From assembly GCA_937773775.1 (NCBI GenBank), contig CALJVL010000008.1:62001-126000 (forward strand): a stretch of 64,000 nucleotides of DNA, given 5' to 3'. Positions 1 to 64,000 of the stretch are shown here, one piece after another. A program made the position numbers and the translations under genes. Within the stretch, counting starts at the first letter, position 1. Each line of letters starts with the position of its first letter. This stretch comes from an uncultured Flavobacterium sp. (GTDB lineage Bacteria; Bacteroidota; Bacteroidia; Flavobacteriales; Flavobacteriaceae). Under the pieces are notes generated by a model. It was not told where the DNA came from. It saw only the letters and a program-made list of their open reading frames with translations, and searched no databases.

Positions 1-46
1 TTTCGAGTGATTCCTCAATTGATAAATTAGGATTATTTTAATAATT

Positions 47-81
47 CGAAAACGTTTTCGGTACTTCCGAAAACGTTTTTG
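47..81. promoter_or_regulatory. Double palindrome CGAAAACGTTTTCGG-TACTT-CCGAAAACGTTTTTG: tandem LacI-type operator candidate and/or terminator hairpin
   Basis: 13-bp perfect stem AAAACGTTTTCGG/CCGAAAACGTTTT with TACTT loop; each arm is itself palindromic around CG; located upstream of a sugar operon. Confidence 0.55.
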
Positions 82-142
82 TTTTCATTACTTAATTAAT
101 TGGCGATTTTACAATTATATTTAAAAACTATAAATAAAATCG

Positions 143-1447
143 ATGAAATTAAAATTAAGTTTTTGGCAAATTATCAACATGAATGTTGGCTTTTTTGGAA
201 TTCAGTATAGTTTTGGTTTGCAACAAAGTGCTGTTAATCCGATTTATGATTTTCTAGGTGCTAGTCCTGATCAGTTGCCCATACTTAATCTTGCTGGGCC
301 ATTAACTGGATTATTGATACAACCCATTATTGGTGCAATGAGTGATAAGACTTGGTTGCCAAAATTTGGCGGGCGACGAAAACCTTATTTTTTTATTGGA
401 GCAATTCTATGCAGTATCGCTTTGTTTCTTTTCCCTTTCAGCAGTTCGTTATGGATGGCCGCAGGCCTACTTTGGGTATTAGATGCGGGAAATAATACCG
501 CGATGGAACCTTATAGAGCATTTATTGCAGATACACTAGAGCCAGCTCAACAGCCTACAGGTTTTCAAGCTCAAAGTTTCTTCACTGGTTTTGGGCAAAC
601 TTTGGCAAATGTTTCGCTATTTCTTTTTCCGTTAGTTTTTGTTGGTACAACTGGTAAATTACCAACTTGGGTTTTTGCCTCCTTTTTCCTCGGTGCTGTT
701 TGTTCTATTGGATCAGTTTGGTGGAGTTCCCATACTACCAAAGAAATACCTCCTACTGAAGAAGAATTACGAAAAATAAAAGAGGAGCCACTGCGAGTCT
801 TTACACCATTTACTGATATATTTTCCGCAATTAAAGAGATGCCAAAAGTGATGTGGCAACTATCGTTGGTTTATTTATTTCAGTGGTATGCCTTGTTTTG
901 TTATTGGCAGAACTCATCAAAAAGCATTGCGTTATCTGTCTGGAATACGACTCCGCAAAAAAACATGAAGCTATATGGTGAAGCCGTTAGTTGGACCGGT
1001 TTAGTCAACGGCTGGTATAATATAGTAACTTTTTTATGTGCTTTTGGATTGGTTTATTTTGCGAGAAAATATTCGCCAAAGATGGTGCACTTTACTTGTT
1101 TAATCTTAGCAGCAGTCGGTTTTTTAATCTTTCCAAATATTGAAAATAAATACTTGTTATTTCCCGCTATAACTGGTTTTGGAATTGGATGGGCAAGTAT
1201 GATGGGGATTCCTTATCTAATGGTTATCAACAACATTCCAAAAGAACGTTACGGGGTCTATATGGGTATAATCAATATGATGATTGTAATTCCTATGTTT
1301 ATTCAAACGATAACTTTTGGATACGTGCTCAAAAATTTCTTAAACAATGACCCTCGACTAGCGATTAGTTTTGCTGGGGTGTTATTGCTTATTAGTGCGG
1401 GCTGTACATTGCTTATTAACACCAAGAAAGAAGAAGTAAGTGAATGA
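143..1447 (+). CDS. MFS sugar transporter, SLC45/GPH-like
   Basis: 434 aa, multi-TM; GGRRKPYFFIGA and LDAGNNTAMEPYRAFIAD-type motifs typical of SLC45/plant SUT-like carriers. Confidence 0.8.
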   Translation: MKLKLSFWQIINMNVGFFGIQYSFGLQQSAVNPIYDFLGASPDQLPILNLAGPLTGLLIQPIIGAMSDKTWLPKFGGRRKPYFFIGAILCSIALFLFPFSSSLWMAAGLLWVLDAGNNTAMEPYRAFIADTLEPAQQPTGFQAQSFFTGFGQTLANVSLFLFPLVFVGTTGKLPTWVFASFFLGAVCSIGSVWWSSHTTKEIPPTEEELRKIKEEPLRVFTPFTDIFSAIKEMPKVMWQLSLVYLFQWYALFCYWQNSSKSIALSVWNTTPQKNMKLYGEAVSWTGLVNGWYNIVTFLCAFGLVYFARKYSPKMVHFTCLILAAVGFLIFPNIENKYLLFPAITGFGIGWASMMGIPYLMVINNIPKERYGVYMGIINMMIVIPMFIQTITFGYVLKNFLNNDPRLAISFAGVLLLISAGCTLLINTKKEEVSE

Positions 1448-2615
1448 TTTAAATTATAAGAAGGCGATTGAATTACTGCAAAAGGCATCCTCGTCTGAGG
1501 GTTTTTTGGCCAGTGCTCAAGACATTTCAAATTATAAAAGGGTGTGGGCTCGTGATGGGGTCATCTGTGGATTGGCGGCTTTAGCGTCTGGTGATGAAGA
1601 GCTGATTGAGACCTTCCATAAAACGCTGGTCACATTAGCAGTTAATCAACATCACAACGGAACTATTCCGTCTAATGTCATGACTAACGGAGATATTGAT
1701 GAAGTCAGTTATGGAGGATTGGCTGGTAGAGTTGATTCCGTTACTTGGTTTGTTATAGGTATTTGTCAATATGCTTTTTATAAGAAGGACCCCAGTTTCG
1801 TAAAAAAATACGAAGAGAATATTCAAAAATGTTTACAGCTTTTGGAAGCTTGGGAATTTAACAACAAAGGTCTTTTGTATGTGCCACTATCAGGAAACTG
1901 GGCTGATGAGTACATTACAGAAGGTTATGTTTTATATGATCAACTACTTCGGATTTGGGCATTGAAAAGCTACAATCATTTTGCGGATGACTTCACTATC
2001 TCAAGTAAAATCGAAAAAATTAGTGAGCAAATTGAAATTAATTTTACTCCGAACTCTGTAGGTGAAAAGTACCATGAAAGAGCGTATAATGAAATAAATA
2101 TTAAAGATTTTATGCCTTGCTCTTTTTCGCCAGCCGGCTATAAAATGCAGTTCGATGCTTTTGCAAATTCATTGGCTTTGTATTTGAACATTGGTTCGGA
2201 AGAATTTCAAAAAAGTACTTTAGAATATTCAATCGCGCTTAAAAACGAAATGCCCTTACATTTATTACCGGCATTTTGGCCACCAATAGAAGAAACGGAC
2301 ATCGATTGGAACTTACTTAAAAACAATTGCAAATACGAATTCCGTAACTATCCGAATGAATTTCATAATGGTGGTAGTTGGTCCATGGTTAATGGGTTTT
2401 ATGGATTGGGATTGTTGTCTAAAGAAAAAAAACAAGAGGCGTCTGAAGTTTTGGAAGCAATGAATGCTGCAAACGCAGTTGAGAATTATAGTTTTTATGA
2501 AAACTTCAACAGCCAAACGAAGCAACCAAACGGGGTAGCTTTTTGCACTTGGAGTGCGGCAGCTGCGATAATGTTGTATCAAAGTATTAATAGTAACTTT
2601 AAATTTTTAGTATAA
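1440..2615 (+). CDS. GH100-like invertase / glycogen-debranching-like (alpha/alpha)6 hydrolase
   Basis: GTG start overlapping the upstream stop; YKRVWARDG, HHNGTIPSN and SYGGLAGRVDSVTWF motifs resemble neutral invertases. Confidence 0.65.
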   Translation: MNDLNYKKAIELLQKASSSEGFLASAQDISNYKRVWARDGVICGLAALASGDEELIETFHKTLVTLAVNQHHNGTIPSNVMTNGDIDEVSYGGLAGRVDSVTWFVIGICQYAFYKKDPSFVKKYEENIQKCLQLLEAWEFNNKGLLYVPLSGNWADEYITEGYVLYDQLLRIWALKSYNHFADDFTISSKIEKISEQIEINFTPNSVGEKYHERAYNEINIKDFMPCSFSPAGYKMQFDAFANSLALYLNIGSEEFQKSTLEYSIALKNEMPLHLLPAFWPPIEETDIDWNLLKNNCKYEFRNYPNEFHNGGSWSMVNGFYGLGLLSKEKKQEASEVLEAMNAANAVENYSFYENFNSQTKQPNGVAFCTWSAAAAIMLYQSINSNFKFLV

Positions 2616-2616
2616 A

Positions 2617-3552
2617 TTGGAAAAAGAAATAGATATTATATGCGCAGGAGAAGTGCTAATTGATTTTATAGGGCACGAAGTAAACACTTCGATAACCAGA
2701 ACAAAAGATTACCACCGTTTTCTGGGTGGCTCGCCTACAAATGTAGCTGTAAATGCGGCAAGATTGGGGTTGAAGTCGGTATTGGTTGCTACTTGTGGTC
2801 AGGACGGTTTGGGAGACTACATTGTGAGAAAACTGAATGCTAACGATGTCGTAACTTCTTATGTGCGGAAATCAGAAAATGAACCCACTTCTATAATATT
2901 AGTGTCGAAATCAACAAGTACGCCAGATTTTATAGCCTATAGAGAAGCGGATTGTCAAATTGACCAAAGTCAAATTCCGCAAGAGTTGCTAGAGAATGCT
3001 AAAATCTTTCATACCAGCTGTTTCGCCTTGAGCAAAAATCCGGCTAGAACCACTATATTGGCAAGCGCTAAAAAAGCAAAGGCCTTAGGATTACAAACGA
3101 GTATAGATATTAATTTTTCCGAGAGGATTTGGCCTGATAGAGAAGAGGCTAAAGCGGTGCTGAAAGAATACTTATCGACGGATCCATTTGTTAAGCTCAG
3201 TGAAGACGATTGTTATAGACTTTTTGCGGAAGCAAAAACGGAAGATTTTATTTTTGAATATTTTCATGGTCTAGGAGCATCAACAATATGTCTGACAAAG
3301 GGAAAAGACGGTGTTGTTTTGTCAAGTTTAGAACACGGAATGTTTCATCAGAAAGCTATGCTTGTTCATGATATAAAAGATACGACTGGTGCCGGAGATG
3401 CATTTTGGACCGGTTTTTTATATGCCCAACTGTTAAATAAAAACTTAGAAGAAACAATTACGATTGCCCAAAAATTAGCAGTATTAAAACTTCAAAATGT
3501 AGGTAGATTACCTGAAGGTATTAATATTCAAGAATATTTAAATATTGATTAA
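2617..3552 (+). CDS. PfkB-family carbohydrate kinase (probable fructokinase)
   Basis: GGSPTNVAVNAARLG N-terminal motif and DTTGAGDAFWTGF C-terminal PfkB signature; TTG start. Confidence 0.85.
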   Translation: MEKEIDIICAGEVLIDFIGHEVNTSITRTKDYHRFLGGSPTNVAVNAARLGLKSVLVATCGQDGLGDYIVRKLNANDVVTSYVRKSENEPTSIILVSKSTSTPDFIAYREADCQIDQSQIPQELLENAKIFHTSCFALSKNPARTTILASAKKAKALGLQTSIDINFSERIWPDREEAKAVLKEYLSTDPFVKLSEDDCYRLFAEAKTEDFIFEYFHGLGASTICLTKGKDGVVLSSLEHGMFHQKAMLVHDIKDTTGAGDAFWTGFLYAQLLNKNLEETITIAQKLAVLKLQNVGRLPEGINIQEYLNID

Positions 3553-3573
3553 TAAATTATTAAAAGTAAATAC

Positions 3574-4797
3574 ATGCAAGTAATGAAGAAAAACACGGTC
3601 AAATTAGCAATGTATCTGAATTATTTTGTTTTTGCAATCCTTCTTAATAGTGTTGGGATTGTAATTTTAAAAGCTCAAAAGAATTACGGGGTTGATGAAT
3701 TGCAAGCTAGTATTTTGGAAGCATTTAAGGATTTGCCAATTGCGATTGTCTCTTTTTTGATCGCTTCGTTTTTGCCAAGAATAGGCTATAAACGAGCGAT
3801 GCTTATAGGATTGGCTTTAGTCTCGGTTGCTTGTATCAGTATGTATTTTGGAAATTCATTTGACACGGCTAAATTACTTTTTGCCACTGTCGGAGTTTCT
3901 TTTGCATTGATAAAGGTTTCAGTTTACTCCCTTATTGGGACTGTAACAGAAAACCAAAAAGAACATAACAGTTTGATGAGTAGTATTGAAGGGGTATTCA
4001 TGATTGGTATCGCTTTGGCTTATTTTTTATTTCCAGCTTTTAATTCAGAAACAGATCCTGATGCATGGTTAAATGTATATTGGCTTTTAGCTGGAATTTC
4101 GTTATTGTCATTTGGTTTTTTATTTTTTACGAAGTTTGAAATTGAAACCGAAATCCCTGGAGTAGATTTAGCTGATGATTTCAAACAAATGTTCAAGCTG
4201 TTTGCTAAACTGTTGACCGTTGTTTTTGTGATCAGCGCTTTTCTATTTGTAATGATAGAACAAGGAATTATGACTTGGTTGCCCACATTTAATGATAAGG
4301 TGTTGCACTTGCCAGAGAATATTAGCATCATGATGGCTAGTATTTTGGCAATTTCATTAGCTGTCGGAAGGCTTGTTGCCGGTGTAATCACTAAAACAAT
4401 AAACTGGATATGGGTTCTCAGCTTTTGTATCGTTATGGCAATGTTGCTTGTTATTTTTGTATTGCCCAAAACGGTAGGCTTAGAGGTCAAGGAAATTAAT
4501 TCGCTTAGTGATATTCCTTTAATAGGATTTGCGTTTCCGTTGGTTGGATTGTTTATAGCGCCAATATATCCTCTTTTAAATTCAGTTGTGTTAAGTGCCT
4601 TGCCTCAAAAATTACATAGCTCGATGACGGGCCTTATTGTTGTTTTTTCTGCTCTTGGCGGTACAGTGGGCTCCAGAGTTATAGGATACCTATTTAAAAA
4701 TGAAGGGCCTGAGAATGCATTTTATTACACTTTAATACCCATGGCCTTACTACTTGTTTCCTTCTTTATATTAAAAAAACTTACCTCTAAATTATGA
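3574..4797 (+). CDS. MFS transporter
   Basis: 407 aa, about 12 hydrophobic segments; within the sugar operon. Confidence 0.8.
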   Translation: MQVMKKNTVKLAMYLNYFVFAILLNSVGIVILKAQKNYGVDELQASILEAFKDLPIAIVSFLIASFLPRIGYKRAMLIGLALVSVACISMYFGNSFDTAKLLFATVGVSFALIKVSVYSLIGTVTENQKEHNSLMSSIEGVFMIGIALAYFLFPAFNSETDPDAWLNVYWLLAGISLLSFGFLFFTKFEIETEIPGVDLADDFKQMFKLFAKLLTVVFVISAFLFVMIEQGIMTWLPTFNDKVLHLPENISIMMASILAISLAVGRLVAGVITKTINWIWVLSFCIVMAMLLVIFVLPKTVGLEVKEINSLSDIPLIGFAFPLVGLFIAPIYPLLNSVVLSALPQKLHSSMTGLIVVFSALGGTVGSRVIGYLFKNEGPENAFYYTLIPMALLLVSFFILKKLTSKL

Positions 4798-6659
4798 AAA
4801 TTTCAGTAAACATAAACAAAGTATTTCGCGAGCTTTTAATGCAAGAAGATACAGATCAAGATAAGAAAATTACAAAGGATGATCATGGACCTAAAAGATT
4901 TGTTTTGGTTGATGAAAAAACTAAAGCCGAGAGTGTAATCGAGGGAACCTATCATTTGGCCAATTTGCTTCAGGAGTTAGCCTTGCTAAAAGAAGGTGAT
5001 AATGAGTTGGGGGAGCTTGATTCGAATCGCATTCAAGAGGAGCCTGTTGAACGAATTTCAAGAAAGATCAGAGATGATTATTGGAACGAACTTACTAGAA
5101 CTATTGATAAAAAGGGCTTGACGCAAATTCTCGAAGATGAAAAGACTTCAAACGAGATCCCAACGCTTTATGTTTCCGCTAAAGATAAGCAGGCTGTGAA
5201 GTATTTTCAGGACCTAGAAAAGGACCTAGGAAATTTTAAAGTCGGAGTTTTACTTAAAGCTTATTCTGACGAATATATAGAAACATTGAATACCAAGCCC
5301 GGTATTCTAGCTTTGGCACTCGAACAAAAAGCAGATAGTTTACAAGGGGTTCCTTTTGTAGTTCCAGGAGGAAGGTTTAACGAAATGTATGGTTGGGATA
5401 GTTACTTTATAGGCGTAGGACTGATTATCGATAAACAGTTAGACAAAGCAAAGGCCATAGCTGAAAATTTTAAATATCAAATTGTTCATTATGGAAAAAT
5501 TTTAAATGCCAATCGTAGCTATTATTTGACTAGAACGCAACCGCCACTGTATTCATCATTGTTAATCGAAATTGTAAAACAGGAAGTTCCCGACTTAAAA
5601 TGGTTGAAAAGCCACTTGGAAACGGTTATTGTGGAATACAACACTGTTTGGATGGTACAAGGAAAACGATTAACTGTTACTGGTTTAAACCGCTACAAGT
5701 CGGATGGTGTAGGCATGCCATTTGAGGTAGAGCCCGGACATTTTGATGATGTTTTAGAGCCATACGCGTTAAAATATAATCTACCTATCAGAGAATTCGA
5801 AAAGCGATATTTGAATAGAACTTTAGTTGACGCAGAACTTGATGAATACTTTGTTCATGACAGGAGTTTACGCGAAAGCGGACATGATACAACAAACAGA
5901 TTGATAAATACCTGCGCAAATTTGAATTCCGTAGATATAAATAGCTTTCTGTATAAATATGAAAAAGACATTGCTTATTTAATCAATGAATATTTTAATA
6001 ACGCTTTTCAGATGGATGATTTGCTACACACTTCGGAAGAGTGGATTCAGAAAGCAAATTTCAGAAGGGAAAAGATGGATGAATTATGTTGGAATAAAGA
6101 GTCAAGTATGTATTTTGATTACGATTTTGTAAATAAGAAACAATTTCCATTTGAAGCTGCGACTACATTCTTTCCTTTATGGGCTGGAATGTGCAGCGAG
6201 CATCAAGCAAAAAAACTAATGGAAGTAGCGCTACCTCAATTTATTAAAACAGGTGGAATTACGGGAAGTACAAAGGCGAGCAATGATAATTTTCCTGAGG
6301 ATGCACCGCAGAGGCAGTGGGATTATCCTTTTGGCTGGGCTCCGCATCAAATCCTACTTTGGGAGGGCTTAATCAACTATGATTTTTTTGAAAAAGCACA
6401 AGAAATGGTATATAGATGGCTTTGGTTGATTACGAAAAATGCCGTTGAGTATAATGGAACGATACCTGAAAAATTTGATTTGGAAATTAGTTCGCACAAA
6501 GTTTTTGCTGAGTACGGGAATGTTGGAACTGAATTTGACTACATTTCCAAGGAGGGGTTTGGTTGGGTAAATGCATCCTACCAATATGGATTACAGATTT
6601 TGGATGATAATTTAAAGCTAGAGCTAAATAAGTTGACTGTGCCGGAAGATTTGTTTTAA
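4794..6659 (+). CDS. treF: Trehalase (GH37) with N-terminal neutral-trehalase Ca2+-binding-like motif
   Basis: PGGRFNEMYGWDSYFIGVGL and QRQWDYPFGWAPHQ trehalase signatures; DTDQDKKITKDDHGPK near the N-terminus; ATGA overlap with upstream gene. Confidence 0.9.
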   Translation: MKISVNINKVFRELLMQEDTDQDKKITKDDHGPKRFVLVDEKTKAESVIEGTYHLANLLQELALLKEGDNELGELDSNRIQEEPVERISRKIRDDYWNELTRTIDKKGLTQILEDEKTSNEIPTLYVSAKDKQAVKYFQDLEKDLGNFKVGVLLKAYSDEYIETLNTKPGILALALEQKADSLQGVPFVVPGGRFNEMYGWDSYFIGVGLIIDKQLDKAKAIAENFKYQIVHYGKILNANRSYYLTRTQPPLYSSLLIEIVKQEVPDLKWLKSHLETVIVEYNTVWMVQGKRLTVTGLNRYKSDGVGMPFEVEPGHFDDVLEPYALKYNLPIREFEKRYLNRTLVDAELDEYFVHDRSLRESGHDTTNRLINTCANLNSVDINSFLYKYEKDIAYLINEYFNNAFQMDDLLHTSEEWIQKANFRREKMDELCWNKESSMYFDYDFVNKKQFPFEAATTFFPLWAGMCSEHQAKKLMEVALPQFIKTGGITGSTKASNDNFPEDAPQRQWDYPFGWAPHQILLWEGLINYDFFEKAQEMVYRWLWLITKNAVEYNGTIPEKFDLEISSHKVFAEYGNVGTEFDYISKEGFGWVNASYQYGLQILDDNLKLELNKLTVPEDLF

Positions 6660-6734
6660 CCGTTATTTTTTTGGTGAAATTCGACATTTGTATTAGTTTT
6701 TTTTTAACTTTATCCTCAACTTAATTTTTCAAAG

Positions 6735-7169
6735 ATGACTGTAAATCAAATATTAAGCTCAAAAGGGAATGAAGTGTATTCAATAGTTTCAACTATTACA
6801 GTATATGACGCCATAAAAGTAATGGGTGAAAAAAACATTGGTGCAGTCTTGGTAATTGAAGACTCAGTGTTGAAAGGGGTTTTGTCTGAGAGAGATTATG
6901 CAAGAAAAATTGTTTTAAAAGACAAGTCTTCTAAAAAAACCTTAGTACATGAAATTATGACTACTGATATTATCACGGTCAAACCCACTGATAAATTAGA
7001 GTATTGCATGGAATTAATGACAACTAAAAGAGTTAGGCATTTACCAGTTGTTGAAAATAATATAGTTATGGGTATTATTTCGATAGGAGATGTTGTTATA
7101 GCCATTATTGAGATTCAAAAAGATACCATAAAACATTTAGAATCCTACATTAGCGGGAGCAATGCATAA
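6735..7169 (+). CDS. CBS-domain pair protein
   Basis: 144 aa, two CBS motifs (IGAVLVIEDSVLKGVLSERDYARK; VRHLPVVENNIVMGIISIGDVV). Confidence 0.85.
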   Translation: MTVNQILSSKGNEVYSIVSTITVYDAIKVMGEKNIGAVLVIEDSVLKGVLSERDYARKIVLKDKSSKKTLVHEIMTTDIITVKPTDKLEYCMELMTTKRVRHLPVVENNIVMGIISIGDVVIAIIEIQKDTIKHLESYISGSNA

Positions 7170-7192
7170 TTAAAAAATAAATTTATAAGTAT

Positions 7193-7228
7193 AAATAGCT
7201 GCCATTTAGTGCAGCTATTTTTTTTTCG
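7193..7228 (+). terminator. Intrinsic terminator
   Basis: AAATAGCTGC / GCAGCTATTT stem followed by a T-run. Confidence 0.75.
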
Positions 7229-7286
7229 TAAAACGAGTTTTTTATAAAAGAATAGTATAAAAGTATACTTTATAAACCAAGTCTTA

Positions 7287-7294
7287 TATCTTTG
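7287..7294 (+). promoter_or_regulatory. Bacteroidetes -7 motif TATCTTTG upstream of maeB
   Basis: TAnnTTTG match about 24 nt before the ATG. Confidence 0.45.
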
Positions 7295-7317
7295 TGAGCT
7301 AGACAAAAACTAAAAAA

Positions 7318-9603
7318 ATGAATAATAGTAGCAAGAGAAGAGAAGCGTTATTGTATCACGCAAAACCAACTCCAGGAAAAATACAGGTTGTTCCGACTAA
7401 AAAGTACGCGACACAAAGAGACTTGTCATTGGCATACACTCCAGGTGTAGCAGAGCCTTGTTTGGAAATTGCAAAAGATGTTAATAATGTTTATAAATAT
7501 ACTGCCAAAGGGAATTTAGTAGCTGTTATAACGAATGGTACAGCAGTCTTGGGTCTAGGAGATATAGGTCCGGAAGCTTCAAAACCAGTTATGGAAGGAA
7601 AAGCGCTGTTGTTTAAAATATTCGCAGACATTGATGTTTTTGATATAGAAATAGATCTTAAAGATATTGACAAATTTATAGATACGGTAAAAGCTATCGC
7701 TCCAACATTTGGGGGAATTAATTTAGAGGATATCAAAGCTCCGGAATCATTTGAAATTGAGAGAAGATTAGTTGAGGAATTAGACATACCTGTGATGCAT
7801 GATGATCAACATGGAACTGCAATTATTTCGTCAGCAGCTTTATTAAATGCTCTCGAATTAGCCGAAAAAGAAATTCGAAATGCTAAAGTGATTATTTCAG
7901 GGGCCGGATCTGCCGCAATGGCCTGCGCCAATTTATATACTTTACTAGGAGTTGTTCCAGCTAACGTAACAATGTTTGATAAAGATGGAGTTCTTTCAGA
8001 AGACAGAACTGACTTATCCCCAATACAGCAAAAATACGCTCTTGGAAAAAAACAGACCACATTGGCTGAAGCCATAAAAAATGCTGATGTTTTTTTAGGC
8101 CTTTCTGCTGGGAATGTTCTTTCTGCTGAAATGCTACTTACAATGGCTGATAACCCTATTGTTTTTGCGATGGCTAACCCAGTTCCGGAAATTGATTACC
8201 ACCTAGCTATAGCTACTCGAACAGATATTATTATGGCTACGGGAAGATCAGATTATCCTAACCAGGTTAATAATGTTCTTGGATTTCCATATATATTTCG
8301 TGGTGCATTAGACGTTCGTGCAACTAAAATTAATGAAGCCATGAAAATGGCCGCAGTAAGAGCGCTTGCTGCTCTAGCCAAGGAATACGTTCCTGAACAA
8401 GTAAATATTGCTTATGGCGCTACCAAACTTATCTTCGGACGCGACTATATAATACCTTCTCCATTCGATCCTAGATTAATCACTGTCGTTGCACCTGCAG
8501 TAGCAAAAGCGGCAATGGATTCCGGGGTGGCCTTAAATCCCATTACGGATTGGAATAAATATGAAGAAGAACTTTATGACCGATTAGGTAACGATAATAA
8601 GATGGTTCGCCTGATTACTAATAGAGCAAAAATAGACCCAAAAAGAATCATTTTTGCAGAAGCGGATCATTTAGATGTCCTTAAAGCGGCGCAAATTGTG
8701 CTCGAAGAAGGTATTTGTTTTCCTATTTTACTTGGGAATATGGAAATTATTTTGGAATTGAAAAAAGAGTTGGGGTTTGAGACTGAAGTGCCAATTATTG
8801 ATACCAAAATCGATGAAGAGGATGCAAGAAGAAATCGATTTGCAAATACTTACTGGGAGTCCAGAAAGAGACGAGGGATATCTTTGTTAGATGCTCAAAA
8901 ATTAATGCGAGAAAGAAATTATTTTGCTGCAATGATGGTTAATGAAGGAGAAGCCGATGGATTAGTTACGGGCTATACCAGAAGTTATTCGTCTGTCGTG
9001 AAGCCTATGCTTCAGCTTATTAATAAAGCTCCAGGCGCTTCTATAATAGCAACGACAAATATGATGATGACGGCACGAGGACCAATGTTTTTGTCCGATA
9101 CGGCCATAAACATAAACCCAACAGCTCTTGAATTAGCGAAGATCGCTATTATGACTGCCAAAACAGCTAGGATGTTTGGTGTAGAACCAGTGATAGCGAT
9201 GGTTTCATTTTCTAATTTTGGGTCTTCCACGGATGAAAATGCCACTAAAGTGAGAGAAGCAGTTTCTTATTTGCATGAACATCATCCAGATATGATTATT
9301 GACGGAGAAGTTCAAGCTGATTTTGCTTTAAACCAAGAGATGTTGAAGGAAAAGTTTCCGTTCTCTAAATTGGCAGGTAAAAAAGTGAATACTTTAATTT
9401 TCCCAAATCTTGATTCAGCAAATATTACTTATAAGTTGTTAAAGGAATTAAATAAGGTAGACTCGTTTGGGCCAATTATGTTGGGAATGGGAAAACCTGT
9501 GCATATATTTCAGTTAGGTGCAAGTGTAGAAGAAATGGTAAATATGGCGACTATCGCTGTTATTGATGCACAAGAAAAACAAAAGAAAAAAACAAATAAA
9601 TAG
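7318..9603 (+). CDS. maeB: NADP-dependent malic enzyme (malic domain plus PTA domain)
   Basis: 761 aa; malic enzyme N-terminal motifs (SLAYTPGVAEPC, MHDDQHGTAI) and C-terminal phosphate acetyltransferase-like domain. Confidence 0.93.
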   Translation: MNNSSKRREALLYHAKPTPGKIQVVPTKKYATQRDLSLAYTPGVAEPCLEIAKDVNNVYKYTAKGNLVAVITNGTAVLGLGDIGPEASKPVMEGKALLFKIFADIDVFDIEIDLKDIDKFIDTVKAIAPTFGGINLEDIKAPESFEIERRLVEELDIPVMHDDQHGTAIISSAALLNALELAEKEIRNAKVIISGAGSAAMACANLYTLLGVVPANVTMFDKDGVLSEDRTDLSPIQQKYALGKKQTTLAEAIKNADVFLGLSAGNVLSAEMLLTMADNPIVFAMANPVPEIDYHLAIATRTDIIMATGRSDYPNQVNNVLGFPYIFRGALDVRATKINEAMKMAAVRALAALAKEYVPEQVNIAYGATKLIFGRDYIIPSPFDPRLITVVAPAVAKAAMDSGVALNPITDWNKYEEELYDRLGNDNKMVRLITNRAKIDPKRIIFAEADHLDVLKAAQIVLEEGICFPILLGNMEIILELKKELGFETEVPIIDTKIDEEDARRNRFANTYWESRKRRGISLLDAQKLMRERNYFAAMMVNEGEADGLVTGYTRSYSSVVKPMLQLINKAPGASIIATTNMMMTARGPMFLSDTAININPTALELAKIAIMTAKTARMFGVEPVIAMVSFSNFGSSTDENATKVREAVSYLHEHHPDMIIDGEVQADFALNQEMLKEKFPFSKLAGKKVNTLIFPNLDSANITYKLLKELNKVDSFGPIMLGMGKPVHIFQLGASVEEMVNMATIAVIDAQEKQKKKTNK

Positions 9604-9610
9604 TATTAAT

Positions 9611-9643
9611 AAAAAAGTTCTTTGTAAACCCAAAGGACTTTTT
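9611..9643 (+). terminator. Intrinsic terminator
   Basis: AAAAAGTTCTTTG / CAAAGGACTTTTT hairpin just after maeB. Confidence 0.7.
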
Positions 9644-9677
9644 ATATTCTATAAAACTAGATATATACAATAAATAT

Positions 9678-10259
9678 ATGATAGAACATTTACAGGGTAA
9701 ATTAGTTGAAAAAACGCCAACACAAGTCATTATTGATTGTGGCGGGGTGGGTTATCAAGTCAACATCTCTTTACACACCTATTCATTACTTCCTAATGCT
9801 GATTTTATTAAACTGTTTACCCATCTTCAAATAAAAGAAGATGCACACACGCTGTTTGGGTTTATGGAGAAATCGGAAAGGGAGATTTTTAAAATGTTAT
9901 TATCAGTTTCAGGGATTGGAGCAAGCATAGCTAGAACAATGTTATCGTCTTTAGATCCGAAACAAATTACAAATGCGATTGCATCGGGGGATGTAGTCAC
10001 CATACAATCCATAAAAGGAATTGGAAGTAAAACGGCACAAAGGGTAATTCTTGATTTGAAAGAAAAAGTGCTTAAATTGTATGATTTAGATGAAGTTTCC
10101 ATGTCGCAAAGCAATACAAATAGAGATGAAGCGTTATCCGCTTTGGAGGTTTTAGGTTTTGTTAGGAAAGCTTCAGAAAAGGTTATCGAAAAAATCGTAA
10201 AGGAGGACCCAGAAGCCTCTGTTGAAACAATTATCAAGAAAGCTTTAAAAAACTTATAA
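9678..10259 (+). CDS. ruvA: Holliday junction branch migration protein RuvA
   Basis: MIEHLQGKLVEK; LFGFMEKSEREIFKMLLSVSGIGASIARTML; IKGIGSKTAQRVILDLK. Confidence 0.95.
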   Translation: MIEHLQGKLVEKTPTQVIIDCGGVGYQVNISLHTYSLLPNADFIKLFTHLQIKEDAHTLFGFMEKSEREIFKMLLSVSGIGASIARTMLSSLDPKQITNAIASGDVVTIQSIKGIGSKTAQRVILDLKEKVLKLYDLDEVSMSQSNTNRDEALSALEVLGFVRKASEKVIEKIVKEDPEASVETIIKKALKNL

Positions 10260-10283
10260 AAGAAACTTAAAAGCACGAATTGT

Positions 10284-13200
10284 ATGCGTAAAGTTTGTAT
10301 TTTTTTGCTGGTTTTATTTTGTGGTTTTGTGTCGCATGCTCAGGTGACTGAAGAAGCCCAGGATACAGTAAAAACAGGTTTTTCTATAGGAAAGCTCAAA
10401 ATAAAAGACCCTCAAAGTATCATTTCGGCCTACACATATGATCCCGTTACGGATAGGTATATTTATACCAATTCCGTTGATGGATTTTCTATTAATTATC
10501 CCATAATATTAACGCCAAAAGAGTACGAAAGTTTAGTTTTGAAAGAATCGATGAGAGATTATTTCAAAAAGAAAACGGATGCCATTGATGGGAAAAAAGA
10601 AGGAAGTGAAGAGGCGAAAAAAGATTTGCTTCCCAAATACTACATAAACTCTAACCTTTTTGAATCTATTTTCGGCAGCAATACCATAGATGTTAAACCT
10701 ACCGGTTCTGTGGAAATGGACTTAGGTCTTCGATATACAAAACAGGACAATCCTTCGTTTTCTCCTAGAAATAGGTCTAACTTATCTTTTGATTTTAACC
10801 AAAGAATAAGCATGAGCTTAATGGGGAAAGTAGGAACTAGACTGAATGTAAATGCCAACTATGATACGCAGTCCACTTTTGCTTTTCAAAACTTAATGAA
10901 ATTAGAATATACTCCTTCAGAAGATGATATCATACAGAAAATTGAAGTGGGGAATGTTAGTATGCCTTTGAACAGCTCATTGATTCGAGGTGCGCAGAGT
11001 TTGTTTGGAGTAAAAACCCAATTACAATTTGGGAAGACGACTGTTACGGGAATTTTTTCAGAACAAAAATCCCAAACTAAAAGTGTAGTTGCTCAGGGCG
11101 GGGGAAAAATCGAGGATTTTGAAATGTTTGCGTTGGATTATGATAACGACAGACATTTTTTCCTATCTCAATATTTCAGAAACAAATACGATGCTTCACT
11201 AAAAAACTACCCGTTTATTGATAGTAGAGTCCAGATATCAAGATTAGAAATTTGGGTTACGAATAAGCAAACTCGTGTTAATGTTAATTCCAATAACTTA
11301 AGAAATATTATTGCGCTTCAAGATTTAGGGGAAGGGCAATTGACTTCTTCAAACGGCAGTTCAATAAACGATAATGAAATCGTCGTTTTAGACCCTTCAG
11401 CTGGGATTTTTAATAATGTGGTTAATTCTCCGTCTGACAATTCAAATAATGATTTTGATCCTGCACAAATTGCTGGTGGAACGGGTTTATTAAACAATAA
11501 TATCCGTGAAATAGTAACTTCAAGTTCAGGGTTTAATGTTACTGTTAGCGAAGGTCAAGATTATTCTAAATTAGAAAATGCAAGAAAGTTAAACCAGAAT
11601 GAATATACTTATAATGCTCAATTAGGATATATTTCATTGCAACAGAGGTTAGCTAATGATGAGGTTTTAGCGGTAGCGTATCAATACACAATTGGAGATC
11701 AAGTGTATCAAGTTGGAGAGTTTGGCAGTGATGGGGTAGACCCGACAATCGTAACGGGAACTGATGCTTCTCGAGCAATCATAACCCAAAGTTTAATTTT
11801 AAAAATGTTGAAGAGCAATTTGACGAATGTTAAAAACCCAGTTTGGAATTTGATGATGAAAAATATTTATCAGATCCCTGGCGCTTACCAATTGAAACAA
11901 GAAGATTTTAGGTTTAATATTCTTTACACAGACCCTTCTCCTTTAAATTATATTACTGAAGTTCCAGGAAGTCCTTTTCCGGCTAACCCTTCTCCCGGAA
12001 ATAGAGTCGCAGAAACGACCTTGCTCAAAGTGTTTAATTTAGACAAACTGAATTACAATAATGACCCTCAAACTGGAGGAGATGGTTTTTTCGACTTTCT
12101 GCAAGGCATAACTATTGATTCTCAAAATGGTCGCGTAATATTCACTACCAAGGAGCCGTTTGGTGAATTGTTGTTTTCGAAGCTCTCATATACGGGGAGC
12201 AATGAAAATTATGACGATCTAGGTTCTTATAATCCAAATCAGCAGAAGTATGTTTTTAGAAATATGTACCGCAATACACAAACAGGGGCATTGCAGGATA
12301 GTGACAAAAATAAATTTCTATTAAGGGGTAGGTATAAATCGTCGGGAGATGAGGGAATCCCTATTGGGGCTTTTAATGTGCCAAGAGGATCTGTTGTCGT
12401 CACTGCCGGCGGTAGGATCTTAGTTGAAGGAGTTGACTATAGCGTGAACTATCAATTAGGAAGAGTTCAAATACTAGACCCTTCGCTACAAGCTTCTAAT
12501 ACCCCTATTAATGTTTCATTAGAAAACAATTCTATTTTTGGTCAGCAAACCAGACGGTTTATGGGAGTAAACGTGGAGCATAAAATTTCAGATAATTTTT
12601 TAGTTGGAGGTACATTTTTGAAAATGAACGAAAGACCATTCACGCAGAAATCAAGTTTTGGTCAAGAATCGGTTAACAATACTATTTTTGGATTCAATAC
12701 TAATTTTTCTACAGAAGTTCCTTTTTTGACGCGATTGGTAAATAAACTACCGAATTTAGATACCGATGTGCCTTCAAGTCTTTCTGTAAGGGGAGAAATT
12801 GCATTTTTAAAACCTGATTCGCCAAAAGCAGATCAGTTTGAAGGAGAGTCAACTATATATGTAGATGATTTTGAAGGCTCGCAATCTACGATTGATATGC
12901 GTTCAGCCTTTGCTTGGAGTCTTTCTTCAACACCAGATAGAAATGTGCGAAGCACTTATGATTTTAATGCCAATGCCAATGATTTGAGTTATGGTTTTAA
13001 AAGGGCCAAACTAGCCTGGTATTCTATTGACCCTGTTTTTTACACCCAAAAACCTGCGGGAATTACAAATAATGATTTGTCATTTAATAGTACCAGACGG
13101 ATATATAGTGAAGAACTATACCCTTTAACGGATATTGCACAAGGGCAATCACAAGTAATAAGCACTTTAGACTTAAGTTACTACCCCTCAGAAAGAGGTC

Positions 13201-16200
13201 CTTATAATAATAGTACGAATTTTAGCGCGAGCCCTGCAGATAACTTTGGGGGTATTATACGTTCCATAAACTCTACGAATTTTGAACAAAGTAATGTGGA
13301 ATATATCCAGTTTTGGGTATTAGACCCTTATGAGGGGATAGGTAAGATTCCTCAAAGCAATACGGGTAAAATCTATTTCAACCTTGGGGAAATATCCGAA
13401 GATGTTTTGAAAGACGGAAGAAAACAATATGAAAACGGACTTGGGCCAGATCAAATACTTACGAATCCAAGACCGATTTGGGGAGATGTTCCTGCTTCAC
13501 AATCTTTAATCTACGCATTTGATACCAATGTAAATAATCGATCCAATCAGGATATAGGTCTCGATGGTTTGTCGAACGATGATGAAGGATCCGTTTACAA
13601 TAATTTTGCTTCGGATTTAGATCCGGCGGGAGATGATTATACTTATTATTTGAATACTTCCGGCAGCATTCTAGAGCGGTATAAAAACTATAATGGAGTC
13701 GATGGAAACTCGGCAGTTGACATTACCAATCCCAATAGGGGGTCGTCAACGGTACCTGATGTTGAAGACATCAACAGGGATAATACCATGAATACGATCA
13801 ATGCCTATTATGAGTATAGTGTCGACATCCAGCCAAATATGGCGGTTGGTCAAAACTATATTACAGACATAAGAAATACACAAGTGACATTAGCTAACGG
13901 AGAAGTAACTGATTCGAGATGGCTCCAGTTTAAGATTCCCGTTTCGCAACCAGAAAACACCATTGGGAACATCTCTGATTTTAGATCGATACGTTTTATG
14001 AGGATGTTTATGACTGGCTTTAGCCAAGAGCTGACAGTTCGTTTTGGCTCTTTAGATTTAGTGAGGGGAGAATGGAGAAGGTTTACCAATAGCCTTGATT
14101 TTAACGATACAAATGTAGCAGATGACAAAACAGATCTAGATGTCTTGGCTGTAAATGTTCAGGAGAATGGTGATAGATGCCCGGTAAATTATATAATACC
14201 GCCAGGAGTGCAACGGGAACAATTGTATAATAACAATACGCTTATTAATCAAAATGAACAGTCCTTATCGTTAAAAGTTTCTGGAGATGGTCTGGAGCCA
14301 GAAGATTCTAGAGCCGTTTTTAAGAATGTAAGTATTGATATGCGTCAATTCAAAAAGTTGAAAATGTTTTTGCACGCAGAATCTTTGCCTAACGAAATTG
14401 AACTTCGAGACGATCAAATGGTCGGTTTTATTCGTTTTGGAAATGATTTTACTCAAAACTTTTACCAAGTTGAGATCCCTTTGAAAGTAACCATGCCATC
14501 ATCTAGTTCTGGCACAAATTGTTCAGCTTTGAGTGCTGAATTAGTGTGGCCAGAAGCTAACGAAATAGATCTTTCACTGGCATTGTTGACCCAGTTAAAA
14601 ATTCAAGCCATGAGTGTCGATTTGAGTACTTTGCCTTTGGATGGGATTTATTATCAAAATGAAGATGAACTGAACCCTGCATTGGCAAATAAGCCTAATA
14701 GATTAAGGTTAGGAATTAAGGGCAACCCTAATTTCGGAATGGTTAGAACATTGATGGTTGGTGTGAAAAGTAACGAAAGCCGTCAGGATATCAAAGGAGA
14801 GGTCTGGTTTAATGAACTTCGTTTGGCCGACATGGATAATCAAGGTGGTATGGCAGCTGTTTTGAACGTAGATTCGAATCTTGCTGATTTTGCTACTATT
14901 TCAGCAACAGGAAAGAAAAGCACAATTGGTTTCGGAGCTTTAGAGCAAGGCCCAAACGAAAGAAGTCGTGAAGATATTCAACAATATAGCATTGTCACCA
15001 ATGTAAATCTAGGAAAAATGTTGCCTGCGAAATGGGGTATTAATTTGCCTTTTAATTATGCTATTGGCGAAGAAACCATAACTCCTGAATACGATCCTTT
15101 TAATCAGGATATCAAACTAAAACAGTTGTTAGACAATACTAGTGATTCTGAGCTGAAAGACAATATTACCAATAGAGCTATTGATTATACTAAACGTACT
15201 AGTATCAATTTCATCGGTGTCAGAAAGCAGAGAAGTCCCGAACAAAAGCAACACGTTTATGATCCGGAAAATTTTACTTTTTCTCAATCTTACAATAAAG
15301 TGGAGCGACATGATTTTGAGATTGAAGACTATGCAGATCAGCAAGCAAGTTCATCTGTTGATTATGCGTTCAGTTTTCAATCAAAACCGGTAGAGCCGTT
15401 CAAGAAAATGGAATTCATGAAAAAAAGTGATTACTGGAAGCTATTAAGTGATTTTAATTTTAATTATTTGCCTTCTAATATATCGTTCAACACGAATATC
15501 AACAGGCAGTACAACCGTCAGCAATTTAGGCAGATCGATGTTCAGGGAATCGGGTTTGACCCTTTATACAGAAGAAACTTTTCATTTAATTACCAGTATG
15601 GTTTCAATTATAATCTAACAAAATCACTAAAACTGAGTTATACAGCTTCGTCCACTAATATTGTTAAGAATTATTTGAATGAAGATAACGAACCGATTGA
15701 TAGTTTCTCGATATGGGACAGCTACTGGGATATTGGAGATCCTAACCAACATATGCAACAATTGGTTGTAAATTATGACATTCCAATTAACAAAATTCCA
15801 ATATTCAGTTTTATAAAGGCAAATTACTCGTATACGGGGGATTATAGCTGGCAACGTGCTTCAAATGCTTTATCACAAATAGTGATTGAAGGGATTGATT
15901 ACAATTTAGGAAACACGGTTCAGAATGCGCGTTCTAATAGTTTGAACTCAAGTTTCAACATGGATTTGTTATACAAGTATTTGGGTATATCACCAAAGGG
16001 GAAGAAGCCAGCGGTTAATCGCAGAGCAGTAGCTCCAAAGCCTGGTGAAAAAGTAGTAAATATACCTACAAAGCCAAAGGACAAAAATAATGAGTTCGTT
16101 GATAGGGTTCTAGGTATATTAACCAGCGTAAAAAATGTTCAAATTAACTATACGGAGAATAGTGGTACTGTTTTGCCGGGATATACTCCAAGTATTGGGT

Positions 16201-17444
16201 TTTTAGGATCTTCAAGGCCTTCTTTAGGATTTATTTTTGGAAGTCAAGATGATGTAAGGTATGAGGCGGCCAAAAATGGCTGGTTGACCAATTACCAAGA
16301 TTTCAATCAAAACTTCTCCCAAGTGACCAATAGGATGCTTAAAGGGACTGCAAATATAGATTTATTCCCTGATTTGAAAATTGATTTGACCGCAGACCGT
16401 AACTATTCCAAGAATTTTTCGGAGCAGTATGATGTCTCTGATGGTCAATATAATTCGCGTTCCCCTTATACATATGGTCTGTTTTCAATATCGACTGTTT
16501 TAATTAAGACTGCTTTCTCAACTAGTGACGAAAGTGCTTCTCAAGCATTTGACGACTTCAGGTCTAATAGGCTTTTAGTGGCTACAAGATTGGCGTCAGA
16601 ACGGGGAATTGATGTTAATAATCCCGCGAACCTTGATGAAGATGGATATCCGCTTGGATATAGCAAAAACAATCAGGCAGTGCTATTGCCAGCCTTCTTG
16701 GCGGCTTATTCAGGTAGTGATGCATCTGGCGTTTCACTGGGGATTTTTAGAAGCTTCCCAATTCCTAACTGGGCAGTTAAGTATAGCGGATTAATGCGAT
16801 ATGATTTGTTCAAAAGAAATTTTAAAAGGTTTTCTTTACAACATAGCTACAGGGCTTCTTACACAGTCAATCAATATCGATCTAATTTTGATTATGATAA
16901 AGCTCCCGACGGAGTTGACGCTAGTGGGGACTTTTTTAATAAAACCATTATGTCCAATGTCAATTTGGTGGAACAATTCAGTCCGCTAGTCAGAATGGAT
17001 TTTGAATTAAAAAGTTCGTTAAAAGTGCTTACCGAGATCAAAAAAGACAGGGCATTGTCCATGAGCTTTGATAATAACTTATTGACGGAAGTAAAAGGAA
17101 TTGAATATGTTGTAGGACTTGGATATCGCTTTAAAGATGTGATCTTTTCTTCACGATTGGCGGATAATCCTACAGGCATAATTAAAGGAGATATCAACAT
17201 GAAAGCCGACTTTTCTTATCGTAACAATCAGACCGTAGTTCGGTATTTGGATTACGATAACAATCAATTGGCTGGAGGACAAAATATTTGGTCTTTGAAG
17301 ATAACAGCTGATTATTCTTTTAGTAAAAACCTTACAGCTATATTTTATTATGACCATTCATTTTCCAAGGCAGTAATATCAACTTCCTTCCCTTTAACTA
17401 ACATTCGCTCCGGATTTACGCTTCGGTATAATTTTGGGAATTAA
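10284..17444 (+). CDS. sprA: Gliding motility / T9SS translocon protein SprA (Sov)
   Basis: 2386 aa with signal peptide; giant outer-membrane protein downstream of ruvA; YVDDFEGSQSTIDMRSAFAWSL and related SprA motifs. Confidence 0.93.
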   Translation: MRKVCIFLLVLFCGFVSHAQVTEEAQDTVKTGFSIGKLKIKDPQSIISAYTYDPVTDRYIYTNSVDGFSINYPIILTPKEYESLVLKESMRDYFKKKTDAIDGKKEGSEEAKKDLLPKYYINSNLFESIFGSNTIDVKPTGSVEMDLGLRYTKQDNPSFSPRNRSNLSFDFNQRISMSLMGKVGTRLNVNANYDTQSTFAFQNLMKLEYTPSEDDIIQKIEVGNVSMPLNSSLIRGAQSLFGVKTQLQFGKTTVTGIFSEQKSQTKSVVAQGGGKIEDFEMFALDYDNDRHFFLSQYFRNKYDASLKNYPFIDSRVQISRLEIWVTNKQTRVNVNSNNLRNIIALQDLGEGQLTSSNGSSINDNEIVVLDPSAGIFNNVVNSPSDNSNNDFDPAQIAGGTGLLNNNIREIVTSSSGFNVTVSEGQDYSKLENARKLNQNEYTYNAQLGYISLQQRLANDEVLAVAYQYTIGDQVYQVGEFGSDGVDPTIVTGTDASRAIITQSLILKMLKSNLTNVKNPVWNLMMKNIYQIPGAYQLKQEDFRFNILYTDPSPLNYITEVPGSPFPANPSPGNRVAETTLLKVFNLDKLNYNNDPQTGGDGFFDFLQGITIDSQNGRVIFTTKEPFGELLFSKLSYTGSNENYDDLGSYNPNQQKYVFRNMYRNTQTGALQDSDKNKFLLRGRYKSSGDEGIPIGAFNVPRGSVVVTAGGRILVEGVDYSVNYQLGRVQILDPSLQASNTPINVSLENNSIFGQQTRRFMGVNVEHKISDNFLVGGTFLKMNERPFTQKSSFGQESVNNTIFGFNTNFSTEVPFLTRLVNKLPNLDTDVPSSLSVRGEIAFLKPDSPKADQFEGESTIYVDDFEGSQSTIDMRSAFAWSLSSTPDRNVRSTYDFNANANDLSYGFKRAKLAWYSIDPVFYTQKPAGITNNDLSFNSTRRIYSEELYPLTDIAQGQSQVISTLDLSYYPSERGPYNNSTNFSASPADNFGGIIRSINSTNFEQSNVEYIQFWVLDPYEGIGKIPQSNTGKIYFNLGEISEDVLKDGRKQYENGLGPDQILTNPRPIWGDVPASQSLIYAFDTNVNNRSNQDIGLDGLSNDDEGSVYNNFASDLDPAGDDYTYYLNTSGSILERYKNYNGVDGNSAVDITNPNRGSSTVPDVEDINRDNTMNTINAYYEYSVDIQPNMAVGQNYITDIRNTQVTLANGEVTDSRWLQFKIPVSQPENTIGNISDFRSIRFMRMFMTGFSQELTVRFGSLDLVRGEWRRFTNSLDFNDTNVADDKTDLDVLAVNVQENGDRCPVNYIIPPGVQREQLYNNNTLINQNEQSLSLKVSGDGLEPEDSRAVFKNVSIDMRQFKKLKMFLHAESLPNEIELRDDQMVGFIRFGNDFTQNFYQVEIPLKVTMPSSSSGTNCSALSAELVWPEANEIDLSLALLTQLKIQAMSVDLSTLPLDGIYYQNEDELNPALANKPNRLRLGIKGNPNFGMVRTLMVGVKSNESRQDIKGEVWFNELRLADMDNQGGMAAVLNVDSNLADFATISATGKKSTIGFGALEQGPNERSREDIQQYSIVTNVNLGKMLPAKWGINLPFNYAIGEETITPEYDPFNQDIKLKQLLDNTSDSELKDNITNRAIDYTKRTSINFIGVRKQRSPEQKQHVYDPENFTFSQSYNKVERHDFEIEDYADQQASSSVDYAFSFQSKPVEPFKKMEFMKKSDYWKLLSDFNFNYLPSNISFNTNINRQYNRQQFRQIDVQGIGFDPLYRRNFSFNYQYGFNYNLTKSLKLSYTASSTNIVKNYLNEDNEPIDSFSIWDSYWDIGDPNQHMQQLVVNYDIPINKIPIFSFIKANYSYTGDYSWQRASNALSQIVIEGIDYNLGNTVQNARSNSLNSSFNMDLLYKYLGISPKGKKPAVNRRAVAPKPGEKVVNIPTKPKDKNNEFVDRVLGILTSVKNVQINYTENSGTVLPGYTPSIGFLGSSRPSLGFIFGSQDDVRYEAAKNGWLTNYQDFNQNFSQVTNRMLKGTANIDLFPDLKIDLTADRNYSKNFSEQYDVSDGQYNSRSPYTYGLFSISTVLIKTAFSTSDESASQAFDDFRSNRLLVATRLASERGIDVNNPANLDEDGYPLGYSKNNQAVLLPAFLAAYSGSDASGVSLGIFRSFPIPNWAVKYSGLMRYDLFKRNFKRFSLQHSYRASYTVNQYRSNFDYDKAPDGVDASGDFFNKTIMSNVNLVEQFSPLVRMDFELKSSLKVLTEIKKDRALSMSFDNNLLTEVKGIEYVVGLGYRFKDVIFSSRLADNPTGIIKGDINMKADFSYRNNQTVVRYLDYDNNQLAGGQNIWSLKITADYSFSKNLTAIFYYDHSFSKAVISTSFPLTNIRSGFTLRYNFGN

Positions 17445-17481
17445 ACTTCAGAATTCAAACTATATTTGAATAGAAGATTGT

Positions 17482-17489
17482 TACATTTG
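17482..17489 (+). promoter_or_regulatory. Bacteroidetes -7 motif TACATTTG upstream of gcvH
   Basis: TAnnTTTG match. Confidence 0.4.
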
Positions 17490-17531
17490 CCGAACAATAA
17501 TTCAATTATCAATTATCAATTAGTATTTATT

Positions 17532-17912
17532 ATGAATATACCAACAAATTTAAAGTACACTAAAGATCACGAGTGGGTTAGATTAGAAGATGAAATCGCG
17601 ACAGTAGGAATTACTCATTTTGCTCAAAAAGAATTGGGAGATATTGTCTATGTTGAAGTGGAAACTTTAGACCAAACGCTAGAAAAAGATGAGGTTTTTG
17701 GTACAGTTGAGGCTGTAAAAACAGTTTCTGATTTGTTTCTTCCTTTAGCAGGAGAAATTATAGAATTTAATGATGCTTTAGAAAACACTCCAGAAGCGGT
17801 AAATGCAGATCCTTATGGAGCTGGTTGGATGATAAAAATTAAAGTTTCAGATGTTGCGGATTATGATGCGTTACTTTCAAGTGAGGCATACAAAGAATTG
17901 ATTGGTGCTTAA
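17532..17912 (+). CDS. gcvH: Glycine cleavage system H protein
   Basis: [37 protein letters not shown]; lipoyl site [12 protein letters not shown]; internal ATG preferred over the 17466 ORF start. Confidence 0.95.
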
Positions 17913-18288
17913 ACAATTATTTTTTTGGTCAGCGGTATTGTGGACAGGAATCGTTTTTACCTTAAGTTTAGTTCAATCGAACAGTCTTCCGGTAATAAAC
18001 ATTGTGAATCTTGATAAATACATTCATGCTTTTTTTCATTATATCTTTACGTCACTCTGGTTTTTATTTTTAATAAGCCATTCGCAGAGTAAAAGAATTT
18101 TTGCGCCATTAATGATTGCATTTACCCTTTCAGTTTTCTTTGGAATTGCAATAGAAGTTTTGCAAGGTTTATATACAACAACCAGAAGAGAAGATATCCT
18201 AGACGTTGCGGCAAATGTTTTCGGTGCAATTTTAGCTGTTTTTACGATTGTTGTGTATTATAGAATTAGCCGTTTAGATAATAATTAA
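17902..18288 (+). CDS. VanZ-like family membrane protein
   Basis: [17 protein letters not shown] and [36 protein letters not shown] start overlapping gcvH. Confidence 0.8.
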
Positions 18289-18297
18289 ATAAATGTT

Positions 18298-18321
18298 AAT
18301 CCCGCCTCGGCGGGATTTTTT
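18298..18321 (+). terminator. Intrinsic terminator
   Basis: AATCCCGCC TC GGCGGGATTTTTT. Confidence 0.85.
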
Positions 18322-18482
18322 GGTTTAAGAATGAAGTGTTTTTTTTATTTGACATTTAATGGATTGGCTCATTGGATTAGTTTTATTTAATCACTAAATT
18401 GGCCCTTTAACAATTGTAGCTTTTTAGTAATTTTATTGGTTAAAAGAGAATATCCATATTAAACTAATGCAGATTTAATATG

Positions 18483-18490
18483 TATTTTTG
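18483..18490 (+). promoter_or_regulatory. Bacteroidetes -7 motif TATTTTTG upstream of deoC
   Basis: TAnnTTTG match about 40 nt before the ATG. Confidence 0.45.
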
Positions 18491-18529
18491 TAAGCTATTG
18501 ATTATCATTATCGTGAATTTTATAAAACA

Positions 18530-19273
18530 ATGAACATCAAAGAATATTTAGACTCGACCTATTTAAAAACAGCAAGTCAGGCTGGAATTAACGAAAGCCA
18601 AAACATCCTTGTAGCTAAAAAGTTCATTCAAGAAGCTATTGACGAAAAGTTCAAGCTCATTATGATTCGCCCTGAGATGGTTTCCTTAGCTAGAAAGATG
18701 ATTACTGATGCTAATTCGAATGTTGAGATAGGAACTGTAATCGATTTTCCAGAAGGGAAGTCAGGGCTGGAGGCGAAGCTTAATGAAGCGATTCAGGCGA
18801 TTCAAGACGGTGCTGATGATTTGGATTTTGTTTGTAATTATGAAGCGTTCAAAGAAGGAAATGGTGATTTGTTAAAAGAGGAGATACTAAAATGTACCCA
18901 ATTAGGATTGGATAACAATAAAGTAGTTAAATGGATTATTGAAGTTGCAGCGTTAAATGAGAAGCAAATTATACAGCTCTCTGCCTTGGTGAAAAACGTG
19001 GTGATTTCTAATTTTAAAGAGAAAGATTATATGTCCGTTTTTGTAAAATCATCAACAGGCTTTTATCAAACTGAAAATAACTTGCCCAACGGAGCAACAG
19101 TTTTAGCTATTATGTTGATGTTAGAAAATGCATCACCACTTCCTGTAAAAGCTGCTGGTGGTGTAAGGACTTATGAGGAGGCTTTTGAGATGATTCGATT
19201 AGGGGTAAAACGAATAGGCACATCTGGAGCAAAGGCAATTGCCAAAGGGGAAAGCACGCAATCAGGATATTAA
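18530..19273 (+). CDS. deoC: Deoxyribose-phosphate aldolase
   Basis: VEIGTVIDFPEGKSGLEAK; FVKSSTGFY; VKAAGGVRTYEEA; RIGTSGA. Confidence 0.92.
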   Translation: MNIKEYLDSTYLKTASQAGINESQNILVAKKFIQEAIDEKFKLIMIRPEMVSLARKMITDANSNVEIGTVIDFPEGKSGLEAKLNEAIQAIQDGADDLDFVCNYEAFKEGNGDLLKEEILKCTQLGLDNNKVVKWIIEVAALNEKQIIQLSALVKNVVISNFKEKDYMSVFVKSSTGFYQTENNLPNGATVLAIMLMLENASPLPVKAAGGVRTYEEAFEMIRLGVKRIGTSGAKAIAKGESTQSGY

Positions 19274-19292
19274 ACTTTCAATCAAAATCAAT

Positions 19293-21401
19293 ATGACAAA
19301 AGGTTTGTTAATTTTATTTTTATTATTTTTTTCTTTTTTTACGTATTCTCAAAGTGGAAATATTAATTTATCCCCCGAGAGATTCCCGATTTTTCCTAAG
19401 TGTGAAAACTTAGAGTCTACGGCATTGGAAAATTGTTTTTATAATGAAGTGCAAGACTTTGTTTTTCAAAATTTTGTAGTGCCAGAAAGTCTCATAAAAA
19501 ATAATTTCTCTGGAAACATAAAAGTGCTTTTTGAGGTTGATAGCAACGGTGTTTTTAAATTGATTTATGTGAATGCTGTCGACGAGGAATTGATACTAGA
19601 GTCGAAAAGAGTCTTTGGTAAATTTCTAAAAATTACTCCACCCACTTATAACGGAAAGCCAACATATTCAAAATATAATATCACAATTTCCATACCGTTG
19701 AAGAGTTCAGAAACAATCGCTTCAGAAGTACTTGTGCGTGCTGATATTTTGCAAAGCAATAGAGAAAAACTTACGGAACTGGATAGTATTGTCTATAAAA
19801 AATATAACAACCCTGAGTTTGAAAGTCATTTAAATATTCCTTTTTCACATAGTTATTATGCGCAGTTTGACGGTGCTTTAAATAAAGTAGGCAGTAATAA
19901 TCATACAGCCTCAAAGCCATATACGTATCTGGAGGTAGCAAAATATTACGACATTAAAGCGGTGAACGATAAACTTAAGAAAAACGTTTCAGGTTGGTGG
20001 GCCAGGAAATTATGGAATGAAAATGCTGTTGAAATTCAAGGGGAGGGCTATTGGCTAACTTTGAACCCTGTATTAGATTTACAAGTGGGTAAAGCCTCGC
20101 AGAGTGATGCGTCTTATACTTATGTCAACACTCGTGCGCTTAATTTTCGTGGTGGATTAGGTGAAAAGCTTAATTTTACAACAACGGTTTTTGAAAGTCA
20201 GGGTCGTTTTGCTGATTACTTCAATCGGTATGCGCAATCCATAAGACCTGCAGGAGGTAACCCGGCAATCATTCCTGGTATAGGCATCGCTAAAAAATTC
20301 AAGACTGATTCATTTGATTTTCCCTTGGCAGAAGCCAATATAACTTTTGCCCCAAGTAAGCATATTGATTTGCAATTGGGTTATGGGAGGAATTTTATAG
20401 GCGATGGGTATCGTTCTTTATTCGAAAGTGATGGTGCTAGTCCGTACCCGTATTTTAAAATAAACACCAATTTTTGGAAAATAAAATATACGAATACCTA
20501 TATGTGGTTGAAGGATGTGCGTCCGGATGTTACCCTTGAGAGGACCTACGCGACAAAGTTTATGGCGAACCATTATTTGAGTTGGAATGTGTCAAATAAA
20601 TTGAATATTGGTTTGTTCGAATCCGTAATCTGGACCAATACTAACGATAGAGGTTTTGATGCGAGTTTTGTTAACCCAATTATATTTTATCGATCGGTGG
20701 AGTTTGCCTCGTCAGCCAGAACTGGAAATGCGTTGTTAGGTTTATCCTATAAGTACAAATGGAGCAATCAGATTAATTTTTACGGGCAGTTTCTTCTGGA
20801 TGAATTTTCTCTTGGAGATATAAAAAGTGGCGATAACAGTTGGAAAAACAAATATGGATATCAGTTGGGCGTTAAGTATTATAATGCATTTCATGTTGAC
20901 AACCTATTAGTGCAGTTAGAATACAATCATGTGCGTCCGTATGTATATTCACACAGCGTGCCTATTACTAATTATGGTCATAACAACCAAAGTATAGGAC
21001 ATCAGTGGGGTGGAAATTTCAAGGAATTTATTGCAATCGCCCGTTATCATGAAGGAAGATATTTTGCCGATGTGAAAATAACTGCAGGTACTCGTGGGCT
21101 CGATTTTGATACCGTAGAGAACAGCTATAATTATGGGGGAGATATTTATAAGGATTACGATGAAAACAGACCTTTTGATTCTGGAGTAAAAGTGGGGCAA
21201 GGCAATAAAACAGCTGTTTTTATAGCAGATATCCAAGGCGGATATTTAGTGAATCCCACAACAAATCTAAAGATTTTTGGGAGTTATATTTATAGAAGCT
21301 TTGACCCAACGATGAATACTGCATCAACTTTCAATCAAAGCACTAATTGGTTTACATTGGGATTGAGAACTGATATTTTTAATTGGTATTTTGATTATTA
21401 A
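19293..21401 (+). CDS. remB: RemB-like gliding motility outer-membrane protein (TonB-C-like N-terminal region plus Wzi/capsule-assembly-like beta-barrel)
   Basis: Signal peptide MTKGLLILFLLFFSFFTYSQ; about 700 aa barrel; located 4 genes after sprA as recalled for F. johnsoniae remB. Confidence 0.75.
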   Translation: MTKGLLILFLLFFSFFTYSQSGNINLSPERFPIFPKCENLESTALENCFYNEVQDFVFQNFVVPESLIKNNFSGNIKVLFEVDSNGVFKLIYVNAVDEELILESKRVFGKFLKITPPTYNGKPTYSKYNITISIPLKSSETIASEVLVRADILQSNREKLTELDSIVYKKYNNPEFESHLNIPFSHSYYAQFDGALNKVGSNNHTASKPYTYLEVAKYYDIKAVNDKLKKNVSGWWARKLWNENAVEIQGEGYWLTLNPVLDLQVGKASQSDASYTYVNTRALNFRGGLGEKLNFTTTVFESQGRFADYFNRYAQSIRPAGGNPAIIPGIGIAKKFKTDSFDFPLAEANITFAPSKHIDLQLGYGRNFIGDGYRSLFESDGASPYPYFKINTNFWKIKYTNTYMWLKDVRPDVTLERTYATKFMANHYLSWNVSNKLNIGLFESVIWTNTNDRGFDASFVNPIIFYRSVEFASSARTGNALLGLSYKYKWSNQINFYGQFLLDEFSLGDIKSGDNSWKNKYGYQLGVKYYNAFHVDNLLVQLEYNHVRPYVYSHSVPITNYGHNNQSIGHQWGGNFKEFIAIARYHEGRYFADVKITAGTRGLDFDTVENSYNYGGDIYKDYDENRPFDSGVKVGQGNKTAVFIADIQGGYLVNPTTNLKIFGSYIYRSFDPTMNTASTFNQSTNWFTLGLRTDIFNWYFDY

Positions 21402-21536
21402 TATATTAGTTTAAAATTCAAACGTTTAGAAATGTAAATTTAACCCTAGATTTTGCAATTATGGGCGCTGTGTTTATCTACCGATATTAGTAAAAAAAAA
21501 TCTAAATTCTACGTTATAATTTCAGCGTGTAATGTG

Positions 21537-21544
21537 TACCTTTG
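21537..21544 (+). promoter_or_regulatory. Bacteroidetes -7 motif TACCTTTG upstream of the heme O synthase gene
   Basis: TAnnTTTG match 20 nt before the ATG. Confidence 0.45.
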
Positions 21545-21564
21545 CAGAAGTTTTATAAAACCTC

Positions 21565-22479
21565 ATGAAAATCGCATTGAATACTACGTCAAACACATTT
21601 TCCCTTAAAACGGTTTTTTTTGATTTTAAAGAAATCACGAAGGCAGGACTGGCAATCAGTGTTTTATTTTCCTCGATTGCGGGTTACTTTCTGGGCTTTA
21701 ACGATCAACAGCCTTTTCAATGGTCTGTTTTAATAATGCTTGCCATTGGCGGTTATTGTATGGTAGGAGCTTCTAATGCTTTTAATCAAGTTATTGAGAA
21801 AGATTTAGATGCTTTAATGAACAGAACTAAAAATCGGCCCGTTCCAGCTGGAAGAATGTCCCCTACGACTGCGCTACTGATAGCGAGTTTGTTGACTATA
21901 ATCGGAATTTCTTTGTTATATATGATTAATCCCAAAACAGCAATGTTTGGTGCGATTTCTATATTTTTATATACAAGTGTCTATACACCATTGAAGACTG
22001 TGACATCGTTGTCTGTTTTTGTCGGTGCTTTTCCCGGGGCGATCCCTTTTATGTTAGGCTGGGTTGCGGCTACTGGGGATTTTGGAATAGAGGCTGGAAC
22101 TTTATTTTTGATTCAGTTTTTCTGGCAGTTCCCGCACTTTTGGGCAATTGGTTGGTTTTTATATGAAGATTATGAAAGAGCAGGTTTTTTCATGCTTCCT
22201 ACAGGGAAGAGAGATAAAGGTACGGCGCTACAGGTGATTTTATATACCGTCTGGCTAGTTATATCCTCGTTATTACCCGCTCTGGGTTATACAGGTAAAT
22301 TATTCATGTCGCCTATTGCTGCGGTGGTTGTTTTTTTACTGGGTCTTTGGATGCTTTACTATGCCGTGCAACTATACAAATTGAGAAGTGCAAAAGCAGC
22401 AAGGACTTTGATGCTGGTAAGTGTTTCGTATATCACTTTGTTACAATTCGTTTATATAATTGATAAATTTTTGAGATAA
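21565..22479 (+). CDS. cyoE: Protoheme IX farnesyltransferase (heme O synthase)
   Basis: ASNAFNQVIEKDLDALMNRTKNRPVPAGRMS; FWQFPHFWAIGWFLYEDYERAGFFMLP. Confidence 0.95.
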   Translation: MKIALNTTSNTFSLKTVFFDFKEITKAGLAISVLFSSIAGYFLGFNDQQPFQWSVLIMLAIGGYCMVGASNAFNQVIEKDLDALMNRTKNRPVPAGRMSPTTALLIASLLTIIGISLLYMINPKTAMFGAISIFLYTSVYTPLKTVTSLSVFVGAFPGAIPFMLGWVAATGDFGIEAGTLFLIQFFWQFPHFWAIGWFLYEDYERAGFFMLPTGKRDKGTALQVILYTVWLVISSLLPALGYTGKLFMSPIAAVVVFLLGLWMLYYAVQLYKLRSAKAARTLMLVSVSYITLLQFVYIIDKFLR

Positions 22480-22481
22480 TT

Positions 22482-23069
22482 ATGGATATTACAATGACAA
22501 AAGACGAGCATAAAGCGAGGACGGCGAGATCATACAAATTGATTTTGTTGTTTGCTATGGTCAGCATGACTATGATGTTTGCGGGACTTACAAGTGCGTT
22601 CGTGGTGAGCAAATCTAGGGTGGATTGGTTAAAGGATTTTGAATTGCCTACTGCGTTTTATTACAGTACTCTGGTGATTTTGGGTTGCAGTGTTACTTTT
22701 CATTTAGCTAAAAAAGCCATTCAAAAAGACAATAAAGCTGGCACAACTACATTTCTTTTTGCTACTTTAGCCATGGGAATATTATTTGTGATTTTGCAGT
22801 TTGTGGGGTTTGGCCAAATTGTAGAGAACGGCTATTATTTTACAGGAGCTGAGAGTTCAATTACAACTACATTTCTTTACATCGTGACGGTTGTGCACTT
22901 GATTCACCTAGCAGGTGGGTTGATTTCACTTCTAATTGTAATTTATAATCATTTTAAACAAAAATACAATTCGAGTCAAACTCTTGGAATAGAACTAGGT
23001 GCGATGTACTGGCACTTTCTTGATTTCTTGTGGGTTTATTTATTTGTATTTTTATATTTCTTTAAATAA
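22482..23069 (+). CDS. Cytochrome c oxidase subunit III-like (short)
   Basis: 195 aa COX3-like TM protein; LGAMYWHFLDFLWVYLFVFLYFFK. Confidence 0.88.
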   Translation: MDITMTKDEHKARTARSYKLILLFAMVSMTMMFAGLTSAFVVSKSRVDWLKDFELPTAFYYSTLVILGCSVTFHLAKKAIQKDNKAGTTTFLFATLAMGILFVILQFVGFGQIVENGYYFTGAESSITTTFLYIVTVVHLIHLAGGLISLLIVIYNHFKQKYNSSQTLGIELGAMYWHFLDFLWVYLFVFLYFFK

Positions 23070-23111
23070 GAAAAAAACGTAAATTTGGGAACTTTTTAAC
23101 GAATAACTTTT

Positions 23112-24140
23112 ATGGGATCGACAGTTACTACTGCAAATACTGAAGAAAAAACTTGGGGAGGTGGCAATGAGCCAATGGGAGCGAGTTATGGTAAATTAAT
23201 GATGTGGTTTTTTATCGTATCTGATGCTTTAACGTTCTCTGGATTTTTAGCAGCCTATGGTTTTTCTAGATTTAAATTTATCGAAACGTGGCCTTTGGCA
23301 GATGAAGTGTTTACTCATTTCCCCTTCATGCACGGCGTTTCTGCGCCAATGTATTATGTGGCGTTAATGACTTTTATTTTAATTTTTTCATCTGTAACGA
23401 TGGTTTTGGCTGTTGACGCAGGTCATCAAATGAAAAAGGACAAAGTTGTTGTTTATATGTTTTTGACCATTGTTGGTGGTATGATATTCGTAGGTTCACA
23501 AGCTTGGGAATGGAATAATTTCATTAAAGGCGAATACGGTGCGATCGAGACAAAGGGAGGTAGTTTACTTCAGTTTGTTGACAAAGACGGACATCGTGTC
23601 GCACTTGATGATTTTTCTGAGAACTTTCATTCAGAAAGAGAGCAGTTGACAAGCAATAAAGGAAAGTGGTTTATGAGTGAGCCTTCTTTACCATCCTACT
23701 CGGTAGCAGAGGTTCAGGCTGGTTTTAAAGCGCATCCCGATCTACTGATAAGAACGGAGGTTATTTATGAAGCAGATGAGGCAACGATGAAAGATGCCAA
23801 AATCAATCATGAATTAACTAAAATTAGGCACAAAACAATTCTGACAAGAGAAGAGTCTTTGTTGAGGTTAGGACAGGCTACCTATGTTGTTGAAGGTGCT
23901 AATTTGATAAGAAACGAATATGGGAGTAAATTATTTGCTGATTTCTTTTTCTTTATAACAGGTTTTCACGGTTTTCACGTTTTTTCAGGTGTAATTATAA
24001 ACATAATTATATTTTTTAATGTACTTATTGGTACCTACGAAAAAAGAGGCAGTTATGAAATGGTAGAGAAAGTTGGTTTGTACTGGCACTTTGTCGATTT
24101 AGTTTGGGTATTCGTTTTTACAGTATTTTATCTAGTTTAA
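23112..24140 (+). CDS. Cytochrome c oxidase subunit III with large soluble insertion
   Basis: 342 aa; FFFFITGFHGFHVFSGV and VGLYWHFVDLVWVFVFTVFYL; roughly 130-residue hydrophilic insert. Confidence 0.9.
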   Translation: MGSTVTTANTEEKTWGGGNEPMGASYGKLMMWFFIVSDALTFSGFLAAYGFSRFKFIETWPLADEVFTHFPFMHGVSAPMYYVALMTFILIFSSVTMVLAVDAGHQMKKDKVVVYMFLTIVGGMIFVGSQAWEWNNFIKGEYGAIETKGGSLLQFVDKDGHRVALDDFSENFHSEREQLTSNKGKWFMSEPSLPSYSVAEVQAGFKAHPDLLIRTEVIYEADEATMKDAKINHELTKIRHKTILTREESLLRLGQATYVVEGANLIRNEYGSKLFADFFFFITGFHGFHVFSGVIINIIIFFNVLIGTYEKRGSYEMVEKVGLYWHFVDLVWVFVFTVFYLV

Positions 24141-24158
24141 TTTTTAAAGATTATTATT

Positions 24159-24509
24159 ATGTCACACGTACATGTATCAAATACAAGTAGAATTTGGAAG
24201 GTTTTTGGAATATTATCTGCGGTTACAATTATAGAGGTTATTCTAGGAATTCTTAAACCAGAAGTTTTACACTTAAATTATTTCATGGGAATGAATTTAC
24301 TAAACTGGATATTTTATGCTCTAACTATATACAAGGCGTACTATATTGTATTCGCTTTTATGCATATGGAGGGAGAAAAAAGTAGCCTAAGATCAGCAGT
24401 TGTTCTGCCTGTCATATTTTTAATATTATATTTACTTTTTATATTATTGACAGAAGGTAATTATATATATGGGGTTTTTAAAAATTCGACTATTAAATGG
24501 AATTTTTAA
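24159..24509 (+). CDS. Cytochrome c oxidase subunit IV-like protein
   Basis: 116 aa, 3 TM; position after the COX3 genes; YKAYYIVFAFMHMEGE. Confidence 0.8.
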   Translation: MSHVHVSNTSRIWKVFGILSAVTIIEVILGILKPEVLHLNYFMGMNLLNWIFYALTIYKAYYIVFAFMHMEGEKSSLRSAVVLPVIFLILYLLFILLTEGNYIYGVFKNSTIKWNF

Positions 24510-24523
24510 CAAAATATTAATTC

Positions 24524-24556
24524 AAAAAAAGGGTACGCATTGCGTGCCTTTTTTTA
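24524..24556 (+). terminator. Intrinsic terminator
   Basis: AAAAAAAGGGTACGCA / TGCGTGCCTTTTTTT hairpin. Confidence 0.65.
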
Positions 24557-24587
24557 TTTTTGCACTTTAAATTTCAGTACCGCTACA

Positions 24588-25229
24588 ATGAAAAAAAATA
24601 TTGTTCTTTTTGTTCTTTTTGTATTGCCAATTGTTGCTTATCTTTTTTTTGCATCCGGTGTTAATAGCTTTACAAAACTGCCCATGATCACTCCAAGCAT
24701 TCCTGATTTTGGGGATTGGGAAACTTTGAATAATGAAAAAGTTAGTCTGGACAATAAAATCACCATTTTGGGTTTTGCTGGCACCGATGTAGTTAAACAC
24801 AGAGGGAACTTATTCAATCTTAACGAGAAAATTTATCAACGGTATCATACTTTTAAGGACTTGCAGTTCGTTATGGTCTGCCCTTTAGGAACAGAAGATG
24901 ATATTAAGAGTATTATGGATGCATTAGATGAATTTACTGATGTGTCGCAATGGCATTTTGTTTTTACTACCCCAGAACAAATTAATGAATATTACAGCCA
25001 GTTAAAACTAGTTGGGAAATTGGATAAAAACTCTGGTACCTCTGATGTCTATATTGTTGACAAAAAGCGAAATCTTAGAGGTAGGAAAGAAAAGAAGGGT
25101 TATAAAGAGGGCTATGATACTTTTCATCCCGCCGAATTGAGTAATGAGATGTTAGATGATTTTAAGGTGATTCTTTACGAATATCGTGCTGCACTCAAGA
25201 AAAATAATAATGCCACAAAGCAACTTTAA
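24588..25229 (+). CDS. Membrane-anchored thioredoxin/SCO-like protein lacking the CxxxC site
   Basis: N-terminal anchor; ITILGFAG...QFVMVCPLGTEDDIKSIM..., SDVYIVDKKRNLRGR; next to a SCO gene; internal ATG at 24588 preferred. Confidence 0.55.
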   Translation: MKKNIVLFVLFVLPIVAYLFFASGVNSFTKLPMITPSIPDFGDWETLNNEKVSLDNKITILGFAGTDVVKHRGNLFNLNEKIYQRYHTFKDLQFVMVCPLGTEDDIKSIMDALDEFTDVSQWHFVFTTPEQINEYYSQLKLVGKLDKNSGTSDVYIVDKKRNLRGRKEKKGYKEGYDTFHPAELSNEMLDDFKVILYEYRAALKKNNNATKQL

Positions 25230-25240
25230 AGTTATAGTTT

Positions 25241-25927
25241 ATGTTTAAAAATAAATCTTACATCGGTATTTCATTTATAATTCTCATTTTTGGAATTTAT
25301 GCAGTTCCCAAGATTATTTCAAGGATACAAAATAATGAAATTGTACAAGGGGATCGTTTGGACCTAGTGACGGGAGGAAATAAAGAGGGCGAGAAGTTGA
25401 CGAAAATAGGACCCGCACCAAAATTTGAGTTGCTTAACCAGAACAATATAAAAATCAGCAATGAGACCTACCTTGGAAAAGTGTACGTGTTGGAATTTTT
25501 CTTTACTACTTGTCCATCAATTTGTCCAAAAATGAATCAAAGTATGCTGTTGATTGAGAAAAAGTTTTTTGGCAATCCAAATTTCGGAATAGTTTCGATC
25601 ACGATTGACCCGTCTCACGATACACCAGCCGTTTTGGAAGCGCATTTGGAGTTATTAGGTGTCAAGTCTTCAAACTGGAATTTCCTGACAGGCGATAGAG
25701 AGTATATATTTAATTTGGCTAACAAAGGCTTTAACCTATATGCAGGAGAGAATAGTAATGTAAAGGGAGGTTTCGAGCATTCAGGTTTGTTCGCTTTAGT
25801 TGACAAAAATGGAAATTTTCGTTGCAGGAAGGATGACTTTGGTAATCCGATCTTGTATTATGATGGTTTAGAGAAAAAAGGAGTAAGGGATATACAGCAA
25901 GACATAGCAATATTATTAAAAGAATAA
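25241..25927 (+). CDS. SCO1/SenC family copper chaperone
   Basis: EFFFTTCPSICPKMNQSM (CxxxC), FGIVSITIDPSHDTP, HSGLFALVDKNG. Confidence 0.92.
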   Translation: MFKNKSYIGISFIILIFGIYAVPKIISRIQNNEIVQGDRLDLVTGGNKEGEKLTKIGPAPKFELLNQNNIKISNETYLGKVYVLEFFFTTCPSICPKMNQSMLLIEKKFFGNPNFGIVSITIDPSHDTPAVLEAHLELLGVKSSNWNFLTGDREYIFNLANKGFNLYAGENSNVKGGFEHSGLFALVDKNGNFRCRKDDFGNPILYYDGLEKKGVRDIQQDIAILLKE

Positions 25928-25929
25928 AA

Positions 25930-26469
25930 ATGGAAAATAGTTCTCTTGAAAAAAAGTATAGTAGTTTAATAATAGTGGTTTCGGTTGTGATCCCAATTGC
26001 GGTTGCGCTGCTTTTTACAGTTAAATTAAAAGATTTTGGTATACAAGTTACACCGCTTTCGTTTTTACCTCCAATTTACGCTGCAATAAACGGGCTAACG
26101 GCTGTAGTTTTAGTTGCAGGTGTCTTAGCTATTAAAAACGGAAAACGCCAACTCCACCAGCGATTTATGACGACAGCAATTGCACTTTCTCTTGCTTTTT
26201 TAGTGATGTATATTGCCTATCACATGACCACGGACTCTACTAAATTTGGAGGTGAAGGAATCATTAAATATGTTTACTTCTTCATACTTATTACGCATAT
26301 TATCTTGTCTATAATTGTTATTCCTTTAGTTTTGGTTACATATGTTCGCGCTATAGCGGAAGTATTCGATAAACATAAGAAAATTGCCAAAATTACTTTT
26401 CCTATTTGGCTATATGTTGCCGTTACTGGCGTTGTAGTATTTTTAATGATATCTCCATATTATGTTTAG
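25930..26469 (+). CDS. DUF420-family membrane protein
   Basis: KRQLHQRFMTTAIALSLAFLVMYIAYH; next to SCO/COX genes. Confidence 0.8.
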   Translation: MENSSLEKKYSSLIIVVSVVIPIAVALLFTVKLKDFGIQVTPLSFLPPIYAAINGLTAVVLVAGVLAIKNGKRQLHQRFMTTAIALSLAFLVMYIAYHMTTDSTKFGGEGIIKYVYFFILITHIILSIIVIPLVLVTYVRAIAEVFDKHKKIAKITFPIWLYVAVTGVVVFLMISPYYV

Positions 26470-26698
26470 TAAAAGTAAATTACAGACTTGTTTTGTACTC
26501 ATAACTCTATTTGCTCTTTCTATTTCGGCTAATGCACAATGTGCAATGTGTCGCGCTGCGTTGGGTGGTGACGGGAATAAAATTCAAGCTCAAGCAGTAA
26601 ATGATGGAATTGTGTATTTAATGATGATTCCTTATGTTTTAGTAGCAGGTGTTGGTTTTGCCGTTTATAGATTATACAAAAAGAAGAAGGCAGAATAA
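26462..26698 (+). CDS. Small secreted/membrane protein with CAMCR motif
   Basis: 78 aa; signal peptide ending SANAQ, CAMCRAALGG, one TM helix, basic C-terminus. Confidence 0.7.
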   Translation: MFSKSKLQTCFVLITLFALSISANAQCAMCRAALGGDGNKIQAQAVNDGIVYLMMIPYVLVAGVGFAVYRLYKKKKAE

Positions 26699-26709
26699 TT
26701 TTTGAGCAG

Positions 26710-28113
26710 CTATTTCAGCCCGTCTATTGCAATACTGATTTCTCCGTTTACTGTAACTAGAGCTATAATGGCATTGTTTGTTAGTTGAATTTTTTTAAAT
26801 TTGAATTCTTCTATTTTCCCGTTAACAAAGATACCTGGCAGTGGAGTGTAATTGTCCAGAAAGCTCATCATGGTTCGTTTCCCTTCGTTTAAATTTGACT
26901 GGATAGAATAACGGCAATTCTGCTTAATTTTACTTAAAATCACCCCTTGTACAAGCCAGTTTGCGATGCGCATCAGTTTGTTTTTTGTGTCCAATACATA
27001 TTCTAAATCGTCAAAATAGATTTCTTTTGTTTCGTCGTCGTATTTAGGGAGGCCAGATAAATAGAGTATTCCGTTTACGGATCCTAATACTTCCAAAGCA
27101 ATTACCATTTTACCGTCTTTGTGCCAAATAGAGACATTCTGAACTGTGATTTTTTTTCCTTCCGATCCAAATTCTTGTCCTCTGAAGTTTTTTGTTATTA
27201 TTCTAGACGCATCATGATAACTTGAAACAGCAACAATATTTGCCTTTATTTGATTTTGAACTTTTATTACGGACTTTAAGGTTATTTTATTGGTGTCAAA
27301 TTTGGATTCTGGTTGAGTTCCTATTAAGGTCTCCATAGTGCATTTCATTCCCATTTGTAATTCAAATGAGTCCTTTTTCAATTTGGCTGGGGTTGAGTAT
27401 ATTTCGATTGGTATAATTCTAAGCCAACTCTCGTAGTCATCATTCATTTTATAAGGATTGCAAACTTCTTCTAAGGCTTCCAATACATTAGGTTTGAAAT
27501 CCATGGATTTTGAAATTGCATCATCTATTTTTTTTTCTATTTTTGATTTAAATAGTTTTATTGCAGGGTTGATCAGGTAGGTTATTGGAACATTTTTTCC
27601 TAATAGATACATTGTTGGTGCTTCATTCCATTCTAATGATTTTAGCTCGGTCTTAGTTTTTAGCTGCCAATTAGTTAAGGAAACCTCACTAAGCAGAGTA
27701 ACCATTCCACTTAAATTAAATTCTCTCGTATTGTAAAGTTCCACACCCATAGTTTTTGTGCCGATTCTATATTTGACCATTGCTTTTAAGGGTAGAATGG
27801 TTTCTATTTTTTCTTTCGAAGTAGTATTAGCATTTTTGATTGTTATAGGTGCCAATTTCCATATTTTAACTACAATATCATCATCCTCGATATTATTGTC
27901 TTCGTAAATAAGTCCGGTCAATAGCGAATTAGTTTTGTTCTCGATATCTTTCAGTTTAATGTTAATGGGTAGATTGATAAAGGAAAGGCTGTTTTCGTAA
28001 ACGAGGGGAGCAGCATCATCGGGTTCGGGTCTTAAAGTACTGATTTTTTGAGAAGTACTACAGCTCAACAATAAAGAGCAAAAAAAGGCAAGATTCACTA
28101 TGTGCTTTAGCAT
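26710..28113 (-). CDS. DUF4403-like lipoprotein
   Basis: Lipobox LLLSCSTS; about 460 aa with repeated lipid-transfer-like fold pattern. Confidence 0.65.
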   Translation of the reverse strand: MLKHIVNLAFFCSLLLSCSTSQKISTLRPEPDDAAPLVYENSLSFINLPINIKLKDIENKTNSLLTGLIYEDNNIEDDDIVVKIWKLAPITIKNANTTSKEKIETILPLKAMVKYRIGTKTMGVELYNTREFNLSGMVTLLSEVSLTNWQLKTKTELKSLEWNEAPTMYLLGKNVPITYLINPAIKLFKSKIEKKIDDAISKSMDFKPNVLEALEEVCNPYKMNDDYESWLRIIPIEIYSTPAKLKKDSFELQMGMKCTMETLIGTQPESKFDTNKITLKSVIKVQNQIKANIVAVSSYHDASRIITKNFRGQEFGSEGKKITVQNVSIWHKDGKMVIALEVLGSVNGILYLSGLPKYDDETKEIYFDDLEYVLDTKNKLMRIANWLVQGVILSKIKQNCRYSIQSNLNEGKRTMMSFLDNYTPLPGIFVNGKIEEFKFKKIQLTNNAIIALVTVNGEISIAIDGLK

Positions 28114-28231
28114 TTTTGTCGTGTTATGATATTGTAAAATTACTAAAAGAAATATATTTTCTCATAAAACTGTAACATTTTATATTAAAGTAGGTCTTAT
28201 AGGTTAAAAGTATTAGATGGCTAGCAGTCGT

Positions 28232-28239
28232 TAGTTTTG
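28232..28239 (+). promoter_or_regulatory. Bacteroidetes -7 motif TAGTTTTG upstream of the ABC operon
   Basis: TAnnTTTG match about 44 nt before the ATG. Confidence 0.4.
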
Positions 28240-28282
28240 TAACTTTTTTAGTATATTTATTTTTTATATAAAGTTGTAAATA

Positions 28283-28984
28283 ATGATAGAGATTAAAGAC
28301 TTACATAAATCGTATAAAGTTGGGGGTTCCGAATTGCATGTCCTTAAAGGAGTAAATTTCAATATAGAGGAAGGCGAATTGGTCGCTATTATGGGGTCTT
28401 CTGGTTCTGGAAAATCAACATTGCTCAACATTCTTGGTATTCTTGATGAAGCTGATTCAGGTCATTATGTTCTGGATAAAGTTCCTATTAAAAATCTTAA
28501 CGAAACGATTGCTTCTAGATATCGAAACCAATTTTTGGGTTTTGTTTTTCAATCTTTCAATCTGATTAACTATAAAAGTGCTTTGGATAATGTGGCTATG
28601 CCTTTGTATTATCAAGGTATAAAAAGAAAAGAACGTAGCGAAATTGCTATGAGTTTTCTAGAAAAAGTAGGTTTGGCTTCGCATTCTCACCATTTACCAA
28701 ACGAGCTTTCGGGGGGACAAAAACAGCGGGTTGCCATTGCTCGTGCATTAGCTTCTAATCCAAAAGTTTTATTAGCTGATGAGCCGACGGGTGCTTTGGA
28801 CACAAAAACTTCATACGAAGTCATGGAGCTCATTCAGGGAATTAATGACGAAGGAAAAACCATTTTGATTGTTACTCACGAACCTGATATTGCTGCTATG
28901 TGTAAACGAAATGTGGTTTTAAAAGACGGTTTAATCATAGATGATAAACTAGTTGAACAAGTAAGAGCGTCTGCATATGTTTAA
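28283..28984 (+). CDS. ABC transporter ATP-binding protein (MacB/LolD type)
   Basis: Walker [25 protein letters not shown], Walker [13 protein letters not shown]. Confidence 0.95.
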
Positions 28985-30221
28985 TATAGAACGTTGGCAG
29001 GAAATTTTTGAGGCTATTGCTAAGAATAAGCTGCGAACTTTTCTTACGGGTATTTCCGTGGCATCTGGAATTTTTATTTTGGTTATTCTTTTAGGCGCAG
29101 GACAAGGACTTCAAAATGGTATTCAAAAACAATTTGAACGGGATGCCGATGGGTTAATTTCCGTTTGGTCGGGAACTACGACAAAAGAGTATAAAGGATT
29201 AAATCCCGGGAGACAAGTTCAATTCAGGAATAGTGATTATGATGTTTCAGTTCAGAAGTTTAAAAATCAATTAAGCATAAAATCGGCTAACTATATTTTT
29301 TGGAGTGGTATTTTGGTTTATGGAAAAGAAACTGGAAATTACCGGTATATAGGAGTTTATCCCGATTATTTAGCGGTAGAAAATGCAACGGTTATTGAGG
29401 GGAGATTTATCAACGAAAGAGATGTTCTTAATAGCGAAAAGGTAACGGTTATTGGGCAGAAAGTAAAACTAGATTTGTTTAAAGATAAAAGTCCCATTGG
29501 AGAACAACTAAGCATCGATAATATTAATTTTAAAGTAGTGGGTGTTTTCACGGACCCAGCGGGAGAACGAGAGGAAACTCGTGTTTATATCCCTCTTACC
29601 ACTACGCAACAAGCTTTTGGTGTAGGAGATAAGATTAGTGTTTTGGATTTTACTCTTTCCAAAAAAGAGACTTATGAAGAGGCTTTGGCTCAGTCAAACC
29701 AATTTACCGAAGAGTTGGGGCAATTGTTAAGAAGTAAAAATACTGTGGCACCTGATGATAAGGGGGCGATTGATATTAATAGTTCAATTAAAAATGTCAA
29801 ACAGTTCTATGATTTGAATTTGTACATCCGATTGTTTTTTTGGTGGGTAGGAATTTGTACTATAATTGCTGGTGTTGTGGGCGTGAGTAATATTATGTTG
29901 ATCATCGTGAAAGAGCGCACTAAAGAAATTGGAATAAGAAAAGCACTTGGCGCCTCTCCTCTTTCGATTATTGGAATGATTTTACACGAATCAATTTTTA
30001 TCACAACCATCGCAGGGTTTGTTGGACTCATATCTAGTTTGGCGCTTCTAGAACTCGTAGGGCCACAAATACAAAGTGATTATTTTTTAAATCCCGAAGT
30101 TGATTTCGGTGTTGCATTGACCACACTGGTAATATTAGTATTTGCAGGAGCTTTGGCTGGATTTTTCCCAGCTTATAGAGCCGCTCAAATAAAACCTATC
30201 ATAGCACTTAGAGACGAATAA
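28977..30221 (+). CDS. ABC transporter permease (MacB/FtsX type)
   Basis: MacB_PCD plus FtsX region; ERTKEIGIRKALGASPLSIIGMIL. Confidence 0.92.
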   Translation: MFNIERWQEIFEAIAKNKLRTFLTGISVASGIFILVILLGAGQGLQNGIQKQFERDADGLISVWSGTTTKEYKGLNPGRQVQFRNSDYDVSVQKFKNQLSIKSANYIFWSGILVYGKETGNYRYIGVYPDYLAVENATVIEGRFINERDVLNSEKVTVIGQKVKLDLFKDKSPIGEQLSIDNINFKVVGVFTDPAGEREETRVYIPLTTTQQAFGVGDKISVLDFTLSKKETYEEALAQSNQFTEELGQLLRSKNTVAPDDKGAIDINSSIKNVKQFYDLNLYIRLFFWWVGICTIIAGVVGVSNIMLIIVKERTKEIGIRKALGASPLSIIGMILHESIFITTIAGFVGLISSLALLELVGPQIQSDYFLNPEVDFGVALTTLVILVFAGALAGFFPAYRAAQIKPIIALRDE

Positions 30222-30223
30222 TT

Positions 30224-31489
30224 ATGTTTGACAGAGACAATTGGGATGAAATTTTAGAAGCCTTGACGGCCAATACCTTTAGAACGATTCTAACAGCTTT
30301 TGGTGTTTTTTGGGGAATATTTATTTTGGTAATATTGCTTGGTGCTGGAAAAGGTTTGGAAAATGGCGTTAAAAAAGGATTTGATGGTATTGCGACAAAT
30401 ACCATGTTTATGTGGTCGCAATCTACATCAAAACCCTATAAAGGTTTGCCGCCAATAAGACGGTTTGATTTTAAAAACGCTGATGTAATTGCTTTAAAAG
30501 AAAGTTTTCCTGACTTATTGTATGTTTCTCCGCGCAATCAATTAGGTGGTTTTGAAGGAGCGAATAACGTGGTAAGAGGAACGAAAACAGCAGCGTATAC
30601 TATTTATGGAGATTATCCAGAACTCATCAAACAACAACCCATGGATATTATAAAAGGGCGATTTGTGAATCATCAGGATATTGTTGAGAAACGGAAAGTG
30701 GCTATTATTGGACAAGGAGTAATAAGTGGATTGTACGCAAAAGGAGAAGAAGTTATAGGGACTTATATCACAGTCAACAGTGTCAACTTTATGGTTGTCG
30801 GAGTTTATAATTCAAAATCTAGAAATAACGGTAATGCTGAATCGGCTCAAAAAGAAATTTTTGTTCCATTTACTTCTTTTCAGCAAGCTTTTAATTTTGG
30901 AGATACTGTAGGTTGGATGGCACTAACTGCTCGTGATGAAACATCAATTACACAACTCAAGCCTGGAATTTTACAATTTATGAAAGCCAGACATTCGATC
31001 AATCCATTAGATGACAGGGCTATTGGGAATTTCGATTTGTATGCGGAATTTAGTAAAATACAAGGTCTTTTTTCTATTTTAAACTTCATTGCTTTCTTTG
31101 TAGGAACCCTTGTATTACTTTCGGGTGTAATTGGAATTTCTAATATTATGCTTATTGTAGTGAAAGAACGTACCAAAGAAATAGGCATTCGAAGAGCTTT
31201 GGGAGCAACGCCTAGAGCAATACGTTCGCAAATATTATCGGAGGCCATTTTTTTAACCATAATCGCTGGAATGTTTGGAATCGCCACAGCAACTGGAGTG
31301 CTTTGGGTTGTCAATAAAATTTTAGATTCTATGCCAAATGAAGACATGATGTTTGCAAATCCAAGTGTCGATTTGTCAATAGTATTCTTTGCGTTAATAA
31401 TATTAGTAGGTTCCGGCTTATTGGCGGGATTCATACCTGCACAAACGGCCATAAACGTAAAGCCAGTAGATGCTTTAAGAACAGAATAA
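30224..31489 (+). CDS. ABC transporter permease (MacB/FtsX type)
   Basis: Paralogue of the upstream permease; ERTKEIGIRRALGATPRAIRSQIL. Confidence 0.92.
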   Translation: MFDRDNWDEILEALTANTFRTILTAFGVFWGIFILVILLGAGKGLENGVKKGFDGIATNTMFMWSQSTSKPYKGLPPIRRFDFKNADVIALKESFPDLLYVSPRNQLGGFEGANNVVRGTKTAAYTIYGDYPELIKQQPMDIIKGRFVNHQDIVEKRKVAIIGQGVISGLYAKGEEVIGTYITVNSVNFMVVGVYNSKSRNNGNAESAQKEIFVPFTSFQQAFNFGDTVGWMALTARDETSITQLKPGILQFMKARHSINPLDDRAIGNFDLYAEFSKIQGLFSILNFIAFFVGTLVLLSGVIGISNIMLIVVKERTKEIGIRRALGATPRAIRSQILSEAIFLTIIAGMFGIATATGVLWVVNKILDSMPNEDMMFANPSVDLSIVFFALIILVGSGLLAGFIPAQTAINVKPVDALRTE

Positions 31490-31535
31490 ATTATCAATCA
31501 ATCAGAAAATAATAACCGATTAAATTACAGATCAA

Positions 31536-32648
31536 ATGAAAAAAGGAGCAACGATATCAATTTTAATTTTTATAGCAGTAGTGTTTTTTGGGGCGCTATA
31601 TTATTTGTATGCTAAAAATCAAGAATCTCCAATAGTTTTTAAAACCGATAAGGCAGAAATAAAAACAATTATTAAAAATACGATTGCTACAGGAAATATT
31701 GTCCCGGATGAAGAAGTCTTGATTAAACCGAATATTTCTGGAATTATCGAAACAGTTTACATTAAGGCTGGAGATGATATTAAAGCAGGAGATTTAATTG
31801 CAAAGATCAAGGTAGTGGCCAATGTTTCAAATTTAAATAGCTCCCAAAATCAGGTCAAGACAGCTAAAATCGCTTTAGATAATCAAGAGAAATTATTTAA
31901 AAGACAAAAGACTCTTTTTGATAAAGGCGTTATTTCTGCGAATGATTTTGATGCAGCACAATTAGCCTATAAACAAGCAAATCAGAATTATATAGCTTCC
32001 AAACAAAGTTTTGATATCGTCAAAACGGGGACAACTTCAGGTCTTGGAAATTATGCCAATACTTTAATTCGTTCTACCGTTACTGGAATGGTGCTCGATG
32101 TTCCTGTAAAAGTGGGGAATCAGGTTATTGAAAGTAATAATTTTAACGAAGGAACCACGATTGCCAGTGTCGCTGATGTAGGAAGAATGATTTTTGTGGG
32201 TAAAATTGATGAATCAGAAGTTGGTAAAATAAAAGAAAAGTTGGCTCTCGAAATCACAGTTGGTGCTATTGAAAACAAAAAATTTGAAGCAGTTTTACAA
32301 TATATAGCGCCAAAAGGAGTGAAAGAAAACGGAGCTATTCAATTTGAAATTAAAGCTTCTTTGCCAAATAAAGAAAACACTTTTATTCGGGCAGGTTTGA
32401 GTGCAAATGCCTCTATTATTTTGGAAAGAGCAGACAAAGTTATAGCAATAAAAGAATCGCTAATTCAATTTGATAAAAAAACTCAAAAGCCTTATTTAGA
32501 AATCGAAACCGCAAGTCAGAACTTCGTTAGGAAAAATCTTGTCTTAGGAGTTAGTGACGGTATTTATGTAGAAGTAATAAAAGGAATTAATGCCAAGGAT
32601 AAAATAAAAGTTTGGAATCTAGGCCTGAAAACAGAAGAGCCAAAGTAA
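31536..32648 (+). CDS. Periplasmic adaptor (HlyD/MacA family)
   Basis: Membrane anchor, lipoyl-type motif GIIETVYIKAGDDIKAGDLIAKI. Confidence 0.9.
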   Translation: MKKGATISILIFIAVVFFGALYYLYAKNQESPIVFKTDKAEIKTIIKNTIATGNIVPDEEVLIKPNISGIIETVYIKAGDDIKAGDLIAKIKVVANVSNLNSSQNQVKTAKIALDNQEKLFKRQKTLFDKGVISANDFDAAQLAYKQANQNYIASKQSFDIVKTGTTSGLGNYANTLIRSTVTGMVLDVPVKVGNQVIESNNFNEGTTIASVADVGRMIFVGKIDESEVGKIKEKLALEITVGAIENKKFEAVLQYIAPKGVKENGAIQFEIKASLPNKENTFIRAGLSANASIILERADKVIAIKESLIQFDKKTQKPYLEIETASQNFVRKNLVLGVSDGIYVEVIKGINAKDKIKVWNLGLKTEEPK

Positions 32649-32703
32649 TAGAATAGTGTTAAAAAAGAATTTAAGTTTTAAAACAAATATAAAATATGTG
32701 TGG

Positions 32704-32711
32704 TACCTTTG
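32704..32711 (+). promoter_or_regulatory. Bacteroidetes -7 motif TACCTTTG upstream of tolC-like gene
   Basis: TAnnTTTG match 22 nt before the chosen ATG at 32733. Confidence 0.4.
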
Positions 32712-32732
32712 CTACGCTTTCATTCAAAACTC

Positions 32733-34106
32733 ATGAAAAAAAATAGTTGGATCCCCTTAGTTTTACTTTTCGCTTTTAATTTGTCAGCAAATGCACAGGA
32801 GAAAAAATGGACATTAGAAGAATGTGTTACATATGCATTAGATAATAATATTTCAATCAAACAAACAGCATTAGATACTGAAAGTGCTCAAATTGATAAA
32901 AGAGGTGCAATAGGTAATTTTTTGCCATCACTTAACTCTTCAGGATCTCATTCTTGGAATGTTGGTTTAAATCAGGATATTACTACAGGACTTTTACAAA
33001 ATCAGACGACTCAATTTACATCAATAGGTGCAACTGTAGGGGTAGATATTTATAAAGGTTTACAAAATCAAAATACCCTTAGAAATGCTAGACTTTCTGT
33101 AATAGCAGCGCAATATCAATTGACAAAAATGCAAGAAGACATTGCTCTTAATGTTGCCAATGCCTTTTTACAAGTACTTTTCAACAAAGAAAATTTGAAA
33201 GTACAAAAAGATCAATTGGCGATTGATGAGAAGCAGTTATTGCGTTCGCAGGAATTAGTTAAGGCTGGGTCAATTCCCAGTGGCGATCTATTAGATGCAA
33301 AAGCGACGGTGGCTAACGATAATCAAAAATTAATTGCTGCAGATAATGCGCTGTTAATATCTAAATTAAGCTTGTCTCAATTGTTACAATTAAAAGATTT
33401 TGAGAATTTTGATATTGAGGATAGTAGTCAAGTACAAGACGAAAACAATATATTGGCACAAACACCTTTGTCTATATATGACATGGCCAAAGGAAATAGA
33501 ACTGAGCTTAAAATTGCTCAAACCAATTTGGAAATTGCTGAAAAAAATCTTGCTATTGCAAAAGGAGGTTTTCAACCTACTTTGAGAGGTTTTTATAATT
33601 TCAATAGTCGAATTTCATATTCGGATATTGCAATTAGAGATAATCAAGGAGCAATTGTAGGAGTACAATCCGCACCGCCATTCTTTGACCAGTTCAACAA
33701 TAATAAAGGACAGTCTTTTGGAGCGCAATTGAGTATCCCAATTTTTAATGGATTTTCTGCAAGAAACAATGTAGAACGTTCTAAGGTAAACCTAGAGAAG
33801 TCTAAAATAGCATTAGAGCAACAAGAATTAGACCTCGAAAGGAATGTCTATTTGGCATTTACGGATGCTAAAGGCGCATTAAAGGCCCATGAGTCCGCCT
33901 TGGTAGCTCTGGAGTCTAGACAAGCGGCATATAGTTATGCCAAAGAAAGGTATGATGTGGGTTTGATGAATTCTTTTGATTTAAATCAATCGCAAACGTT
34001 ACTATCCAATGCTCAATCTGAAGTCCTTAGATCAAAGTATGATTACATATTCAAAATTAAAATATTGGAATTCTATTTTGGAATCCCTATCATTAAAAAT
34101 ATTTAA
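32733..34106 (+). CDS. TolC-family outer membrane efflux protein
   Basis: Signal peptide ending LSANAQ; OEP coiled-coil repeats; internal ATG start chosen. Confidence 0.92.
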   Translation: MKKNSWIPLVLLFAFNLSANAQEKKWTLEECVTYALDNNISIKQTALDTESAQIDKRGAIGNFLPSLNSSGSHSWNVGLNQDITTGLLQNQTTQFTSIGATVGVDIYKGLQNQNTLRNARLSVIAAQYQLTKMQEDIALNVANAFLQVLFNKENLKVQKDQLAIDEKQLLRSQELVKAGSIPSGDLLDAKATVANDNQKLIAADNALLISKLSLSQLLQLKDFENFDIEDSSQVQDENNILAQTPLSIYDMAKGNRTELKIAQTNLEIAEKNLAIAKGGFQPTLRGFYNFNSRISYSDIAIRDNQGAIVGVQSAPPFFDQFNNNKGQSFGAQLSIPIFNGFSARNNVERSKVNLEKSKIALEQQELDLERNVYLAFTDAKGALKAHESALVALESRQAAYSYAKERYDVGLMNSFDLNQSQTLLSNAQSEVLRSKYDYIFKIKILEFYFGIPIIKNI

Positions 34107-34108
34107 AC

Positions 34109-35398
34109 ATGTCAAAGAAAACAATTTATCTCTTAATAGGCGGCGCAGTTGCAATAATCGTATTATTAGTAGTCCTTTCAAAAACGGGAGTTATTGGAAA
34201 TAAAGATGAGGGTAAGGAAGTGGAGATTACCACTGTTGCCGCCTCAACAATTGTTGAGACGGTTTCTGCTACCGGAAAAATTCAACCCGAAATAGAAGTT
34301 AAAATTTCATCTGAAGTGTCTGGAGAAATTATTTCGTTGCCAGTAAAAGAAGGGCAAGTTGTAAAGAAAGGAGACTTGTTAGTTAAGATAAACCCAGATT
34401 TATACACTTCTGGATACAATCGTTCTGTTTCAAATTTAGCAGGTACTAAAGCGGGTCTAAGTCAAGCAGATGCTCAGTTTGATGAAGCCAAAGCCAATTA
34501 TGAAAGGAATAAGGTTTTGTTCAAAAAAGGGATTATTTCAAAATCTGATTGGGACAAATCAATCTCTTCTTTTGAAGTGTCAAAAGCGGCCAAACAAACT
34601 GCTTATTTTAATGTGCAAAGTGCTTCAGCTTCGGTAAATGAGGCGAGAGATAATTTAGGCAGAACAACTATTTATGCTCCTGCTGATGGCACGATCTCCG
34701 TGCTTAATGTAGAGTTAGGTGAACGAGTACTGGGGACACAACAAATGACGGGTACTGAGATTCTGAGGGTGGCCAACTTGAATAACATGGAAGTTGAAGT
34801 GGATGTAAATGAGAATGATATCGTAAAAATAAAAGCAGGGGATGTTGCTAAAGTTCTAGTTGACGCCTATTTGAAAAAGCAGTTTAAAGGAGTTGTTACT
34901 AGTATTTCGAATTCAGCAAGCAGTACGCTAACTTCAGATCAGGTGACCAATTTTAAAGTTAAAATAAGAATTTTAAAAGAATCTTATGAAGATTTAGTGG
35001 TAGGTAAGCCGAGTGCCTACTCCCCATTTAGACCAGGAATGACAGCAACGGTCGATATCAGCACTAAAACAAAGAAAAATGTTTTGTCAGTGCCTATAAG
35101 TGCGGTAGTTATAAAATCGGATACTACTGCAGCTAAAGAGGTGAAAATATCGAAAGATCTTGATGAAAAAAACGCAGCTCCTAAAAGCGATAAAAAATTC
35201 GAGTGTGTTTTTGTGAAAGTGGGAGATAAGGCTAAAATACGAGTCATAAAGACAGGAATTCAAGACGATGCCAATATTGAAGTTAAAAGTGGTCTAAAAA
35301 AGGGAGATGTTGTAATCACAGGTCCTTATACAACGGTAGCTAAAGAACTCAATTCTGGAGACATGGTTTATGAGAAAGCAGATAAGCCAAAGAAATAA
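34109..35398 (+). CDS. Periplasmic adaptor (HlyD/RND-MFP family)
   Basis: SATGKIQPEIEVKISSEVSGEIISLPVKEGQVVKKGDLLVKI. Confidence 0.92.
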   Translation: MSKKTIYLLIGGAVAIIVLLVVLSKTGVIGNKDEGKEVEITTVAASTIVETVSATGKIQPEIEVKISSEVSGEIISLPVKEGQVVKKGDLLVKINPDLYTSGYNRSVSNLAGTKAGLSQADAQFDEAKANYERNKVLFKKGIISKSDWDKSISSFEVSKAAKQTAYFNVQSASASVNEARDNLGRTTIYAPADGTISVLNVELGERVLGTQQMTGTEILRVANLNNMEVEVDVNENDIVKIKAGDVAKVLVDAYLKKQFKGVVTSISNSASSTLTSDQVTNFKVKIRILKESYEDLVVGKPSAYSPFRPGMTATVDISTKTKKNVLSVPISAVVIKSDTTAAKEVKISKDLDEKNAAPKSDKKFECVFVKVGDKAKIRVIKTGIQDDANIEVKSGLKKGDVVITGPYTTVAKELNSGDMVYEKADKPKK

Positions 35399-35463
35399 AA
35401 TTGGTGTCATATTAGGATCTTCATCCTGAAAATGGTCAAAATTAATATAATAAATACTGAAGA

Positions 35464-36135
35464 TTGGATTATATTCTCAACATCGAGACATCTACTAAAA
35501 ACTGTTCTGTTTCTATAGCTAAAGAAGGTAAGACCATAATTTGCAAAGAAATTGCAGAAGAAGGCTATTCTCATGCAGAAAGATTGCATGTTTTTATAGA
35601 GGCAAGTTTAAAGGAAGCTGGAATAGTCTATAAAGATTTATCGGCTATTGCGGTCAGTAAAGGCCCAGGATCTTATACGGGACTTCGTATCGGTGTTTCA
35701 GCCGCTAAAGGGCTGTGTTTTGCATTAGGGCTTCCTTTGATTGCAGTTGATACATTGAAGGTGCTAGCTTCACAAGCAACTATTTCCGGTGGTTATATTG
35801 TTCCAATGATTGATGCACGCAGAATGGAAGTATACAGCTCTATTTTTACGGCAGACTTTGAACAAGTAAGGAATGTCGAGGCTGAAATAATTAGCGAGAA
35901 CTCTTTCGAAAATTTTGAAGAAACGCTTTATTTTGTCGGAGATTGTGCTGAGAAGTGCGAAGCTGTTTTAATCAAAGAAAAGTTTGTATTCCTAGAAAAA
36001 ATAAAATATCCTTCGGCAAATGAAATGAGTGTACTCAGCTATGAAAAATATAAAAAACGTGAAACCGTTGATGTCGCTTATTTTGAACCCTTTTATTTGA
36101 AGGATTTTTTGATAACTACTCCAAAAAAGAAATAA
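35464..36135 (+). CDS. tsaB: tRNA threonylcarbamoyladenosine biosynthesis protein TsaB
   Basis: ILNIETSTKNCSVSIA; VSKGPGSYTGLRIGVSAAKGLCFAL; TTG start. Confidence 0.93.
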   Translation: MDYILNIETSTKNCSVSIAKEGKTIICKEIAEEGYSHAERLHVFIEASLKEAGIVYKDLSAIAVSKGPGSYTGLRIGVSAAKGLCFALGLPLIAVDTLKVLASQATISGGYIVPMIDARRMEVYSSIFTADFEQVRNVEAEIISENSFENFEETLYFVGDCAEKCEAVLIKEKFVFLEKIKYPSANEMSVLSYEKYKKRETVDVAYFEPFYLKDFLITTPKKK

Positions 36136-36259
36136 AAAATCTAATTTTGATTTTTTTTAAAAGGTTCGCTAATTGTGCTAGAATTCTTAAGCAATTGCAA
36201 TTTAGTAGCTAGAAGAATAGAAAGCTAGCCTAAACTATTTATTTTTAAGAAAACATCAT

Positions 36260-36292
36260 AAAAAAAGCGTTTCATAGGAAACGCTTTTTTTC
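36260..36292 (+). terminator. Intrinsic terminator
   Basis: AAAAAAGCGTTTC ATAG GAAACGCTTTTTT. Confidence 0.85.
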
Positions 36293-36617
36293 TTAATAGA
36301 GTTATTCTAGTCCCTATGTAATGTTAAGAGTGACTATATACAGATGTTTTACCGTCGCTCATTAGTGACTTTGGTTTTTCATATTTATAGCAATTGCATG
36401 TTTTTTGCAGATTGTGATGCTCTGGGAAGGGCTTTTTGAGCTGACTCTTTTCTGCTCGCACTTGAACTGCAAAGTAGTTCAATAGCCTTTGCTACGGATA
36501 TAATTTCTATTTTTTCAGTGGTATATAAATTTAACTAAAAATTTCATATTTACATTGAAAATATAGGTGAAGTGCTTTTTAAGTATTTGAAGATAATCGG
36601 ATTAAGACTTAAGTTAC

Positions 36618-37517
36618 TTAAGCGTTTACAGCCTCTACTTGAATTTTATCATCGTTTAGCATACTCTTTAGCATGTTCTCAATACCAGATTTTAACGTAA
36701 ATGTTGATGAAGGACAACCGCTACAAGCACCTTGAAGGATCACTTTTACAATTTTTTCTTGCTCATTGTAAGAATCAAAAATAATATTTCCTCCATCAGC
36801 TGCCACAGCAGGTTTTACATATTCTTCAAGGATATTGATGATTTGTTGCGAGGTAACATCCAACTTGTCAGAATTCTCATTTTTGTTTTCTTCTTGATTT
36901 TCTTTGGCTACAATTACGGTCTCGTCAAGCACAATTCCTCCATTTTCTATATACTGCTTAATGAAGCTTCTAATCTCTAGCGTGATCTCTTCCCAGTTGT
37001 TTACTTCATATTTTGTAACTGAAATGTAATTTTCATCAATAAAGACTTCTTTTACGTATGAAAACTTAAATAATTCTCTTGCTAAAGGAGAAGGAGCTGT
37101 TTGATCTATATTTTTAAACTCTATTGCTTTCTTAGTTAGCATGCGACTAACGACAAATTTTAAAGCCGCAGGATTAGGCGTTGTTTCACCGTAAACGGTT
37201 ATGGCTTGCTTTTTAGTTTTGTTTTCTTCGACTGCAATAATGATCCCTCCATTGTTAAGGAAAGTGTCAATTTGTTCCGCAACGGCATCTTTCACATCAT
37301 CCCATTCTACGATGCTATATTTCTCAATAGCTATAAAATTCCCGGAGATGTAAACCGTTTTTACGAAAGCTAAGTGAAATAACTTCTGCGCTAGAGGGGA
37401 TACTTTTGCATCATCAATATTTTTAAACTCATAACTTTCGTTTTGAGTAATAAAATCTTCGAATTCAAACTTTATTATAGTTGGGTTTTGCGTTTCTTTA
37501 ATGGTAACTTTTGTCAT
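36618..37517 (-). CDS. NifU/Nfu-family Fe-S scaffold with tandem Nfu_N domains
   Basis: GACSGCPSSTFTLKSGIENMLK in C-terminus; two similar N-terminal repeats each containing FKNIDxAxxSPLAxxLF. Confidence 0.9.
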   Translation of the reverse strand: MTKVTIKETQNPTIIKFEFEDFITQNESYEFKNIDDAKVSPLAQKLFHLAFVKTVYISGNFIAIEKYSIVEWDDVKDAVAEQIDTFLNNGGIIIAVEENKTKKQAITVYGETTPNPAALKFVVSRMLTKKAIEFKNIDQTAPSPLARELFKFSYVKEVFIDENYISVTKYEVNNWEEITLEIRSFIKQYIENGGIVLDETVIVAKENQEENKNENSDKLDVTSQQIINILEEYVKPAVAADGGNIIFDSYNEQEKIVKVILQGACSGCPSSTFTLKSGIENMLKSMLNDDKIQVEAVNA

Positions 37518-37674
37518 AATTTTTGTAAATTTCTACAAATTTAGGAAAGTTATTTTGCACGAATAACTATATTTGATATAATAATGAATAAATTAACTTT
37601 ATTTTAGTTCTTCAGATGAATTTTGGATGATCTGTTCTTTTTCGCTAACGTTAAATTTAAATAATAGTATTTCA

Positions 37675-38673
37675 ATGCACATCAAAGTTAGAATTTTATT
37701 AGTGTTGTTTTTTGCTACATCTTATTCTTTTTCTCAAGATGGAATTCCTGTATACTCTGATTATTTGTCAGATAACTACTATTTGATTCATCCTTCGATG
37801 GCTGGTGCTCCAAATTGTGCCAAACTTAGACTCACCGGAAGGAAGCAGTGGCTTAGTCAGGATGACGCACCTGAACTTCAGACTTTAAGTTTTAACGGTA
37901 GGGTGAGTGAAAAAGCAGGAGCGGGAATCATTCTTTTTAATGATAAAAATGGGTATCATTCTCAAAAAGGAATCAAATTAACCTACGCCTACCATCTTAT
38001 GTTTTCGAGGGATGAAATTGATTTGAATCAATTGTCATTTGGTATAAGTGGTGGATTGATCCAGAGCCAGTTAGATGAGACGAGTTTTTTACAGTCTGGT
38101 GATTTTGACCCTATTATAAACGGTTTGATTGTTCAAGATGCTTCTTATTTTAATGTAGATTTTGGAGCTTCCTATAATTATTTGGATTTTTATGCACACG
38201 CAACTGTTCAGAATGCTATTGAAACCAAAAGAAAAATTTATACAGATTTCGAAAGTGCTAATTTGAGGAAATACTTATTGAGTTTCGGTTATGTCTTTGG
38301 GGATAGTGACAGAATATTACTAGAACCATCATTGCTGTTTCAAGTTGTTGATAAAACCAAAGAAAAATCTATAGATCTAAACATAAAAGCATACAAAAAT
38401 ATGAACTTCGGAAAAGTTTGGGGAGCCCTTTCTTACAGAAGAAGTTTTGATAGCGCTGAATATACTGATGGGAATGGGGTTTCTAAACAAAAACTGCAAT
38501 ACGTGACTCCGATTGTGGGGGTCAATTTGAATAAGTTTATGGTCGCCTATACATATTCGCATGTAATGGGTCCGATTAAGTTTGACACTGGAGGCTATCA
38601 CCAAATCACCTTGGGTGTTGATTTGTTCTGTAAGCCGGTTAAATACGAATGTAAGTGTCCAGCCATTAATTAA
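37675..38673 (+). CDS. T9SS membrane protein PorP/SprF family
   Basis: Signal peptide ATSYSFSQ; YLIHPSMAGAPNCAKLRLTGRKQW PorP/SprF-like start. Confidence 0.88.
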   Translation: MHIKVRILLVLFFATSYSFSQDGIPVYSDYLSDNYYLIHPSMAGAPNCAKLRLTGRKQWLSQDDAPELQTLSFNGRVSEKAGAGIILFNDKNGYHSQKGIKLTYAYHLMFSRDEIDLNQLSFGISGGLIQSQLDETSFLQSGDFDPIINGLIVQDASYFNVDFGASYNYLDFYAHATVQNAIETKRKIYTDFESANLRKYLLSFGYVFGDSDRILLEPSLLFQVVDKTKEKSIDLNIKAYKNMNFGKVWGALSYRRSFDSAEYTDGNGVSKQKLQYVTPIVGVNLNKFMVAYTYSHVMGPIKFDTGGYHQITLGVDLFCKPVKYECKCPAIN

Positions 38674-38691
38674 TTCTAACTTATATATTCA

Positions 38692-39207
38692 ATGTTAATA
38701 AAATCTGTGAAGGGGAAAACTCCCGTAATACCGAACGACTGTTACGTAGCCGAAAATGCAACTATTGTTGGAGACGTAAGTTTTGGTGACTCATGCAGTG
38801 TTTGGTTTAACGCAGTTATCAGAGGAGATGTCAACTTTATAAAAATTGGAAACAAGGTAAATATCCAAGACGGTGCTATAGTACATTGTACTTATAATAA
38901 ACATGCGACAATTATAGGGAACAACGTGTCAATTGGTCACAATGCCATCGTTCATGGTTGCACAATCCACGATAATGTTTTGATAGGGATGGGAGCCATA
39001 GTAATGGATAACTGCATAGTGCAGAGCAATTCTATTGTAGCAGCTGGAGCAGTAGTAACCCAAAATACAGTTATCGAATCTGGCTCCATTTGGGCAGGTG
39101 TTCCCGCCAAAAAGGTTAAGGAAATTGACCAATCTAATTTTGCAGGAGAAATTGCTCGTATATCAGATAATTATGTAATGTATTCTAGTTGGTTCAAAGA
39201 AGAATAG
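38692..39207 (+). CDS. Gamma-carbonic anhydrase family hexapeptide-repeat protein
   Basis: Left-handed beta-helix repeats; FNAVIRGDVNFIKIGNKVNIQDGAIVHCTY. Confidence 0.92.
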   Translation: MLIKSVKGKTPVIPNDCYVAENATIVGDVSFGDSCSVWFNAVIRGDVNFIKIGNKVNIQDGAIVHCTYNKHATIIGNNVSIGHNAIVHGCTIHDNVLIGMGAIVMDNCIVQSNSIVAAGAVVTQNTVIESGSIWAGVPAKKVKEIDQSNFAGEIARISDNYVMYSSWFKEE

Positions 39208-39218
39208 TTTAAAAAGTG

Positions 39219-39998
39219 CTAAAAATCTTTTTCAATAACTTCGTATTTACTTTCTAGAATTCCCCTAAGTACTTTCGGATTACTGTTGGTGTAAAAGACA
39301 GCTTCGTTTGAAGGTATTGAAGAAAGTCCGACTTGATCTTCTAGTATCTTTTGTGTTTGTTTGGCAACCGCTCGGCCTGAATCAATAATTTGGATATGCT
39401 TCGGCAGAATGTTCTTTATTTGTGGGATAAGATACGGATAGTGGCTACAACCTAGCACTAAATAATCGATATTCGCTTCAATCATTGGGGTTAAGTAGGA
39501 GTGGAGAAGTTTTGTCATTTCGGTTGAATTCATATTCCCGTTCTCAATTAACTGCACTAATCCATTGCCTACTTGTTCTACTATTTTAGTATTACGAAAC
39601 ATTTCGGTTGTCTTATTGAATAGTTCGCTGTTTAATGTTCCTTGAGTAGCTAGGATTCCTATAATCTGAGTCTTAGAATTTGCTACTGCAGGTTTTAAGG
39701 CGGGCTCGATACCAATGAATGGAACACGATACTTTTCTCTTAATTCCCTTATAGCATTTGTGGTTGCTGTGTTACAGGCAACAACAATTAGTTTGCAGCC
39801 CATTTCGAGCAGTAGGTCAGTGTTCTTTTTGCTTAACCCAATAATCTCTTTTTTGGATTTTTGTCCGTAAGGTGCATTCTTGCTGTCGGCCAAGTATATT
39901 GTTTTTTCATTCGGAAGCAAACTATGGATTTCTTTCCAAATTGAAGTGCCTCCAATGCCTGAGTCGAAAATGCCTATCGGTTTATTATTATCCATCAA
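39219..39998 (-). CDS. murI: Glutamate racemase
   Basis: IGIFDSGIGGTSIWKEI; VACNTATTNAI; LGCSHYPYL. Confidence 0.95.
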   Translation of the reverse strand: MMDNNKPIGIFDSGIGGTSIWKEIHSLLPNEKTIYLADSKNAPYGQKSKKEIIGLSKKNTDLLLEMGCKLIVVACNTATTNAIRELREKYRVPFIGIEPALKPAVANSKTQIIGILATQGTLNSELFNKTTEMFRNTKIVEQVGNGLVQLIENGNMNSTEMTKLLHSYLTPMIEANIDYLVLGCSHYPYLIPQIKNILPKHIQIIDSGRAVAKQTQKILEDQVGLSSIPSNEAVFYTNSNPKVLRGILESKYEVIEKDF

Positions 39999-40045
39999 AA
40001 CAAAGTTAAGTTCTCTGGCTTATATATCCTAAATAATTTTATTAC

Positions 40046-40086
40046 AAAAAAAACCGCTCGATCCTTGATTTTGGATGAGCGGTTTA
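40046..40086 (-). terminator. Intrinsic terminator for the skp/bamA operon
   Basis: AAACCGCTCGATCC / GGATGAGCGGTTT stem; T-run on the minus strand. Confidence 0.75.
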
Positions 40087-40110
40087 TTAAAATATATTGG
40101 TTTGTATCTA

Positions 40111-40611
40111 CTAGAAACCTAAATCTTTTTTTATGTCAGCAGTCAAGTTTGGACCGTCCGCAAGTAAAAGAGTTGAACCGTCTAATACATATTGGAATCC
40201 TTTCGCTTTTCCTACTTTTTGTATTGAAGCTCTCACTTTTTCCATTAGTGGTTTTACAATATCAGATTCTTTTTGTTGTAATTCTTTTTGAGCGTTGTCT
40301 CTAAAGTCTACAATTCTTTTCTGCATGTCTTGAACTTCTTTAGAACGATCACCGTTTATTAAATCAGTAACAGTAGCAGACTCTGCTTCGTATTTTTTTA
40401 GTTTTGCTTGGTATTCTTCAACCATTTTTTTATAATCGGAATCATATGTTCCGCTTAACTGTTCTAGTTGTTTTTGAGCGTCTAGCATTGCTGGCATTTT
40501 TGCCATAATTTCACTTACATCAACATGTGCTGTCTTGGCTTGTGCATTAATAGTTTGATTTGCTCCGAAAATAAATAGTGCAGCAATTAATAAAGTTTTA
40601 ATTTGTTTCAT
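40111..40611 (-). CDS. OmpH/Skp-family periplasmic chaperone
   Basis: Signal peptide, AHVDVSEIMAKMPAMLDAQKQLEQL, about 165 aa coiled coil. Confidence 0.9.
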   Translation of the reverse strand: MKQIKTLLIAALFIFGANQTINAQAKTAHVDVSEIMAKMPAMLDAQKQLEQLSGTYDSDYKKMVEEYQAKLKKYEAESATVTDLINGDRSKEVQDMQKRIVDFRDNAQKELQQKESDIVKPLMEKVRASIQKVGKAKGFQYVLDGSTLLLADGPNLTADIKKDLGF

Positions 40612-40636
40612 CGTTTTTAAAATATTAAGTAATTAA

Positions 40637-41641
40637 TTATTGTTTTAGTTTAATTTGTTCTTCTCTCGATTTTTTTATGGAATCTCGAACTTCAATTGTT
40701 TGTATTCGCCTTTCTTCCACTGCCCTTTTACGGTCTTCAATCACTTTCTTGCGATCTTCTAATACCTTTGCCCTTTCATCAATTTGATTTTGTTTGGCCT
40801 CTTCAACCGCAGATTTTGCAGCATCCTTGTCATCAGTTATAGTTGCTTTTTTGCTGTCCTCAATAGTAGAGTCAGAAACCGTGCCATTTTTTTGAGCTTC
40901 TCTATCCGCGATTATTTGTTTGCGTTTTTCATCAGCTGCTTGTTTCTTTTCCTCTTGGGCTAATTTTCGATCAGCGATGATTTTATCTCTTGCATTTTTT
41001 TTCTCTTCTAGCGCTTTTTGTCGCTCAGCTAATGCTGGGTTTTCATCAACTGCGTCTTCTTTGCTCTCTTTGGCATCTTCAGCTTCAATTTGTTTCTTTG
41101 TAAGCTCTTCCCGTTTTTCTGCCCTATTTAAAACCCGTAATACCTGATCGCTAAGGTCGAGCCTTTTTGCTGAAAAAAGCATCGTTAAATCGGATGATTT
41201 ATCAAATATGAAATCATACCTTTTTGCTTCCGCAATATCCTGTACTGCGGTAAATACTTGATCTTGGATTGGCTTTACCAATATAGATTTCTGCGTCATC
41301 AAAAGCCCATAGGGGCCAAATCTTTTTTGCTGAAAATCTAACATTTCGTTTTCAAGAAAGTCGATTTCCAGTTCTCTTTCTTCGATTAGTCCTTTCGTTA
41401 ATAATGCTTTTTCTGATTTGAGGGCTTCTTTTATTTTATCAATTTCTATTTTTTTGGATTCGATTTCTTGTTTCCATTTTTGCGCTTTTTGTTCTAATTG
41501 GACATTAGCTTCGGTATAGTTTGGTACGTTTTGTAAAATGTACTCCATATCGATGTAGCCTATTTTCGTTCCTCTGGTTTGTGATTGAATAGTGTTTACT
41601 AAAATCAACGTTAAAATCGGAATTAAAAAATGTTTTCTCAT
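40637..41641 (-). CDS. OmpH/Skp-family protein with extended charged C-terminus
   Basis: IGYIDMEYILQNVPNYTEANVQLEQKAQKWKQEI; Lys/Glu/Arg-rich tail. Confidence 0.88.
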   Translation of the reverse strand: MRKHFLIPILTLILVNTIQSQTRGTKIGYIDMEYILQNVPNYTEANVQLEQKAQKWKQEIESKKIEIDKIKEALKSEKALLTKGLIEERELEIDFLENEMLDFQQKRFGPYGLLMTQKSILVKPIQDQVFTAVQDIAEAKRYDFIFDKSSDLTMLFSAKRLDLSDQVLRVLNRAEKREELTKKQIEAEDAKESKEDAVDENPALAERQKALEEKKNARDKIIADRKLAQEEKKQAADEKRKQIIADREAQKNGTVSDSTIEDSKKATITDDKDAAKSAVEEAKQNQIDERAKVLEDRKKVIEDRKRAVEERRIQTIEVRDSIKKSREEQIKLKQ

Positions 41642-41675
41642 AGCCTTTGATATTAGAAAATCTTAATGCATTCTT

Positions 41676-44354
41676 TTAAAATTGTTGTCCAATAATGAAA
41701 TGTGTTTCCCATCCATTTGGTTGTGTTTGCCCGGGCAGTGCATCAAAACCTTTAGCGAAATCGATACCCAATAATCCAAATGCTGGCATAAACACACGTA
41801 AACCTACTCCTGCGGATCTATTCAATGTAAATGGATTATAACTTTTAAAATCTTCATATGAAGAACCTGCTTCCAAAAATGCCAATGCATATATAGATGC
41901 AGATGACTTCAATGTTATAGGGTAACGCATTTCTAATGAAAACTTATTGTATACCGTTGCTCCAAGTTGTTCTCCAGCATTATTTATGGGTGTTAACGAG
42001 TTGTTTGGGTATCCTCTCAATTGTACCGTTTCTCTTCCATCCATTGCGAAATTTGCTAGTCCATCTCCCCCTACATAGAACCTTTCAAAAGGAACGATGC
42101 CTCTGTCCTGATTGTAGGCGCCTAAGAAACCGAATTCCGTGAGCGTTCGCAGTACTAATTTACCATAAACTTTAGTATACCAGTCGGCTTTAAATTTTAT
42201 TTTGTAATATTCTAACCAATTGAATTTCTCTTGATCCACTTTTGCAGGGTCAGCAGCTGCTTCTTGAAAAGTAAATACTTTGTTACCTGCAGCATCAATG
42301 TAATCACCTATACTAACTGTATTTCCGTTTGCATCGACTTGATTCGACCTGTCTACAGTATTTTTTAATTTATATTCTTCTTTATCTCCTAAGGCGGCAT
42401 AGTCTATCCCATTTATTAATGAGTAGGGTGGAGTTAATTTAGCAGAAAGGCTAAATTCTGAACCATAGGTCGGAAAAATTGGGTTTACTCCTTTATTATT
42501 TCTAGTTAATCCAATTGTATATGCAAAATTTCTCGAAGCTCCGTTTCCAAATGTAAACAATCCAGTATTGTAGTTTTGCAAATCATAATGTTGGTAGCTT
42601 ACCGATTGTGATAATACAAAAAAGTCATCCGGCACAGTCAATCTTTTAGCTAATCCAACAGATAAAGTTAATATGTTAAAACTTTTTTCCTTGTCTACTC
42701 TTTGAGTTATAAAATCATTCAAGAATTGTTTGCTGTATGAGATGGAAGAACTAAATTGGACTGGTTTTTTTTGTCCGAACCAAGGTTCTGAAAATGACAT
42801 ACTGTACGTTTGGAAAAAGGTACTAGCTTGCAACCGTAGTGATACTTTTTGTCCGTCACCCATAGGTAAAGGTTTGTAAGCTTCTTTGTTGAATATATTT
42901 CTGGCAGAAAAATTGTTAAATGACAACCCTACTGTTCCGATGAAACCACCACCACCATAACCCCCTTGAAGTTCGATCTGGCTAGAGCCCTTTTCTACAA
43001 GTTGATATTCAATATCCACAGTACCTGCAGCAGCGTCTACATTTTTGAAGTCAGGGTTTATTGCTTCAGGGTCAAAAAACCCTAATTGTCCGATTTCACG
43101 AATGGTTCTTATAAGTAATTCTTTATTGTATTTTTCCCCAGGCTTTGTTCTCAATTCCCTGTAAATTACACGGTCATTTGTTTTGTCGTTTCCAACAACT
43201 GTAATTTTATTGAAGTATGCTAATGGTCCTTCATTTACCCTTATTTCGAAATCAATAGTATCGTTTACTGTTTTAACTTCCACTGCATTAACAGTCGAGA
43301 ATAAATAACCGCTATTTTGGTATAAATTTGTAATGTCTTCGCCGTCAGGTTTTGATTTATCCGCAATTCTTTTTTCAAGAAGGACGCCATTGTAGGTTTC
43401 TCCTTTTTTGACACCTAGCATTCGGCCCAATGACTGATCTGAATAAACGGTATTTCCTAAAAACTTAACATTTCCAAAATAATATTTATTTCCTTCTTCT
43501 ACATTTATATTTATAAATAATGCGTTTTTGTTTTTATTGTAGGTGATGGAATCAGATAGTATTCTAGCATCTCTATATCCTTGCTCTTTATAGGACGCAA
43601 TGACTTTTTCTAGGTCTGTTTTGTACTTTTCTTTTATGAATTTTGAAGCTTTCAAAATTCGAAAGATATTTTTTTGCTTGGTATCTTTCATGGACTTTCG
43701 TAAACTTCTGTCAGATATTTTTTCGTTGCCAATAAAATTAATTTCGTTAATTTTTATTTTTTCACCCTTATCAACGTTTACAACCATATTTACTTGGTTC
43801 ACTGTTGATGTGTCTTTAGCAACGTTTATGTTTACTTTTGTATTGTAGTAACCATCTTTTTTATATTTGTTTTCTATGTAGTTTTTTGTTGTAGTAATAA
43901 GGTTTTCATTCACAACTTTGCTTTTTGTCAAGCCGTTGTCTTTAATTAAAGCGTCAGTTTTATTTTTTTTAATACCAACGAACTTGACGTTACCTAGTTT
44001 AGGTAGTTCATTAATTTCCAAATCAAGATATATGCTATCGTTTTGGATTCTGTTTACATAAAATGAAATCTCATCAAAAAGACCTAGTTTCCCCAGTTTT
44101 TTTATTGCGTTACTTATTTGCTCCCCAGGGACCGTAATTTCTTGCCCTTTTTCAAGACCGGCAAAAGTAACAACCGTTTGGTCATTGAAACTGATTTTGT
44201 TGGTTAGTACAACGTCGGCTAGTATGTATTTTTTACCTTGATCAAAAGGAACTCTGTCTTGAGCTTTTATCTGTGAAAAACTTCCCAAAATAAGTAGGGT
44301 AAGGACTGCTTTTATACTTTTATTCAACACTAAAAAATTATTTAATTTGTTCAC
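41676..44354 (-). CDS. bamA: Outer membrane protein assembly factor BamA
   Basis: POTRA repeats and C-terminal barrel (ERFYVGGDGLANFAMDGRETVQLRGY); start uncertain. Confidence 0.92.
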   Translation of the reverse strand: MNKLNNFLVLNKSIKAVLTLLILGSFSQIKAQDRVPFDQGKKYILADVVLTNKISFNDQTVVTFAGLEKGQEITVPGEQISNAIKKLGKLGLFDEISFYVNRIQNDSIYLDLEINELPKLGNVKFVGIKKNKTDALIKDNGLTKSKVVNENLITTTKNYIENKYKKDGYYNTKVNINVAKDTSTVNQVNMVVNVDKGEKIKINEINFIGNEKISDRSLRKSMKDTKQKNIFRILKASKFIKEKYKTDLEKVIASYKEQGYRDARILSDSITYNKNKNALFININVEEGNKYYFGNVKFLGNTVYSDQSLGRMLGVKKGETYNGVLLEKRIADKSKPDGEDITNLYQNSGYLFSTVNAVEVKTVNDTIDFEIRVNEGPLAYFNKITVVGNDKTNDRVIYRELRTKPGEKYNKELLIRTIREIGQLGFFDPEAINPDFKNVDAAAGTVDIEYQLVEKGSSQIELQGGYGGGGFIGTVGLSFNNFSARNIFNKEAYKPLPMGDGQKVSLRLQASTFFQTYSMSFSEPWFGQKKPVQFSSSISYSKQFLNDFITQRVDKEKSFNILTLSVGLAKRLTVPDDFFVLSQSVSYQHYDLQNYNTGLFTFGNGASRNFAYTIGLTRNNKGVNPIFPTYGSEFSLSAKLTPPYSLINGIDYAALGDKEEYKLKNTVDRSNQVDANGNTVSIGDYIDAAGNKVFTFQEAAADPAKVDQEKFNWLEYYKIKFKADWYTKVYGKLVLRTLTEFGFLGAYNQDRGIVPFERFYVGGDGLANFAMDGRETVQLRGYPNNSLTPINNAGEQLGATVYNKFSLEMRYPITLKSSASIYALAFLEAGSSYEDFKSYNPFTLNRSAGVGLRVFMPAFGLLGIDFAKGFDALPGQTQPNGWETHFIIGQQF

Positions 44355-45078
44355 TTGTTTTTCCAAATCTACGTTCTCTTTTTTGATAACTAATGATAGC
44401 CTCATATAAATCATCTTCTTTAAAGTCTGGCCACAATATATCAGTAAAATACAATTCTGCATAGGCTATTTGCCACAGCAGAAAATTACTTATCCTATGT
44501 TCTCCACTTGTTCTTATTAATAAATCAACGTCCGGTAAATTTTGCGTGTAAAGATGCTCATTTATAATGGAATCGTCAATAGAGTCTGTTGAAATTATAT
44601 TATTTTTAACTTTATCACTGATGTTTTTTACGGCGTTTATAATTTCTTCCCTTGATCCATAACTCAATGCCAGAGTTAAAGTCATCTTGGTATTTTTTTT
44701 TGTTTTTTCAATCACATCAAGAAGTTCTTTTTGAGCGGATTTTGGCATTTTCTCCAAATTTCCAATCGTGTTCAACTTGATGTTGTTGCTTTGTAATGTT
44801 ACAAGTTCTTTTTTTAATGATTTGATTAATATTTTCATTAAAGCGTCAACTTCTAGCTTAGGTCTGTTCCAGTTCTCGGTAGAGAATGCGTAGAGAGTGA
44901 GATTTTCTATGCCTAATCTTGCGCTAGTTTCAATTATGATTTTTACGGATTTTGTCCCGCTCTCATGACCAAAAGCCCTTAAGAATCCTTGTTGTTTAGC
45001 CCAACGCCCATTTCCGTCCATAATGATGGCTAAATGTCGAGGTAAATTATTTGTGTCTATTTTTTGAAGTAAATCCAT
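44338..45078 (-). CDS. uppS: Isoprenyl transferase (undecaprenyl diphosphate synthase)
   Basis: HLAIIMDGNGRWAKQQG; ENLTLYAFSTENWNRP; DLLIRTSGEHRISNFLLWQIAYAELYF. Confidence 0.95.
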   Translation of the reverse strand: MDLLQKIDTNNLPRHLAIIMDGNGRWAKQQGFLRAFGHESGTKSVKIIIETSARLGIENLTLYAFSTENWNRPKLEVDALMKILIKSLKKELVTLQSNNIKLNTIGNLEKMPKSAQKELLDVIEKTKKNTKMTLTLALSYGSREEIINAVKNISDKVKNNIISTDSIDDSIINEHLYTQNLPDVDLLIRTSGEHRISNFLLWQIAYAELYFTDILWPDFKEDDLYEAIISYQKRERRFGKTSEQIK

Positions 45079-45082
45079 TTTT

Positions 45083-45760
45083 TTAGTCTGCACAATAACA
45101 AGGTTTTTCGCCAAAGGTATACGTTAATGTAAATCCTGAAAAAACGTACCAATCATTATTATTTATATTTCCAAATTTAGTAAAACTTTCATTCTTGGGG
45201 TTGCTTCCGTCTAGATTGTCAGTAAGAGTATATCGGGCTCCGATTTCCAGTGCTAGAATCAAACTACGTGAAATACTTGACTTAACGCCTAAAATCATCG
45301 GAATGGCAAACGAACTTGAGCTTTTGTCAACTTTTGCTTCTCCAGAGAGTACATAGAGTTCGTTATAGCTAAAATAACTTACTCCAGAATAAACGTATGG
45401 AGTGATTTTGTTCCCCAATTTATGGAGATTAAAATCAAAAAAATTAAATTCAAGGCCTAAAGATACTTCTTTTACGCTATTTTCAAAACGATACCCTCTT
45501 TCACTCCTCGCGGGTTCTTTCGAATCCAGATCACTAGAGGTTATTTTTGATTGTGTATAGGAAAAACGATAGGAGTGCCTGGGGCTTTTATTCCACTTAT
45601 AAAGCAGCCCAAATGCTGGCTCGTTGGGAGTTACATAAGTTGTAGGTCCTACGTCTCCTATGTAATTACTTCCGCCAAGAAATACTCCAACTTCATGTAT
45701 CTGAGATCGTATGGCTATACTCGATAATAAGCATATAAATAAGATGAAGACTTTGGTCAT
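45083..45760 (-). CDS. porG: DUF6089-like outer-membrane-associated protein (PorG-like T9SS component)
   Basis: Signal peptide; HEVGVFLGGSNYIGDVGPTTYVTPNEPAFGLLYKWN; position next to uppS/bamA. Confidence 0.75.
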   Translation of the reverse strand: MTKVFILFICLLSSIAIRSQIHEVGVFLGGSNYIGDVGPTTYVTPNEPAFGLLYKWNKSPRHSYRFSYTQSKITSSDLDSKEPARSERGYRFENSVKEVSLGLEFNFFDFNLHKLGNKITPYVYSGVSYFSYNELYVLSGEAKVDKSSSSFAIPMILGVKSSISRSLILALEIGARYTLTDNLDGSNPKNESFTKFGNINNNDWYVFSGFTLTYTFGEKPCYCAD

Positions 45761-45929
45761 TTTAATTTAAAATTGCGTGCAAATATAATAATTATCAATA
45801 GGAATCAATATCCATTGTGTTAAATGTCATTATTATTTCACTTATGGACTTGTCGACTGATATTAATTGAAGTTGTTTAAGCAAAACGAAAAAAAAAGAT
45901 AAAATCGTATAGAAGTGCAATTAAAAAAT

Positions 45930-46814
45930 TTAATTCCTTTTGTCCTCACCCCAAAGCAATTTGCTACGAAGTGTTTTTAGAAAGGTTTCTTCAGGAATCT
46001 CTACCATATTTATTTGGAAAGGTGTTTTTTTTATGGTCAATATAGATTCGTTTCCAACTGAAGTAATCCTGGAGTCTAATGAAACCAAATAGTTTTCTTC
46101 CCTACCGGAAACTTTTAATTTAATTTCAGTTTCGTCAGGGATGACGAGTGGTCGTGCATTTAGGTTGTGTGGAGCGATTGGTGTAATCACTAAGCCTCTT
46201 ACATCTGGTGTGAGTATTGGTCCACCACAACTTAGAGAATAGCCTGTTGATCCTGTTGGCGTAGATATTATTAGTCCATCTGCCCAATAGGAGTTTAGAA
46301 TCTCTCCGTTTAAAAAAGTGTCTATAGTTATCATGGAGGTTGTGTCTTTACGACTAACTGAAACTTCATTCATCGCAAAATTGATGTCCTGGAGTGCTTC
46401 ATTTGGAGGATTACAAGATAAACTCAGTAAAGTTCTTTTTGAAAGTGTATATTTTTTATCGATAACAATTTGCAGAAACTCATCGATATTTTCTTTTTGA
46501 ACAGTTGCTAGAAATCCTAATCGACCTGCATTTATACCCAAGATTGGCACGCCCGAATCTCGAACTAAGGTTGCCGCCCTTAATATCGTTCCGTCGCCAC
46601 CAATGCTTATTAACATGTCAAAGTTGTGATCTAATTCCGTGTGAGACGAAAAAGTACTGTATTCTTTTTTTATTAGTTTTTTTTCATACAACATTTTCAA
46701 AAAATTAGCTTCAATAACTAATTCTACGTTGTTTTGATTAAAAAACACAAAAATATCTCTTATGATTGGTTCCGTACTGTTCTGGTAATATTGACCGTAA
46801 ATGGCTACTTTCAT
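45930..46814 (-). CDS. nadK: NAD kinase
   Basis: LISIGGDGTILRAATLVRDSGVPILGINAGRLGFLA; STPTGSTGYSLSCGGPI. Confidence 0.95.
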   Translation of the reverse strand: MKVAIYGQYYQNSTEPIIRDIFVFFNQNNVELVIEANFLKMLYEKKLIKKEYSTFSSHTELDHNFDMLISIGGDGTILRAATLVRDSGVPILGINAGRLGFLATVQKENIDEFLQIVIDKKYTLSKRTLLSLSCNPPNEALQDINFAMNEVSVSRKDTTSMITIDTFLNGEILNSYWADGLIISTPTGSTGYSLSCGGPILTPDVRGLVITPIAPHNLNARPLVIPDETEIKLKVSGREENYLVSLDSRITSVGNESILTIKKTPFQINMVEIPEETFLKTLRSKLLWGEDKRN

Positions 46815-46887
46815 TAGGCTACTTAATCGTTTGCTTATTAATTTTTGATTCGATCTATAACGGCTATATCAATAACCGAATAAACAA

Positions 46888-47544
46888 TTACATATTAAGG
46901 TATTTGTCTAAATAGTCCGAACGTTCTTTTAATGTATTGATATAATTGTCTTCGTGGTGTTCAGATGTGATTTCATAACCATACCTTCTGAAAGTCTGGA
47001 TGATCTCATTTATGGCACCTAAGTTTATTTTAATAGTCATTTCGATAGTATTAAGGTCCGATTCAGAAATAAATAGACCTAATAGTTTACCATTGTTGCT
47101 TTCCACTATTTGAGTAATTTGGCTCATAGAATAGTCCATGACTCCCTTTTTAACTTTTATTATTTTTCCAGGTTCTTTTAAAAAAGGTGTTTGGTGAAAA
47201 AAGCTCATAATGTCATCTATCTCATAGTAGCCAACATAGTTGTTGTTTTCATCTAATATGGGAATCAAATTTGCGCGGTTTTTTGCGAAAATCTCTAAAA
47301 CTTCAATCCAAATAGAATCTGTTCTGGTAAAAAAGGGTTCGAGAGAATATTTGTAATCGATCATTTTTTTTTCATTATCGAAAGTTTCGATATCTTCAGA
47401 GGCAATATTGCCAATGAAGATGCCTTCTTCGAGAACAGGAAAATGAGAGTAATTTAATTCCATGAAAAAATCTTTAACAGTCGCAATAGTTTCTTGGCTG
47501 TCAATAGCTTTAAAATCAGTGGTTATGTAGTTTGTGATTTCCAT
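46888..47544 (-). CDS. CBS-domain protein
   Basis: 218 aa; tandem CBS motifs (YSHFPVLEEGIFIGNIASEDI; RANLIPILDENNNYVGYYEIDDI). Confidence 0.85.
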   Translation of the reverse strand: MEITNYITTDFKAIDSQETIATVKDFFMELNYSHFPVLEEGIFIGNIASEDIETFDNEKKMIDYKYSLEPFFTRTDSIWIEVLEIFAKNRANLIPILDENNNYVGYYEIDDIMSFFHQTPFLKEPGKIIKVKKGVMDYSMSQITQIVESNNGKLLGLFISESDLNTIEMTIKINLGAINEIIQTFRRYGYEITSEHHEDNYINTLKERSDYLDKYLNM

Positions 47545-47612
47545 GTTAAATAATATCCTTAATTTTTATGCAAAATAATCAAAAAAACGCAAAAACTGCT
47601 ACCTTTTACTTT

Positions 47613-47620
47613 GTATTTTT
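47613..47620 (+). promoter_or_regulatory. Bacteroidetes -7 motif TATTTTTG upstream of pdxJ
   Basis: TAnnTTTG match about 42 nt before the ATG. Confidence 0.45.
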
Positions 47621-47661
47621 GTCTAGATGAAACTCATATTATAAAAACAAAAAGTATTCTA

Positions 47662-48375
47662 ATGACAAAGTTAAGTGTAAATATCAACAAAATAGCTACT
47701 TTACGTAATGCTCGTGGAGGTAATGTGCCTGATTTACTAAAGGTGGCAACCGATATTCAAAAATTTGGTGCAGAGGGAATCACCATTCACCCCCGACCTG
47801 ATGAGCGTCATATAAGATATCAAGACGCTCGCGATTTAAAATCAATAGTTTACACTGAATATAATATAGAAGGAAACCCGGAGAAATCATTTATTGATTT
47901 AGTTCTTGAAATAAAACCAACGCAGGTTACTTTAGTTCCTGATGCGGTAGATGACATTACCTCAAATGCAGGTTGGAATACCATAAAGTATGGTGGCTTT
48001 CTGACTGAAATTGTCCAGGAATTCCAACGAAATGGAATCCGAACTTCCATATTTGTAGACCCAGTTGTTGAGATGATTGAAGGGGCAAAAAAGATAGGAA
48101 CTGAACGAATCGAGTTGTATACCGAAGCCTTTGCACACCAACATGGTTTAGGAAATAAAGGAGGAATAGACCCTTACGTTAAAGCTGCTGTTTTGGCGAA
48201 TGAATTAGGTCTAGGAATTAATGCAGGACATGATTTGAGTTTGGATAACATCCAGTTTTTCAAACAAAACATTCCTGGTTTGCTAGAGGTCTCCATAGGG
48301 CACGCTTTAATTGTGGAATCTTTGTACTTAGGCTTAGACAATGTGGTTAATATGTATTTGCAAAAATTAAAATAA
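47662..48375 (+). CDS. pdxJ: Pyridoxine 5'-phosphate synthase
   Basis: KLSVNINKIATLRNARGG; GITIHPRPDERHIRYQD; LGINAGHDLSLDN; SIGHALI; internal ATG start chosen. Confidence 0.95.
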   Translation: MTKLSVNINKIATLRNARGGNVPDLLKVATDIQKFGAEGITIHPRPDERHIRYQDARDLKSIVYTEYNIEGNPEKSFIDLVLEIKPTQVTLVPDAVDDITSNAGWNTIKYGGFLTEIVQEFQRNGIRTSIFVDPVVEMIEGAKKIGTERIELYTEAFAHQHGLGNKGGIDPYVKAAVLANELGLGINAGHDLSLDNIQFFKQNIPGLLEVSIGHALIVESLYLGLDNVVNMYLQKLK

Positions 48376-48382
48376 AATAATT

Positions 48383-48497
48383 GGGGCGTGACCCGCAAAA
48401 AAAAGCGGGTCGGGCTATCCGCTACAATCTTTTTAATTATTTCGCTATCGCTGCATAATCGAAAAGGATTTTCGCTACTATCCCTCACGCGCTCCCC
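48383..48497. repeat. Structured intergenic element (terminal inverted repeats, internal hairpins), putative dispersed repeat
   Basis: Starts GGGGCGTGACCCGC, ends TCACGCGCTCCCC; internal GACCCGC/GCGGGTC hairpin and imperfect ATCTTTTTAATTAT/ATAATCGAAAAGGAT stem. Confidence 0.55.
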
Positions 48498-48512
48498 AAA
48501 AACTAATAAGTA

Positions 48513-49274
48513 ATGCTTTATTCAAAAATAGAAGGAACAGGAAAACCATTATTAATACTTCACGGATTTCTTGGAATGTTAGACAACTGGAAAACACTGG
48601 GAATACAATTTTCGACAGAAGGTTTTCAAGTTCATATGCTGGATATGCGCAATCACGGAAGGAGTATTCAGTCAGAAGAATTTAGTTACGAGATATTGTC
48701 CCATGACATTTATGAATATTGCCAAGGGAATAATTTAAACAATATTGATATTATAGGCCATTCTATGGGAGGAAAAACAGCGATGTTGTTTGCAGCCACT
48801 TATCCAGAACTGGTAGATAAAATAATTATCGCTGACATTGGTCCCAAATTCTATCCTCAGCACCATCAATCCATTTTGTCAGGCTTAAATGCCGTTGATT
48901 TCTCCGCAAAGCCTAGTCGATCTGAAGTAGATGGGATTCTTTCAGAATACATAACTGATTTTGGTACTAGGCAGTTCTTGATGAAAAGTTTATACTGGCA
49001 AGAGCCGGGACAATTGGCTTTTCGATTCAATCTATCCGTTTTTACAAGAAAAACGGACGAAATAGGAGTTGCACTTCCAGAAACCGCCGTTTTTCAGAGC
49101 CCCGCGCTTTTTATCCGTGGCGGAAACTCCGATTATATTTTAGAAAGTGATTTTGAAAACATAAAAAAACATTTTCCTAATGCAAAAATTGAAACTATCC
49201 CTAATGCAGGTCATTGGCTTCATGCTGAGAACCCGAAAATGTTTCATGAAATGGCGATTTCTTTTTTAAAATAA
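48513..49274 (+). CDS. Alpha/beta hydrolase (YbfF-like esterase)
   Basis: LLILHGFLGMLDNWKTL; GHSMGGKTAM; NAGHWLHAENP. Confidence 0.9.
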   Translation: MLYSKIEGTGKPLLILHGFLGMLDNWKTLGIQFSTEGFQVHMLDMRNHGRSIQSEEFSYEILSHDIYEYCQGNNLNNIDIIGHSMGGKTAMLFAATYPELVDKIIIADIGPKFYPQHHQSILSGLNAVDFSAKPSRSEVDGILSEYITDFGTRQFLMKSLYWQEPGQLAFRFNLSVFTRKTDEIGVALPETAVFQSPALFIRGGNSDYILESDFENIKKHFPNAKIETIPNAGHWLHAENPKMFHEMAISFLK

Positions 49275-49320
49275 AACCTACTAAAAAAAATAGTGGTATA
49301 TTTAGTAAAAACAAATATAT

Positions 49321-49665
49321 ATGAAATTAATCATCAGAATTCTTATTACATCAGCTTTGGTTGTACTTATTGCCAACTTCATGACAGGAGTTCATTTAGA
49401 CGGCTTCTCCACAGCCTTAATTGTAGCGGTTGTTCTCGGATTACTTAATATTTTTATTAAACCCATCATCGTTATATTAACATTGCCAATTACATTTGTA
49501 AGCTTAGGGCTATTTCTCTTGGTCATAAATGCAATTATTATCTTATTGTGTGATAATATTGTGGGAGGTTTTAGTGTGGATACTTTCTGGACTGCTTTGT
49601 TATTTAGTATTATCTTGTCCCTCTTGCAGTCTATCATGTATCAGATATTAGGTGAAAACAAATAG
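49321..49665 (+). CDS. Phage-holin-family (4-TM) membrane protein
   Basis: 114 aa; LLNIFIKPIIVILTLPITFVSLGLFLLVINAIII. Confidence 0.85.
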   Translation: MKLIIRILITSALVVLIANFMTGVHLDGFSTALIVAVVLGLLNIFIKPIIVILTLPITFVSLGLFLLVINAIIILLCDNIVGGFSVDTFWTALLFSIILSLLQSIMYQILGENK

Positions 49666-49764
49666 ATCAACAGCAAAAGTTATTGCTTAGAAGTTCAATA
49701 TTAACAATTATTTAGTGCTGAACTAATATAGTTTCAGTAGTTTTGTCACAGATTATAATATAAA

Positions 49765-50133
49765 ATGAAAAAATCCCACATGTTACTGATCGTTTTGCTT
49801 GGCATCTTCTTGATGCCAACTTCAACTTTTGCATGTGGTGACAATTCAGCAAAAAATTCTTGTTCTAAAGAAATGTCTTCAAAAACAGGCATGAAAGATT
49901 GTTGCAGTAAGGACTCTAAGTCAAAAAACAAGAATCATAACGGTTGCAATGGAAAATGCGGACACGCCATGTGCAGTGTTCCATCTCTGAATATAGGAAT
50001 AGTTTCTTCGATCCCAGTAGAAATCGATGACAACCTGTTTAATTTTTCTATCCAAAAGCAAAAATTTTATCATTCAGAAACGGTTACATCTGATGGGTAT
50101 TCGTCCATCTGGCTTATTCCTAAAATAAGCTAA
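49765..50133 (+). CDS. Cys-rich secreted protein, putative metal-binding
   Basis: Signal peptide MKKSHMLLIVLLGIFLMPTSTFA then CGDNSAKNSCSKEM...CCSKD...GCNGKCGHAMC. Confidence 0.65.
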   Translation: MKKSHMLLIVLLGIFLMPTSTFACGDNSAKNSCSKEMSSKTGMKDCCSKDSKSKNKNHNGCNGKCGHAMCSVPSLNIGIVSSIPVEIDDNLFNFSIQKQKFYHSETVTSDGYSSIWLIPKIS

Positions 50134-50285
50134 ATTCATTTTTTGACAGCCAATTTTGCGTCAAATTCAAAGCGAATATTGCTTTAAAATCATTTATTTA
50201 TCGGCTGTAGCCAATTATTAAAGTATAGTTCAATTGCTATGTTTTGGTCATTGTATGGCTTATTCAACTTCAAATTATTTATAGA

Positions 50286-51146
50286 ATGAAATCACTAAAA
50301 AAAACAGTGATGGCAATAACACTATTGCTATCAGTCGCATTTGCTAATGCACAAATTAAAAATGCCAAAACCGAGGCGGTAAAGATTTTAGGTAATTGCG
50401 GAATGTGCGAAACTAAAATAGAGAAAGCAGGAAATCTCAATAAAATTTCCAAAGTGGACTGGAATAAAGATACCCAAATGGCATCAATCACTTATGACTC
50501 AAAACAGACAACCCAGCAAGAAATCCTAAAACGCATCGCTTTGGCGGGTTATGATAGCAAATCTTTTCTTGCGCCTAATGAGGTATATGATAATCTACAC
50601 GATTGTTGTAAATATGAAAGAGAAATTAAAATAACAGCCAGTACCATTGAACCAGCTTCGATGACAGGTTACAATAATCATGCGAGTTACACAGTGACAG
50701 AACCAAAACAAGAAGTAAATCACTTAACAGCAGCATTTGACAATTATTTTCTATTAAAGGATGCTTTGGTGAAAACCGATGGTGAAGTCGCTTCTGTGGC
50801 TTCAAAAGATTTATTGTCTTCGTTAAATGCGGTTAAAATGGACCAACTGGAGATGGATGAGCATACGGTTTGGATGAAGGTGATGAAACAATTAAAGGAA
50901 GATGCGGAGCATGTTTCTGATACACAAGATGTACAGCACCAGCGTGATCATTTCATGACAATGTCAAAAGCCATGTATGAACTTATGAAAGTTTCAAAAT
51001 CAGAAACTCCAATTTTCTATCAATTTTGTCCAATGGCAAATGACGGTAAAGGGGCGAACTGGCTAAGTAAAGACATCGTCGTCAAAAATCCGTACTACGG
51101 TGCGAAAATGCTTAGCTGCGGAAAGACTGTGGAGACTTTAAAATAA
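50286..51146 (+). CDS. Periplasmic HMA-like plus DUF3347-type protein
   Basis: Signal peptide; GNCGMCETKIEKAG HMA-like motif; C-terminal FCPM...NPYYGAKMLSCG domain. Confidence 0.75.
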   Translation: MKSLKKTVMAITLLLSVAFANAQIKNAKTEAVKILGNCGMCETKIEKAGNLNKISKVDWNKDTQMASITYDSKQTTQQEILKRIALAGYDSKSFLAPNEVYDNLHDCCKYEREIKITASTIEPASMTGYNNHASYTVTEPKQEVNHLTAAFDNYFLLKDALVKTDGEVASVASKDLLSSLNAVKMDQLEMDEHTVWMKVMKQLKEDAEHVSDTQDVQHQRDHFMTMSKAMYELMKVSKSETPIFYQFCPMANDGKGANWLSKDIVVKNPYYGAKMLSCGKTVETLK

Positions 51147-51208
51147 AACATAAAGGGCTTGCCAATTTAGGGGGACGCCATTATAACACCTTACTATTTT
51201 AATACGTA

Positions 51209-51685
51209 ATGAAAAATATATTTTTAGTGCTAGTCTCAGTTGCCAGTTTCTCAAATGCGATCGCTCAAATGCAAATTGGTGATTCCTTGCCAAATAGTAG
51301 TTTAAGAAATGTGCAAAATGAAACAGTGGATATGTCTTCTTTCAAAGGAAAAATAATATTGGTAGATTTTTGGGCTTCCTGGTGTGCTCCTTGTCGATTG
51401 GCTAATAAAAAACTAGTACAACTTCATTTCGAATTAAAGGAACAAAAATTTGAAATCATTGGTGTCTCTCTTGATACTGATAAAGCGAAATGGATAAATG
51501 CAATTAAAAAAGATAAAATAGAATACACTCAACTAAACGAACCAAAGGGTTTTGATGCTAATGTGGCTGTTCGATTCGGAGTTGAACAACTTCCTACAAG
51601 CTTCTTGTTTGATCGGAATGGCAGATTATTGGCCATCAATCCCAAGGAAGAAGAAATTATTGCCCAAATAAAAAAACATTTATAA
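51209..51685 (+). CDS. TlpA/ResA-like thioredoxin-fold protein
   Basis: Signal peptide; DFWASWCAPCRLANKKL (CAPC). Confidence 0.92.
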   Translation: MKNIFLVLVSVASFSNAIAQMQIGDSLPNSSLRNVQNETVDMSSFKGKIILVDFWASWCAPCRLANKKLVQLHFELKEQKFEIIGVSLDTDKAKWINAIKKDKIEYTQLNEPKGFDANVAVRFGVEQLPTSFLFDRNGRLLAINPKEEEIIAQIKKHL

Positions 51686-51686
51686 A

Positions 51687-52214
51687 ATGAAAATAATAAA
51701 TAAAAAACTAATTTTAGTTATGCTATTGATAATAGCGGTAAACCTTAAAGCGAATTCGCAAATTAGTAAAGCTGAAATTATTGCAACCGGACTTACATGT
51801 TCCATGTGCTCTAACGCCATAAACAAGCAACTCAAAACACGCAGTGAGGTGGATAGCGTGAGTACGGATTTGAATACGAACACGTTTACTGTTTATCTAA
51901 AGAAAGATAATGTGTTAAAGCCTAGGACTTTAAAAGAAAGCGTCGAAAAAGCAGGGTTTTTTGTTGGTTCAATGGTGTTGACTGTAGTTTTTAATAAAGA
52001 AGAAGTGAAGGAAAATCAAGTCGTAAAAGCGGGAGAGGTTAGTTATATTGTTGTTGATGCAAAGCCCAAAACCTTAAATGGAGAAACCAAAGTTCAGGTC
52101 CTAGACAAAGGTTTTGTTACCGTGAAAGAGTATAAAAAGCTGACAAAGTCACTATCGAAAACACCTACTTACGCGGTCGAAAATGAAGATGATTACCATA
52201 TTAAAGCATTATAA
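51687..52214 (+). CDS. Secreted HMA-like metal-binding protein
   Basis: Signal peptide; IIATGLTCSMCSNAINKQLKT (CSMC). Confidence 0.8.
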   Translation: MKIINKKLILVMLLIIAVNLKANSQISKAEIIATGLTCSMCSNAINKQLKTRSEVDSVSTDLNTNTFTVYLKKDNVLKPRTLKESVEKAGFFVGSMVLTVVFNKEEVKENQVVKAGEVSYIVVDAKPKTLNGETKVQVLDKGFVTVKEYKKLTKSLSKTPTYAVENEDDYHIKAL

Positions 52215-52218
52215 AAAG

Positions 52219-53025
52219 ATGAGACATTTACTTATCGTATGCTTATTGGTGTTTTCTTATCAGATAAAAGCTCAGGAATTGTTTGTTATGACGGATCCTG
52301 CGAGTAATATTCCTGCGGGTTCAATTACAGTCAGTGATATGAATTTTTTTCAGCATGAAAAAAATGGGAATTTAAATTACCATAATATGCCTGAAGTCAT
52401 GTGGGGGGTGAGTAACAAATTGATGCTTCGTGCCTCTGGATTTATAAGTAATACTGGAGAAGGCTGGGAGGCCGAAGGAGGGAGTTTATATGCAAAATAT
52501 AGATTCTTTTCTGTAGATGATATGCACAGTCATTTCCGTATGGCTTTTTATGCGAAATACAGTCTCAATAATGCCGATATTCATCAAGATGAAATCGAGA
52601 CAATGGGTCATAATACTGGATATGAAACTGGAATTGTAGCTACTCAGTTGATTAACAAAGTAGCGATAAGCTCCTCTATAAGTTACGAAAGAGCACTAGA
52701 CAACAAGCCTAATTATGAGTTTCCTGCCGCGCAAAGTAATAGCGCTATGAATTATACGCTTTCTATTGGGAAATTAATACATCCAAAAAAATACACGAGT
52801 TATAAACAAACAAATATCAATGCGATGATTGAATTTTTAGGACAAAGATTAAATGGAAACGGTAAATCGTTTTTAGATGTTGTGCCTTCTATTCAATTCA
52901 TAGTGAACAGTCAGGCAAGAATAGACTTGGCTTACAAACAGGAGTTGTATAGTACGATGTATCGTACGGCTCCAAACGGATTTTTACTTCGATTGCAATA
53001 TACTTTTTTTAATGTAACAAACTAA
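52219..53025 (+). CDS. Outer-membrane-type protein of the copper locus, function unknown
   Basis: Signal peptide ending QIKAQ; alternating beta-strand pattern ending LLRLQYTFFNVTN; between HMA and DUF3347 genes. Confidence 0.6.
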   Translation: MRHLLIVCLLVFSYQIKAQELFVMTDPASNIPAGSITVSDMNFFQHEKNGNLNYHNMPEVMWGVSNKLMLRASGFISNTGEGWEAEGGSLYAKYRFFSVDDMHSHFRMAFYAKYSLNNADIHQDEIETMGHNTGYETGIVATQLINKVAISSSISYERALDNKPNYEFPAAQSNSAMNYTLSIGKLIHPKKYTSYKQTNINAMIEFLGQRLNGNGKSFLDVVPSIQFIVNSQARIDLAYKQELYSTMYRTAPNGFLLRLQYTFFNVTN

Positions 53026-53073
53026 AACAGGTACAAAACAAAAAATATTCACAAATACTTAAATTATAATAAA

Positions 53074-53763
53074 ATGAAAAAAATAATTCTTTCGGTAATG
53101 ATAATTGCAATGACATCAGTATCATGCAAAAAAAATGAAGACAGTAGCAGAACAGGACAAGCAGCAACAGAATCAAGCTCTGAATTGTATTCTTGCCCAA
53201 TGCATCCTGAAGTTCATGGCAAACAAGGGGAAGCCTGTTCTGTATGCGGTATGGAATTGACGGAGCCATTTACCCCAGCGGCAACCGCTCCTGAAGAAGT
53301 TAAGAAACAAGCGGAACCATTAAGTAAATCATCATTTTCTATTGATGGAATTTTGATCAATTACTTGAAATTAAAAAATGCGCTTGCCAAAGATGATTCT
53401 AAAGAAGCGGCCAATGCGGCAAAAGAATTAAATGCGACTTTTAACAATTTAAAATCTGATAAAATTGAGGCTAAATTTAAAAAGGAGTACGCAGATCTTG
53501 CCGATGATGCCAAAGAACATGCCGCACAGATTGCTGATAATTCAGGAAAAATCGACAGCCAAAGAGCACATTTTGCTATGTTGAGCAAAGACGTTAACGA
53601 ATTGATTAAAATTTTCGGAACAGACATGAAAATATACAGAGACTATTGTCCAATGTACGATCAAGGGAAAAGCGGATATTGGATCAGTGAAACTAAAGAC
53701 ATCAAGAATCCTTATTATGGATCTGAAATGTTGACATGTGGTGGAATTACTAACGAGTGGTAA
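53074..53763 (+). CDS. Lipoprotein with heavy-metal-binding (CPMHPE) motif and DUF3347-type domain
   Basis: Lipobox MTSVSCKK; YSCPMHPEVHGKQGEACSVCGMEL; C-terminal YCPM...NPYYGSEMLTCG. Confidence 0.85.
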   Translation: MKKIILSVMIIAMTSVSCKKNEDSSRTGQAATESSSELYSCPMHPEVHGKQGEACSVCGMELTEPFTPAATAPEEVKKQAEPLSKSSFSIDGILINYLKLKNALAKDDSKEAANAAKELNATFNNLKSDKIEAKFKKEYADLADDAKEHAAQIADNSGKIDSQRAHFAMLSKDVNELIKIFGTDMKIYRDYCPMYDQGKSGYWISETKDIKNPYYGSEMLTCGGITNEW

Positions 53764-53822
53764 GAGGATTCCATTGGATAGATAAAATGAAAGACAGTCT
53801 TTCATAAAAAGAGTAAGCTATT

Positions 53823-55103
53823 ATGGTAGAAAAATTAATATCATTTTCACTAAGAAACCGAATGGTCGTGTTGATTATTTCAGCCTGTTTATTTGGCTGG
53901 GGTATTTATAGCGTGCAACAGAACCCTATCGATGCCATTCCTGACCTGTCCGAAAACCAAGTCATTGTTTTTACGGAATGGATGGGCAGAAGTCCGCAAG
54001 TGATTGAAGATCAGGTGACATACCCACTGGTTTCCAATCTACAGGGGATACCCAAAATCAAGAACATCCGTGCCTCTTCCATGTTTGGGATGAGTTTTGT
54101 CTATGTAATCTTTGAAGAAAATGTAGATCCATATTGGGCAAGAACCCGTGTATTGGAACGGTTAAATTATGCACAACGTTTGTTGCCTGAAAATGTTGTC
54201 CCCACTCTGGGTCCCGATGGAACCGGTGTAGGCCACATTTTTTGGTATCACTTAGAAACCAATGGGATGGATTTGGGTGAGCAACGCGCCTTGCAGGATT
54301 GGTACGTGAAGTTTGCCCTGCAAACCGTTCCCGGAGTAGCCGAAGTGGCTTCCTTTGGTGGCTTCGAAAAACAATACCAGCTTGTTTTGGACCCTTTAAA
54401 AATGCAGTACTATGATGTTAGTATGATGGAGGTGATGAAAGCTGTAAAAACCAGTAATAATGATGTAGGAGGAAGGAAGTTTGAAATGAGCAATATGTCC
54501 TATGTAGTTAGGGGATTAGGCTATATTAAAAACATAAAAGATGTAGAAGACATTGCTATTAAAAATTATAATTCGGTACCTGTAAAGGTAAGTGATATTG
54601 GCTCAGTGCAAATGGGAGGAGAGTCACGTGTGGGGATTTTTGATGCTAATGGCGAAGGGGAAGTTGTGGGCGGAATCGTAGTGATGCGCTACGGAGAAAA
54701 TGCTGACAAGGTTATAGAGGCCGTAAAGCTCAAAATGAAAGAAGTCGCAAAAGGATTGCCGGAAGGTGTTTCCTTCAAGACTTCCTATGACAGAAGTGTA
54801 CTTATAGAAAAAGCAATCGAATCTGTTAAAGGGACTTTGATAGAGGAAATGATTGTGGTGTCCATTATCGTTTTGCTGTTTCTTTTTCATTGGCGAAGCG
54901 CATTGATAATTTTGATACAATTGCCCATATCCGTTGCCATAGGTTTTATTTTATTGGAGGCTTTCGGGATTTCATCCAATATTATGTCCTTAACGGGTAT
55001 TGCACTGGCAATAGGCGTTGTGGTTGATGATGGAATCGTAATGGTAGAAAATGCCTATCGGACTATCTCTGAGAAACAAGAAGAATTGGACAATAATCAT
55101 TAA
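53823..55103 (+). CDS. cusA: CusA-family heavy-metal RND transporter, N-terminal part
   Basis: VQQNPIDAIPDLSENQVIVFTEWMGRSPQVIEDQVTYPL; VVDDGIVMVENAY; ends after TM4. Confidence 0.9.
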   Translation: MVEKLISFSLRNRMVVLIISACLFGWGIYSVQQNPIDAIPDLSENQVIVFTEWMGRSPQVIEDQVTYPLVSNLQGIPKIKNIRASSMFGMSFVYVIFEENVDPYWARTRVLERLNYAQRLLPENVVPTLGPDGTGVGHIFWYHLETNGMDLGEQRALQDWYVKFALQTVPGVAEVASFGGFEKQYQLVLDPLKMQYYDVSMMEVMKAVKTSNNDVGGRKFEMSNMSYVVRGLGYIKNIKDVEDIAIKNYNSVPVKVSDIGSVQMGGESRVGIFDANGEGEVVGGIVVMRYGENADKVIEAVKLKMKEVAKGLPEGVSFKTSYDRSVLIEKAIESVKGTLIEEMIVVSIIVLLFLFHWRSALIILIQLPISVAIGFILLEAFGISSNIMSLTGIALAIGVVVDDGIVMVENAYRTISEKQEELDNNH

Positions 55104-55109
55104 TTAACA

Positions 55110-57050
55110 GTGATGAAAAAATTATTTAAAAACATATTCAAAAAACAGCACGATCCACTGCCTCCCGAAGAGAGAATGAAGCTGATTGAGAACTCATCAA
55201 AATTAGTTGGACCCGGTGTGTTTTATTCCACGTTAATTGTGATCGCTTCCTTTTTGCCTGTTTTTTTATTGACGGGAATGGAAGGAAAGTTATTCAGTCC
55301 GCTGGCCTGGACAAAGTCATTTATATTAATCGTAGATGCTTTTTTAGCCATAACACTTACTCCAGTTCTAATTAGCTTTTTGCTGAAAGGAAAACTTCGT
55401 CCCGAAAGTAAGAATCCAATTAACAGAAAACTGGAAAGTATCTATACGCCTATTTTGACTTTTTGTCTCAAATGGAGAAAATCAGTATTGGCGGTAAATA
55501 TCGTTGCTTTATTAATAGGTGGTTTGATGTTTACCCGACTGGGATCCGAATTTATGCCGCCTTTAGATGAAGGTAGTATTTTATTTATGCCTGTAACCTT
55601 GCCCGATGTTTCTAATGGAGAGGTAAAACGAATATTGCAGGTTCAGGACAAATTGATAAAATCGATTCCGGAGGTTACCCATGTTTTGGGAAAAGCGGGT
55701 AGAGCTAATACCGCAACAGACAACAGTCCGATTAGCATGATCGAGACCATAATTTTGCTGAAGCCACAGAATGAATGGAGAAAAGGAATAACGAAAAGCG
55801 ATATCATTACCGAAATAAATAATAAGTTACAAATTCCTGGAGTGACGAATGGTTTCACGCAGCCGATCATTAATCGAATTAATATGCTTTCTACGGGTAT
55901 CAGAACCGATGTGGGAATAAAAATATATGGTGCCAGTTTAGACACCATAGATGTTCTATCCCAAAAAATTAAAAAAGCATTGGAAGGTACCGAGGGAGTA
56001 AAAGATTTATTTGCGGAACCAATAACTGGAGGCAAATATATTGATATTGTCGCCAAGCGAGAAGTGATAGGCAGGTATGGTCTTAGCGTTGATGATGTTA
56101 ATAGTGTTGTAGAAGCCGCCATTGGCGGGATGACATTAACGACAACTATCGAGGGAAGAGAGCGGTTTTCAGTCAATGCAAGATATGCGCAAGAATATAG
56201 AAACAGTCTTGAATCCCTAAAAAAACTTCAGGTTCAGACAATGGAATACGGACCTATTCCATTGGAGGCTGTTGCGGATATAAAAATAAGTGATGGGCCT
56301 CCGATGATTAATAGCGAAAATGCCATGCTTCGTGGGAGCGTTTTGTTTAATGTTCGTGGTCGGGACTTAGGGAGTACCGTGAAGGAAGCCCAGGACAAGC
56401 TAAATGCAATGATTACTAAAATGCCAAAAGGCTATTATATGCAATGGAGCGGACAATGGGAAAACCAAATTCGGGCTAACAAAACATTAAGCCTGATTTT
56501 ACCTCTGGTTGTCATCATTATATTCTTGATTTTATACTTTACCTATCGCTCCATGAAGGAGGCGTTCATCACGATGATTACTGTGCCATTTGCTTTAATT
56601 GGAGGGATTTTCATGGTTTACTTTTATGACATTAATCTATCGGTGGCGGTCGCTGTTGGTTTCATCGCTTTGTTTGGCCTGGCTATTGAAACTGCGATGT
56701 TGATTACGATTTATTTAAATGAAGCCATGGTCAAAATGGTGGAAAAACATGGAAACAGTAGGGAGACACTTACGGAAGACATATTACGGGACTATATTAT
56801 TTTTGGCTCTGCAAAAAGATTGCGTCCTAAGTTAATGACGGTATCGGTCGCTTTGTTTGGGTTAATCCCCATTTTATGGTCAACAGGAACTGGGGCTGAT
56901 GTAATGATTCCTATTACGGTCCCACTTATTGGAGGGACAATCACCTCAACTATTTATGTATTATTAGTAACGCCAGTTGTTTTTGAAATGACAAAATTAC
57001 GCGAATTAAGAACAAAAGGTAAAATAGATATTATCGATGCGAAACATTAA
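55110..57050 (+). CDS. cusA: CusA-family heavy-metal RND transporter, C-terminal part (same frame as upstream ORF)
   Basis: Starts in the TM4-TM5 loop; NRINMLSTGIRTDVGIKIYG; GPPMINSENAM; TM5-TM12 region. Confidence 0.9.
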   Translation: MMKKLFKNIFKKQHDPLPPEERMKLIENSSKLVGPGVFYSTLIVIASFLPVFLLTGMEGKLFSPLAWTKSFILIVDAFLAITLTPVLISFLLKGKLRPESKNPINRKLESIYTPILTFCLKWRKSVLAVNIVALLIGGLMFTRLGSEFMPPLDEGSILFMPVTLPDVSNGEVKRILQVQDKLIKSIPEVTHVLGKAGRANTATDNSPISMIETIILLKPQNEWRKGITKSDIITEINNKLQIPGVTNGFTQPIINRINMLSTGIRTDVGIKIYGASLDTIDVLSQKIKKALEGTEGVKDLFAEPITGGKYIDIVAKREVIGRYGLSVDDVNSVVEAAIGGMTLTTTIEGRERFSVNARYAQEYRNSLESLKKLQVQTMEYGPIPLEAVADIKISDGPPMINSENAMLRGSVLFNVRGRDLGSTVKEAQDKLNAMITKMPKGYYMQWSGQWENQIRANKTLSLILPLVVIIIFLILYFTYRSMKEAFITMITVPFALIGGIFMVYFYDINLSVAVAVGFIALFGLAIETAMLITIYLNEAMVKMVEKHGNSRETLTEDILRDYIIFGSAKRLRPKLMTVSVALFGLIPILWSTGTGADVMIPITVPLIGGTITSTIYVLLVTPVVFEMTKLRELRTKGKIDIIDAKH

Positions 57051-58290
57051 AAAGTATATCATTATAGGTTGTTTGATTTTTGGCTTTGCTAATGTAAATG
57101 GGCAAACACTTTCTTTGGATGCCGTTTTGAGCAGCATTAAAACCAATAACCCACAGTTGAAAATGTATGATGCCGACATTCAAAGTATGAATGCAGCTGC
57201 CAAAGGAGCAAAAACCTGGATGCCACCGCAAATTAACACTGGTTTGTTTATGGCGCCTTACGACGTAAAAATGTGGAATGCGAACGAAATGAATCAAGGG
57301 ATGGGGGCTTATATGCTAGGCTTTACGCAAATGATTCCCAATGCTGCTAAACTGAAGGCCGATTCTGATTATATGAATGCCATGTCTTCAGTAGAAGCCG
57401 AAAACAAAAGTTACACCGTCAATCAGTTGAATGCCGTGGCAAAGGCAAACTATTACCAATGGATAGTATTGGATAAAAAAATAAAAATTGCTAATGACAA
57501 TTTGTTGCTTTTGGAGTATATGATAAAGAGTATGGAAATACGCTATCAGTACAACATGGATAAACTGCCAACGTATTATAAGGCGAAATCGCAATACAGT
57601 GGATTGCAAAGCATGTTGGTCATGATGCAAAACAGTGTATCCCAAAAAAGAATTGGGCTGAACACCTTAATGGCAAGGGATAAAAACACGGTCTTCGAAA
57701 TCGATCCGACCTATACATTAAACGAATATGATGTAATGGAATCAGACAGTACTTCGCTTTCTCAAAACCGGAGCGATGTGCAAGCGATCGAAAGAACAAT
57801 AGAATTGAATCAGTTGAAAATTATAATTGAAAAATCGAAATTGTTGCCGGAGTTTGGCGTGAAATACGATCATATGTTTGCTTTTGGCGACCGTCCGCAG
57901 CAATTTTCATTGATGGGTATGGTGAGCATTCCGATGCCTTGGTCCACAAAAATGAATAAAGCGACGATCAATAGTATCAAGATAAAAAACGAAAGTTTGG
58001 AATGGCAAAAACAAATGATTCTAAATGAGGCATCGGGTATGATTTTAGGGATGCAAACCGAATTTAAAAATCTTAAAAGGCAGTATGATATTGTTGAAAA
58101 AAGTATTATTCCAGCATTGCGAAGAAATTATGACACAGCAATTCTTGCATGGCAAAACAACACGGGTGATTTGTTTGTCGTGTTGGATTCATGGGAAGCA
58201 TTAAACATGGCTCATATCGACAAATTGGATAAACTTCAGGCTATTTTGAGTACTCAGGTAGAAATCGAAAAACAACTCGAAACGAAATAA
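57037..58290 (+). CDS. TolC-family outer membrane factor (CusC-like)
   Basis: Signal peptide; OEP-type coiled coil; overlaps cusA C-part stop. Confidence 0.88.
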   Translation: MRNIKKYIIIGCLIFGFANVNGQTLSLDAVLSSIKTNNPQLKMYDADIQSMNAAAKGAKTWMPPQINTGLFMAPYDVKMWNANEMNQGMGAYMLGFTQMIPNAAKLKADSDYMNAMSSVEAENKSYTVNQLNAVAKANYYQWIVLDKKIKIANDNLLLLEYMIKSMEIRYQYNMDKLPTYYKAKSQYSGLQSMLVMMQNSVSQKRIGLNTLMARDKNTVFEIDPTYTLNEYDVMESDSTSLSQNRSDVQAIERTIELNQLKIIIEKSKLLPEFGVKYDHMFAFGDRPQQFSLMGMVSIPMPWSTKMNKATINSIKIKNESLEWQKQMILNEASGMILGMQTEFKNLKRQYDIVEKSIIPALRRNYDTAILAWQNNTGDLFVVLDSWEALNMAHIDKLDKLQAILSTQVEIEKQLETK

Positions 58291-58292
58291 TT

Positions 58293-59540
58293 ATGAATAA
58301 ATTTTTAAAATATAGTTTGTTGGCTATCGCGGTTCTGACTGTTGGATTCACCATTTATTATTTTGTGGAAAAATCAAATAATCAAACTGCGCATTTACGC
58401 AAGGAGGAGATTTACACATGTCCTATGCATCCTCAAATCATAAGAAACGAGCTGGGGAATTGCCCCATTTGTGGAATGAATTTGGTGAAAAAAGTGAGCG
58501 AAAAACAGCCTGAGGAAAGTCATTCGATAGAACATTTATTGCGACCGACAGATCTATTTGTGGTGGGGGATTTTTTAACGACGACACCTAAAGACACGAC
58601 GATAAGCAGCGAGATACATTTACCGGGACTTGTTGCCTACGATCCTAATTCGTCGGTAAACATAGCTGCAAGAATCGGTGGTAGGATAGAAAAAATGTAT
58701 GTGAATTACAAGTTTCAAAAAGTGAATAAAGGCCAAAAATTATTTGATTTGTACAGCCCAGAATTACTGACAGAGCAGCAAAATTATATTTATTTGATAT
58801 CCAATGACCCAGAAAATGCTTCAATCATAGAAGCATCAAAACAAAAATTATTGCTTTACGGAATGAGCGCCCAGCAAATTAATTCATTGGCTGCAGCGAA
58901 AAGAGTAAATCCGGTAGTGACCATTTACAGTCCAAGTAGCGGGATTGTAGAAGGAACGGAAAGCATGGACAAAAGCACAATAGGGAATATGCAAAGCGCC
59001 GAGACAACAACGACTTCTTTGTCTTTAAAGGAGGGAGATTATATCAAGAAAAACGAAGTTGTTTTTACATTGGTGAATACGGATAAAGTTTGGGGTGTCT
59101 TTAATGTTATACAAGGCTACAACAGTCTGGTAAAAGTCAATCAGCCAATCAGAATTTCATCCGAGTTAGACGAAAAGGATTATTTCAATGCGAAAGTGAA
59201 CTTTGTCGAGACACAACTCAACCAAAACGAAAAAACCAATCGAGTGAGGGTGTATCTCAATAATAAAAATTTAAAACTTCCCGTCGGTTTGAGACTGCAG
59301 GGAATTATAGAAACAAATCCAATAAAAGGAATTTGGCTGAGAAAACAGGCTTTGGTAAGCATAGGAAACAAAAAGATAGTTTTTGTCAAGAAAGAGAATG
59401 GTTTTAAAACGGCAGTGATAAGAACAGGAATCGAAATCAATGACTTTGTTCAAGTTATCGAAGGGGTCTCTAGCGGGGATAGCCTTGCCAGAAATGCGCA
59501 GTATTTGATCGATAGCGGAAGCTTTATAAAAACGGAATAA
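58293..59540 (+). CDS. CusB-like RND periplasmic adaptor with CPMHPQ metal-binding domain
   Basis: YTCPMHPQIIRNELGNCPICGMNLVKK; adaptor core. Confidence 0.9.
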   Translation: MNKFLKYSLLAIAVLTVGFTIYYFVEKSNNQTAHLRKEEIYTCPMHPQIIRNELGNCPICGMNLVKKVSEKQPEESHSIEHLLRPTDLFVVGDFLTTTPKDTTISSEIHLPGLVAYDPNSSVNIAARIGGRIEKMYVNYKFQKVNKGQKLFDLYSPELLTEQQNYIYLISNDPENASIIEASKQKLLLYGMSAQQINSLAAAKRVNPVVTIYSPSSGIVEGTESMDKSTIGNMQSAETTTTSLSLKEGDYIKKNEVVFTLVNTDKVWGVFNVIQGYNSLVKVNQPIRISSELDEKDYFNAKVNFVETQLNQNEKTNRVRVYLNNKNLKLPVGLRLQGIIETNPIKGIWLRKQALVSIGNKKIVFVKKENGFKTAVIRTGIEINDFVQVIEGVSSGDSLARNAQYLIDSGSFIKTE

Positions 59541-59542
59541 TT

Positions 59543-60757
59543 ATGAAAAATATAAAAAAAATTAGTTTTCTATTTATAGTATTCGTCGTGCTTGCTGCCT
59601 GCAACGGCAAAAACAAGGAAGAACGTAGTGCACTTCAGGCGGAAGAAAATATTTATTATACCTGTTCGATGGATACCCAAGTTAAGGAGGACAAACCGGG
59701 GAAATGCCCTATTTGTCACATGGACCTAACACCAATGAAGAAGGACAATTCCGCTTCTAATGAGATTGCGCTAAGTGACCAACAGATAAAACTGGGTAAT
59801 ATCAGTGTAATGACGATTTCTGAATCGGAAAATAGTCTGGTAGAAAATTACAATGGGGTTTTGACGATTGATCCGCAGGGAATGAAAACCATTTCTGCTA
59901 GGGTTATGGGGCGAATCGAGAAATTATACTTTAAAACTGAGGGGGATTACATCCAAAAAAACCAGGCTGTTTACCAGATCTACAGTGAAGATATTGCTAT
60001 AGCTAAACAAGATTATTTCACGGCATATAAACAGTTGTCCATGCCTGGCGATTTTGGTAAAAATGCAAAAAGCATGTTGAATGCGGCCAAGCAAAAGCTA
60101 CTGTTCTTTGGCTTGTCAAGTAGCCAAATCGAAAGTATTAAAACGAGTTCCCAAATTTCGCCCTACACTACTTTTTATAGTACCCATAGCGGTTATGTTT
60201 CGGAAATTACGGTAACAGAAGGTAGTTATGTTATGGAGGGCGCTGCCATAATTAAAGTAGCTAATTTAAATAGTCTCTGGCTTGAAACACAAGTAAACGT
60301 GAACTATGTTAAAAGTCTAAAAATAGGACAGTTGGCAAAGCTGTCTTTTGCGGATTATCCGAATAAAGAAATTAACGCAAAAATATCGTTCATCAATCCA
60401 GAGATAAATCCGGATTCCAGATTGCTATTAATCAGAATGGAAGTGCCCAATCCAAATTTACTTTTAAAACCTGGCATGCAGGCAGTAGCCAGACTAACGC
60501 AATCCAATCTAAAAGGAATGTTTATTCCTATCGATGCGGTAATCAGGGAAGAAAATGCCACCTATATCTGGGTCGAAAAAAGCCATGGTATTTTTGAAAA
60601 TGTAATGGTCGAAACTGGAGCGGAGTCGGAAGGAATGATTGAAATTAAATCAGCTTTAGATCCAACCAAAAAAGTGGTGATTACTGGAGCTTATGCTATC
60701 AACAGCGAGTATAAATTTCGCAAAGGGAGTGATCCCATGGCAGGAATGGACATGTAA
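59543..60757 (+). CDS. CusB-like RND periplasmic adaptor lipoprotein with metal-binding domain
   Basis: Lipobox VVLAACNG; YTCSMDTQVKEDKPGKCPICHMDLTPM; ISARVMGRIEKLYFKTEGDYIQKNQ. Confidence 0.9.
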   Translation: MKNIKKISFLFIVFVVLAACNGKNKEERSALQAEENIYYTCSMDTQVKEDKPGKCPICHMDLTPMKKDNSASNEIALSDQQIKLGNISVMTISESENSLVENYNGVLTIDPQGMKTISARVMGRIEKLYFKTEGDYIQKNQAVYQIYSEDIAIAKQDYFTAYKQLSMPGDFGKNAKSMLNAAKQKLLFFGLSSSQIESIKTSSQISPYTTFYSTHSGYVSEITVTEGSYVMEGAAIIKVANLNSLWLETQVNVNYVKSLKIGQLAKLSFADYPNKEINAKISFINPEINPDSRLLLIRMEVPNPNLLLKPGMQAVARLTQSNLKGMFIPIDAVIREENATYIWVEKSHGIFENVMVETGAESEGMIEIKSALDPTKKVVITGAYAINSEYKFRKGSDPMAGMDM

Positions 60758-60877
60758 GTAAGCTAGAGTCTGAAAAATGTGGACATGAGTAAGGCTGAGC
60801 TAACGAAGTAATTCATGCTTACGGAAATCATGAGCGATTATTTTCTTGTAATTATTGACTTTTACCATTGTTTATGA

Positions 60878-60903
60878 GCCCGGGTTTCTAATCCGAGCTA
60901 TCT
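60878..60903. repeat. REP-like imperfect palindrome
   Basis: AGCCCGGGTT TCT AATCCGAGCT within intergenic DNA after the cus genes. Confidence 0.35.
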
Positions 60904-60927
60904 GGTGCAACGGCATTTTAATTTTAT

Positions 60928-62568
60928 TTACTCAAAAATCACTTTATCTTCATTCTCAAACCATGATTTATAAAATTCCCGATGGATTTTCTCAATAGCG
61001 TTACGTTTCACTTTCATAGTTGGCGTCGTTAATCCGTTATCAATATTCCAATCTTCTTGCATGACAACCACTTTTTCGATCTTTTCATGCTTTTCAATAT
61101 GCAGGTTCGTCAAATTCATCGTTGCAATTAACTCGGCACATAATGATGCTCTGGATTTGGCCTTGCCTAATTCTGACAAGGTAATCAACGCTATGGGTTG
61201 CGGGATTCCAGTTCCCACGAGACATATTTGATCAATATCTTTATTTACGGACATTTTTAGTTCTAATGGCGAAGGAGAGATGTATTTGCCCTTGTCTGTT
61301 TTAAACTGGTCTTTAACTCGGCCCGTAATGGTCAAAAAGCCATCATGGTCATACTCTCCTATATCTCCGGTTTTAAAAAAACCTTCTTCATCAAAAACGG
61401 AAGCGGTAAAGTCGGGTGCTTTGTAATAACCCTTCATTAAACATTGATTTTTGATGCAAATTTCACCTTCAGGAGATAGTTTAACGCTTACATTGTCAAC
61501 GGCCTTTCCTACTGTCCCGACCCTGTTTTCAGTTGGTGTGTTGAAATGTGAAATAATAGTGTCTTCGGTCATGCCGTATCCTTCTAGAATTGTAATTCCA
61601 ATAGTTTCAAACCAATTCACTAAACTTGGAGCTATTGGTGCTGCTCCCGAAATAATAAATTTTGCTTCTCGCAATCCTAATTTCTGCTGAAGCTTTTTCT
61701 TGATGATCCCATTTACTATAGGAATTTTTAGCAGCATACTTAGTCTTTTTTGCGGAATCTTCTCCAATATTTTTTCTTGAAACTTGGCGTATATTCTCGG
61801 TACCGCAAAAATAAAAATGGGTTGTGTGCGCTCTAAATCTGAGGCGAAAGTTTGCAAAGACTCAGGAAAAGTAACTGTAGCTCCAATCGCAAAACTTACG
61901 GTTTCCAGCACACGTTCTGCTATATGAGCAATTGGTAAGAAAGAAAATAGTTTCGAATTATCTGCTAAAGGTAACCGCAAGTAAATAGCTTTAATACTTT
62001 CCATAAAATTATTTACCGTATGCATTACTCCTTTTGGCTCCCCTGTTGTACCTGAGGTGTAGATGATGGTATATAGGTCATCTGGTTTTTGGATATGAAC
62101 ATTTATGATTTCTTGTCCATTTGAAACTAGATCTTCCCACAGTACTCCCACAGCATCCCCATAAAGGCCCACGCAGATTTTATGTATGTCGGGAATGCCC
62201 GATTGCTGTGATGCAAGACTGTCTTGCTTTCCTATAATAATAGCCTTGCTGTCACTATGGACTAAAATTTGATTAACGGAATCGGCGTTAAGAGATGGAT
62301 AAATAGGGATGGAAACATGCCCTGACATCATAATAGCTAAATCGGCCATATGCCAATGTGCACAGTTTTTAGAGATTAAAGCAATATGACTCCTTTTCGG
62401 TAGATTAAAGTTTTTTATTCCATTGGCAATCTTGCGCGACTCTTGACCAGCTCTGGCAAAAGTATAGTTAATGATTTTGCCGTCAACAGGTTGTTTTAAA
62501 AAAACTGCATTTGGTGTTTTCTTTTCCCAATATTGAAAGGCTTCTAAAGGTGAACCAAAGTTTTGCAT
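60928..62568 (-). CDS. AMP-binding long-chain acyl-CoA ligase
   Basis: YTIIYTSGTTGEPKGVMHT; EGYGMTEDT; FFKTGDIGEYDHDGFLTITGRVKDQFKTDKGKYISP. Confidence 0.93.
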   Translation of the reverse strand: MQNFGSPLEAFQYWEKKTPNAVFLKQPVDGKIINYTFARAGQESRKIANGIKNFNLPKRSHIALISKNCAHWHMADLAIMMSGHVSIPIYPSLNADSVNQILVHSDSKAIIIGKQDSLASQQSGIPDIHKICVGLYGDAVGVLWEDLVSNGQEIINVHIQKPDDLYTIIYTSGTTGEPKGVMHTVNNFMESIKAIYLRLPLADNSKLFSFLPIAHIAERVLETVSFAIGATVTFPESLQTFASDLERTQPIFIFAVPRIYAKFQEKILEKIPQKRLSMLLKIPIVNGIIKKKLQQKLGLREAKFIISGAAPIAPSLVNWFETIGITILEGYGMTEDTIISHFNTPTENRVGTVGKAVDNVSVKLSPEGEICIKNQCLMKGYYKAPDFTASVFDEEGFFKTGDIGEYDHDGFLTITGRVKDQFKTDKGKYISPSPLELKMSVNKDIDQICLVGTGIPQPIALITLSELGKAKSRASLCAELIATMNLTNLHIEKHEKIEKVVVMQEDWNIDNGLTTPTMKVKRNAIEKIHREFYKSWFENEDKVIFE

Positions 62569-62883
62569 AACGTTATTTTTAATTTTTCAAATAATTCACT
62601 ATTGGGGTGATAGCTACCAAATATAATCTTTTTATTGTAAAAGTATTTAACAAATGGATTCCTGAAAAACCTCATCATTTATTTAGTGATAGAATAAGCT
62701 ATTTTTACTTTTGGTATCCTTCAAAAGCTCCTAGCGTCGAGCAAACTTCCCTCAACATAATTCAATAAATTTGCGATTATTAACAAAAAAATTAAACAAA
62801 TCTATACTACTACAGATTGTTTGTCTCTATGGACGGGGTTTAATTAGTAAGTTTTTTTCGTTCGTTTGTCAATTGGAAAGGCG

Positions 62884-62914
62884 GTTTGCAAAAACCTAGG
62901 TTGTTTTTGTAAAC
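62884..62914. promoter_or_regulatory. Inverted repeat GTTTGCAAAAAC...GTTTTTGTAAAC upstream of the AraC-type gene
   Basis: 12-bp arms, 11/12 complementary. Confidence 0.4.
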
Positions 62915-63032
62915 GAAAAATTCAAATACTTGCTTGTTAGCGCTTTAAATAACGAATATTCGGTAAAAAGCTTCTTTTTTATACTTAAAAGGACGAACTT
63001 TGATAGAACGTTGTAAAAACACAGCTTTATAA

Positions 63033-63594
63033 ATGAAGTTACACATAAAAAATATGGTTTGCGGTCGTTGCGAAGCAGGCCGTGAAAGCAGAATTGGAAA
63101 AAATGGAGCTCCCCGTCATTTCCATAAGATTAGGGGAGATAGAACTATCTCGAGAACTAACGGAAGAGGAAATAGAAAGCTTGGCAAATAATTTAAAAAA
63201 TCTTGGTTTTGAATTGTTGCAAGATGAAACAAGCAAGACGATTGAGCAGATTAAAAATTTTATTGTTGATTTGGTTCATCATCGAAGCGAAAATATAAAA
63301 ATTAATTTATCTACTTATTTATCAGAAGAATTGGGGCAAGATTATAGCACTTTGAGTAGGTTATTTTCAGATATTGAGGGCAGCACTATCGAACATTATT
63401 TTATCGCTCATAAAATCGAAAAAGCGAAAGAATTATTGGTTTACGATGAATTTACTTTAAGCGAAATTGCATTTCAACTCAACTATAGTAGTGCAGCCCA
63501 TTTGAGTAATCAGTTTAAAAAAGTGACCGGTTTCACACCTACGCATTTCAGAAAATTGGAAGACAATAGCAGAAAGCAAATTGACAGTTTATAA
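63033..63594 (+). pseudogene. AraC-family regulator with N-terminal HMA-like CxxC region, interrupted by +1 frameshift near 63072
   Basis: ATG frame gives MKLHIKNMVCGRC then shifts; the frame from GTG 63082 gives KAELEKMELPVISIRLGEIEL...AraC HTH (TLSEIAFQLNYSSAAHLSNQFKKVTGFTPTHFRK). GTG-started 63082-63594 ORF could also be expressed alone. Confidence 0.65.
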
Positions 63595-63680
63595 ATTATA
63601 TAAATGGCTACCATAATTGTGTAACTAAAAAAGGCCATTCAATTCGGATATTTGTATTGCTAACTTAAGATAGCGTAAAA

Positions 63681-63905
63681 ATGATACATACCTATATTGT
63701 TGGTGGAATGTCCTGCGACGGTTGTCGAACTAAGGTCGAAAAAACACTGAATGAAATCGATGGTGTAGAAGCGATCGTTAGTTTAGAACCAGCAATTGTA
63801 ACTATAACAATGGAAAAGCATGTTCCAACTGTGAAACTACAGGAAGCATTAGCAGCTGCAGGAAAATATACCATAGAGATGAGCCACCCTAAAAGAGTCA
63901 TCTAA
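63681..63905 (+). CDS. HMA-domain metallochaperone-like ORF / N-terminus of a frameshifted copper P-type ATPase
   Basis: MIHTYIVGGMSCDGCRTKVEKTLNEIDGVEAIVSLEPAIVTITMEKH. Confidence 0.85.
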   Translation: MIHTYIVGGMSCDGCRTKVEKTLNEIDGVEAIVSLEPAIVTITMEKHVPTVKLQEALAAAGKYTIEMSHPKRVI

Positions 63906-64000
63906 CAAACCGAATGAAGAAGCTGAGGTAAAAGCCTGTTGCGGCGATGACAAGCATCAGCATGCTAAGAGTAAAACAGAGGAGAAGCCCAACACTCCTG

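What the first reader, a model, noticed from the sequence alone, without database searches (positions are those of the whole stretch)
63681..64000. HMA ORF ends just before an apparent P1B-ATPase continuation in another frame: copA-like recoding or frameshift mutation
Seen: the 74-aa HMA ORF reads ...SHPKRVI-stop at 63903-63905. Dropping one A from AAAA (63891-63894) gives ...SHPK-ESSNKPNEEAEVKACCGDDKHQHAKSKTEEKPNTP..., open to the window end and Cys/His-rich. That downstream frame is closed upstream by TGA at 63880-63882 and has no ATG, GTG or TTG before position 64000, so no ordinary start is visible for it in the window. Established knowledge: E. coli copA uses programmed -1 frameshifting to make a short HMA chaperone, CopA(Z), and the full ATPase from one gene. 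Inference: this locus either has a recoding site of different geometry (+1 or -2 at CCU AAA AGA, or transcript slippage) or a 1-nt insertion has split the ATPase.
Basis: partly seen in the sequence, partly recalled or inferred. Interest (0 to 1): 0.7.

Follow-up and report, generated by a model that had tools for sequence, protein, structure and literature searches.

The report
Copper-pump gene split by spurious frameshifts
The window ends inside an ordinary copper-exporting pump gene of a Flavobacterium; the frame break near its start is one of seven single-base insertions in that gene (with others in neighbouring genes), a pattern that points to sequencing or assembly errors in that stretch rather than to a programmed frameshift.

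Summary
In detail: the 74-aa HMA ORF (63681-63905) stops just after an AAAA tract, and the Cys/His-rich continuation runs on in the +1-shifted frame. Past the window the contig continues as an ordinary HMA-HMBD-P1B ATPase (CopA), which relatives encode as one open gene (811-908 aa). It is not a recoding site. Frameshift-aware alignment to the 904-aa F. frigoris protein finds seven frame changes in this gene, all +1, no in-frame stops, all catalytic motifs present. The adjacent HMA-AraC regulator (~63078) and a gene beyond copA carry further +1 shifts, and a second patch with the same signature (nhaA plus a DUF389 gene, nine +1 shifts) lies on another contig. With the same method 152 control alignments (190.6 kb) gave zero shifts; this genome gave 19 of +1 and 3 of -1 in 128 kb. 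In 35 relatives the junction is uninterrupted with no conserved slippery heptamer. Best explanation: patches of single-base insertion errors in the assembly. Real recent decay is not formally excluded, as reads are unavailable. Programmed frameshifting would need seven sites in one gene and is very unlikely. Interest is low.

The parts
63681..63905 (+). 5' part of copA: N-terminal heavy-metal-associated (HMA) domain with the GMSCDGC metal site, read as a 74-aa ORF because of a frame break
   Evidence: Pfam HMA 4.7e-10; 77-79% identical to residues 1-71/72 of Flavobacterium CopA proteins in L003/L004
   Evidence: frameshift-aware alignment to L004 and L003 places it at 63888-63894; the corresponding codons are uninterrupted in 35 relatives
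63892..64000 (+). continuation of copA in the shifted frame (Cys/His-rich linker before the HMBD repeats); goes on beyond the window to window-equivalent 66414, with six more +1 changes near 64303, 64343, 64422, 64699-64711, 65423 and 66051
   Evidence: contig continuation L041; Pfam HMBD, E1-E2_ATPase and Hydrolase on successive fragments; alignment
63033..63594 (+). neighbouring regulator: N-terminal HMA-like segment plus AraC-type HTH, also split by one +1 change near 63078
   Evidence: alignment to the intact 186-aa orthologue in L003, 154 of 186 identical, one +1 shift; Pfam HTH_18 and HTH_AraC

Best explanation
The locus is an ordinary Flavobacterium copper-efflux gene, copA: one HMA domain, HMBD repeats and a P1B-type ATPase core in a single protein, next to an HMA-AraC regulator and a Cus-type efflux operon. 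In the cell it is most likely one intact gene whose product pumps Cu(I) out of the cytosol (function inferred from the family). The stop after the HMA domain, and the six later frame breaks, are extra single bases put into this stretch by an error-prone, under-corrected part of the assembly. Shown: the pattern of shifts, the intact relatives, and the second patch with the same pattern. Inferred: that the extra bases are absent from the organism's DNA.
For: Seven frame changes in this one gene, all +1, no in-frame stop, 754/904 residues identical to F. frigoris CopA. All seven lie in or beside runs of 3-7 equal bases. CPC, DKTGT, SGEP, SEHP, TGDN and GDGINDAP motifs are all present. Own-lineage changes in the core are mostly synonymous (90 syn, 29 nonsyn; the intact L003 lineage 88 and 30), so there is no sign of long decay. 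Adjacent genes carry the same kind of shift: AraC near 63078 and a minus-strand gene near L041:5999. A second patch on contig C10 has three +1 shifts in nhaA and six in a DUF389 gene. purT, at 93% identity, has one +1 shift beside a 9-base run. Control: 152 alignments, 190,644 nt of other Flavobacterium genomes (nearly all isolates), zero shifts and zero in-frame stops, against 19 of +1 and 3 of -1 in 121 genes, 128,016 nt here. Errors of long reads are predominantly short indels at homopolymers (PMC12007338).
Against: No reads, coverage or assembly method are available. The shifts are clustered, and no ortholog-aligned gene of the window upstream of the regulator (about 48 kb aligned) has a break, so the rest of the assembly is good; clustering could also fit real loss of one locus. 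Runs of 3 or more are common in AT-rich DNA, so the homopolymer link is weak on its own. The F. frigoris lineage has fewer nonsynonymous core changes (75 syn, 10 nonsyn) than this one.
Confidence: 0.88

Rival explanations
1. The insertions are real and copA is a recently inactivated pseudogene; the copper-efflux locus is being lost in this lineage, perhaps in a strain with weak mismatch repair.
For: Shifts are clustered in copA and its neighbours, and homopolymer slippage is a natural mutation too. The shifts in the sampled genes are not spread evenly over the genome.
Against: All copA-patch shifts are +1, with no nonsense substitution in copA and no large deletion, although natural decay gives mixed events. 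Synonymous changes dominate. An unrelated patch (nhaA, DUF389) shows the same +1-only signature.
Confidence: 0.09
2. Programmed frameshifting or transcript slippage at AAAA makes a short HMA copper chaperone and a full ATPase from one gene, as E. coli copA does with other geometry.
For: The break lies just after the HMA domain, where a CopZ-like product would end. E. [quoted passage not shown]
Against: The full ATPase would need seven efficient shifts in a row. The 35 relatives have no break at the junction and no slippery heptamer conserved there; heptamers occur in a minority, at varying positions.
Confidence: 0.02
3. The downstream frame is an unrelated gene with its own start beyond the window.
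For: No start codon in the frame before 64000.
Against: The frame continues the CopA homologues residue by residue from the junction; the first ATG lies inside an HMBD.
Confidence: 0.01

Closest known systems
Flavobacterium CopA-type P1B ATPase with N-terminal HMA and HMBD repeats (F. frigoris PS1, L004; Flavobacterium sp. RSP15, L003)
   Same: Same domain order and gene neighbourhood (Cus-type adaptor and HMA-AraC regulator upstream); 87% (L004) and 83% (L003) amino-acid identity in the ATPase core
   Different: The relatives' genes are open from end to end; this copy has seven +1 frame changes
E. coli copA / CopA(Z) programmed -1 frameshift (Meydan 2017; Drees 2017, cited in PMC7558416)
   Same: A short HMA-only product could in principle end near the same place
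   Different: E. coli uses -1 slippage to make the short form; here the long form would need a +1 shift, six further shifts follow, and no site is conserved
Gene-fragmenting indel errors in long-read assemblies (e.g. PMC12007338)
   Same: Single-base indels near short homopolymers that split otherwise conserved genes
   Different: Here they are concentrated in patches and nearly all are insertions; the sequencing method of this genome is unknown

Membership tests
P1B-type copper ATPase (CopA) | HMA and/or heavy-metal-binding domains, E1-E2 ATPase domain, HAD hydrolase domain | tested here: met
   Pfam HMA, HMBD, E1-E2_ATPase, Hydrolase on successive fragments; intact orthologue L004 above the cut-off of TIGR01511, copper-translocating P-type ATPase
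P1B-type copper ATPase (CopA) | CPC, DKTGT, TGE/SGEP, HP and GDGxNDAP motifs | tested here: met
   All found
P1B-type copper ATPase (CopA) | single uninterrupted reading frame | tested here: not met
   Seven +1 frame changes in the assembled sequence; attributed to error, so the encoded protein is filed as CopA but the assembled copy is not an intact gene
P1B-type copper ATPase (CopA) | Cu(I) transport | not testable with these tools
   Inferred from family only
Programmed ribosomal frameshift (copA(Z) type) | conserved slippery sequence at the end of the HMA domain | tested here: not met
   35 relatives, no X XXY YYZ heptamer conserved at the junction
Programmed ribosomal frameshift (copA(Z) type) | one frame change separates the two products | tested here: not met
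   Seven changes in the gene
Programmed ribosomal frameshift (copA(Z) type) | stimulatory pseudoknot; both products detected | not tested
   Not folded here; proteomics not available
Assembly or sequencing indel error | same signature in unrelated genes of the same assembly, absent in control genomes | tested here: met
   19 +1 and 3 -1 in 128 kb against 0 in 190.6 kb of controls
Assembly or sequencing indel error | extra bases not supported by accurate reads | not testable with these tools
   No reads available

The most novel reading that the evidence does not exclude
The extra bases are real and the strain still expresses CopA despite them, by slippage at homopolymers, with an HMA chaperone as the short product.
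Probability: 0.01. Interest if true: 0.85.

Novelty: not a real feature. Interest (0 to 1): 0.06.

Why it matters
It removes a false lead: the 74-aa HMA ORF would be annotated as a stand-alone CopZ chaperone, and the ATPase as missing or as a pseudogene. It also flags patches of this assembly where other apparent split genes should not be trusted.

Tried and rejected
Codon-usage frame HMM over 442 kb of the own genome: the first setting could not report direct switches, the second had poor specificity (many hits were ordinary adjacent genes) and missed most of the known copA breaks, so it was replaced by homologue-based frameshift-aware alignment. A split gene in L084 (~12.7-12.8 kb; mixed +1/-1 with two in-frame stops, 61% identity) does not share the signature; it may be real decay or alignment noise and was not counted as support. 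The -1-frame TAA that many relatives have at 'xxT AAA' near the junction follows from codon use and mostly has no slippery heptamer before it.

Full report
Observation. The sequence is as described: HMA ORF 63681-63905, AAAA at 63891-63894, stop TAA at 63903-63905, and a downstream frame that is open to the window end with no start codon.

Continuation. The window is bases 62001-126000 of a 179,592-base contig of a 3.44-Mb genome (91% complete, 4.4% contamination); the nearest relatives found are Flavobacterium. The next 14 kb of the contig were fetched (L041; L041 position + 62000 = window-equivalent position). The shifted frame continues as HMBD repeats, an E1-E2 ATPase domain and a HAD hydrolase domain, but spread over five separate ORFs. 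The first ATG in the shifted frame is inside the HMBD repeat.

Relatives. A scan of GTDB genomes found 38 loci encoding relatives of the HMA-plus-linker segment. In 35 of them (L003-L037, Flavobacterium and close kin) HMA and ATPase are one open frame of 811-908 aa; one of these (L005) runs off its contig end. A search of 388 scored genomes of the same genus found matches in 324; the nearest copies are 77-79% identical in DNA over the whole locus.

Frame changes. tblastn and a dynamic-programming alignment that allows frame changes give the same seven +1 changes against two independent reference proteins: near 63888-63894, 64303, 64343, 64422, 64699-64711, 65423 and 66051 in window-equivalent coordinates. 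There is no -1 change and no in-frame stop. The reference genes L003 and G136 show no shift against L004 with the same method. The upstream HMA-AraC regulator has one +1 change near 63078; a minus-strand gene has one near L041:5999.

Is it this genome or this gene? Orthologues from 1.2 Mb of a complete relative (G036) were aligned to about 440 kb of this genome. In 121 genes, 128,016 aligned nt, there are 19 +1 and 3 -1 changes. Seventeen of the +1 changes fall in two patches: copA and its neighbours (8), and nhaA with a DUF389 gene on contig C10 (9). The first copA change is not in this count because the G036 protein aligned only from residue 71 on. The same method on 152 control alignments (other Flavobacterium genomes, nearly all isolates; 190,644 nt) gave none. 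Within the window the only aligned genes with breaks are at its very end.

Decay or error? Own-lineage substitutions in the ATPase core are 90 synonymous and 29 nonsynonymous, like the intact L003 lineage (88 and 30), though F. frigoris has fewer nonsynonymous changes (75 and 10). All catalytic motifs are in place. This speaks against old decay but not against very recent decay. The +1-only signature, repeated in an unrelated patch, favours insertion errors.

Recoding. E. coli copA makes its chaperone with a slippery sequence, a pseudoknot and the nascent chain (PMC7558416). Across 35 relatives no slippery heptamer is conserved at this junction, and one recoding site would not restore the protein here, as six more changes follow.

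Verdict. An ordinary copA with spurious frame breaks; not a recoding site. The remaining uncertainty is whether the insertions are errors (most likely) or recent mutations, which only reads can settle.

Noticed in passing
L086:16312-18787 (contig C10): nhaA and an adjacent DUF389 gene carry nine +1 frame changes, the same signature as copA; apparent split genes here should not be trusted.
   Followed up: yes
L077 near 17481 (contig C8 ~177481): purT, 93% identical to the relative, has one +1 frame change beside a 9-base homopolymer.
   Followed up: partly
window 48404-48508, minus strand: Flavo-1 RNA (RF01705, 55.5 bits), a described RNA family.
   Followed up: no
window 57037-60757: Intact outer-membrane efflux protein and two CusB-like adaptors, a Cus-type copper/silver efflux operon upstream of the regulator and copA.
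   Followed up: partly
window 63033-63594: The AraC-type regulator begins with an HMA-like segment (MKLHIKNMVCGRCE), suggesting direct metal sensing; the fusion is intact in relatives L003 and L004.
   Followed up: partly
L041:4460-4996: 178-aa Met-rich lipoprotein-like ORF directly after copA without a Pfam match, perhaps a copper-binding protein.
   Followed up: no
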